Assembly (NCBI GenBank): GCA_021824125.1
Contig: JAKALO010000007.1
Location: forward strand, 1 to 44,922
Origin: Deltaproteobacteria bacterium
Lineage (GTDB): Bacteria; Desulfobacterota; Deferrimicrobia; Deferrimicrobiales; Deferrimicrobiaceae
DNA: 44,922 nucleotides
Reading direction: 5' to 3'
This document shows positions 1 to 44,922 of this stretch, piece by piece (the first letter of the stretch is position 1; each line of letters starts with the position of its first letter). The notes under the pieces were generated by a model, which was given only the letters and a program-made list of their open reading frames with translations, had not been told where the DNA came from and made no database searches. A program made the position numbers and the translations under genes.

Positions 1-165
1 AGCAGGCGCCCCTACAAGCCGCCCTTCGGCCACGAAGCCGCCGTGCTGATCATATCCCGGGGGAATTACTGCACGAGGCCCGAACACTTCGACCCGAAGA
101 TCCTGGATGTCTTCATGTCCAACCAGGAGAGCTTCAGGGAAATTTTCGACTCGACGCGCCCTTAG
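1..165 (+). CDS. C-terminal fragment of an HD-GYP-type c-di-GMP phosphodiesterase / HD response regulator (5' truncated by window)
   Basis: Frame 1 reads SRRPYKPPFGHEAAVLIISRGNYCTRPEHFDPKILDVFMSNQESFREIFDSTRP*; resembles HD-GYP C-termini (YKKPF..HE.A...I....G.HFDP.....F). Confidence 0.65.
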   Translation, partial: SRRPYKPPFGHEAAVLIISRGNYCTRPEHFDPKILDVFMSNQESFREIFDSTRP

Positions 166-231
166 CTCAACGGATAGAGCTCCTGACTTCGGATCAGGCG
201 GCTGGGAGTTCGAATCTCTCAGGGCGCGCCA
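156..231 (+). tRNA. tRNA-Arg (anticodon TCG), CCA encoded
   Basis: GCGCCCT acceptor / AGGGCGC, D-stem GCTC/GAGC, anticodon arm CCTGA-CTTCGGA-TCAGG, T arm GGGAG-TTCGAAT-CTCTC, terminal G-CCA; 76 nt cloverleaf. Confidence 0.93.
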
Positions 232-376
232 CTTTTTTCTTCAAGCCGCGAGACGGAGATTCGAACTCCGAGCCCGCCGCCGACCGACCAGGGAGGAGAA
301 GGGCGACCTTGCGGAGCCCGTCAGGCGGGCGAGGCGGCCGCAAGGGCCGATGGCGTGAACGCCGAGGCTCAGGCGG

Positions 377-399
377 TTCGAATCCCTCAGGGCGCGCCA
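377..399 (+). repeat. Direct-repeat copy of tRNA-Arg 3' end (T-loop/acceptor/CCA)
   Basis: ttcgaatccctcagggcgcgcca matches tRNA 209..231 ttcgaatctctcagggcgcgcca at 22/23 positions. Confidence 0.8.
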
Positions 400-438
400 G
401 CCTTCGCTCATCACCACGATAGATTTGGGGGTTTCTGA

Positions 439-496
439 GCTTCGGCTGGCTCCGCCAGCGAAGGCTGTCCGCCGAAGCCTTGGCGTAGGCGGACAG
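439..496. repeat. Two back-to-back palindromes (REP-like)
   Basis: GCTGGC-TCC-GCCAGC (445..459, flanked by CTTC/GAAG) and CTGTCCGCC-N14-GGCGGACAG (465..496). Confidence 0.7.
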
Positions 497-647
497 GTAC
501 CGCGCCATTCGGAGATTCGAACTCCGGAGCGCGCGTCGTCCGCGCCTGCGCCTTGTGGCATAATAGGCAGGCCGCCCTGAGGCGGGGGCGACTGCTCCGG
601 CACCCGCGGGAGACGAACAGGGAAAGCCACGGCACGGGAGGAAAACG

Positions 648-1667
648 ATGCCCTTCACGAGCAAGACGGTTCTCGCTCTCTTCCTCGTCATTTTCGTCGT
701 CATCCCTTCCGGCGCCGCCAGCGCCGGCAACGCGTTCCAGGATCCCGAGGGCCGGTTCGAGCTCGACCTGCCCGACGGGTGGAAGCTCCTTCCGCAGACC
801 GACACCACCGTCTTCTCCTTCGAGGGCCCGGAAAAGGTGCAGATCGTTCTGCAATACGTCCCGGACGTCAAGGACCGCGAGGAGCTGTTCGGCAAGTCGG
901 TCGACCTCATGCGCGGCGGCGGCGTTCCCGACGCGGCCCCCGAGGGGGAGCTTTCCGACATGGAGGTGAGCGGCCACCCGGCACGATTGGGGGTCTACAG
1001 CGGTTACGTGACGGGGACGAAGATCCGGCTCTACGGTCTCCTTGGCGGGGTCGCACTGAAGGACGGTGGGGCCGTCTTCGCCGTCTTCCTCAACGCCGGC
1101 AACCGGAAGCCGATGGGGGAGAAGGTAGAGAAGGTCTTCACGTCCCTGCGCCTTCCCGGGGAGAAGGCGACGGGGGTATCCGGGCGGACGGCGGTAGCGG
1201 CGGCGGCGGAGGAGAAACCGGCCCCCTTCGTCCACGACCTCGTGACGATGGAGATCCCCCCCGGCTGGAAGGAGCAGCCGAAGGCGCGCAGCTTCGAGAA
1301 GGAGGTCGTCGGGTTCTTCTCCTCGGACCGGCTTTCGGGGGCCACGCTCCTGATCGCGTGCTACGAAGGGTTCTTCATGAACATGCCCAAGGCGATCGAC
1401 GCCTCCCGGAAGACGGTGCTCGCCAGCATCCCCAACGCTGGACCCGTGGCGGTCACGAAGGACCTCAAGACGGCCGCCGGGCGGGAGCTGGTCCTCATTA
1501 CGTACGAGGGGACCCAGCCGCACCAGGGACAGGATGTAAGGATGCGGGTGCTCACCGCCACGGCGAAAGGGGGCAAGTCGTACGTGAACCTGCTCCTCTT
1601 CGTCGTGCCCAACCTGGGCCCGGCCGCCTCGGAGCAGATCCTCCGCATGGCGAACTCTATCCGTTAG
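648..1667 (+). CDS. Secreted protein of unknown function with two related halves (PsbP/DUF1795-like guess)
   Basis: ATG preceded by GGGAGGAAAACG; signal peptide; two similar segments (FELDLPDGWKLLPQ... and TMEIPPGWKEQPK...). Confidence 0.75.
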   Translation: MPFTSKTVLALFLVIFVVIPSGAASAGNAFQDPEGRFELDLPDGWKLLPQTDTTVFSFEGPEKVQIVLQYVPDVKDREELFGKSVDLMRGGGVPDAAPEGELSDMEVSGHPARLGVYSGYVTGTKIRLYGLLGGVALKDGGAVFAVFLNAGNRKPMGEKVEKVFTSLRLPGEKATGVSGRTAVAAAAEEKPAPFVHDLVTMEIPPGWKEQPKARSFEKEVVGFFSSDRLSGATLLIACYEGFFMNMPKAIDASRKTVLASIPNAGPVAVTKDLKTAAGRELVLITYEGTQPHQGQDVRMRVLTATAKGGKSYVNLLLFVVPNLGPAASEQILRMANSIR

Positions 1668-1675
1668 GAGGGGGC

Positions 1676-3559
1676 GTGGCACGGGGGCGTGCGATCCGGA
1701 TCGGCCTGCTGCTGCTTCTTCTGCCGCTGGGCGCGGCATACGCGCGGGACCTCGAGCCGAACCCTCCCGACGAGGTCATCCTGAGGAAGGGAAAAGGAAA
1801 CGACGTTCTTTGGTCCCTCCCGCTCGGCCCGGCGATCGTCGACGACATGCGCCTCATCGCCCCGGGGATGCTCCTCGTGAGTCTCCGGGAGGACCGCGCC
1901 GGCCTTCCGAACCTCGACCTCCTCCTCGTGGAGTCCGCCTCCGGAAAGCTCCTCTGGAGGTTCGACCGGTCCGGGACGAAGGGGACCTTCCGTCCCCTCT
2001 ACTTCACGGAGGAGGCGATCGCTTACGTCGTGGAGGAGAGGAAGCAGGGGACGCTTCTGCTCCTTGACGCGCGGACGGGGAAGGCGCGCTGGTCCGTCCC
2101 GCTGTCCGGTCCCGATCCCTTTGCGATCCCCTCTCCGGACGCCTCCGACATCCTCGTAGCGGAAACCCGGGAAAAGAAGGGGGTCCTCTCCCTTAGGAGC
2201 GGGAAGACGGGGGAGGCGCGCTGGTCGGTCTTCTCCCGGGAGGCCGGGGCTCCGGACATGGTGCAGAATCCGATCTTTTTTACCGAAGGGCTATTGCACT
2301 TTTTCGACGGCGTCACCCGGATCGATCCCGGTTCGGGGGCCGAGATCTGGTCCCGCCCCGACCTTTACGTCTCCCGGTTCGATCCCCCTCCCGAGGTGAC
2401 GGAGGGTAGGATTCTCGTGGTTGCCTCCCGGTCCCTCCATTCGATCGAGCCCGCCGGAGGAAAGACCCGCTGGAAAACCGCCCTGCCGGATATGAACGTC
2501 TCGAACATCTTCACGCTGGAGAACCGCGTTTTTCTCCGCGGATCGCCTCGGGGCAGCCAGGGCAACATCATCTCCTGCCTCGGCGCCGACGACGGTAAGG
2601 TACTCTGGACGACTTCCGGCCCGGAGCCGGCGGTCAGCAACATCCTCCCGTTCGGGGACCGGATATTCCTCGCGACCGGCACGTCGGTCGTAGCCCTCTC
2701 CGCGGAGACGGGCAGGGAACTTTTCCGCACGGCGGTCACGAACACGGGCAAGACCTTTCCCGTCCGGCTTGTGCCGTACCCCGGCCGGGTGATCTTCATC
2801 GGGGAGCTGGCGATCGCGGCGGTGGACCCGGCGACCGGGAAACGGCTCTGGTTCCGCGGGATGAACCCGGTATCGAACGAGGCCAACCTTTCCTCGCTCG
2901 ACGCCTCCATCCCGCGCCTCAAGCAGGAGGCGGGCGAGCTTTCGGGCGTCGACGTCGACTACGGATCGTCGTTCGCCTTCCAGCTTCTGAAACAGTACCA
3001 GGCCGACACCGCCCGGTACGGCAGGAAATATTCAGAGGCCCGCTCCCGCGGGAATTACTGGGACATGAAAAAGGCCGACGTCGGGGGGCGGATCAGCTCC
3101 GCCGCCGAAAATATGCAGGCCACCATGGCGTTCTGCATGTCGGCGCTGGAGCTGGCGCAGAAACTCAAACTCTTGCTCGAAGCGCGGGAGATGGGGGATA
3201 TGCGGGCCAGGCAGGAGCTTTTGCGCCGGTCGATCCTTACCGGCTACGCCGGCGCGGAAGGGGAGGGCTGGATCCTGCGGCCCGACCGGAAGTGGAAGTC
3301 CGTCGCGGACGACTTCATCGGTGCGACCCTGGTCCGGCTCCCGGAAGGGGAGCAGCGGTTCATCCCACTGTCCCCCGCCTACCTGAGCTACGGGCTCTGG
3401 AACGTCTACGACGAAGCGCAGGAAATACTTGTCCACCACGGCATCGGCCTCGACCCGAAGGCCTACCGGTACGCTGAGCCCCGGGCGATGCCCCCTTACG
3501 GGAAGATCGGGGTCATCGAGACGTCGCTTACCGCCGTCCGGGCGGCCCCCGCGCGGTGA
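1676..3559 (+). CDS. PQQ-binding-like (BamB-type) beta-propeller repeat protein, exported
   Basis: GTG start with SD TAGGAGGGGG overlapping upstream stop; signal peptide MARGRAIRIGLLLLLLPLGAAYA; repeats of SGKLLWRFD / TGKARWSV / GGKTRWKT / TGKRLWFR type. The listed ORF from 779 is an over-extension. Confidence 0.85.
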   Translation: MARGRAIRIGLLLLLLPLGAAYARDLEPNPPDEVILRKGKGNDVLWSLPLGPAIVDDMRLIAPGMLLVSLREDRAGLPNLDLLLVESASGKLLWRFDRSGTKGTFRPLYFTEEAIAYVVEERKQGTLLLLDARTGKARWSVPLSGPDPFAIPSPDASDILVAETREKKGVLSLRSGKTGEARWSVFSREAGAPDMVQNPIFFTEGLLHFFDGVTRIDPGSGAEIWSRPDLYVSRFDPPPEVTEGRILVVASRSLHSIEPAGGKTRWKTALPDMNVSNIFTLENRVFLRGSPRGSQGNIISCLGADDGKVLWTTSGPEPAVSNILPFGDRIFLATGTSVVALSAETGRELFRTAVTNTGKTFPVRLVPYPGRVIFIGELAIAAVDPATGKRLWFRGMNPVSNEANLSSLDASIPRLKQEAGELSGVDVDYGSSFAFQLLKQYQADTARYGRKYSEARSRGNYWDMKKADVGGRISSAAENMQATMAFCMSALELAQKLKLLLEAREMGDMRARQELLRRSILTGYAGAEGEGWILRPDRKWKSVADDFIGATLVRLPEGEQRFIPLSPAYLSYGLWNVYDEAQEILVHHGIGLDPKAYRYAEPRAMPPYGKIGVIETSLTAVRAAPAR

Positions 3560-3579
3560 CCCGTCGCGCCGCCGACTGG

Positions 3580-4884
3580 TCAGCGGGGGTAGGGGTAGAA
3601 GACGTAGAACGAAAGCGACAGGGCCGCCAGTATCCACATACCCCCCGGCACTTCCCGGTGCCGCCCTGAAAGGGTCTTGAGAAGCGGGTAGGCGATGAGC
3701 CCCGCCGTCATCCCCACGCCGATGTTGTAGGTGAAGCTCATCAGGACGATTGTCAGGAAGGCCGGGATCAGCTCCGTGTAGTCGTCGAAGTCGATCCGGG
3801 TGACGGGTCGGACCATGAACACGCCGATGAGGATCAGGACGGCCCCGTAGGCGTGGGCGGGGACCGCGGTGAGGAGCGGGGCGAAGAAGAGCGATACCAG
3901 GAACAGCGCCGCCACCACGAGAGAGGTGAACCCCGTCCTTCCCCCCTCCTCGATCCCGGCCGCGGACTCGATGTAGGCGCCGGTGGTCGTCGTCCCGAGA
4001 AGGGGCGCCACCGTCGTGGCGAGAGCGTCGGCCAGCATCGGCTTCTCGATGTCCGGAAGGTTCCCTTTCTCGTCCAGCAGGCCCGCCCGGGCGGACAGCC
4101 CGATGAGCGTGCCCACCGTGTCCACGAACGCCATCACGAACATCGTCAGGATGACGGGGAAGAACCCCGGCTGCAGGATTCCCTTGAAATCCAGTTGCAG
4201 AATGATGGGACGCGGGTCCGGGGGAAGGCTCGCCCATTGTCCGGGGGTCGGCGTTACTTTCAGCAGGAACGACAGGAACGTGGTGGCGAGAACGCCTATG
4301 ACGATCGCGCCCGGCACCTTGCGGATCATCAGCAAAACCATCAGGAAGAAGGTGAACAGGGCCAGCAGCCCGGTCGGCCGGGTGATGTCGCCCAGGGAAA
4401 CGGGCGCCCCGGGGACCCCCAGCCGCACGAGCCCTGTCTCGTTGAGACCGATGAAGGTCAGGAAGAGGCCGATGCCGACGGCGAAGCTGAGTTTCAGCGA
4501 CAGCGGGAGCGCCTCGGCCAGCCAGCTTCGGACCTTGAACACCGTGAGCAGGGTGAACAGGACCCCGGCGATGAACACGGCCCCCAGCGCGACCTGCCAG
4601 GGATACCCGAGGACCTTCACCACGGTGAACGCGACGAAGGCGTTTTCCCCCATGTAGGGGGCGATGGCGAAGGGTCGCTTCGCGTACAGGCCCATGACGA
4701 CGGTGCCGAACACGGCGGAAAGGATCGTCGCGACCATGGAAGGGCCCTTGGGGATGCCTGCCGCCTCCAGTATCGCGGGGTTCACGATTATGATGTACGC
4801 CATCGTGAGGAAGGTGGTGACTCCGGCCAGGGTCTCCTGGCGGTAACCGGTGCCGTGGCTCGCGAAGTCGAAGTAGTTCCTCAT
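3580..4884 (-). CDS. NCS2 family permease (AzgA/PbuG-like purine permease)
   Basis: MRNYFDFASHGTGYRQETLAGVTTFLTMAYIIIVNPAIL...; typical NCS2/AzgA N-terminus and about 12 TM segments. Confidence 0.9.
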   Translation of the reverse strand: MRNYFDFASHGTGYRQETLAGVTTFLTMAYIIIVNPAILEAAGIPKGPSMVATILSAVFGTVVMGLYAKRPFAIAPYMGENAFVAFTVVKVLGYPWQVALGAVFIAGVLFTLLTVFKVRSWLAEALPLSLKLSFAVGIGLFLTFIGLNETGLVRLGVPGAPVSLGDITRPTGLLALFTFFLMVLLMIRKVPGAIVIGVLATTFLSFLLKVTPTPGQWASLPPDPRPIILQLDFKGILQPGFFPVILTMFVMAFVDTVGTLIGLSARAGLLDEKGNLPDIEKPMLADALATTVAPLLGTTTTGAYIESAAGIEEGGRTGFTSLVVAALFLVSLFFAPLLTAVPAHAYGAVLILIGVFMVRPVTRIDFDDYTELIPAFLTIVLMSFTYNIGVGMTAGLIAYPLLKTLSGRHREVPGGMWILAALSLSFYVFYPYPR

Positions 4885-6218
4885 CCGGGTTTACCCTCCA
4901 TGGCGGCGCGTCCGCATTTCTCCACGTACCGCTGGTTGTGCCGGGCCTTGAAGCGCACACAGGCGGCGATCTTCTCCCGGACCTCGTCCGTGTACCGGAA
5001 GAAGTCCAGGTCGAGGATCCCGTCCCGTTCCAGGTATTGTTGCGCGCGATCCGGATCCATCCCGAACATGTCGGGTTCGTCCGGCAGGTACCGTGGATCG
5101 AGCCACCATTCCGTGAACCCGTACCTCGAGTGATTCCGGTCGTAGATCACGGTTCCCGGGTAGGGAACCAGGACGCCCCCGTGGTTGAACATGTCGGCGA
5201 CATCCGAAATATCCTCCATGAAACGAAGGGTCCGGTCCAGTTCCCCGACACCTTCTCCCGGGAAGCCGAACATGAAATTCGCGATGGTGGTCATGCCTTC
5301 CGCTTTAGCCGACGTGACCGCGGCTTTTGCCTGCGCGGGGGTGAGCCCCTTCCGGATGTTCCCAAGGATCGTCTCGTCGCCGCTCTCGATCCCGAAATTT
5401 ATCGCGACGCACCCGGCCTCCTTCATCCGTCGCAGGTCTTCCGTCGAGACCGTGTTCGCCGGGGTGATGGCGCTCCAGGTAACCCCCCTCAACGCGGGAC
5501 AGCGCTCAATGGCGTCGCACAACTCGTGTACACGGGACCGGCAGGCCGAGAAGGAGTCGTCCCAGAAAGAAAAATGGGATACGTTGTGCGCCTCCCGAAG
5601 CAGCGCCATTTCGGCAACGACGTTAGACGCGGAACGCCAGCGGTGTTTCCGTCCGGCCACGCGGGTGGCGCAAAAAGTGCAGCGGCCCGGGCAACCACGG
5701 CTTGTTATCATGCCGCCAGGCACGACCACGCCTTTTTCCGAATAGGAGGAAGCGTCGTAGCACCCGAGGCTCTCCACGGGAAACGGCAAGGCGTCAAGAT
5801 CGGTAACCCGCGTCCCGGTTCTCCTGCCCTCCAGCTTCCTTGCGTACGCCACGACCGCCTGTTCCCCCTCTCCCCTCGCGACGGCATCGAAACCGAACCG
5901 GAGCGGTTCCCCCGGGCAGGCGGTGGGGTGCGGCCCGCCCGCCAGAAGGAGCCGCGTCGTTCCCTTCAGCCTTTCCGCCAACCGATATCCGGCGAGCGCG
6001 TTCTGCGTGAAAAGAGTAACCCCGATCATGTCGGGCCGCCAGGACCCGACGACACGGATGTCCTCCCCGGGGGTTCCGAGAAACCGGGCCGCCGCAAGGT
6101 CCAGGCAACGAACCTCGTGCCCGTCTTTCACCAGGCTGGAGGCAAGGTATTGCTGCCCGAGGTAGGGGACCGAGGTCTTTCGGGGCAGGGAAGGCATTAT
6201 CAAAAGCACTTTCGCCAT
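4881..6218 (-). CDS. B12-binding-domain radical SAM protein
   Basis: CPGRCTFC radical SAM motif; N-terminal Rossmann-like B12-binding region; 4-nt ATGA overlap with the permease gene. Confidence 0.9.
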   Translation of the reverse strand: MAKVLLIMPSLPRKTSVPYLGQQYLASSLVKDGHEVRCLDLAAARFLGTPGEDIRVVGSWRPDMIGVTLFTQNALAGYRLAERLKGTTRLLLAGGPHPTACPGEPLRFGFDAVARGEGEQAVVAYARKLEGRRTGTRVTDLDALPFPVESLGCYDASSYSEKGVVVPGGMITSRGCPGRCTFCATRVAGRKHRWRSASNVVAEMALLREAHNVSHFSFWDDSFSACRSRVHELCDAIERCPALRGVTWSAITPANTVSTEDLRRMKEAGCVAINFGIESGDETILGNIRKGLTPAQAKAAVTSAKAEGMTTIANFMFGFPGEGVGELDRTLRFMEDISDVADMFNHGGVLVPYPGTVIYDRNHSRYGFTEWWLDPRYLPDEPDMFGMDPDRAQQYLERDGILDLDFFRYTDEVREKIAACVRFKARHNQRYVEKCGRAAMEGKPG

Positions 6219-6308
6219 GGATTCCAGAAATTATACCCCAAGGTTTTATCCTGTACCGGCCTGCAGGGAATGCCCCAAGAATCTTTTTCCAGGATTTGCT
6301 CTTGATAG

Positions 6309-6336
6309 TGAAGTTTTGTTTATCTTTTACCGATAA
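6309..6336 (+). promoter_or_regulatory. Candidate sigma28/FliA promoter TGAAGTTT-N12-ACCGATAA
   Basis: 14/16 to TAAAGTTT/GCCGATAA boxes; same N12 spacing as sites at 37196 and 42638. Confidence 0.55.
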
Positions 6337-6344
6337 GTGTTTGC

Positions 6345-8033
6345 ATGACCCTGGTATCCATCGAATCCCTCTGGTCCGTCCTCGACGATATCGGGGATCA
6401 GGCCGTTTTGATTACCGTTCCCGACATGGTCATCGTCCACGCGAACCGGGATTACCTGGATGCGGTGGGCATGCCCCTGGAGCACGCTCGCGGGCGTAAG
6501 TGCCACACGGTCAGTCACCACTCGGACCGCCCCTGCGACCTCGAAGGCCACGACTGCCCGGTGAGGGACGCGATGAAAACGGGAAAGATTTCCCGCGCGG
6601 TCCACCTTCACGAGGAGAAGGGGGGCGCGCAGAAGCTCGTCGACGTTTCCATCCGCCCGATCAGGAACGAGACCGGGGAAATTTCCCATGTAGTGGAGAC
6701 CATAAGAAGGAACGACGAGCAGGGGAGGCTGCACGAGGACCTGAAGCGGAAGACCGGGTTTCTCGAGAAGATCCTGCAGACCTGCCCCGAGGGGATTATC
6801 GGAAACGACCGGCGGGGGAACATCTTCCTCTTCAACGCCGGGGCGGAGAAAATCTTCGGTTACTCCCGCGACGAAGTGATCGGAAAAGTCCACGCGAGGG
6901 ACCTGTATCCCCCCGGGGAGGCTCGCGAGGTGAAGAACAACATCTATTCCGAGGAATACGGCGGCCGGGGGCGCCTGGTGGATTACGAGACGGAGGTCTT
7001 GAACAAGGACGGGAAGAAGATCCCGATCCGCCTTTGCGGCACGATCCTTTCCGAGGACGGGGAGGAGACGGGCATCGTCGGGTTCTTCACGGACATCACT
7101 GAGCGGAAAGCGATGCAGGAGCGGTTCCTGGAGTCGGAGGACAAGTTTCGCGGCATCTTCGAGACGGCCCACGACGCGATGGTCAGCCTCGGGGAGGACG
7201 GAATAATCCTTCTGGCCAACCGGTCCGCCGGGGAACTGACGGAATACGGCGTCGGGGAGATCACGGGGAAGCACTTCAAGGATCTTTTCCCGGCGAAGTA
7301 CCACGCCTACTGCGACGAGATCCTCGCATACGTGTCTTCCCGGGCGCCTGGCAGGCCGGGCAACATCATGGAGCTTTCGATCCTGCGGAAGGGGAGGGGC
7401 GAGGTCCCCGTCCAGATGTCGCTGGCCGACAAGGGGGGCAAGGGGAAGAAGATACTGACCGCGATCATCCGGGACATTTCCGAGCGGAAAGCCATGGAAG
7501 AGGAGCTTCGGATCCTTTCCATCACGGATCCGCTCACCCGCCTCTACAACCGGCGGCATTTCCAGGCGCTCGCCGATAAGGAGATGGAGAGGGCGAGGCG
7601 GAGCAAGGGACGCTTCGCGATGCTCCTCATCGACGTGGACAACTTCAAGAAGTACAACGATGCATACGGGCACGCCGAGGGGGATGTCGTCCTCCGGTCG
7701 CTCGGAGAACACATCATGAAAACCTTCCGGGCGATGGACTCGGGATTCCGGTTCGGCGGAGAGGAGTTCGCGGTCCTCCTTCCCGATACGACGGCAGTGC
7801 AGGCGATGGTCCCTGCCGAGAGGATCCGCAGGGGGTTTTCGGAGATTCGGTTTCTCCCGATGCATGGGGAGGGCCCGGTTCACGTGACGCTCTCGATCGG
7901 GATCTCCGAATACCTGGAGGGATACACGCTGGACGACCTGACCCGTTTCGCCGATTCGGCTATGTATGCGGCCAAGAACGGCGGCAGGAACCGGACCATC
8001 AGATACGAAGGCGGGGACGGACCGAAACGGTAG
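6345..8033 (+). CDS. Multi-PAS diguanylate cyclase (GGEEF)
   Basis: PAS S-box repeats; FRFGGEEFAVLLPDT active site with RAMD I-site five residues upstream. Confidence 0.93.
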   Translation: MTLVSIESLWSVLDDIGDQAVLITVPDMVIVHANRDYLDAVGMPLEHARGRKCHTVSHHSDRPCDLEGHDCPVRDAMKTGKISRAVHLHEEKGGAQKLVDVSIRPIRNETGEISHVVETIRRNDEQGRLHEDLKRKTGFLEKILQTCPEGIIGNDRRGNIFLFNAGAEKIFGYSRDEVIGKVHARDLYPPGEAREVKNNIYSEEYGGRGRLVDYETEVLNKDGKKIPIRLCGTILSEDGEETGIVGFFTDITERKAMQERFLESEDKFRGIFETAHDAMVSLGEDGIILLANRSAGELTEYGVGEITGKHFKDLFPAKYHAYCDEILAYVSSRAPGRPGNIMELSILRKGRGEVPVQMSLADKGGKGKKILTAIIRDISERKAMEEELRILSITDPLTRLYNRRHFQALADKEMERARRSKGRFAMLLIDVDNFKKYNDAYGHAEGDVVLRSLGEHIMKTFRAMDSGFRFGGEEFAVLLPDTTAVQAMVPAERIRRGFSEIRFLPMHGEGPVHVTLSIGISEYLEGYTLDDLTRFADSAMYAAKNGGRNRTIRYEGGDGPKR

Positions 8034-8162
8034 GCGTCATCGCTTTTCCGCTATTATCCGACGGCACCCTGGATTTCAATCTCCGAAAATGAACTGGGTT
8101 GCGAGGTAATGTATAGTTATCACGTGGCGGCGTCGCGTTCGAGTATTCGCGAGGGGGCGGAC

Positions 8163-9398
8163 ATGACATCCAGGCAGGTTTGCACCTTCATCATGACGGT
8201 ACTTCTGCTGGCGGGGTGCGCGACGACGCGCCCTGTCGTCAAGGGGGATTTCGAGATGCCGTATCCCCTGCCGGCGCCGCTGAAGGCGGAGGAGATCTAC
8301 CACGTTCCAACCGGCCTCAAGCTGTCTTTCGACGGGTTGATGGACATGCTGGCCGGCGCGCGGCTGATATGCATCGGCGAGACGCACGACAACCTCCACG
8401 CCCACCGCGTGGAGCTCCTCGTAATCCGGGAGCTGTACCGGCGATACCCGGGAAAGATCGCTATCGGGATGGAGATGTTCCGGGAGCCCGAACAGGGGAA
8501 CCTGGATCGGTGGACGAAGGGGGAGTTGACGGAGCGAGAATTCCTGAAGGCGACCAGGTGGTACGAGAACTGGGGGTCGGATTTCGGCTATTACCGTGAG
8601 ATCCTCGCGTTCGCGAAGGAGAACGGGATCGACGTGATCGCCCTCAATCCGGCAAGGGAGCTCCAGCAGGAGGTGAGCCGGACCGGGCTGGACAACCTCG
8701 CCGCGGGCGTCAAGGCGAAGCTCCCGGAGATCGGGGAGCCGGATCCGTACCAGAAGGCGACGATGAAAGGTGTCTACGGGGGGCACCTGTCCACCGAGGG
8801 GATGTTCGAATCGTTCTTCCGCGTCCAGCTCCTCTGGGAGGAGACGATGGCGGTGCGGATCGTCGACTACCTGGGAAGCACGCGCGGCGAGGGAAAGCGG
8901 ATGGTGACCATCACCGGGGGGTGGCACGTCCGGTACGGGTTCGGGATCCCCAAGAAGGTGGTCCGCAGAATGCCGATGACATACGGGATCGTCCAGCCGG
9001 AGGAGATCGAAATCCCCGAGGACAAGAAGGACCAGATGATGAAGGTCGACCTTCCGCAGGTCCCGCTGCTCCCGGCCGACTTCGTCTGGACGGTTCCGTA
9101 CGAGGGGCTGGAAGGGAAGCAGGCGGCGTTGGGCGTCCGCCTTGCCGGGGGGAAGGACAACGAAGTTATCGTCGATGGCGTCACGCCGGGTTCTCCCGCC
9201 GGGAAGGCGGGCATCCTCAAGGGAGACCGGCTCTTCTCCTTCGACGGCCGGATCGTGTCGGACGTGACCGACGTCTTCCTGCTTGTGCGGGAGAAGAAGC
9301 TTGGGGACAAGGCGACCGTGGTTGTGCGGAGGGACGGCGCCGAGAAGTACGTCGAGGTGGAATTCTTCCCGATCCCCGGTAAAACACACAAGGAATAG
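8163..9398 (+). CDS. ChaN family (DUF399) lipoprotein fused to C-terminal PDZ domain
   Basis: Lipobox LLAGC; ICIGETHDNLHAHRVELLVIRELY; C-terminal GVTPGSPAGKAGILKGDRLFSFDGRIVSD PDZ signature. Confidence 0.85.
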   Translation: MTSRQVCTFIMTVLLLAGCATTRPVVKGDFEMPYPLPAPLKAEEIYHVPTGLKLSFDGLMDMLAGARLICIGETHDNLHAHRVELLVIRELYRRYPGKIAIGMEMFREPEQGNLDRWTKGELTEREFLKATRWYENWGSDFGYYREILAFAKENGIDVIALNPARELQQEVSRTGLDNLAAGVKAKLPEIGEPDPYQKATMKGVYGGHLSTEGMFESFFRVQLLWEETMAVRIVDYLGSTRGEGKRMVTITGGWHVRYGFGIPKKVVRRMPMTYGIVQPEEIEIPEDKKDQMMKVDLPQVPLLPADFVWTVPYEGLEGKQAALGVRLAGGKDNEVIVDGVTPGSPAGKAGILKGDRLFSFDGRIVSDVTDVFLLVREKKLGDKATVVVRRDGAEKYVEVEFFPIPGKTHKE

Positions 9399-9402
9399 CG
9401 CG

Positions 9403-10260
9403 ATGGATCCCCTGGCGCCCCTTGAATCCCTCCTTGACACGTGCCGCGGGGACGATCTTCCCCTGCCCCCTTCGCTGGCGACGCTCTACGGTCCCCTGCG
9501 GTTTCCGGCGCACGAGGGCAGGCAGCATGTCATCGGCAACTTCGTCGCCACGCTGGACGGCGTCGCTTCCCTTTCCGCGCCCGGCCTGGCGGGAGGGGGG
9601 TCCGTCGGCGGTTCCAACCCGCACGACCGGATGATCATGGGTCTGCTTCGGTCCGTCGCGGATGCCGTTATCGTCGGAGCCGGGACGCTGCGCTCCGTCC
9701 CGAACCACCTCTGGACCGCGGAACATATCTACCCGGCGCTTTCCGACTCGTACCGGCGGCTTCGCTCCGCGATGGGAAAGAGCGACACCCCGTTGAACGT
9801 CGTCGTCACCGGGCGCGGCGGGATCGATCCGGCCCTTCCCGTCTTCCGGTCCGGGGCGGTGAAGGCGCTGGTCGTCACGACCCCGGAGGGCGCCGACCGG
9901 ATCCGCAAGCTCGGTCTTTCCCCCGCCGTCGTCATCCGGGAAGTGAAGTGCGCGGGCGCAATCGGCGCCCGGGCGATTCTTTCCGCGATCGGCCGCCGCA
10001 TCCCCACGGGAGGGATCCTGCTTGTCGAGGGCGGACCGCTGTTGATGGGCGACTTCCTTGCGGGAGAATGCCTGGACGAGCTTTTTTTGACGATCGCCCC
10101 GCAGGTTGCCGGGCGGGACGGGTCGGTCGGACGTCCCGGGTTCGTGGCCGGGAAACTTTTTGCGCCGGAGCGCCCCCTGTGGGGAACGCTTTCCGGCGTC
10201 AAGCGCGCCGGAAGCCACCTGTTCCTTCGATACGCCTTTCCGCGGCATCGCCCGGATTGA
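9403..10260 (+). CDS. RibD C-terminal / dihydrofolate reductase-like family protein
   Basis: NFVATLDGVASL...DRMIMGLLRSVADAVIVGAGTLR...LLVEGGPLLMGDFLA; typical RibD_C motifs. Confidence 0.85.
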   Translation: MDPLAPLESLLDTCRGDDLPLPPSLATLYGPLRFPAHEGRQHVIGNFVATLDGVASLSAPGLAGGGSVGGSNPHDRMIMGLLRSVADAVIVGAGTLRSVPNHLWTAEHIYPALSDSYRRLRSAMGKSDTPLNVVVTGRGGIDPALPVFRSGAVKALVVTTPEGADRIRKLGLSPAVVIREVKCAGAIGARAILSAIGRRIPTGGILLVEGGPLLMGDFLAGECLDELFLTIAPQVAGRDGSVGRPGFVAGKLFAPERPLWGTLSGVKRAGSHLFLRYAFPRHRPD

Positions 10261-10398
10261 CCGCGAAGATATTTTTCCGCTCGCCCGGCATCGTTTCCTC
10301 CACGAAAATCATCAAATGTGAAAAAGGTGTGGCCGCGGGGAATCGGAATTTCCCGGCCACCGGGAAACGGAGAAGGTAAGGAGAAAAGGAGGAGAGCC

Positions 10399-11292
10399 AT
10401 GAGCATCGGGATCGAACGCAGCTTCGACTTTCTGCCGGTCAACGAGCGCGAGCCCAAGCCACGAAAACGCGGGATCACCGAGATCCGGGGGCCTTACTAC
10501 GCACCGGTCGGGAAGCGGTATCTTCTGGATATCCTGGAAACGATGGGGGCATATGTCGACATCTTCAAATTCAGCGGCGGTTCCTTCAGCCTCATGCCGG
10601 GGAAGGCGGTGCGCGAACTGATCGACACCTGCCACGGGCACGACGTCCTGGTTTCCACCGGGGGATTCATCGAGCGGGTGCTCACGCACGGGCCGGAGGC
10701 CGTCGACCGGTACCTGCGGGAGTGCAAGGCGATGGGATTCGACATCGTGGAGGTATCGAGCGGGTTCATCACCGTCCCTCCGGACGACCTGGTTCGCCTG
10801 GTCGGAAAGGTGCGCGATCTCGGGATGACGCCCAAGCCGGAGGTCGGGATCCAGTTCGGCGCCGGGGGAGCAAGCAGCGCGGAGGAACTGGAGGCGGAGG
10901 GGACAAGAGATCCGTCCCAGGCGATCCGGGCCGCGAAACGGTACCTGGAGGCCGGCGCGCACCTCGTCATGATCGAGTCCGAAGGGATCACGGAGAACGT
11001 CAGGGGGTGGCGCACGGACGTCGTCGCGAAGATCGTGAACGAGGTAGGGCTGGACAAGGTGATGTTCGAGGCCGCGGATCCGGAGGTTTTCTCCTGGTAC
11101 GTCAAGAACTTCGGCCCGGAGGTCAACCTGTTCGTCGACCATTCCCAGGTGGTTCACCTGGAGTGCCTCCGATCCGGGATCTGGGGGACGAAAAGCACAT
11201 GGGGACGCGTCGTCACTTACAAGGAAAAAGCCCGGGAGGCGGCGCCCTCCCGGCCCAAGCTGGTCGAGCCGACCGGGAAAGGAAGGAGGTAG
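10399..11292 (+). CDS. Phosphosulfolactate synthase-like (ComA family) protein
   Basis: ETMGAYVDIFKFSGGSFSLMP...DIVEVSSGFITVP...KPEVGIQFGAGG...LVMIESEGITENV; SD AAGGAGG. Confidence 0.85.
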   Translation: MSIGIERSFDFLPVNEREPKPRKRGITEIRGPYYAPVGKRYLLDILETMGAYVDIFKFSGGSFSLMPGKAVRELIDTCHGHDVLVSTGGFIERVLTHGPEAVDRYLRECKAMGFDIVEVSSGFITVPPDDLVRLVGKVRDLGMTPKPEVGIQFGAGGASSAEELEAEGTRDPSQAIRAAKRYLEAGAHLVMIESEGITENVRGWRTDVVAKIVNEVGLDKVMFEAADPEVFSWYVKNFGPEVNLFVDHSQVVHLECLRSGIWGTKSTWGRVVTYKEKAREAAPSRPKLVEPTGKGRR

Positions 11293-11297
11293 GTCCC

Positions 11298-12695
11298 ATG
11301 GCCCGGTCGTCCTTGCAGGCGGCTGTGGGGGAGGAGCGGTTCCCCTCGCGTTCCGAACAACTGGCGGCGTTCGTGGAGCACGCCGCCTGGGGGAACATCT
11401 CGCCGGCGGCGCGCAAGGCGCTGAAGATCCGGGTGCTCGATTCCCTCGGGTGCGCTTTCGGCGCGGGCAACGGGGCCCCCGTCCGCGTCGTCCGGGAGAA
11501 CATCGAGGAATTCGGCGGGAACCCCCTGTGCACGATGATCGGGGGAGGGAAAACCTCCCCCGACCGGGCGGCCTTCCACAACGGGGCGCTCGTCCGTTAC
11601 CTCGATTTCAACGACAGCTACCTCGCCAGGGGGGAGACCTGCCACCCCAGCGACAACCTCGGGGCGGTCCTCGCGGCGGCGGAATATTCCCTTGCGTCCG
11701 GACGGCAGTTCCTGACCGCGCTTGCGGTCGCCTACCAGGTGCAGTGCCGGTTGAGCGACGAGGCGCCGGTGCGGGCGAGGGGGTTCGACCACACGACGCA
11801 GGGGGCGTTCGCAGCCGCCGCCGGCGCGGCGAAGGCGCTGGAGCTCACCGCCCCGCAGATCGTCAACGCGCTCGGCATGTCCGGTACCGCGAACAACGCC
11901 CTGCGCGTCACCCGCACGGGGGAGCTGTCCCACTGGAAGGGGCTGGCCTATCCGAACACCGCATTCGACGCCCTGCGGGCCGCGTTCCTGGCGATGCGCG
12001 GCATCACCGGCCCCCGGGAGGTCTTCGAGGGGAACAAGGGGTGGTGCCAGACGATCTCCGGCGAATTCGAGATCGACTGGTCGAAGGAGAACCTGGAACG
12101 GGTCACCCGAACGATTCTCAAGAAGTACAACGCCGAGATCCACTCCCAATCGGCCATCGACGGGATGGTCGAACTGATGCGGGAGGCCGGCTTCACGGGG
12201 AGGGACATCGACAGGATCCGGATCGACATTTTCGACGTGGCGCACCTCATAATCGGCGGAGGCGCGGAGGGGGACAAGACGGTCGTCCGCACCAAGGAAG
12301 AAGCCGACCACAGCCTCCCCTACCTGGTTGCGGCGGCCGCGCTCGACGGGGAGGTGATGCCCCGGCAGTTCGAACCGGAGCGGATCCGGATGGACGACGT
12401 CCAGTCGCTGCTGCGCCGTGTCACGGTGGTTTCGGACCCGGATTTCTCGAGGCGCTTCCCGGAAGAGCACGCCTGCCGGCTCACCGTGACCTTGGTGGAC
12501 GGGCGGACGTTCACGAAGGAGAAATCCGGCTACGAGGGGTTCCACACCCGCCCGATGTCCTTCGCGAGGGTGGAGGAGAAGTTCCACCGGCTCGCCGGGG
12601 AATCGGTCGACGTGTTCCGCCGCGAGGAGATCGTGGACGCGATCAAGCGCCTGGACGGCATCTCCGTGAAGGACCTGATGGGGCTATTGGGTTGA
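11298..12695 (+). CDS. MmgE/PrpD family protein
   Basis: VRYLDFNDSYLARGETCHPSDNLGAVLAAAEY; ALGMSGTANNALR; SD GGAAGGAGGT upstream of ATG. Confidence 0.88.
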   Translation: MARSSLQAAVGEERFPSRSEQLAAFVEHAAWGNISPAARKALKIRVLDSLGCAFGAGNGAPVRVVRENIEEFGGNPLCTMIGGGKTSPDRAAFHNGALVRYLDFNDSYLARGETCHPSDNLGAVLAAAEYSLASGRQFLTALAVAYQVQCRLSDEAPVRARGFDHTTQGAFAAAAGAAKALELTAPQIVNALGMSGTANNALRVTRTGELSHWKGLAYPNTAFDALRAAFLAMRGITGPREVFEGNKGWCQTISGEFEIDWSKENLERVTRTILKKYNAEIHSQSAIDGMVELMREAGFTGRDIDRIRIDIFDVAHLIIGGGAEGDKTVVRTKEEADHSLPYLVAAAALDGEVMPRQFEPERIRMDDVQSLLRRVTVVSDPDFSRRFPEEHACRLTVTLVDGRTFTKEKSGYEGFHTRPMSFARVEEKFHRLAGESVDVFRREEIVDAIKRLDGISVKDLMGLLG

Positions 12696-12879
12696 CGGCA
12701 TTCGGCTCGGTATCGTGCTCCATGGAATTCCTTCTTCTCAAGCCCATTTCTTCTCCTCCCTTTCGAATAGGATGATACGGCACAACGGGTTGTTTCGCCC
12801 GGGGCAGACTTCCCGTGTAGGCAACCGAAGGCGTTTTCGTTTCATCAAAGAAAGGAACTGCAAGATCGGAGGACGGAAG

Positions 12880-12951
12880 GGGTTGACCCGTTACGGACGC
12901 GGACGAATCCCGGTATGTGGCGGGAGTCAACCCGGCGGTTTTCGTGCCGGG
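12880..12951 (+). promoter_or_regulatory. Structured leader: putative three-way junction with overlapping alternative hairpin
   Basis: GGGTTGAC (12880..12887) pairs GTCAACCC (12926..12933) enclosing TCCCG-N8-CGGGA; CCCGGC-N9-GCCGGG (12931..12951) shares the CCC. Confidence 0.4.
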
Positions 12952-12971
12952 AAAGAAAAGGAGATGCGGTG

Positions 12972-13478
12972 ATGAAGAAAGCAAGGAAGTTGACCGTGGC
13001 CGTAAAGCCGATTCCGGAAGGGTACCATTCGATCACCCCGTTTCTGACGGTGCGGGGAGCCGATCGTGCCATCGATTTCTACTACCGGGCCTTCGGCGCC
13101 AAGGAGCTTGGACGGATGAACGGACCGGACGGCAAGACCGTGATGCACGCGGAACTCCAGATCGGAGACTCCCGGTTTTTCCTTGGCGACGAGGTCCCCG
13201 GGATGGATTCCCGCTCGCCGGAGACGCTCGGTGGGTCGCCCTCCGGGATCTACCTCTACGTCCGGGACGTGGACGAGGCGTTCCGCAAGGCGGTGGAGGC
13301 TGGTGCTACCGTGAAACGGCCCCTGGAGGACATGTTCTGGGGCGACAGAACCGGGAGCGTTCTTGACCCGTTTGGGCACACTTGGGACCTGGCCACGCAC
13401 CGGGAAGACGTCCCGCCGCAGGAGATGAAACGGCGGGGTGAGGAATTTGCCAAGAAACTGAAGGGCGAAAAATCCTGA
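12972..13478 (+). CDS. VOC (glyoxalase/PhnB-like) family protein
   Basis: ITPFLTVRGADRAIDFYYRAFGAKEL...GDRTGSVLDPFGHTWDLATH. Confidence 0.9.
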   Translation: MKKARKLTVAVKPIPEGYHSITPFLTVRGADRAIDFYYRAFGAKELGRMNGPDGKTVMHAELQIGDSRFFLGDEVPGMDSRSPETLGGSPSGIYLYVRDVDEAFRKAVEAGATVKRPLEDMFWGDRTGSVLDPFGHTWDLATHREDVPPQEMKRRGEEFAKKLKGEKS

Positions 13479-13487
13479 AAAGGGGGT

Positions 13488-13785
13488 TCCCCCCCCGAAC
13501 GACCTGGCGGTCGTTCGGGCCAACGGATCTGGCATGCCGTATGCGTCGCTGGGCGATTCCTCGGCGCCCCGTGTGGGCCAGCTGGCGATCGCCATAGGGA
13601 ATCCGCTCGGGTTCCAGTCCAGCGTGTCCACCGGGGTCGTCAGTGCCACGGGGCGCGGCATGCGGAGCCTTGACCGGCACCTCATCGAGTCGGAAGTCGA
13701 GATCCGGAACATCGTGCGCATCGACCTGCTGCGCGGGACGGAACGCAGGGTTTCCGAGGTCGAGCTCGGGGAATCGGCCGCGTAA
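13488..13785 (+). pseudogene. Remnant of HtrA/DegP-type S1C serine protease
   Basis: In-frame NDLAVVRANGSGMPYASLGDSSAPRVGQLAIAIGNPLGFQSSVSTGVVSATGRGMRSLDRHLIE then SEVEIRNIVRIDLLRGTERRVSEVELGES; catalytic Ser region and most of PDZ missing. Confidence 0.75.
13494..13519. repeat. Perfect 11-bp inverted repeat with TGGC loop
   Basis: CCCGAACGACC-TGGC-GGTCGTTCGGG. Confidence 0.9.
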
Positions 13786-13813
13786 GCCCTCCTTAAGAAA
13801 ATCCGGCCTGGCG

Positions 13814-13954
13814 CTACGGCCACTTCTTCATTTTCGCGATCGCGTCCTCCACTCCTTTCTTCGGAAGCCGTACCTCCCCAGCTTCGGGCGGGGCGGCAGA
13901 CCCCGTCCCGCCGATAAAAAGGAGGATCGCAGCGATTCCCGCAGCCGAAGACAT
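13814..13954 (-). CDS. Small putative exported peptide (46 aa; alternative ATG at 13990)
   Basis: MSSAAGIAAILLFIGGTGSAAPPEAGEVRLPKKGVEDAIAKMKKWP*; signal-like hydrophobic segment; no strong SD; below ORF-track length cutoff. Confidence 0.4.
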   Translation of the reverse strand: MSSAAGIAAILLFIGGTGSAAPPEAGEVRLPKKGVEDAIAKMKKWP

Positions 13955-14056
13955 TTTTCCAATCCAAAATGATATTCCCGCATCCAACATAAAGGATCTC
14001 GAACACGGCGCAAGGTGCGAAGCACGCGTCAGGGAAACGGAAAACAGGGAAGGAAG

Positions 14057-14386
14057 GTGAAAAAAGTGGAAGAGATCATTCGGGTTACCGCGGAGGAGGC
14101 TCGTTCAAGGGCGTCTCGAGGCGAAGCTCTACTGGTCTGCGCATACGAGGATCCGGCTTCATTCCTGTCCATGCATCTGGAGGGTGCGACATCGTTGCAG
14201 GATTTCCGGTCCAGGGTCCCATCCCTTGACCGCAGCCAGGAAATCATCTTCTACTGCGCCTGACCACGGGAAGCCAGCGCTGCCGGTCAGGCAGCCAGGT
14301 CCCAGGCGGATGGATTCATCAACGCGAAGGCCCTTCAGGGCGGGGTAGCGGCTTGGCAGGCCGCCGGCTATCCGTTCGCGGCATAA
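14057..14386 (+). CDS. Rhodanese-like domain protein, candidate selenoprotein (Sec at TGA 14261..14263)
   Basis: GTG start with SD GGGAAGGAA; VKKVEEIIRVTAEEARS...SQEIIFYCA-[TGA]-PREASAAGQAARSQADGFINAKALQGGVAAWQAAGYPFAA*; downstream half of the domain continues in the same frame to TAA at 14384. Confidence 0.8.
14264..14303 (+). promoter_or_regulatory. SECIS-like hairpin immediately downstream of in-frame TGA
   Basis: GCTGCC-GGTCA-GGCAGC (14279..14295), GGT at 14285..14287, 21 nt after TGA; lower stem GGGA/TCCC and CC/GG. Confidence 0.7.
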
Positions 14387-14402
14387 GGGTCACGAAGGGG
14401 AT

Positions 14403-15473
14403 GTGGTGATTAAGGAAGACAGGCGAAGAATATCCCGGGTGACCGTAGAGGAACTCCTCGACGAGATGCACAGGAGCGTCGACGGGTTGGGGGAAGACGG
14501 GGCGAACCGGGCGGACCTGAAACTCCTCTCCCGCACCCTGAAGGAACTTCGCCACGCCTTCCGGTTCTTCGACGGGCTCCGGGAACGTCCCAAGGTGACG
14601 GTGTTCGGGTCGGCGCGCCTGTCCGCGGGTTCCCCCGCGTACCGGCAGGCGGAATTATTCGGCAAGGCGATGGCGCGGTCGGGGTGGTTCGTCGTCACCG
14701 GCGCGGGCGAGGGGATCATGGAGGCGGCCCACATCGGAGCCGGGCGGGAGCACTCGATCGGGGTGAACATCCTGCTCCCGTTCGAGCAGCCCGGGAACAC
14801 GGTGATGGAGGGGAACCCGCATCTCATCCAAACGAAATATTTCTTCACCAGGAAGCTGCTTTTTCTCAAGGAGTCGAGCGGCGTCGTCCTCTTTCCCGGA
14901 GGGTTCGGGACGATGGACGAGGCGTTCGAGGTGTTGACCCTTCTCCAAACGGGGAAGACCCACCTTTTTCCCGTCGTGCTCATGGACGAGCCCCGGGGGG
15001 CCTACTGGGCGACGTGGCGCCGGTTCCTCGTGGACAACTTGCTGGAAACGGGAATGATCTCCGCCGGGGATTTCTCCCTGTTCCGGATCACCTCGAGCGT
15101 CGAGGAAGCCGTCCGGGAGATCCACGGCTTTTACCGGGTGTTCCACAGCATGCGATACGCGGGCAGGTACCTGGTGATCCGTATCCGGGAGCCACTCGAC
15201 ACCGACGCGCTCGCCGCCCTGAACAGGGATTTTCAGGATCTCCTCGTGGAAGGGTCGTTCACACAGGAGAAAGCCCTGCCCGAGGAGGCTGACGAGCCGG
15301 AGATAGCAGGCCTGCCCCGGTTAGTTTTCCGGTTCAACAACTGCAGCCATGGCCGGCTTCGCCAGCTGATCGACCAACTCAATGGAGTTCGGCAGGCATG
15401 TAACCTGGCGAACTCCTCCGAAGCCTCCTCCACTGAAACCGCCGCCGGCGATACCCCGTGCGCTTCCGAATAA
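14403..15473 (+). CDS. LOG family (TIGR00730-type) Rossmann-fold protein
   Basis: VFGSARLSAGSPAYRQA...VVTGAGEGIMEAAHIGA...LFPGGFGTMDEAFE; start GTG 14403 or 14406. Confidence 0.88.
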   Translation: MVIKEDRRRISRVTVEELLDEMHRSVDGLGEDGANRADLKLLSRTLKELRHAFRFFDGLRERPKVTVFGSARLSAGSPAYRQAELFGKAMARSGWFVVTGAGEGIMEAAHIGAGREHSIGVNILLPFEQPGNTVMEGNPHLIQTKYFFTRKLLFLKESSGVVLFPGGFGTMDEAFEVLTLLQTGKTHLFPVVLMDEPRGAYWATWRRFLVDNLLETGMISAGDFSLFRITSSVEEAVREIHGFYRVFHSMRYAGRYLVIRIREPLDTDALAALNRDFQDLLVEGSFTQEKALPEEADEPEIAGLPRLVFRFNNCSHGRLRQLIDQLNGVRQACNLANSSEASSTETAAGDTPCASE

Positions 15474-15513
15474 CCTTTCACAAAACGGCAGGTTACGCGG
15501 TATACTCCACAGT

Positions 15514-15852
15514 ATGCCCTTCCTCGTCCGCATGGGTGCGAACGCGATCGCCATCCTGCTCATCGCCTACCTTCTTCCCGCGGTGATGAGGGCGGACGGC
15601 TACATGGCGGCGATTGCCGCGGCATTCGTCCTCGGACTGGTCAACGCGATCGTCAGGCCGATCCTGGTTCTCCTCACGCTCCCGGTGACCGTGTTCACGC
15701 TGGGTTTCTTTCTGTTCGCGATCAACGGGTTCCTCCTGTGGCTCGTCACCGCCGTCGTCCCCGGCTTCCACGTCGGCGGCTTCTGGGGAGCGGTGGCCGG
15801 CTCGGTGCTGATCAGCGTGATTTCCTGGGTGCTGACGAGAGTGGTCGCGTGA
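15514..15852 (+). CDS. Phage holin family / DUF360 (PF04020-like) small membrane protein
   Basis: 112 aa; 4 TM; LGLVNAIVRPILVLLTLPVTVFTLGFFLFAINGFLLWLVTAVVPGF. Confidence 0.88.
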   Translation: MPFLVRMGANAIAILLIAYLLPAVMRADGYMAAIAAAFVLGLVNAIVRPILVLLTLPVTVFTLGFFLFAINGFLLWLVTAVVPGFHVGGFWGAVAGSVLISVISWVLTRVVA

Positions 15853-17249
15853 GCGTCCTCGTCACCTTCCTTGGGGGCGCGCGGGAGGTGACCGGATCCT
15901 GCATGCTCGTGCAGGCCCCCGGGGCCCGGTTCCTGGTCGACTGCGGGATGTTCCAGGGGGGCGAGGAGGCCGACCGGAAGAATTCGCGGCCGTTTCCCGC
16001 GGCCCTCTCCTCGATCGACTTCGTCTTGTCGACGCACGCCCACCTGGACCATTCGGGCCTTCTCCCGAAGATCGCGCGGGACGGCTTCCGCGGGCCGATC
16101 TACTCCACTTCGGCGACCGCCGATCTCCTGAAGGTGATGCTGCCGGACTCGGGCCACATCCAGGAGAGGGAGGCGGAATGGCAGACCCGGAGGGCCCTGC
16201 GGGCGGGAAGGCGCGACGGCCGGCCGCTCTACACGGAGGCGGACGCGCTGGCGGTTTTCCCGCTCCTGAAACCCGTCCCGTACGGGGAGGAAATCTCCCC
16301 GGCCCCGGGCATCCGCGTGCGATTCCTGGACGCGGGACACATCCTGGGGTCGGCGATCGTGTCGGTTGCGGTCCGCGACGACGGGAGGGAAAAAACGCTC
16401 GTCTTCAGCGGGGACCTGGGTCACCGGGGGCTCCCCATAGTCCGGGACCCGGCGACCGTCGAGCGGGCCGACGTCCTGGTGATGGAGTCCACCTACGGAA
16501 ACCGGCTGCACAAGGGGATGGGGGAAACGATCGAGGAGTTCCTCCACGCGCTGACGGACACCCTGCAGCGCAAGGGCGGCAACGTGATCATCCCGTCCTT
16601 CGCGGTCGGGCGCGCGCAGGACATCCTGTACCTGCTCGCCGATCTCACCCGGAAGGGGAGGATTTCCGGGCTCACCCTGTACATCGATTCGCCGCTGGCG
16701 GCGGAGGCCACGCGAATCACCCTGCGCCACCCGGAATGTTTCGACGAGGAGACGCGGAAGGTGCTGGAGTGGAGGGAGGAAAACCCGGAGGCGCTCCGGG
16801 TGGTCGCGACGGCGAACTCCCAGGAGTCCATGGCGCTCAACTCGATCCGGGGGGGCGCGATCATCCTTGCAGGGAGCGGTATGTGCACGGCCGGGAGGAT
16901 CAAGCACCACCTCAAGCACAACCTGTGGCGCAAGGAGTGCAGCGTCGTCATCGTGGGGTTCCAGGCCGAGGGGACCCTCGGCCGCCGCATAGTCGACGGC
17001 GCCCGGTGGGTCCGGATCTTCGGGGATGACATCGCCGTGGCGGCTGACATCTACACGATCGGAGGCCTTTCGGCTCACGCCGACCGGGACGGCCTGCTCG
17101 CCTGGGCCGGTAATTTCCGCGATCCACCGGCGAGGGTCTTCGTGGCGCACGGCGAGGAGTCGGTGTCGATCGGGTTCGCGCAGACGCTGCGGGACCGGTT
17201 GCGATGGAACGCCGAGGTACCGGATCCCGGACAACCTTTCGAGGTCTGA
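15849..17249 (+). CDS. MBL-fold beta-CASP ribonuclease/metallohydrolase
   Basis: STHAHLDHSGLLPK, FLDAGHILGSAIV, FSGDLGHRG, ESTYGNRLH, GSGMCTAGRIKHHLKHNLW; GTGA start/stop overlap with upstream gene. Confidence 0.93.
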   Translation: MSVLVTFLGGAREVTGSCMLVQAPGARFLVDCGMFQGGEEADRKNSRPFPAALSSIDFVLSTHAHLDHSGLLPKIARDGFRGPIYSTSATADLLKVMLPDSGHIQEREAEWQTRRALRAGRRDGRPLYTEADALAVFPLLKPVPYGEEISPAPGIRVRFLDAGHILGSAIVSVAVRDDGREKTLVFSGDLGHRGLPIVRDPATVERADVLVMESTYGNRLHKGMGETIEEFLHALTDTLQRKGGNVIIPSFAVGRAQDILYLLADLTRKGRISGLTLYIDSPLAAEATRITLRHPECFDEETRKVLEWREENPEALRVVATANSQESMALNSIRGGAIILAGSGMCTAGRIKHHLKHNLWRKECSVVIVGFQAEGTLGRRIVDGARWVRIFGDDIAVAADIYTIGGLSAHADRDGLLAWAGNFRDPPARVFVAHGEESVSIGFAQTLRDRLRWNAEVPDPGQPFEV

Positions 17250-17375
17250 ACACGTTGCGCGCCCGGCGGTGACTTCGTCGGCAACGTTGCGGAGCGCCGC
17301 CGGATGATGTTTACTATTGCGGGAAAAACTTCCTGTTGATGGTTTCGGCGGGACATCCGAATACGGGGGGCGTGC

Positions 17376-20576
<3,201 letters not shown>

Positions 20577-20628
20577 GCGGCATGCGTTCCCCTGCGGCTG
20601 CGCCGCGGAGCGAAAGGAGAGCGCCGGG

Positions 20629-21540
20629 ATGAGCCTTCTGGTCGTGGGATCGATGGCGTTCGACAGCATCAAGTCCCCCTTCGGGGCGGTGGAGAAGGTC
20701 ATCGGCGGCTCCGCCACCTACTTCTCCCTGGCGGCCAGTTACTTCGCCCCTGTACGCCTCGTCTCCGTGGTGGGGAAGGACTTCCCGGCGGGGGTGATCG
20801 ACATGCTCGCCGCGCGGTCCATCGACACGAGCGGCCTGCGGATCGCCGAGGGGGAAACCTTCCGATGGAAAGGGTATTACGAGTACGATCTTAACACCGC
20901 CCATACCCTCGAGACCGAGCTCAACGTCTTCAAGGACTTCGCTCCCGTCCTGCCGGATTCGTTCCGTGACAGCCCGTACGTGTTCCTGGGCAACATCGAC
21001 CCCCGCCTCCAGATGGACATCCTGAGGCAGGTCAGGAAGCCCAGGCTGGTCGCGCTCGACACGATGAACTACTGGATAGGGAACAGCCCGGGGCCTCTGC
21101 GCGAGGTGATCGGCAAGGTCGACATCGTGGTCTTCAACGAAGGGGAGATCCGGGAGATTTCCGGGGAGTACAACCTCGTCAAGGCTGCGCGCGTCGTTAT
21201 GGGATGGGGGCCGGGCCGGGTCGTGATCAAGCGGGGGGAATACGGTGTCCTGCACATATCGGACGGGACGATGTTCGCGGCGCCGGCCTATCCCCTCGAG
21301 ACGATCTTCGATCCGACCGGCGCGGGCGACAGTTTCGCGGGGGGGTTCATGGGGTACCTCGCGTCGCGGGCCGGGACGGAACTCTCGGACATGGATTACC
21401 GGCTGGCGACCATGTACGGAAGCGCCATAGCCTCCTTCACCGTCGAAGCGTTCAGCACGGAGCGGCTGCAGGGCCTGTCGAACGGGGACATAACAGAGCG
21501 GGTCGAATCCTTCCGGGCGCTTACCGAGTTCCAGGTATAG
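20629..21540 (+). CDS. PfkB family sugar/nucleoside kinase
   Basis: GGSATYFSLAASYFAPVRLVSVVGKDF; C-terminal DPTGAGDSFAGGFMGYLA signature. Confidence 0.92.
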   Translation: MSLLVVGSMAFDSIKSPFGAVEKVIGGSATYFSLAASYFAPVRLVSVVGKDFPAGVIDMLAARSIDTSGLRIAEGETFRWKGYYEYDLNTAHTLETELNVFKDFAPVLPDSFRDSPYVFLGNIDPRLQMDILRQVRKPRLVALDTMNYWIGNSPGPLREVIGKVDIVVFNEGEIREISGEYNLVKAARVVMGWGPGRVVIKRGEYGVLHISDGTMFAAPAYPLETIFDPTGAGDSFAGGFMGYLASRAGTELSDMDYRLATMYGSAIASFTVEAFSTERLQGLSNGDITERVESFRALTEFQV

Positions 21541-21661
21541 AAAGGCGTCGAAAACGAAATTGTAAGGCAAAATCACAAATCCGTTTTTTTCCGTTCGTCG
21601 CCCGGACATGGCCTGGGCGAAATAAATCCACATAAACAAGTAGTTAACAGTTTTATGGATA

Positions 21662-21677
21662 TGGCACGAAACTTGTT
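21662..21677 (+). promoter_or_regulatory. Candidate sigma54 promoter TGGCACG-N4-TTGTT
   Basis: tggcacgaaacttgtt; correct -24/-12 register; only the C of the -12 GC and neighbouring base deviate. Confidence 0.65.
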
Positions 21678-21686
21678 GGTTGTTAC

Positions 21687-21789
21687 CCGTGTCTAAAAAG
21701 AAAACGCTGATGAGCGTTCCCGGGAATCCCTCCTTCCGGGTTGAAGCAACGGCCCCGCGCCCCTCCTCGCGAGGCCGTTGTTTTTTTTT
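21687..21789 (+). ncRNA. Candidate sigma54-dependent small RNA with three hairpins and C/U-rich loops
   Basis: H1 AACGCT-GATG-AGCGTT (21703..21718); H2 CCCGG-GAATCCCTCCTT-CCGGG (21719..21740); H3 terminator CAACGGCC..GGCCGTTG (21747..21780) with loop CCCCTCCT, then T9; 12 nt after the -12 element. Confidence 0.6.
21747..21789 (+). terminator. Rho-independent terminator
   Basis: 8-bp perfect stem CAACGGCC/GGCCGTTG plus inner CGCG/CGCG, followed by nine T. Confidence 0.88.
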
Positions 21790-21994
21790 GTGCCAGGACC
21801 GTCCCGCCTTTTATGGTTTGGGTGAGGGCTTGGCAGAACCACAAAGGGATCGCGGTAATACGACCGGGATTGAGAAGCGCTCCTTTTTCCTTTGACCCGC
21901 GGGCTTCCCGGGGAATAGAATTTCGATAAAGGTTGCACGCGCATCCGCCGCCGTCCCGCCGTTCACCGGTTTTATCGGATTACAGGAGACAGGA

Positions 21995-24373
21995 ATGGCA
22001 GGCCTTTCCGGCGCATCAGGCTTGGCATGGCAGATCGCCGCCTCCGAAGCGGCCGCTTCACGTCACCCTTTCATCGAACGCGAGCACCTGCTGATAGGTC
22101 TCTGCAGCATCCACAAGGCCATCGGCCTGCTCCGGTTCTCCAAGCCCGGGACCTTGCCCATCGAGCATATCCGGGTCGACGCGGACCGGCTGGAGGGGAT
22201 TCTCGCGGAGCTGGGTATCTCCGCGTTGGCGTTCCGCCGCGGGGTACGCTCGAGGATTCGCCCCGGGCACGCGTACCACTCTTCGCCTGCGCTCCACAGG
22301 AGCGAGGCGTGCAAAAGGATCTTCGGCAGGGCGGAGGAGATCGCCGGCGGGGCGGGTTCCGAGGAGACCGGGCCGAACCACCTGCTCAAGGCCATCCTGG
22401 AGGACCCGGGCCCGATCATCACCTCCGTGCTCGTCGCGGCGGGGGTCACCCCCGAAGTGCTTCAACGGGAGCTCGCGTCCGGGAATACCGGGGAAAAGAA
22501 ACAGTCGTTGGGGCTGGAGGAGGGCGGGAGCGTCGCGACTTCCGGGGAACAACGCCCCACCGATACGCCCTTGCTGGACCGCTACGGCCGGGACATCACG
22601 AGGTCGGCCCGCGAACGGCGGCTGATGCCGTTCGTGGAATCGGATCGGACCCGCAACACGCTGCGCCAGCTCCTGAAGGTCCTGCTGATGCCCACAAAAA
22701 ACAACCCGGTGCTCGTCGGGGAGGCGGGTGTCGGCAAGACGGCGGTGGTCGAGGCGCTCGCGGAACGGATCGTCCTGGGACAGGACCGCTGGGTGCTCGG
22801 CGGGAAACGGCTCGTCGAGCTGTCGATGGCCGAGCTTGTGGCGGGGACCAAGTACCGGGGGGAATTCGAGGAGCGGTTGACCCGCCTGATCGAAGAGGTC
22901 CGTTCCCACCCCGAGGTGATCCTGTTCATAGACGAGTTCCACACGGTTATCGGGGCGGGACGCGCCGAGGGCGCTCCGATGGACGCCGGCAACATCATGA
23001 AGCCGTCGCTCGCCCGCGGCGAGCTTCGGTGCATCGGCGCGACGACGATCTCCGAGTACCGGCGCAGCGTGGAGAAGGACCCCGCCCTGGAGCGCCGTTT
23101 CCAGCAGATCCATGTCGTCGAACCCGGCCGGGACGAGACACTGGATATCCTGCTGGGCCTGCGCGCCCACCGGGAATCGCACTTCGGCGTCACGATCGAC
23201 GACGACGCGGTCTCCGCCGCGGTGGACCTCTCCATCCGGTTCGACCCGACGCACTTTCTGCCCGACAAGGCGATCGACCTGCTGGACCGTGCATGCGCCG
23301 AGTGCCGGCTGCCGCTGCTGTCCAGGGCCCTGGAGCCCGACAAAAGGGGTCCGATGGCGGTCGCCGTGGTCAAGCCCGAAGTCGTCGCCCACGTTGTCGC
23401 GGAGAAACTGGGGATCCCGCTGGAGGTCGTCCGCGGGGGGATGGGGGGAATGTCGGAGTCCCGCATACGCGGGCTCGAGGAGTACCTGAACCGGCACATC
23501 GTCGGTCAGGAGGCCGCCGTTTCCCGTGTGTGCCGCAGGCTGCTCCTGGCGCACGCCGGCCTTGGGGACCGTCGACGCCCCCTGGGCGTTTTCCTGTTCA
23601 TGGGCCCCTCGGGAGTCGGAAAGACCGAGCTGGCCCGACGGATGGCCGAATACCTTTTTTCCGACGACCGCGCCTTCATCCGGCTCGACATGTCCGAGTA
23701 CCAGGAGGACATGAGCGTCAGCCGCCTCGTGGGAACACCCCCGGGATACGTCGGGCACGAGGAGGGGGGACAGCTGACCGGACGTTTGCGGACGACGCCG
23801 TACGCGGTCGTCCTCTTCGACGAGATGGAGAAAGCGTCCCCTAGGGTCTACGACCTGTTCCTCCACCTGTTCGACGAAGGGAAGATCACCGACGGGCAGG
23901 GGCGGACGGCCGACGCCCGGAACGCGATCTTCGTCATGACCGGGAACATCCGCGTGAGGAAGGAGATGGGGTTCCTCGCGGGGGACCGCGCGGTGCTCGC
24001 CGACGGGGCGCTGGCGGAAGCGCGAAAGCGGTTCCGGACGGAGTTCCTCAACCGTATAGACGAGCAGATCGTCTTTCGCCCCCTGGTGCCGTCGGATGTC
24101 GGGAAGGTTCTCGACATCCACCTGTCGGAACTCGAGGAGCAGCTGCGCAACGTGCACGGGGTGGCGTTCCAGGTGGAGCCGGGAGCCAGGGAGTGGCTCG
24201 CCGTGGCCGGGTACAGCGAGGAATACGGCATCCGGGAACTGGGAAGAGTGATCGACCGCTTCGTCCGGGGGCCGATCGGCACGATGAGCGCGGACGGGGA
24301 GCTGGAGCAGCGGGCCGCCTCGGGACGGCCGCTGGTGCTTCGCCAATGGGCCGAAGGGATCCGCTTCGAATAG
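21995..24373 (+). CDS. ClpA-like double AAA+ Clp ATPase (no long middle domain)
   Basis: Clp N domain; VLVGEAGVGKTAVVEALAERIV and GPSGVGKTELARRMAEYLF Walker A motifs; D1-D2 linker lacks ClpB-type coiled coil. Confidence 0.9.
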   Translation: MAGLSGASGLAWQIAASEAAASRHPFIEREHLLIGLCSIHKAIGLLRFSKPGTLPIEHIRVDADRLEGILAELGISALAFRRGVRSRIRPGHAYHSSPALHRSEACKRIFGRAEEIAGGAGSEETGPNHLLKAILEDPGPIITSVLVAAGVTPEVLQRELASGNTGEKKQSLGLEEGGSVATSGEQRPTDTPLLDRYGRDITRSARERRLMPFVESDRTRNTLRQLLKVLLMPTKNNPVLVGEAGVGKTAVVEALAERIVLGQDRWVLGGKRLVELSMAELVAGTKYRGEFEERLTRLIEEVRSHPEVILFIDEFHTVIGAGRAEGAPMDAGNIMKPSLARGELRCIGATTISEYRRSVEKDPALERRFQQIHVVEPGRDETLDILLGLRAHRESHFGVTIDDDAVSAAVDLSIRFDPTHFLPDKAIDLLDRACAECRLPLLSRALEPDKRGPMAVAVVKPEVVAHVVAEKLGIPLEVVRGGMGGMSESRIRGLEEYLNRHIVGQEAAVSRVCRRLLLAHAGLGDRRRPLGVFLFMGPSGVGKTELARRMAEYLFSDDRAFIRLDMSEYQEDMSVSRLVGTPPGYVGHEEGGQLTGRLRTTPYAVVLFDEMEKASPRVYDLFLHLFDEGKITDGQGRTADARNAIFVMTGNIRVRKEMGFLAGDRAVLADGALAEARKRFRTEFLNRIDEQIVFRPLVPSDVGKVLDIHLSELEEQLRNVHGVAFQVEPGAREWLAVAGYSEEYGIRELGRVIDRFVRGPIGTMSADGELEQRAASGRPLVLRQWAEGIRFE

Positions 24374-24416
24374 CGCGACGCCTGCGGGCGGGTCGATCAC
24401 CCCTCGTCAGTAATCG

Positions 24417-26507
24417 TTAATAGAGGACCTTCCGAACGACGTTCTCGTTGACGTCGGTGAACCAGATCGTCCCGGAAGTCCCCGCGATCCCCGTGGGCGC
24501 GTTGAGCAGGGCCTGGGAGGCTTCGCCGTCCCGGGTCGTCGCGGCCAAAGGGTCTCCCACGAACGTGGTGACGGTGGCCGCGGTGGTGATCCTGCGGATC
24601 GCGTGGTTTCCGGTGTCGGCCAGGTAGAGGACCGAACCGACCGCCGCGATGCCGCGCGGGGATGAAAACCGCGCCGAAGTTCCGGAGCCGTCCGCGTACC
24701 CGGAAACGGCGGTCGGGGCATCGGCTCCCGCGATCGTCGTCACCGCCGCCGCGAGGGAGTTTACGACCTTGCGGACCGCGTGGTTCCCCGTGTCCGCGAC
24801 GTACAGGTTGCTCCCGATGACGGCGATCCCCTCCGGCGAATTGAACGACGCGGAGGTCCCCGTAGGGTTGTTGCCGAATCCCGCCGCGCCGGTCCCGGCG
24901 AGCGTCGTCACCACCCCGGTTGCCATCACGATCTTGCGGACCGCGTGGTTCCCCGTGTCCGCGACGAAGAGCGAGACGCCGTCGGACGCGATCCCTTTCG
25001 GCGTGTTGAACCGGGCCGCCGTTCCAGTCGCGTTGACCAGGCCCGGGGTCCCGGACGTGCTTCCGGCGAACGTGGTGACCGCCCCGGCGGAAGTCACCTT
25101 CCGGACCGCGTGGTTCCCGGTGTCGGCCACGTAGAAAACGCCGTCGACCTCCACGATGCCCTGGGGGTTGGTGAACCGCCCGGATGTCCCGGTCCCGTCC
25201 GCGAATCCGGACACCCCGGGATACCCCGCGATGGACGTTACCGTGCCTGCGGAGGTTATTTTCCGGATCGTGTGGTTGCCCGTATCCGCGACGAACACGT
25301 TGTCCCCCAGGCCTGCGGCGCCCGCGGGTGCGCGGAAACGGGCCGAAGTTCCCGAACCGTCGATCGTGCCGGCCTGCGGCGGGTTGCCGGCCAGGGTCGT
25401 CGCGACCCCCGCCACGGTCACCCTGCGGACCGCGTGGTTCTGCGTGTCGGCTACGTACAGGTAAGTCCCGTTCGTCCCTATCCCCTTCGGCCCGTTGAAC
25501 CGGGCCGCCGCACCGGCGCCGTCCACGTGCCCGGCGGCAAGTGCGCCGCCCGCGAGGGTGGTGACGAAAGCCGACGCGTCGATCCTGCGAAGGACCTGGT
25601 TCCCGGTGTCGGCGACGTACAGGTCGGTTCCGATCGCAGCAATAGACGAGGGGGAAAAGAACCTTGCGAGCGATCCGGTCACATTGTCCGTGAAATCCTG
25701 GACCCCGGCCGTCCCGGCAAACGTCGTCACATCGCCGACCGCGCCGGACGGGGTGATTTCCCGGATCGTGTGGTTCCCGGTGTCGGCGACATAGACGTAG
25801 GAGCCGAGGCAGGCGACCCCTTCGGGCGAGGAAAAGCTCGCGGCGGTCCCCACCCCGTTGCCTGCTCCGGCAGCGCCGGATCCCGCGTAGGTCGTGGTCG
25901 CTCCCGTGGAGGCCACCACCTTCCTGATCTTGTGGTTTCCCGTGTCCGCGACGTAAAGTGCGGACCCGGCAAGGTCCGTCGCGATTCCCCTTGGCGAGTT
26001 GAACCGGACGAGGGTCGCCGTCGTGTTGTCGGTCGATCCCGCGTTCCCGGCGCTCCCCGCCACCGTCGTGACCGCCCCGGAGGTCGACACGATCTTGCGT
26101 ACGGTGTGGTTCCCGGTGTCGCATACGTAGAGCGTGGTGCCGACGGCCGTGATGCCGCCCGGGGATTTGAAGCGCGCGGCGGAGCCCGTTCCGTCCGTCG
26201 AGCCGGAGGCGCCGAAACTCCCCGCCAGGGTGGTGACGGACCCCGTCGCCGTGTCGATCTTCCGTATGACGTGGTTGGTGTTGTCGGCGACGTAGAGGTT
26301 GGAGCCGATCGCGGCAACGCCCAGGGGAGAGGCGAAACGCACCGTTGCCCCGGTGCCGTCGAAGTATCCCGTTCCCCCCGCGGCGCCGGCGAGCGTTGCG
26401 ACCGATTCCGCCTTTTCGTCTTCGATGGTCCCGCATCCGCAGGATCCCGCGGCCAGGAAAGCCAGCAGGACCGCAGCCGCGCACGATCTGAAGGGAAAAT
26501 GCACCAT
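24417..26507 (-). CDS. NHL-repeat (TEIF/SMP-30-like propeller) lipoprotein-like exported protein
   Basis: About 12 repeats of SPxGIAxxGxxLYVADTGNHxIRKI; signal MVHFPFRSCAAAVLLAFLAAGSCGCG; listed ORF start at 26564 is upstream of the likely start. Confidence 0.88.
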   Translation of the reverse strand: MVHFPFRSCAAAVLLAFLAAGSCGCGTIEDEKAESVATLAGAAGGTGYFDGTGATVRFASPLGVAAIGSNLYVADNTNHVIRKIDTATGSVTTLAGSFGASGSTDGTGSAARFKSPGGITAVGTTLYVCDTGNHTVRKIVSTSGAVTTVAGSAGNAGSTDNTTATLVRFNSPRGIATDLAGSALYVADTGNHKIRKVVASTGATTTYAGSGAAGAGNGVGTAASFSSPEGVACLGSYVYVADTGNHTIREITPSGAVGDVTTFAGTAGVQDFTDNVTGSLARFFSPSSIAAIGTDLYVADTGNQVLRRIDASAFVTTLAGGALAAGHVDGAGAAARFNGPKGIGTNGTYLYVADTQNHAVRRVTVAGVATTLAGNPPQAGTIDGSGTSARFRAPAGAAGLGDNVFVADTGNHTIRKITSAGTVTSIAGYPGVSGFADGTGTSGRFTNPQGIVEVDGVFYVADTGNHAVRKVTSAGAVTTFAGSTSGTPGLVNATGTAARFNTPKGIASDGVSLFVADTGNHAVRKIVMATGVVTTLAGTGAAGFGNNPTGTSASFNSPEGIAVIGSNLYVADTGNHAVRKVVNSLAAAVTTIAGADAPTAVSGYADGSGTSARFSSPRGIAAVGSVLYLADTGNHAIRRITTAATVTTFVGDPLAATTRDGEASQALLNAPTGIAGTSGTIWFTDVNENVVRKVLY
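24430..26400 (-). repeat. About 12 tandem coding repeats of roughly 165 bp (NHL blades)
   Basis: Twelve occurrences of the VADTGNHxxRKI-type block. Confidence 0.85.
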
Positions 26508-26680
26508 GTCGCTCCTTCCCCGGACGCCTCGGTCCCCCGGCATTGTCCCTGCTATCTTATCCACTCCGTTATTGTACCTCCAGCGGTAAATCGATTATCG
26601 TTTGATGTGTGCAGGTCCGGACCCCGCGCCATGCGCGGACACGGGAAAACCCGGCAAGGGATTCCCATAAGGAGGGCGAG

Positions 26681-27100
26681 ATGAAGGAGACGTTGAAGGT
26701 CGGCCTGGAGCACACGCACAGGTATCGCGTCCCTGAGAACAAGACGGTTCCCCACCTCTACCCGGAAGCGAAGCCTTTCCAGGAGATGCCACGGGTTTTC
26801 GCGACGGGCTTCATGGTCGGGCTGATGGAGTGGGCGTGCATCGAGGCGATGGCCCCGCACATGGACACGGGCGAGGGGAGTGTCGGGACGCTCGTCAACA
26901 TAACGCACACGGCCGCGACGCCGCCCGGCATGGAGGTGACCGTGGTTGTCCGGTGCACCGGCGTGGAGGGTCGGCGCACCGTCTGGGAGATCGAGGCCAG
27001 GGACGAGGTCGAGGCGATCGGGAAGGGGACCCACGAGCGTTTCTCGGTCGACTTCGCCAAGTTCAACGCCCGCGTCGCGAAGAAGGCAGGCGGCGCCTAG
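26681..27100 (+). CDS. Thioesterase family protein (hot-dog, FlK-like)
   Basis: VGLEHTHRYRVPENKTVPHLYPE...FATGFMVGLMEWACIEAMAPHM...GTLVNITHTAATPPGMEVTV; SD AAGGAGGGCG. Confidence 0.88.
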   Translation: MKETLKVGLEHTHRYRVPENKTVPHLYPEAKPFQEMPRVFATGFMVGLMEWACIEAMAPHMDTGEGSVGTLVNITHTAATPPGMEVTVVVRCTGVEGRRTVWEIEARDEVEAIGKGTHERFSVDFAKFNARVAKKAGGA

Positions 27101-27247
27101 TCCCCGATTGCCGGAAGTCGCTGCGGTTTCCGGGGCTCACCCTTCGGCTGCGCCGCCTCGGAGGGGGGCTCCGCCGAACCATACGGTTGCGTGCGACTTC
27201 CGGCCGGAAGAATTTTCTTGCGCCGGCTTACCCGCGATCCGCATCTC

Positions 27248-27263
27248 TACCTACCGGTAGGTA
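27248..27263. promoter_or_regulatory. TetR-type operator copy 1 (perfect 16-bp palindrome)
   Basis: TACCTACCGGTAGGTA, immediately followed by a TATATT box. Confidence 0.75.
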
Positions 27264-27296
27264 TATTTTATTCTTGACATCGTAGCGAGGCTGTTG

Positions 27297-27312
27297 TACT
27301 TACCGGTAGGTA
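27297..27312. promoter_or_regulatory. TetR-type operator copy 2
   Basis: TACTTACCGGTAGGTA overlapping a TATAAT box (27311..27316); 49 bp centre to centre from copy 1. Confidence 0.75.
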
Positions 27313-27357
27313 TAATCGCACGTACGACTAAATCCCGCTGCGGGACGAGGAGGGAAA

Positions 27358-28056
27358 ATGGGAAACGAGCCCAGGGGGACGCACGACGCCGCGGTCCGCC
27401 GCAGGCTCCTCGTGAGCGCGACGGAGCTGTTCACCAGCAAAGGGTACGCGGGGACCACCGTCAGGGAGATCGTGGCGGCGGCGGGGGTGACCAAGCCGGC
27501 CCTATATTATTATTTCCGGAACAAGGAGGGGATCTACGTCGAGCTGATGCGGGAGGGTTTCGCGAGGTTCGATCTCCTCCTCGACGCCGTGCGGGTGGAA
27601 GAGGGTAGCGCCGCGCAGAAGATACACCGTTTCTGCGGGGAGGTCTTCGGCCTCTTCCGCGAACACATCGACGTTGCGCGGGTTATGTACGCCATCTATT
27701 ACGGCCCGCCGCAGGGCGCCCCGTTTTTCGATTTCGACGCCTACCATTTCAAGTTCCAGGATGCCGTCCGGGTTCTCGTGGAGGAAGGGATCCGGACGGG
27801 CGAGTTCAGGAAAGGAAACCCTGTGGACATGTCCTGGGCCCTCATCGGGGCGGTCAACGTCGCGATGGAGTCGCAGCTTTGCCACCCGGAGATCGGGCTC
27901 GACAAGGAGGGGCTCGCCCGGGTGCTGGACGTTATTTTCGCGGGGATCGCCGCGGAGATAGGGATGCCGAAAAAGGCCGCCGCCGGACGTCGCGGGAGGA
28001 TCGGCGGACAGGGTGCGCGCAGCCGGAATCGTTCCCGGAAGGAGGGAAGGCGATGA
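27358..28056 (+). CDS. TetR/AcrR family transcriptional regulator
   Basis: ATELFTSKGYAGTTVREIVAAAGVTKPALYYYFRNKEGIY. Confidence 0.96.
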   Translation: MGNEPRGTHDAAVRRRLLVSATELFTSKGYAGTTVREIVAAAGVTKPALYYYFRNKEGIYVELMREGFARFDLLLDAVRVEEGSAAQKIHRFCGEVFGLFREHIDVARVMYAIYYGPPQGAPFFDFDAYHFKFQDAVRVLVEEGIRTGEFRKGNPVDMSWALIGAVNVAMESQLCHPEIGLDKEGLARVLDVIFAGIAAEIGMPKKAAAGRRGRIGGQGARSRNRSRKEGRR

Positions 28057-29219
28057 ATCGAAAATGGGCGGCTGGGCTCGCGCTGGCGGCCGCGGCGGTC
28101 CTGTCGGCCGGATGCGGCGGGCAGGGGGGGGCGGTCGACGGCAAGGCGGCCCGGGAGGGCGCCGGTAAGCCGCCCGTGGCCGTGGAGGCCGCCCGCGCGG
28201 AAACAAACGAAATCACCGAGGGGATCGACGTCGTGGGGACGCTCTCGGCCCGGTTCCAGACGGAGGCGAAGTCCGAGGTCGGCGGGACCGTCGTCGAGGT
28301 CTACGTCACCGAGTGGGTCCGCGTGAAGAAGGGCGATCCGCTGGCCAAGGTCGACACCCGGGAGGCGGAGGCGATGCGGAAAAGGGCGGAGGCATCCGTG
28401 GAGATGGCGAAGGCGGGCCTCCTGGAGGCCAGGGCCGCGGCGAACAGGGCCGACCGGGAGGAGGAACGCGCGCGGAATCTCAAGGAGGCGGGGCTTGTGA
28501 CCCGGCAGAACCTGGACGACGCCCTCACGCAGAAGGAGGCCGCGGCGGCGCGGGTCGCCGCCGCGAAGGCCCAGGTTGCCGTCGCCGACGAGGACGTCCT
28601 GCAGGCGAAGACGCGGATTTCCAAGGCCGTCATCCGCGCCCCCTTCGACGGGGTCGTGGCGGAGCGCAGCGTGAGCCCCGGCGACGTCGTCGGCGAGATG
28701 CAGAAGGTCGTTTTCCGGATCGTCGACAACCGCCTCCTCGACCTGACCGTCAGCGTTCCGTCCGGCGAGTCGGGGGCGGTGCGCGTTGGGCAGGCGCTGT
28801 CCTTTACCACGGATGCGCTCCCGGGGAAGGTGTTCGCGGGGAAGGTCAAGTACATCAACCCCGTGGTCAACGAGGCGGACCGGTCGGCCCGTGTGGTCGC
28901 CGAGGTCCGGAACGTCCCGGAGGCCCTTCGGAGCGGGATGTTCGTCAAGGGCAGGATCGTCACGGGGAAACGGCACGATGTCCTCCAGGTGCCGCGGGGA
29001 ACCCTGCTTTCCTGGGACGTAACCGCGCGGAAGGGCGAACTGTTCGCGCTGGACAACGACGTCGCCCGCCGGCGAACCGTGCGGACCGGGGCCGTATCGG
29101 GGGACCTGGTGGAGATCCACTCGGGACTGGCGAAGGGGGAAACGGTGGTCACGCGCGGCGCCTTCAACGTCAAGGACGGCGACCGTGTGAACGTCACGCG
29201 TGTCAACGGGGACAAATAG
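28053..29219 (+). CDS. RND efflux periplasmic adaptor subunit (HlyD/AcrA family)
   Basis: Lipobox LSAGC; VGTLSARFQTEAKSEVGGTVVEVYV; IRAPFDGVVAERSVSPGDVV; ATGA overlap with tetR. Confidence 0.95.
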   Translation: MNRKWAAGLALAAAAVLSAGCGGQGGAVDGKAAREGAGKPPVAVEAARAETNEITEGIDVVGTLSARFQTEAKSEVGGTVVEVYVTEWVRVKKGDPLAKVDTREAEAMRKRAEASVEMAKAGLLEARAAANRADREEERARNLKEAGLVTRQNLDDALTQKEAAAARVAAAKAQVAVADEDVLQAKTRISKAVIRAPFDGVVAERSVSPGDVVGEMQKVVFRIVDNRLLDLTVSVPSGESGAVRVGQALSFTTDALPGKVFAGKVKYINPVVNEADRSARVVAEVRNVPEALRSGMFVKGRIVTGKRHDVLQVPRGTLLSWDVTARKGELFALDNDVARRRTVRTGAVSGDLVEIHSGLAKGETVVTRGAFNVKDGDRVNVTRVNGDK

Positions 29220-32200
29220 ATGTTCCTTTCCGACCTTTCCATAAAGCGGCCGATATTCGCGTCGGTGATGATGCTGGCGCTTGTCACGCTGGGCGCGTTT
29301 TCTTACAGGCGCCTGGCGATAGACATGTTCCCGGACGTGGAGATCCCTGTGATCACGGTCGTGACGAAATTTCCCGGCGCCTCGCCCGAGAGCGTGGAGA
29401 GGGAGGTGTCGAAGCGGATCGAGGAGGCCGTGAACCCGATCGCGGGGGTAAAGCGAGTATTTTCGACTTCACGCGAGAGCGTATCCACGGTCATCGTGGA
29501 GTTTCAGCTCGAGGTGCGGATAAACGAGGCGTCCCAGGAAGCGCGGGCCAAGATCGCGGCAGTGCGCGGGGACCTCCCGCAGGGGATCGAAGAGCCCATC
29601 ATCCAGAAGCTGGACTTCTCGGCGATGCCGGTCGTCTCGCTGGCGGTCCGGTCGGACAAGCTCTCACGGAGGGACCTGACGACGCTCGTGGAGAAGAGGA
29701 TCCGCCGCAGGTTCGAAAACCTGTCGGGCGTAGGCAAGGTCGACATGGTCGGAGCATCGAGGCGCGAGGTGGGCGTGGACATCGACCCGGCCAGGCTGGA
29801 ATCGATGGGCATGGGCGTCGACGAGGTGATAGCGGGGATCCGGTCGGAAAACGTCAACACGCCGCTCGGGCGCCTGAACCGCAACGGCTCCGAATTCCCG
29901 CTGCGCGTGTCCGGGAAGCCGGACGCCGTCGAGGGGTTCAAGGCGATGGTCGTCGCAAACAGGGGAGGCAGGGCCATAGCGCTTTCCGAAGTTGCGGAAG
30001 TCCGGAACGGCACGGAGGAGCAGCGCTCGCTGGCTCTTGTCAACGGAGTGCCGGCGGTGGCGCTCGACATCCAGAAGCAGTCCGGGGCGAACACGGTGGC
30101 CGTGGTGGATTCCGTGAAGAAGGAGATCGCGAGGCTCAAGGCGGAACTGCCCGCCGGCACGACCATCGAGATGGTGCGCGACGCCTCCATCATGATCCGG
30201 GATTCCGTGAGGGACGTCCAGGAGACGATGATCCTGGGCGGGATCCTGACCATCTTCATCGTCTTCTGTTTCCTGAACTCCTGGCGCTCCACGGTCATAA
30301 CCGGCCTGACCCTTCCCATATCGGTCATATCATCCTTCATAGCGATGAACTTCATGGGGATGACGCTGAACGTCATGACCCTGATGGCTCTCTCCCTCGC
30401 CATCGGCCTTCTCATAGACGACGCGATCGTGGTGCGGGAGAACATCGTGCGGCACCTGGAGCAAGGGCAGGACCATTTCCAGGCGGCGCGGGAAGGGACG
30501 AACGAGATCGGGCTCGCAGTCCTGGCGACGACTTTATCCATAGTCGCGGTCTTCGTTCCAGTCGCGTTCATGAAGGGGATAGTCGGCCGCTTCTTCTTCC
30601 AGTTCGGGATCACGGTCGCCTTCGCGGTCCTTGTGTCCCTCTTCGTGTCCTTCACGCTCGACCCGATGCTCTCCTCACGCTGGCACGACCCGGACATCGA
30701 CCGGTCAGGGAAAAGGCACCTCGTGGCGCGCGTTCTGGACCGCTTCAACATCTGGTTCGACCGGACCGCCGACCGTTACCGGGAGGTTATCGCGTGGGCG
30801 CTCGGTCACAGGAAAACCGTCCTCCTCCTGGCGACGGTGGCCTTCGCGGGAGGGTTCGTCGTCTTCCTGTTCCTGAAAAGCGAGTTCTTCAGCGGGTACG
30901 ACAGGGCCGAGTTCCAGGTGAACTTTCAGACTGCCCCCGACGCGTCCATCGACGAGACTCGCGGCCGCCTGGACGCCGTGCTGGCCCAGCTCCGCAAACT
31001 GCCCGAGGTCGGGCAAACCTACTCGACGATCGGTGCGGGCGATTCGGGCACCGTCAGGGACGGCATGGTGTACGTCAAGCTGCTGGAGAAGAAGGAGCGC
31101 AAGCGTACACAGGACGAGATACAGCGGGAGGTTAGGGCGGGCCTTCAGGATATCCCGGGCATAGTCCCGTCCATCGTCGAGGTGGGAAGGATGCACGGAG
31201 AAAAGCCGTTTTTGGTCAACATCAGGGGGGATGACATCTCCCTGCTGAAGCGTTACGCGGCGGAGCTCAAGAAAGAGATGTACGGCATCCCCGGCATCGT
31301 CGACCTGGAGGCGACGCTCGAGCAGGACATACCGGAGTTCCGCCTTCGCGTGGACGGGAAGCGGGCGGCGGACCTGGGAGTGACGACGAACGACGTTGTC
31401 CGCTCCGTGGGGGCGCTGGTAGGCGGGCAGGCGGTATCGACCTACGAGGACGAGGACGGCGACGCGGTGGACGTCCGGGTTCGCCTCCCGGTCGCGCTAA
31501 GGAAGGACCCGTCGCAGGTAGAGCAATTGCGGCTGGCGGTCAACAGGGAAGGGGGAGGCGCAAGCCTGGCCCCGGTCGGGGAGTTCATGAGCTACGGAAT
31601 GAGCAACACCCCCTCCGAGATCAACCGGCAGAACCTGACCAGGCAGGTGGTGATCTCCGCCAACCTCGACGGCCTTCCGCTGGGCGAGGCCATGAAGAGA
31701 GTCCAGGAGGTCGTTCCCCGGATGAAGTTGGCTCCCGGGTACCGGGTCGTCTTCTCCGGCGAAAGCGAAGACATGGTGGAGTCGTTCGGGTACATGGGAG
31801 AGGCGTTGCTGCTGGCGGTCATCTTCGTATATCTCATCCTGGCCGCGCAGTTCGAGTCGTTCATCGACCCGCTTGCCATCATGCTGTCGCTGCCGCTTTC
31901 CATCGTGGGGATGGCGGGGATGCTGTTCCTGACGGGCGATACGATCAACATAATGTCCCTTATCGGGCTCATCATGCTCATGGGTCTGGTAACCAAGAAC
32001 GCGATACTGCTGGTGGACTACACGAAGGTGCTGCGGTCGCGGGGGATGGCCCGCGCCGAGGCGGTGATTACGGCGGGGCGCACGCGGCTGCGGCCCATCA
32101 TGATGACGACGCTGGCGATGATCTTCGGCATGCTGCCGCTGGCGCTGGCGCTCGGGGCGGGGGCGGAGATGCGGGCCCCGATGGCCCGCGCCGTAATAGG

Positions 32201-32342
32201 GGGATTGATCACTTCAACGGTGCTTACGCTTCTGGTCGTGCCGGTCGTGTACACGATCATGGACGATTTCGGGGAATGGATCCGCCTCCGGTGGGAAGGA
32301 AAGAAGGAAGGCACGCCGGTCGCCGGGGAGGTGCGCACATGA
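29220..32342 (+). CDS. RND family efflux permease (AcrB/HAE1-like)
   Basis: MFLSDLSIKRPIFASVMMLALVTLGAFSYRRLAIDMFPDVEIPVI; about 1040 aa; AcrB family motifs. Confidence 0.97.
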   Translation: MFLSDLSIKRPIFASVMMLALVTLGAFSYRRLAIDMFPDVEIPVITVVTKFPGASPESVEREVSKRIEEAVNPIAGVKRVFSTSRESVSTVIVEFQLEVRINEASQEARAKIAAVRGDLPQGIEEPIIQKLDFSAMPVVSLAVRSDKLSRRDLTTLVEKRIRRRFENLSGVGKVDMVGASRREVGVDIDPARLESMGMGVDEVIAGIRSENVNTPLGRLNRNGSEFPLRVSGKPDAVEGFKAMVVANRGGRAIALSEVAEVRNGTEEQRSLALVNGVPAVALDIQKQSGANTVAVVDSVKKEIARLKAELPAGTTIEMVRDASIMIRDSVRDVQETMILGGILTIFIVFCFLNSWRSTVITGLTLPISVISSFIAMNFMGMTLNVMTLMALSLAIGLLIDDAIVVRENIVRHLEQGQDHFQAAREGTNEIGLAVLATTLSIVAVFVPVAFMKGIVGRFFFQFGITVAFAVLVSLFVSFTLDPMLSSRWHDPDIDRSGKRHLVARVLDRFNIWFDRTADRYREVIAWALGHRKTVLLLATVAFAGGFVVFLFLKSEFFSGYDRAEFQVNFQTAPDASIDETRGRLDAVLAQLRKLPEVGQTYSTIGAGDSGTVRDGMVYVKLLEKKERKRTQDEIQREVRAGLQDIPGIVPSIVEVGRMHGEKPFLVNIRGDDISLLKRYAAELKKEMYGIPGIVDLEATLEQDIPEFRLRVDGKRAADLGVTTNDVVRSVGALVGGQAVSTYEDEDGDAVDVRVRLPVALRKDPSQVEQLRLAVNREGGGASLAPVGEFMSYGMSNTPSEINRQNLTRQVVISANLDGLPLGEAMKRVQEVVPRMKLAPGYRVVFSGESEDMVESFGYMGEALLLAVIFVYLILAAQFESFIDPLAIMLSLPLSIVGMAGMLFLTGDTINIMSLIGLIMLMGLVTKNAILLVDYTKVLRSRGMARAEAVITAGRTRLRPIMMTTLAMIFGMLPLALALGAGAEMRAPMARAVIGGLITSTVLTLLVVPVVYTIMDDFGEWIRLRWEGKKEGTPVAGEVRT

Positions 32343-33706
32343 AGGGCAGGGCCGTCGCGTCGGCGGGGCGGGGCGCTTTCGTCCTGTTCGCCGCGATCTT
32401 CATCGCAGCGGTATCCTTCTTCCCGCGGGTGTCCCTTGCGGGAGACGACAACGTGAGGGTCCTGACCCTCGACGACGCGCTGCGGATCGCCGGCGAGAGG
32501 AACCGGGACATCCTGAAAGCGATCGAGTTCCGCAGGCAGGTCGAAGGGCGCTACGTGGAGGAGCGCGCGGCTGCCCTCCCCCGGGTCACGATCACCTCCG
32601 GCATCTCCCGCAGCCGGGACGAGAGCCAGGAGGCGTTCGGCGGCGGGTTCATCCCTCTGCAGCAGGAGGTCCGCTCGGCCGAGGCCGGGCTCTCCCAGGC
32701 GCTTTACACCTGGGGGCAGGTCGGGGCGGCGATCCGGGCGGCGAAGATCGGGTTCGGGACGGCCGACGACCGGCTGCGGTTCTTCCGGCAGGCGGCGGCG
32801 AGGGACGTCTCGGCCTCTTTTTACGATGTCCTGCTCGCCCGGGAGCTCGGCGCCATTGCCGCGCAGACCCTGGAGCAGAAAACCCGTCACCTCGAAGAAG
32901 CGAGGAAGAAGCTCGCCGCCGGGACCGCCACGGACTACGACGTCCTGGCGGCCGGGGTGGCCGTGGAGAACGCGCGCCCCGAGGTGATACGGGCGGAAAA
33001 CCTCACGCGGGTGTCGCGGGACCGGCTTCGTTTCCTGCTCGCCGTCGAGGGGCGGGAGGTCGACGTGGACGGGACCCTGGTCTCCACGGTGGATTCCTCC
33101 CCCGGGTACGGGGAGGCGCTGCAGGCCGCCCGGGAGAACCGGCCGGAGCTCGCCGAGCTGCGGCACCGGCTCGGGATCGCGAAGGAGCTGGTGACCATAG
33201 CCGATGCGGGCGACAAGCCTCGCCTGGATCTGAAGGCGGGATACGGCTGGCGGGAGCTCGATACGGGCGCAAGCGATGCGGACGGGAAGGTGTGGTCCGC
33301 CGGTCTGTTCCTCTCTTACCCGCTCTTCGACGGGTTCCGTACCCGGGGGAGGGTCGCCCAGGCCAGGAGCGAGGCCGCCTCCCTGCGGATCGACGAGGCG
33401 AAGCTCCTCGACTCCATTTCTCTGGAGACGCGCGACGCGGTCAACTCCGTGAGGGAATCCGGCGAGATCGTCAAGGCCCTCTCGGGCACGGTCTCCCAGG
33501 CGGAGCGCCTTCTCGTCATGGCCGAGAAGGGGTTCGAATACGGCGTCAAGACCCGGCTCGAGGTGGAGGACGCGGAGCTCTCCGTCCGGCAGGCGAAAGG
33601 AAACCTGGCCCGGGCCCGCCGCGACTACCTCGTCGCACGCGTGAACCTGGAATACGTGAAGGGTACGCTTGGGGAGGAGGTGAGGAAGGGCGATGCGCCT
33701 CGCTGA
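32339..33706 (+). CDS. TolC family outer membrane efflux protein
   Basis: LDDALRIAGERNRDILKA...; TolC-like two-repeat architecture; ATGA overlap with RND gene. Confidence 0.93.
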   Translation: MKGRAVASAGRGAFVLFAAIFIAAVSFFPRVSLAGDDNVRVLTLDDALRIAGERNRDILKAIEFRRQVEGRYVEERAAALPRVTITSGISRSRDESQEAFGGGFIPLQQEVRSAEAGLSQALYTWGQVGAAIRAAKIGFGTADDRLRFFRQAAARDVSASFYDVLLARELGAIAAQTLEQKTRHLEEARKKLAAGTATDYDVLAAGVAVENARPEVIRAENLTRVSRDRLRFLLAVEGREVDVDGTLVSTVDSSPGYGEALQAARENRPELAELRHRLGIAKELVTIADAGDKPRLDLKAGYGWRELDTGASDADGKVWSAGLFLSYPLFDGFRTRGRVAQARSEAASLRIDEAKLLDSISLETRDAVNSVRESGEIVKALSGTVSQAERLLVMAEKGFEYGVKTRLEVEDAELSVRQAKGNLARARRDYLVARVNLEYVKGTLGEEVRKGDAPR

Positions 33707-33738
33707 CGGATCGATTTTCTTGGTATAGTGATCCCATC

Positions 33739-34836
33739 ATGGAATTCCTTCCCGTCCTGACGCTGGTCGTCGTCGCGGCCACCCTCGTCGTTCTCCTCGT
33801 ACGCCGCCCGCCGCCGATCGAAAACCGGATCGACTTGCTGGAAAAGGGTTTCGCCGACGCGCTCCGCGCGAGCTCCGCGGACCTGGCCCGGGCCCAGGCC
33901 GACGCCGCGGGTAGGATCCGGCAGGAGGTGTCGGAGAACATCCTCAAGGGAATGGCCGATGTCTCGCGCCGGATAGAGGAGAGGCTCTCGGAAATCCGCC
34001 AGGAGGTCGCGCGCGAGCTCTCCGAGACGGCCGACCGCAACATCAAGGGGTTCGACCAGGTGGCGGGGCACCTCAAGGATCTATCCGCCGCGACGGGGCA
34101 GATGGTTCTCCTATCCCGGGACATCAACCAGCTTAACGTCCTGCTGACCCAGCCCAAGTCGCGCGGGGTGTTCGGAGAGCTGACCCTCTCCCAGATGCTC
34201 TCCGACGTTTTCGGGGACCACGCCGGGATGTTCGAGCTCCAGTACCAAATGGAGTGGGGGGAGAGAGCCGACGCGGCGATCTTCGTCCGGCCGGACAGGA
34301 GCCAGTTCGTCTGCGTGGACGCGAAGTTCCCGATGTCCAACGCGCAGCCGCTGCTATCGGGGGAGATCGACGAGGCCGCACGGAAGGAGTTCGAAAAGGC
34401 CTTCGCGAGGGATGTCCTGGTGCAGGCGGAATCGATCCGCTCGAAATACATCCGCCCGCCGAAGACGCTGGATTTCGCGTTTCTCTTCGTGCCCGCGGAG
34501 TCGGTCAGCTACCTGGTCCTCCGCGACCGGGCCCTGCACGAGCAGCTTCTCCGGATGCAGGTGATCCCGACGTCCCCGAACAGTTTTTACGCCTACCTGC
34601 AGGCGCTCGCGTTCGCCTTCCGGGGATTCCGGATCGAGCAGAAGACCCGCGAGATCCAGGTGCTCCTCGAGCGCGTGGGAAAGGATTTCGAGCGGTTCGC
34701 GGACAACTACCGGATCTTCGGCAGGCACCTGGACAACGCCCAGGCGAAGTACATGGATTCGTTGAGGGACGTCGAGCGGTTCAGGACGCGGATCGGATCC
34801 CTGCGGAGCGGGGAGGGGGAACTGCCGGAGGAGTGA
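33739..34836 (+). CDS. rmuC: DNA recombination protein RmuC
   Basis: GVFGELTLSQMLSDV...YQMEWGERADAAIFV...VCVDAKFPMSNAQPLL; single N-terminal TM. Confidence 0.93.
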   Translation: MEFLPVLTLVVVAATLVVLLVRRPPPIENRIDLLEKGFADALRASSADLARAQADAAGRIRQEVSENILKGMADVSRRIEERLSEIRQEVARELSETADRNIKGFDQVAGHLKDLSAATGQMVLLSRDINQLNVLLTQPKSRGVFGELTLSQMLSDVFGDHAGMFELQYQMEWGERADAAIFVRPDRSQFVCVDAKFPMSNAQPLLSGEIDEAARKEFEKAFARDVLVQAESIRSKYIRPPKTLDFAFLFVPAESVSYLVLRDRALHEQLLRMQVIPTSPNSFYAYLQALAFAFRGFRIEQKTREIQVLLERVGKDFERFADNYRIFGRHLDNAQAKYMDSLRDVERFRTRIGSLRSGEGELPEE

Positions 34837-34851
34837 CTGCCGGCTCCCCTG

Positions 34852-35616
34852 CTACCGCTCCAACTGGGTGTTGATCTTGCCCCGCAGCCGAAGGACCGCC
34901 TGCGCGTGCAGCTGGCAGACCCGGGGCTCTCCCAGGTTGAATATCTCGCTGATCTCCCGCATGGTCAGGTCCTCGTAGTAGTAGAGGGCGACCAGCTGCT
35001 TCTCCCGCTCCGGAAGCGCGTCGATGGCCTTGGCGAGCACCTCCTTGAGGTCCCGCAACAGTTCCTCTTCATTCGCCTCGTCCTTTGCGGCATTCATGAG
35101 TTGGCGATGCACGGGGGAGAATTCCCCATCCTCCTCCGACTCGTTGTGCGAGAGGACGGAAAGGCTCGAAAGATTGGCCAGCCTTTTCCGAAGCTCGTCC
35201 ACGGTGATCGAAAGGTGCCTGGCGACTTCCTCCTCCTCGGGGGGGCGGCCCAGGGTTCCCTCGAGCTGCGAGTAGGCGTTCTGGAGCCGGTTGGAGGACT
35301 GCCGGATCGAGCGGGGGAACCAGTCCATCTCGCGGAGATAGTCGAGCATCGTCCCGCGAATCCGGAATTCGGCGTACGTCTTGAACTTGATCCCCCGGGA
35401 AGGGTCGAACCGGTCGACGGCGTCGAGGAGCCCGACGATCCCCGAGCTTACGAGGTCATCCATTTCGATGCTGGATGGAATGCGCATCTTGAGGCGCGCG
35501 GCATGGTACTTGATGGTGGGGATGAACTCGCCAACGATTTTCTCCCGGTCGATTCCGGGAAAGGGAGGGGCATCGCAATTCCTGCTCGAGACAGCCACGC
35601 TAACTCTCGGAGCCAT
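34852..35616 (-). CDS. fliA: FliA/WhiG-type sigma-28 RNA polymerase sigma factor
   Basis: MDDLVSSGIVGLLDAVDRFDPSRGIKFKTYAEFRIRGTMLDYLREMDWFPRSIRQ; sigma4 ALPEREKQLVALYYYEDLTMREISEIFNLGEPRVCQLHAQAVLRLR. Confidence 0.93.
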   Translation of the reverse strand: MAPRVSVAVSSRNCDAPPFPGIDREKIVGEFIPTIKYHAARLKMRIPSSIEMDDLVSSGIVGLLDAVDRFDPSRGIKFKTYAEFRIRGTMLDYLREMDWFPRSIRQSSNRLQNAYSQLEGTLGRPPEEEEVARHLSITVDELRKRLANLSSLSVLSHNESEEDGEFSPVHRQLMNAAKDEANEEELLRDLKEVLAKAIDALPEREKQLVALYYYEDLTMREISEIFNLGEPRVCQLHAQAVLRLRGKINTQLER

Positions 35617-35666
35617 ATTGCCTCCTCTCCTGTTTAGGTGTCACGGGAAAGTGCCTTTAAGACTGT

Positions 35667-35682
35667 AGCAACAGGTATGCCA
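35667..35682 (-). promoter_or_regulatory. Candidate sigma54 promoter for fliA
   Basis: Minus strand TGGCATACCTGTTGCT, i.e. TGGCAT-A-N4-TTGCT, consensus spacing; about 50 bp upstream of the fliA ATG. Confidence 0.7.
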
Positions 35683-35779
35683 ATGTTTTCATTGTTGATA
35701 ACGCGCTGAATTTAAAGGGAAATAAAAAAATCCACCACGAAGCGGAGTGACGGGAAAGCGTCAAAAAAATGACAGTTGG

Positions 35780-37171
35780 TCAGGGTTCTGACAATTCTCG
35801 GCGGTTAAGGTTTTTCCGTTTGAGCATCTCGAGGAAAGTCGTGCGTTTGAGACCCAGGAGGTTCGCTGCCTTGTTCCTGTTCCCTTTGGAGAGTTCGAGC
35901 GCGTGGGCCAGGAGGTGATCCTCGAACGCCCCCATCGTTTCCCGAAAGTCTATCCCCCCGGCGTCGAAATCGAACACGGCGTCGATCCTGGCCGCGCCGC
36001 CGCCCTGCATCGCCGGCGGAAGATCCCCCTTTTCGAACCAACCCTCGGGCTTCAGGACCACGAGGCGCTCCACCAGGTTCTCCAGCTCCCTGACGTTTCC
36101 AGGCCAGGAGTACCGCATCAAGGCGTCCATCGCCTCCGGCCGGAACCCCGGGTGGTGGCGGCCCGTCTTGTGGTACCACTTGTGGAGGAAGTGATCGAGG
36201 AGGACCGGGACATCCTCGATCCGATCGCGCAGCGGGGGGATGAGGATGGGTATGACGTTGAGCCGGAAGAAGAGGTCCTGCCGGAAGCGCCCCGCGGCGA
36301 TCTCTTTTTCGAGTTCCTTGTTCGTGGCGGCGACCACGCGGACGTCCACGTTCACGGTTTTAGTGCCGCCCACCGGGATGAAGGACTGGTCCTGGAGGAC
36401 GCGCAGGAGCTTCGCCTGCAGGGGGGGGCTCATCTCCCCGATCTCGTCGAGGAAGATCGTCCCCCGGTTGGCCATCTCGAACCGGCCGGTCCGCTCGATG
36501 TGCGCCCCCGTGTAAGCCCCCTTGACGTGGCCGAAAAGCTCGCTCTCCAGCAACTCGGCCGGGATGGCCGAACAGTTGACCGGCACCAGGATCCGGTCCG
36601 CGCGGTTGCTGTTGTAGTGGATGGCGCGGGCGATAAGCTCCTTCCCGGTCCCGCTTTCGCCCAGGACGAGGATGGTGGAATCGGTGGCCGCGACCTTCTG
36701 GACAAGATCCAGCACCTGGCGGATCGGCTCGCTCAACCCTATTATGTTTTCGAACGTGTAGTGCCGGATCGCGTGCGTTTTGAGGTGGATGTTCTCCTTC
36801 CGGATGCTCGTGAGCTCCAGCGCACGCCCCACCAGGTTTTCGACCGCCACCACCTTGAAAGGCTTCGTGATGTAGTGGAAGGCGCCGAGCTTCATCGCCT
36901 CCACCGCGCTTTCCACGGTCGCGAACGCGGTCATCAGGATCACCTCGCACTTCGGGTGCACCTTTTTCGCGTGCATCAATACGCCGAGGCCGTCCACCCC
37001 GGGCATCATGATATCGGTCAGTACGACATCGACCTCGTTCTGGTCGACGATGGATATCGCCTCGTTGCCAGAACTGGCGGTGTAAAGCCGGATGTCCGGA
37101 GAGGAAAAGACTTCCCGGAGCAGGGAAAGCGTCAACTCCTCGTCGTCGGCGATCAATAATGTTTTCGGCAT
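35780..37171 (-). CDS. NtrC-family sigma54-dependent response regulator
   Basis: REC domain, AAA+ GESGTGKELIARAIHYNS and GAYTGA loop, C-terminal Fis-type HTH NRNKAANLLGLKRTTFLEMLK. Confidence 0.96.
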   Translation of the reverse strand: MPKTLLIADDEELTLSLLREVFSSPDIRLYTASSGNEAISIVDQNEVDVVLTDIMMPGVDGLGVLMHAKKVHPKCEVILMTAFATVESAVEAMKLGAFHYITKPFKVVAVENLVGRALELTSIRKENIHLKTHAIRHYTFENIIGLSEPIRQVLDLVQKVAATDSTILVLGESGTGKELIARAIHYNSNRADRILVPVNCSAIPAELLESELFGHVKGAYTGAHIERTGRFEMANRGTIFLDEIGEMSPPLQAKLLRVLQDQSFIPVGGTKTVNVDVRVVAATNKELEKEIAAGRFRQDLFFRLNVIPILIPPLRDRIEDVPVLLDHFLHKWYHKTGRHHPGFRPEAMDALMRYSWPGNVRELENLVERLVVLKPEGWFEKGDLPPAMQGGGAARIDAVFDFDAGGIDFRETMGAFEDHLLAHALELSKGNRNKAANLLGLKRTTFLEMLKRKNLNRRELSEP

Positions 37172-37195
37172 GGGTGCATTTTACCTTTCCTGGGG

Positions 37196-37223
37196 TAAAG
37201 TTTCTCCGGGAATCGGTCGATAT
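37196..37223 (+). promoter_or_regulatory. Candidate sigma28/FliA promoter TAAAGTTT-N12-GTCGATAT
   Basis: Exact TAAAGTTT -35 box; 6/8 -10 box; upstream of FlgM-like gene. Confidence 0.6.
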
Positions 37224-37265
37224 GCATCCTGAAGGGTCAAGTTTACCTACTGGAGGTCAACCCTC

Positions 37266-37505
37266 GTGAAGAAGCCCTCGGGCCGGAACGGGAACGGAAC
37301 CGGGGACTCTCCCGGGAAGAAGCCCGATGGATCCGAAGGCGCGGATCGTACCGCTCCCGAAGACGCAGGGAAGAAGTGCGCCGCGGAAAAGGGAAAAAGC
37401 ATCCGGGCGGCCGTTGCCGGGGGGAACTACCGCGTGGAAGCGAAAAAGGTCGCCGGGAAGATCGTCGATGACGCCGTCCGGGAAATCCGTCGACGGCTCC
37501 CGTAA
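37266..37505 (+). CDS. FlgM-like anti-sigma-28 factor
   Basis: C-terminal GKSIRAAVAGGNYRVEAKKVAGKIVDDAVREIRRRLP resembles the FlgM helix region; GTG start with GGAGG; disordered polar N-terminus. Confidence 0.6.
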   Translation: MKKPSGRNGNGTGDSPGKKPDGSEGADRTAPEDAGKKCAAEKGKSIRAAVAGGNYRVEAKKVAGKIVDDAVREIRRRLP

Positions 37506-37574
37506 TCTGGTTACCCGCATCACCCGTAATTGAGATAGAATCTGCGAAAACCAAGCGGGCTAGTGGGGTGTTCG

Positions 37575-38738
37575 ATGCTGCGTTCATTCTCCGCCGCTGC
37601 GGCATTGTTCTTCATGTTCATCGCCGGGACGTCCCTTGCGGAGCCTGCTCCCGAATTCCGGATACGCATCGACGGCAAGATTCTCCGGAAGGCGTCGGGG
37701 AAACTGGTGCTGTCCCTCTCCTCGTTCGAATTCGGCGACAGCAAGGAAGTGTGGCTCGAAAACAGGAAGACGGGGGAAAAGCGGGTCCTGTCCCTTTCCT
37801 CGGTCTACTGGGACATATCCTACACAACGACCCTTTCTCCCGACGTATACGAGGCGCTGGATCCGCTTGACTGGCTCCCCTTCGTCGTCTGGACGGTCCC
37901 GGACGACATGGATTCCCTGCGCTCGCGACTCTCCACCGTTTACGAATACCAGAACAAGCTCCGGAGGGAACTGGGAAACGCCTCACTCGACGTGGAAGGC
38001 GCGTCGATCAGGGTCAGCTCCCGCCTGACCCTGAACAAGATAGAGAAGTTCCATCGCATCGCGGCCGACATCGCCAGGGAATATCTCAGGAAGGCGCGCG
38101 AAAGGGACGAGATCAACACCTACCTCTACCCGCTCCGCATCCAGATCGGGTTCAACCCCTTCGGCCCCCACACTTCCGTGTCCCGGTCCTCCCCCCTGCA
38201 CGAGGTCCGGGAGATCATCTACTGGGAAGTCCACAGGATCCTCACCCAGCAGTTCGGGGTCGACGAGAGCCTGGTGGATTTCGTGTTCGATTCCCCCTCC
38301 GTGGTGCGCCGGTTGCTTCCCATCGGCGCCTCGAGGCCGGAGGACCTCGTCGATTTCTACCCCAATGTCACGGTGGGCGGCGAGGCTATCGACTGCGCCC
38401 TTTACCTGCAGCGCCAGGGTTTCGACCGGCAGGTCGCGCAGCTGGTGCGGCTCAAGATGTTCCGTGACGACTTTATCGGGGACCGGCTGGTGGTCGACAG
38501 CATGGTGAACCATGGGCAGGTCGTAGACATCTTCGGGAGCAAGGCGACAGTGACCTTCATCCCTCCCTTCATGAAACAGGGCGAGACCGTTTTCGTGGAG
38601 CTCGACGAGGAAGGTAAGGACGAAATCCCGGTGGTCCTTTCCACGCCCGTAGCGGAGGGCGGCTACACCTTGACGGCCGAACTGGCGGAGCCGCAGGTCG
38701 CCCGGATCCGCCCAGGCATGCCGGTCCGCCGGAAATAG
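37575..38738 (+). CDS. Exported protein of unknown function (387 aa)
   Basis: Signal peptide MLRSFSAAAALFFMFIAGTSLAEP; long ORF with normal codon structure. Confidence 0.75.
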   Translation: MLRSFSAAAALFFMFIAGTSLAEPAPEFRIRIDGKILRKASGKLVLSLSSFEFGDSKEVWLENRKTGEKRVLSLSSVYWDISYTTTLSPDVYEALDPLDWLPFVVWTVPDDMDSLRSRLSTVYEYQNKLRRELGNASLDVEGASIRVSSRLTLNKIEKFHRIAADIAREYLRKARERDEINTYLYPLRIQIGFNPFGPHTSVSRSSPLHEVREIIYWEVHRILTQQFGVDESLVDFVFDSPSVVRRLLPIGASRPEDLVDFYPNVTVGGEAIDCALYLQRQGFDRQVAQLVRLKMFRDDFIGDRLVVDSMVNHGQVVDIFGSKATVTFIPPFMKQGETVFVELDEEGKDEIPVVLSTPVAEGGYTLTAELAEPQVARIRPGMPVRRK

Positions 38739-38779
38739 CCCTTCCCGGATCCGCCGCCGCGGCAGGAAGGTGGTTGGAA

Positions 38780-39145
38780 ATGCGGGCCAGTTTCGAGAAG
38801 ATCCTTCGCCAGGCGCTGGACGACCTTCCTGACCTGTTTCGTGGAGCGCTCGCGAACGTGGCCGTGGTCGTGGAGGAATGGCCGCCCGACTGGCTTCTGG
38901 AAGAGCTCGGGATCCCGCCCGGGGACACCCTCTACGGTTTCTATCACGGCATCCCCTTGCCCGAGCGCTCGGTCTCGCTTACCGGCAACCTCCCGGACAA
39001 GATCTCACTCTACCGTGGGCCCCTGGAGGAGGATTTTCCCGATCCGGGAGAGCTCGGGCGCGAGATCCGGATGACCCTGCTCCACGAGATCGGCCACTAT
39101 TTCGGCATGGAGGAAGAGGAGCTCGACAGGCTGGGATACAGGTAG
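38780..39145 (+). CDS. Metallopeptidase family protein (zincin-like, PF06262-type)
   Basis: LLHEIGHYFGMEEEELDRLGY HExxH motif; about 121 aa. Confidence 0.88.
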   Translation: MRASFEKILRQALDDLPDLFRGALANVAVVVEEWPPDWLLEELGIPPGDTLYGFYHGIPLPERSVSLTGNLPDKISLYRGPLEEDFPDPGELGREIRMTLLHEIGHYFGMEEEELDRLGYR

Positions 39146-39262
39146 CCCACGCCCCTTTTTCCTCTCCGTTTCCCCGATATTTCTATTTAACCCCCCGCCC
39201 GTTAGGTATACAGTATTCGTAATTCACGATAAAACCGCAGGCCGCGCGGTTCCGTGGGATAA

Positions 39263-40240
39263 ATGGAACCCGTACCGGGCGAAAGGGGGAAAGGCGTGCT
39301 GGCACTTCGACGCGTGTTTTTCGACGGAGCCTCCCACCCCGAACTGGTGCTGTTTCATTGCAGGGTTTTCTTGGACGGGTCACCGTCCCGGGAACTGTCC
39401 CGCTCCTCGCTCGTCATGTCCCGGACCGCCGAGCCCGGCCTTCGGGAAGCGTTCCTGTTCCTTCCTGGTCCGCCGGATGGCCGCCGCCTCCTGGTGCGCT
39501 ATTTCTTCTCCACCGTGGAAAACGGGGGCGAGTGGTTTTCCCAGGCCTACGAGGTCCAGGTTCCCGGGGAGGACGCCGCGGGAGACGTGACCCCGATCCC
39601 GGAAGCGGGGGAAGGAAACCTTCGCGCCGCCCCGGGGTGCGGCACGTTCCGCCTCCTTCTGCCGCTCCGGGGAGCGAATCCCGCGGACGGCTCCGTGCGG
39701 TACGGTTTCGGCGCCATGCGGAAGAAGCCCTCCAGGGACCTCTGCCGCGCGGCGTTCCCCGCGACTCTTTCCCCTCCCGTGGTGGAAGTCCCCGGGGCGC
39801 TCTCGGTGCTCAAGAACCGTCCGATGCCCTATTTCCTCTACCACGTGGCAGGGGACGCCGGTAACCTGGTCGCCGACAAGATCAACTGCGCCCGGCTGAC
39901 TTTCAGGGACGAGGAGGGCGACGTGCTCTGCGCGCGGCTTCTATGGGGCGACCCTTCCTGGAACGCGCAGAACCTGTCCGTGATGGAGGTCAGGAAATTA
40001 GCCTCCCCGGAGGGTGGAGCGGCGGACGTTTTCTTCGCCGACGACCGGGAGGCGTACCTGCGTATCCGTGCCGGGGCGCTCGACCGGCAGCCGCCTCCCC
40101 GCGTGTTCGAAGCCTTCGTCTACGGCCCGGAGGGCAGCGTGGTCGAATACTGTTTCCAGGTGCTGGTGCGCAGGCCGGACGGATCGGTGTCGGCGGGGTG
40201 GCGGAACCGCGACGGAGGGAACTGGAGCGTGACCCTTTAG
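39263..40240 (+). CDS. Protein of unknown function (up to 325 aa; start may be GTG 39296)
   Basis: Single long ORF; duplicated beta-rich segments (RYFFSTVENGGEWFSQAYEVQV / EYCFQVLVRRPDGSVSAGWRNRDGGNWSV). Confidence 0.6.
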   Translation: MEPVPGERGKGVLALRRVFFDGASHPELVLFHCRVFLDGSPSRELSRSSLVMSRTAEPGLREAFLFLPGPPDGRRLLVRYFFSTVENGGEWFSQAYEVQVPGEDAAGDVTPIPEAGEGNLRAAPGCGTFRLLLPLRGANPADGSVRYGFGAMRKKPSRDLCRAAFPATLSPPVVEVPGALSVLKNRPMPYFLYHVAGDAGNLVADKINCARLTFRDEEGDVLCARLLWGDPSWNAQNLSVMEVRKLASPEGGAADVFFADDREAYLRIRAGALDRQPPPRVFEAFVYGPEGSVVEYCFQVLVRRPDGSVSAGWRNRDGGNWSVTL

Positions 40241-41286
40241 CCCCCGATCTTGCGGAGGGCCGAAAGCAGCGCCTCTATTTCGGCGTCAGTGCCCACGGTG
40301 ATGCGCAGGCAGTCGCGGAGCCTGGGAGTGTCGAAGTAGCGCACGAGTATCTTCCTGTTCTTCAACTCTTCGTATACCGGCTTCGCCGATTTCCCCCCGG
40401 ATCTCCTTGCCAGGACGAAGTTGGCCCGGGAGGGGAACGGGGTGAAGCCGACCCCGGGGAGGCGTGAAACCAGGCGCTCCCGGGTCTTTCGTATCCGGGC
40501 CGCGTTTCTCTCCATAGACGCCGTGTCCCGCAGCGCCGCCTCCCCGGCGGCGAGGGCCAGGCGGCTCATGTTGTAGGAGTCCTTCACCTTGGCGAGCCCT
40601 TCTATGATCCGGGGGTGCGCGAATCCAAGGCCGATCCTCATCCCCGCGAGGGAGAACGACTTGGAGAAGGTCCGAAGGACGATGACGTTGGCCCTTTCCC
40701 GCGCCAGCGACAGCGCGTTTTCCTCCGCGAAGTCGGCGTACGCCTCGTCGACCACGAGCAGGCCGGTGACCTCCGCGGCCAGGCGGTCAAGGGTCGCAAG
40801 CGGGACCGAGGTCCCGGAGGGGGAATTGGGGCTGGCCACGACCGTGACGCTCCCTCGCGCGCGGAAGAGGCCCGGCGGGAGCGAGTAGTCGTCCGGGTAG
40901 GGAACGCCGCGGACCTTCCCTCCCTGGATCCGCACGAGGGTGTCATAGAGCGTGTAAGTGGGGGTGGGGCAGCAAAGGACGTCCCCTTCCCCGATGAAGG
41001 CCCGGGCGATCATGGCGAGCAGGTCGTCCGAACCGTTTCCCGCGATCACACGCGGGAGCTCGAATCCGTAGGTGAGCGCGGCCTGCCGCCTCAGGCGCGT
41101 CGCGTCCGGGTCAGGGTAGAGGCGGAGCGTATCCTTCGCCTCGGCGAGTATGGCGCGACGGACCCCGGGTGAGGGGGGGTAGGGGTTCTCGTTCGTGTTG
41201 AGCTTTATGAACCCTCCATCCTGTGGCTGCTCGCCGGGCTGGTACCCGCGCATGCGCGCGACGTTTTTCCGGAACGGGACGCTCAT
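40237..41286 (-). CDS. hisC: Histidinol-phosphate aminotransferase family
   Basis: IKLNTNENPYPPSPGVRRAI...GNGSDDLLAMIARAF...VVDEAYADFAEENAL...TFSKSFSLAGMRIG. Confidence 0.92.
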   Translation of the reverse strand: MSVPFRKNVARMRGYQPGEQPQDGGFIKLNTNENPYPPSPGVRRAILAEAKDTLRLYPDPDATRLRRQAALTYGFELPRVIAGNGSDDLLAMIARAFIGEGDVLCCPTPTYTLYDTLVRIQGGKVRGVPYPDDYSLPPGLFRARGSVTVVASPNSPSGTSVPLATLDRLAAEVTGLLVVDEAYADFAEENALSLARERANVIVLRTFSKSFSLAGMRIGLGFAHPRIIEGLAKVKDSYNMSRLALAAGEAALRDTASMERNAARIRKTRERLVSRLPGVGFTPFPSRANFVLARRSGGKSAKPVYEELKNRKILVRYFDTPRLRDCLRITVGTDAEIEALLSALRKIGG

Positions 41287-42485
41287 TTGCGGTTCCTTTT
41301 CTTTCCTGAAAACAGGTCCCCGAGTTTTTTCCAGGCCGGAAGCGAGCGCTCGACCGCCTCCGGGGAAACGCAGTAGGCGATGCGGAAATGCCCCTTCCTC
41401 CCGAAGCCGGAGCCGGGAACCACCAGGATGTTTTCCTCGCGGGCGGCCGCGACGAACTTCATCTCGTCCGCGGAAGGGGATCGCGGGAACAGGTAGAAGG
41501 CGCCCCCGGGGAGCACCAGGGAAAACCCCGCGTCCCGGAGGGTCGCGGCCAGGAGGTCCCGGTTCCGCAGGTAAACCGACAGGTCCGCCTCGGCTCCCTG
41601 GAAGCCGGCCACTGCCCGCTGCATGAGGGAAGGGGCGTTGACGAATCCCAGCACGCGGTTGCAGAAGACGCAGGCGTCGGCCAGCTCCGCGGCATCGGCC
41701 GCCCGGGGACTGATCGCGAGGTAGCCGATCCTCTCGCCGGGGAGATTCAGATCCTTGGAGTGCGAATAGGCCACGAGGGTGTTCCGTATCGCGGCGGCGG
41801 GCGGTGAAAACGAGGCGCCGGGGTAAACGATCTTCCGGTACGGCTCGTCGGAAAGGACGTAGATCGGACCCCGCGTGCGCTCCTCCCCCTCCGCGAGGAC
41901 GCGGGAGAGCGCCCGAAGCGCGTCCGCCGGGTATACCGCGCCCGTCGGGTTGTTCGGGGAGTTCAGGATCAGGGCTTTCGTCCTGGGGGAGATCGCCGCG
42001 CGGATAGCCTCGAGGTCGAGCTGGAACTCTTCCGTGGATTCCGCCACGACCGGGACCGCTCCCGCGTTGCGAACGTAGAAAAGGTACTCGACGAAAAACG
42101 GCGCGATCACCACCACCTCGTCGCCGGGGCCGAGGATCGCCCTCAACGCGACGTTGATGGCGCCGGCCGCCCCCACGGTCATCACGACCAGTCCCTGGGT
42201 GAAGGGGAGTCCCGTCGACCCGTGGAGGTCTTCCGCCACCTTCCGGCGTACGTCGGCGAATCCAGCGTTCGGCATGTACTTGTGCAGGTCCGGTGTCGGG
42301 GCGGCCGCAAGCCGGGCGATCTCCCGCGCCAGCGATTGGGGCGGGTCTCCGTAGGGGTTGCCCAGGGTGAAATCGTGGACGTTTTCCACACCCTTTTTCG
42401 CCTTCAGAAGGGCGCCGTCCTCGAACATTTTCCGGATCCAGGATCCCTCGCTGATCGCCTTGCGGATCTCCGGGGAAGCAGGCAT
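41283..42485 (-). CDS. PLP-dependent class I/II aminotransferase (aspartate aminotransferase-like)
   Basis: DFTLGNPYGDPPQSL; LILNSPNNPTGAVYP; YSHSKDLNLPGERIGYLA; ATGA overlap with hisC. Confidence 0.92.
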   Translation of the reverse strand: MPASPEIRKAISEGSWIRKMFEDGALLKAKKGVENVHDFTLGNPYGDPPQSLAREIARLAAAPTPDLHKYMPNAGFADVRRKVAEDLHGSTGLPFTQGLVVMTVGAAGAINVALRAILGPGDEVVVIAPFFVEYLFYVRNAGAVPVVAESTEEFQLDLEAIRAAISPRTKALILNSPNNPTGAVYPADALRALSRVLAEGEERTRGPIYVLSDEPYRKIVYPGASFSPPAAAIRNTLVAYSHSKDLNLPGERIGYLAISPRAADAAELADACVFCNRVLGFVNAPSLMQRAVAGFQGAEADLSVYLRNRDLLAATLRDAGFSLVLPGGAFYLFPRSPSADEMKFVAAAREENILVVPGSGFGRKGHFRIAYCVSPEAVERSLPAWKKLGDLFSGKKRNRK

Positions 42486-42637
42486 GGGTTCTCCTTGGCG
42501 CCGCGGGCGGCACGAATGCGCTGCGCCGTGCCTCCGCGCGAACGACTTTCACGATACGTCATCGGAGCCAGGTATTTCAAGGAAAAGGGAAAGGAAGATA
42601 TTTGATTGAATCCTTGCGACATATACCATAGATTTAG

Positions 42638-42665
42638 GAAAGTTTCACGGGGGTCCTGCCGATAT
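42638..42665 (+). promoter_or_regulatory. Candidate sigma28/FliA-type box GAAAGTTT-N12-GCCGATAT overlapping a start codon
   Basis: 14/16 match, N12 spacing; -10 box overlaps ATG 42664. Confidence 0.35.
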
Positions 42666-43299
42666 GCCTACTGTAGGAAAGACCTGGGCGTTACTTCTTC
42701 TCTGGATGGGGGTGACCGGATGCGTCACCGGCAAAGTGCTCTACCTCCCAGGCGGCCCGGTTCGCCCCGCGTCGCAGGCAACCGCCGGTGCGGAAGCGGG
42801 CCCGGCGGTCGCCGTGCTTGATTTTACGTGGGAAGGATCCCCCTCGTTCGAAATCGGGCGCGATTACGACCAGGTCCGGCCGATCGTCTGGAAGGGAAAT
42901 CCCGGCAAGGCCGTCGCCGACCTGATCGCGGCGGTCCTGGCGGAGAAGGGGGTTCCGGCGATCCGCGCGACCGGGGAGGCGGATGTCCACTCCGGAATCC
43001 CGGCGAAGGTCTGGGGCCGCGTCGAGGAGTTTCACGTGAACGTCAAGCGGGTCGATACGTTGAAGGTGGAAGCCGCGGCGGTTGTCGCGTTAAGGGTTTT
43101 CGGGACCGGCGGGTCGGCTCCCCCCGGCTGGAGCAGCGCCGTCACTTCCACGTACTGGTATACGGACCCTTTGTTCATCACGCCGGAAGGCACTCTGCAG
43201 GCCGTCAACGGCGCCGCCAACTCCGCTGCGGAGGAAGGGGTCCGACGGTTGGTGGAAACAGGGGTGGTGGTCATGCCAGGGGTGACGGAAAAAAGGTAA
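42664..43299 (+). CDS. YajG-like putative lipoprotein
   Basis: MPTVGKTWALLLLWMGVTGC lipoprotein signal; VAVLDFTWEGSPSFEIGR... Confidence 0.75.
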   Translation: MPTVGKTWALLLLWMGVTGCVTGKVLYLPGGPVRPASQATAGAEAGPAVAVLDFTWEGSPSFEIGRDYDQVRPIVWKGNPGKAVADLIAAVLAEKGVPAIRATGEADVHSGIPAKVWGRVEEFHVNVKRVDTLKVEAAAVVALRVFGTGGSAPPGWSSAVTSTYWYTDPLFITPEGTLQAVNGAANSAAEEGVRRLVETGVVVMPGVTEKR

Positions 43300-43313
43300 A
43301 GGGAGCGGAATAG

Positions 43314-44922
43314 ATGAGGATGAAAACCGGGTTCCACGTTTTCATGCCGTTGCTCGCCTTGTTCCTCGCCCTGAACGGGTGCGATTCCCAGAAGGGGTTG
43401 AAAGTTTCCGTGCTTTCGGGTTCCTCCCCTGGAAAGAAGTTGATACGTGTCGCGGCCTCGGACGAGACGATCGTCCACTTCCAGAAAATCGCGGAAACCT
43501 ACTCCTCGCGGCACGAAGCCCAGTTCGAAATCTCCCAGACGCAGGGGATCCACATTCCGGGGCTTGTCGAGAAAGGGACGGTGGACCTCGGGGTCACGGC
43601 GCGACGGCTTTCCCCCAAGGAAAGGGGGGCGAACCTCAGCTATATCCCGTATGCCTTTGACGGCGTGGTGTTCATGGCGGCTCCCGACGCGAATGTCCGG
43701 GCGCTCACCGTCGCGCAGGTCCGGCAGATCCTGACCGGGAAGATCACCAACTGGAAAGAGGTGGGCGGGGCGGACAGGCAGATCCAGATCATAAACCGGC
43801 CCGAATATTCGGCGGTCCGCATCTCCATGGGGAACTCCCTGTTCGACGGGGAGTTCCCGAAATCGAAATCCACCCTGACCCTCGAGACGAGCGAGAACAC
43901 TTACCAGGCGCTGAAAACCCTGTCTTCCTATATCGCGTACGCGCCGATTTCCCGGATCACGGTTGAGCAGTTTCTATCCGTTCCGCTGAGCATCGACGGG
44001 ATGCTCCCCCTGATCACCAGCGTTCCGTCGGTGAAATATCCGGCGACGCTCGAGTACAGTATTCTCTTCTCCTCCAAGTCCGCGGATCCGATCGTGACGG
44101 ACTTCGCGAACTACCTTGGGTCGGTCGACGGGATGCACCACCTGGCGTCGCTCGGGCTTGTGCCTGCCGCCGGAAAGCTCTCGCTCACCGCCTGCCATTG
44201 CAGGGCGACCGAGGGGACCTTCACACCCACCCGGAGATCGCCGCTCGCGGGCAACTTCACCATAGCGGTCGTTCCCGAGCTGGGGGCGATCGAGCAGGAG
44301 ATGCGGTACTCGGGAATCGCCAGGATCATCGCGGAGGAGATGGGCGTCAAGACGCAGTTGAAGCACATGGAGTCGTACGGACGCATCATACGCGAGTTCG
44401 AGGAGGGCCGGATCGACGCCGCCTTCGTGGGGAGCCTCATCTACGGCCAGTTGCACGACCGGCTCGGGGTCATTCCCCTGGCGCGACCCGAGTTGGGGAA
44501 GATTTCGTATTACCATGGGATCCTCATCGTCCGTGCCGGCAGCGGGAACGAAAAGTTCTCCGATCTCAAGGGAAAATCGTTCGCGTACGTCCCCAACACG
44601 TCGGCGGGCGAACTGTTCTCCCGCGTCCTGCTGCAGAAGAACGGGAAGGTCGGTGAGCAGTCCTTCTTTTCGAGGGTCGTCCGGGTATCCACGCACGCGG
44701 ACGCGGTGAACCTGGTGGCGGATGGCAAGTTGGACGGCGCGGTCGTCAAGGACCTTGTCCTCAACCGGATGATAAGGGAGCGGGGGAAAAACGGATCCGG
44801 CGCGCTGAAGGACAGGATCCGGGTCCTGGAATCCTCCACTTACTTCCCGGAAAATGCGCTGGTGGTCAGCCCGTCGATCGACCCGAAGCAGAGGAACCAG
44901 CTCCGCGACATTCTCCTTGCCT
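43314..44922 (+). CDS. Lipoprotein with tandem PstS-like and PhnD-like periplasmic binding domains (3' truncated by window)
   Basis: Open frame from ATG 43314 to window end (not in ORF track): MRMKTGFHVFMPLLALFLALNGC; LTVAQVRQILTGKITNWKEVGG (PstS-like) then NFTIAVVPELGAIEQEMRYSGIARIIAEEMGVKTQLKHMESYGRIIREFEEGRIDAAFVGSLIYGQL (PhnD-like). Confidence 0.85.
   Translation, partial: MRMKTGFHVFMPLLALFLALNGCDSQKGLKVSVLSGSSPGKKLIRVAASDETIVHFQKIAETYSSRHEAQFEISQTQGIHIPGLVEKGTVDLGVTARRLSPKERGANLSYIPYAFDGVVFMAAPDANVRALTVAQVRQILTGKITNWKEVGGADRQIQIINRPEYSAVRISMGNSLFDGEFPKSKSTLTLETSENTYQALKTLSSYIAYAPISRITVEQFLSVPLSIDGMLPLITSVPSVKYPATLEYSILFSSKSADPIVTDFANYLGSVDGMHHLASLGLVPAAGKLSLTACHCRATEGTFTPTRRSPLAGNFTIAVVPELGAIEQEMRYSGIARIIAEEMGVKTQLKHMESYGRIIREFEEGRIDAAFVGSLIYGQLHDRLGVIPLARPELGKISYYHGILIVRAGSGNEKFSDLKGKSFAYVPNTSAGELFSRVLLQKNGKVGEQSFFSRVVRVSTHADAVNLVADGKLDGAVVKDLVLNRMIRERGKNGSGALKDRIRVLESSTYFPENALVVSPSIDPKQRNQLRDILLA

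Follow-up and report, generated by a model that had tools for sequence, protein, structure and literature searches.

The window analysed here is a stretch of 44,922 nt from contig JAKALO010000007.1 (GCA_021824125.1) of a Deltaproteobacteria bacterium, a member of the Deferrimicrobiaceae. On the forward strand, a mechanical ORF call stops at 82 amino acids because of an in-frame TGA at 14261-14263, and the same frame then stays open to a TAA at 14384-14386, as the first-pass annotation of this DNA had read from the sequence. The features of the locus, which is interpreted below as a gene for a small rhodanese containing selenocysteine (Sec), are as follows.

14050..14057, + strand: Shine-Dalgarno-like sequence AAGGAAGG, 8 nt ahead of GTG 14066 (direct sequence reading, role presumed)
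14066..14386, + strand: predicted selenoprotein gene for a single-domain rhodanese, GTG to TAA, 106 amino acids with Sec66 (PF00581, orthologue start alignment, AlphaFold, PDB matches)
14132..14146, + strand: codons for L-V-C-A-Y, Leu23 to Tyr27 (alignments A1 and A3, comparison with D-x-R rhodaneses)
14249..14263, + strand: active-site motif F-Y-C64-A-U66 (translation, alignments)
14261..14263, + strand: UGA codon, predicted Sec66 (TGA in 29 of 29 strong matches from 396 genomes; same codon in every match read out)
14279..14295, + strand: predicted bacterial SECIS hairpin GCUGCC-GGUCA-GGCAGC (covariation; missing in non-TGA homologues)
14384..14386, + strand: true stop codon TAA (sequence reading)

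The start codon is probably the GTG at 14066, from which the length of 106 amino acids and the numbering of Sec66 follow. This codon was preferred because of its 8-nt Shine-Dalgarno spacing and because it lines up with the initiator Met of the orthologues (e.g. MSEIIRV). The GTG at 14057, which had been proposed earlier as the start, directly abuts the Shine-Dalgarno-like sequence and fits less well.

The read-through frame encodes a complete rhodanese domain, in agreement with the initial description of the product as rhodanese-like. It scores 31.3 bits against the Pfam Rhodanese model PF00581 (gathering cut-off, 22.2), the AlphaFold model is a confident rhodanese (pLDDT 93.9, pTM 0.87), and the best PDB matches of this model are rhodanese domains. 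The fold is shared with GlpE and other single-domain thiosulfate sulfurtransferases (PDB 1gmx; Alr3790, 3ilm), with query TM-scores of 0.77-0.78. In profile alignments to PDB structures, the canonical catalytic Cys of the active-site loop corresponds to Cys64, and Sec66 is an additional residue located two positions further on in the same loop. The TGA had been described as occupying the position of an expected Cys; this is correct in so far as two homologues (L113 and L114) carry Cys there, but the canonical catalytic residue is Cys64. GlpE-type proteins, in which the catalytic Cys likewise aligns with Cys64, lack Sec, contain the D-x-R motif, and do not have a C-x-U loop. In the window protein, the Asp and Arg of the usual D-x-R are replaced by Cys25 and Tyr27, respectively, giving the sequence C-[A/G]-Y that is characteristic of its clade. 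Residues 25, 64, and 66 are near-invariant as Cys or Sec; in the model, Cys25 forms the end of strand 21-25 and Cys64 lies just past strand 59-63. The strands equivalent to these two are adjacent and parallel in the rhodanese fold, and Cys25, Cys64, and Sec66 may therefore lie together.

Among 59 relatives, seven homologues were found at 50-60% identity (one of them, L016, aligned over the C-terminal part alone), and all seven contain a single TGA at the same place. A scan of GTDB genome contigs with LVCAY and FYCAC patterns, which is biased to those motifs, yielded 38 loci; the site could be read in 34 C-A-Y members, where the codon is TGA in 31, Cys in two, and Ser in one. The Cys versions (L113 and L114) come from two Planctomycetota and have TGC or TGT in the motif FYCRC, and the Ser version (L109), with AGT, comes from one Acetomicrobium. 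Because of the pattern bias, the search was repeated on 396 genomes of the phylum with a profile, itself made from pattern-found members. At E<=1e-22 it identified 29 matches, located in 28 genomes; every match has an in-frame TGA (one TGA in 26 matches and two in 3). Ten of these matches were read out in full, and TGA is present at this codon in all ten, the three with two TGAs encoding U-x-U. All ten have the sequence [LF]-[VI]-C-[AG]-Y, which indicates that the Cys of this motif is not an artefact of the search pattern. Members of the clade are distributed in Thermodesulfobacteriota and other deltaproteobacterial lineages, Nitrospirota, Planctomycetota, and Synergistota. Two cultured species, Geomesophilobacter sediminis (L100) and Acetomicrobium hydrogeniformans (L094), have TGA orthologues. 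Such retention of an in-frame UGA in one alignment column, where some homologues have Cys instead, is the pattern of a bacterial selenoprotein. Of the grounds for doubt named at the outset, random stops elsewhere in close homologues are not the case, as the TGA is kept at exactly this codon, and a sequencing error for TGC at 14261 is excluded because the TGA is common to dozens of independent genomes.

Several divergent copies were also seen. The Acetomicrobium homologue (L109, 4001-4303) has C-D-S instead of C-x-U, lies on a long branch, lacks the hairpin, and is a copy in which Sec was lost. In L117 and L118 (about 4001-4160), the matches are confined to the N-terminal part ahead of stops; these C-A-Y rhodaneses end before the active site and may be decaying copies.

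The hairpin noted earlier downstream of the UGA is present as described: it starts 15 nt past the UGA and consists of GCUGCC (14279-14284), GGUCA (14285-14289), and GGCAGC (14290-14295), with a distance of 21 nt from UGA to GGU. It thus has the GU in the apical loop, at a short distance past the UGA, that is looked for in a bacterial SECIS (G or GU). The fold of the single sequence is unremarkable in energy (z = -1.05; 31 of 200 shuffled sequences fold equally well), and the case for a SECIS therefore rests on comparison. In an alignment of 34 distinct orthologues with TGA, 92.6% of the cells for the six stem pairs are paired. The covariation score of 0.329 compares with a shuffled mean of 0.134 and was reached in 0 of 500 shuffles, with a correction for relatedness that is incomplete; slid versions of the hairpin give at most 0.182. 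The third pair (alignment columns 21 and 33) is paired in all 34 sequences, as C-G (15), U-A (15), G-C (2), A-U (1), and U-G (1). Since both columns are codon third positions, mostly of two Ala codons, this covariation is unexplained by protein conservation. The innermost pair changes from C-G to A-U in two orthologues. In a synonymous recoding control, TGA members of the clade have 5.55 of the six pairs versus 4.13 expected (correction for relatedness again incomplete), and six non-TGA homologues have 2.83 versus 2.79 expected; this excess is carried by the ensemble and is insignificant for any one sequence. The hairpin is missing in the Cys orthologues L113 and L114 and in the Ser orthologue L109. 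Covariation in the 34 orthologues and loss in the Cys and Ser versions bear out the assignment made at first sight, and on this comparative evidence the hairpin is a real SECIS. The proposed supporting lower pairs, GGGA/UCCC, were rejected on pair counts: they are paired in 48.5% of cases, equal to the shuffled value (47.9), and are not conserved. An Rfam scan of the window gave a tRNA as its sole match, which has no bearing on the SECIS because short bacterial SECIS hairpins differ between genes.

The host genome, which is 98.6% complete, encodes all four components that the first-pass annotation had listed for checking (selA, selB, selC, and selD), i.e. a tRNA-Sec with anticodon TCA (75.8 bits, above cut-off), SelB (303.8 bits), SelA (567 bits), and SelD (323 bits). 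The selD gene of this genome (G000:C83:2281-3078, L048) itself contains an in-frame TGA in the motif CAGU and thus specifies a Sec-containing selenophosphate synthetase. SelA is present in 27 of 28 gene-bearing genomes (22 of 22 of the high-quality ones) versus 26 of 30 genomes without the gene, so that in this Sec-rich phylum the co-occurrence is consistent with a selenoprotein but not discriminating. TGA is the normal stop codon of carB and other window genes, and the genetic code is thus unaltered. A reading of the UGA as Trp, Gly, or Cys through a changed code or a suppressor, under any of which the frame would equally be open, has a negligible probability given that confirmed window genes such as carB stop at TGA, that the full Sec machinery is present in the host genome, and that Sec-less relatives have Cys at the aligned residue.

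These data lead us to interpret the locus as a functional selenoprotein gene in which the UGA at 14261 is read as Sec, with a probability of roughly 95%, the protein itself being deduced from the DNA. This reading is preferred to that of a pseudogene or error because of the conserved TGA, the covarying hairpin, the Sec machinery, and the intact rhodanese domain. A TGA that truncates a domain, as in the 82-amino acid ORF call, is the usual sign of a pseudogene, and a Cys rhodanese interrupted by a nonsense TGA or a sequencing error would look the same in a single genome; the same codon is, however, TGA in otherwise intact orthologues of several phyla at 40-60% identity, which already refutes this explanation, and the covarying hairpin past the TGA also speaks against it, leaving it hardly any probability. 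Genuine termination, in which the half-rhodanese would be the product and the downstream frame a relic, is only marginally more credible and very improbable: other genes of the genome do end normally in TGA, but the downstream half completes the rhodanese fold and is conserved as protein in seven orthologues, in which E72, A76, A79, G86, N89, L93, G95, G96, V97, W100, G104, and P106 (numbering of alignment A1) are invariant.

Rhodanese selenoproteins with a CxU motif are already known, and the novelty implied in the first description of this gene was thus overstated. NCBIfam NF041203 corresponds to rhodanese-like form 3 in PMC13188914, to which one Sec is given in the table of that review, and COG0607 form 2, with CxU, is listed in PMC9312934. 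NF041203 (rhodanese_LYCAU, '(seleno)protein') likewise describes a single rhodanese domain with [LF]YCxU (FYCAU in the window protein), a TGA at the same position, and a similar hairpin past the TGA. The members of this family that were read have an N-terminal signal-like segment and the canonical D-V-R, whereas the window protein has neither, and no signal peptide was seen in it. It scores 50.4 bits against NF041203, below the curated cut-off of 115, and the match covers only the second half of the model (positions 62-123 of 126). In a tree of 77 rows, built from an alignment of just 110 columns and weak in its inner forks, the C-[A/G]-Y clade lies apart from NF041203 and from fusions of rhodanese to a DedA-like membrane protein, and it forms one side of a branch with 100/97 support that was recovered in 200 of 200 bootstrap trees. 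The sub-cut-off score, the absence of D-V-R and of the signal-like segment, and the separate clade are the reasons for which the window protein was placed outside NF041203, and from its sequence it is classified as a variant sister to the known rhodanese selenoproteins with CxU.

The DedA fusions (FYC[TSI]U) have CxU, the TGA, and a hairpin in the same place as the window gene, but their rhodanese is the C-terminal domain of a membrane protein and occupies a separate tree branch. Seven such fusions (L018, L019, L020, L024, L036, L077, and L078) were found in genomes of the family to which the window belongs. The TsoB rhodanese/DsbD fusion-like selenoprotein (NF045694), which is form 5 in PMC13188914 (UxxxxU), is also a rhodanese-domain selenoprotein, but it is a fusion with two Sec residues at another spacing, and NF045694 is matched weakly by just 9 of 32 clade members. 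None of the family models searched names the C-[A/G]-Y clade. The clade may nevertheless have been recognised earlier; TKB26178.1, an example in PMC13188914, stands outside our comparison.

In some members, the canonical rhodanese Cys itself becomes Sec, so that both active-site cysteines are replaced (U-x-U). Within the clade, these members are L089, L098, L103, L108, L110, L112, and L134, located on several separate tree branches, and U-x-U also occurs among NF041203-matched sequences (L058, L063, L066, L067, and L074). This distribution suggests that U-x-U apparently arose several times independently. A full-text literature search for UxU together with selenocysteine found no rhodanese paper. 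We give about even chances to the view that the C-[A/G]-Y clade represents a so far unrecognised subfamily of selenoproteins, nearly always with Sec, in which C-x-U has repeatedly been converted to U-x-U. The interest of the finding lies mostly in the clade, with its U-x-U members, and less in the single window gene.

In the proposed mechanism, SelB carrying Sec-tRNA(Sec) would bind the hairpin beyond UGA 14261, and the ribosome would insert selenocysteine and continue to the TAA at 14384. The product would be a small, probably cytosolic rhodanese with a Cys64-Ala-Sec66 loop and an extra conserved Cys25 ending another strand of the sheet. Cys64 would accept or attack a sulfane sulfur or a disulfide, a Sec66-Cys64 selenenylsulfide would then resolve or release it, and Cys25 might serve as a third ligand or a resolving residue. 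A role in thiol/persulfide redox or sulfur transfer, as judged from the motif, is somewhat favoured, and this chemistry carries much less certainty than the selenoprotein identification. It is also conceivable, though rather unlikely, that the protein is a real selenoprotein in which Sec66 belongs to a metal site or to a site for carrying or handling selenium instead of acting in sulfur transfer or redox. The near-invariance of residues 25, 64, and 66, two of which stand where strands 21-25 and 59-63 end, the missing D-x-R of ordinary rhodaneses, and the presence of SelA in nearly all gene-bearing genomes would suit such a site; however, SelA is nearly as frequent in genomes without the gene, which reveals no particular link to selenium handling, and nothing points to metal binding.

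The surroundings of the gene contain no conserved neighbours pointing to a pathway: an all-against-all comparison of flanking ORFs returned the gene's own shadow ORFs and small scattered clusters. PADLOC gave no match for anti-phage defence, and plasmid records contained one weak match (35% identity). A partial trypsin-like protease of the HtrA type lies at 13534-13785 of the window; it scores 24.9 bits against PF13365, under that model's cut-off of 27.6, its C-terminal end is unusual, and it is probably the remnant of a gene.

Because standard gene callers would split such genes at the UGA, a widespread branch of rhodaneses that nearly always contain Sec is likely annotated as fragments. The CxU, UxU, CxC, and CxS versions of one small protein, whose size of 106 amino acids is convenient for expression, provide a clean set for assessing the contribution of selenium to rhodanese chemistry. 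If the proposed subfamily is confirmed, its U-x-U members would represent a double-selenium (diselenide or selenopersulfide) rhodanese chemistry that is absent from PMC13188914 and PMC9312934.
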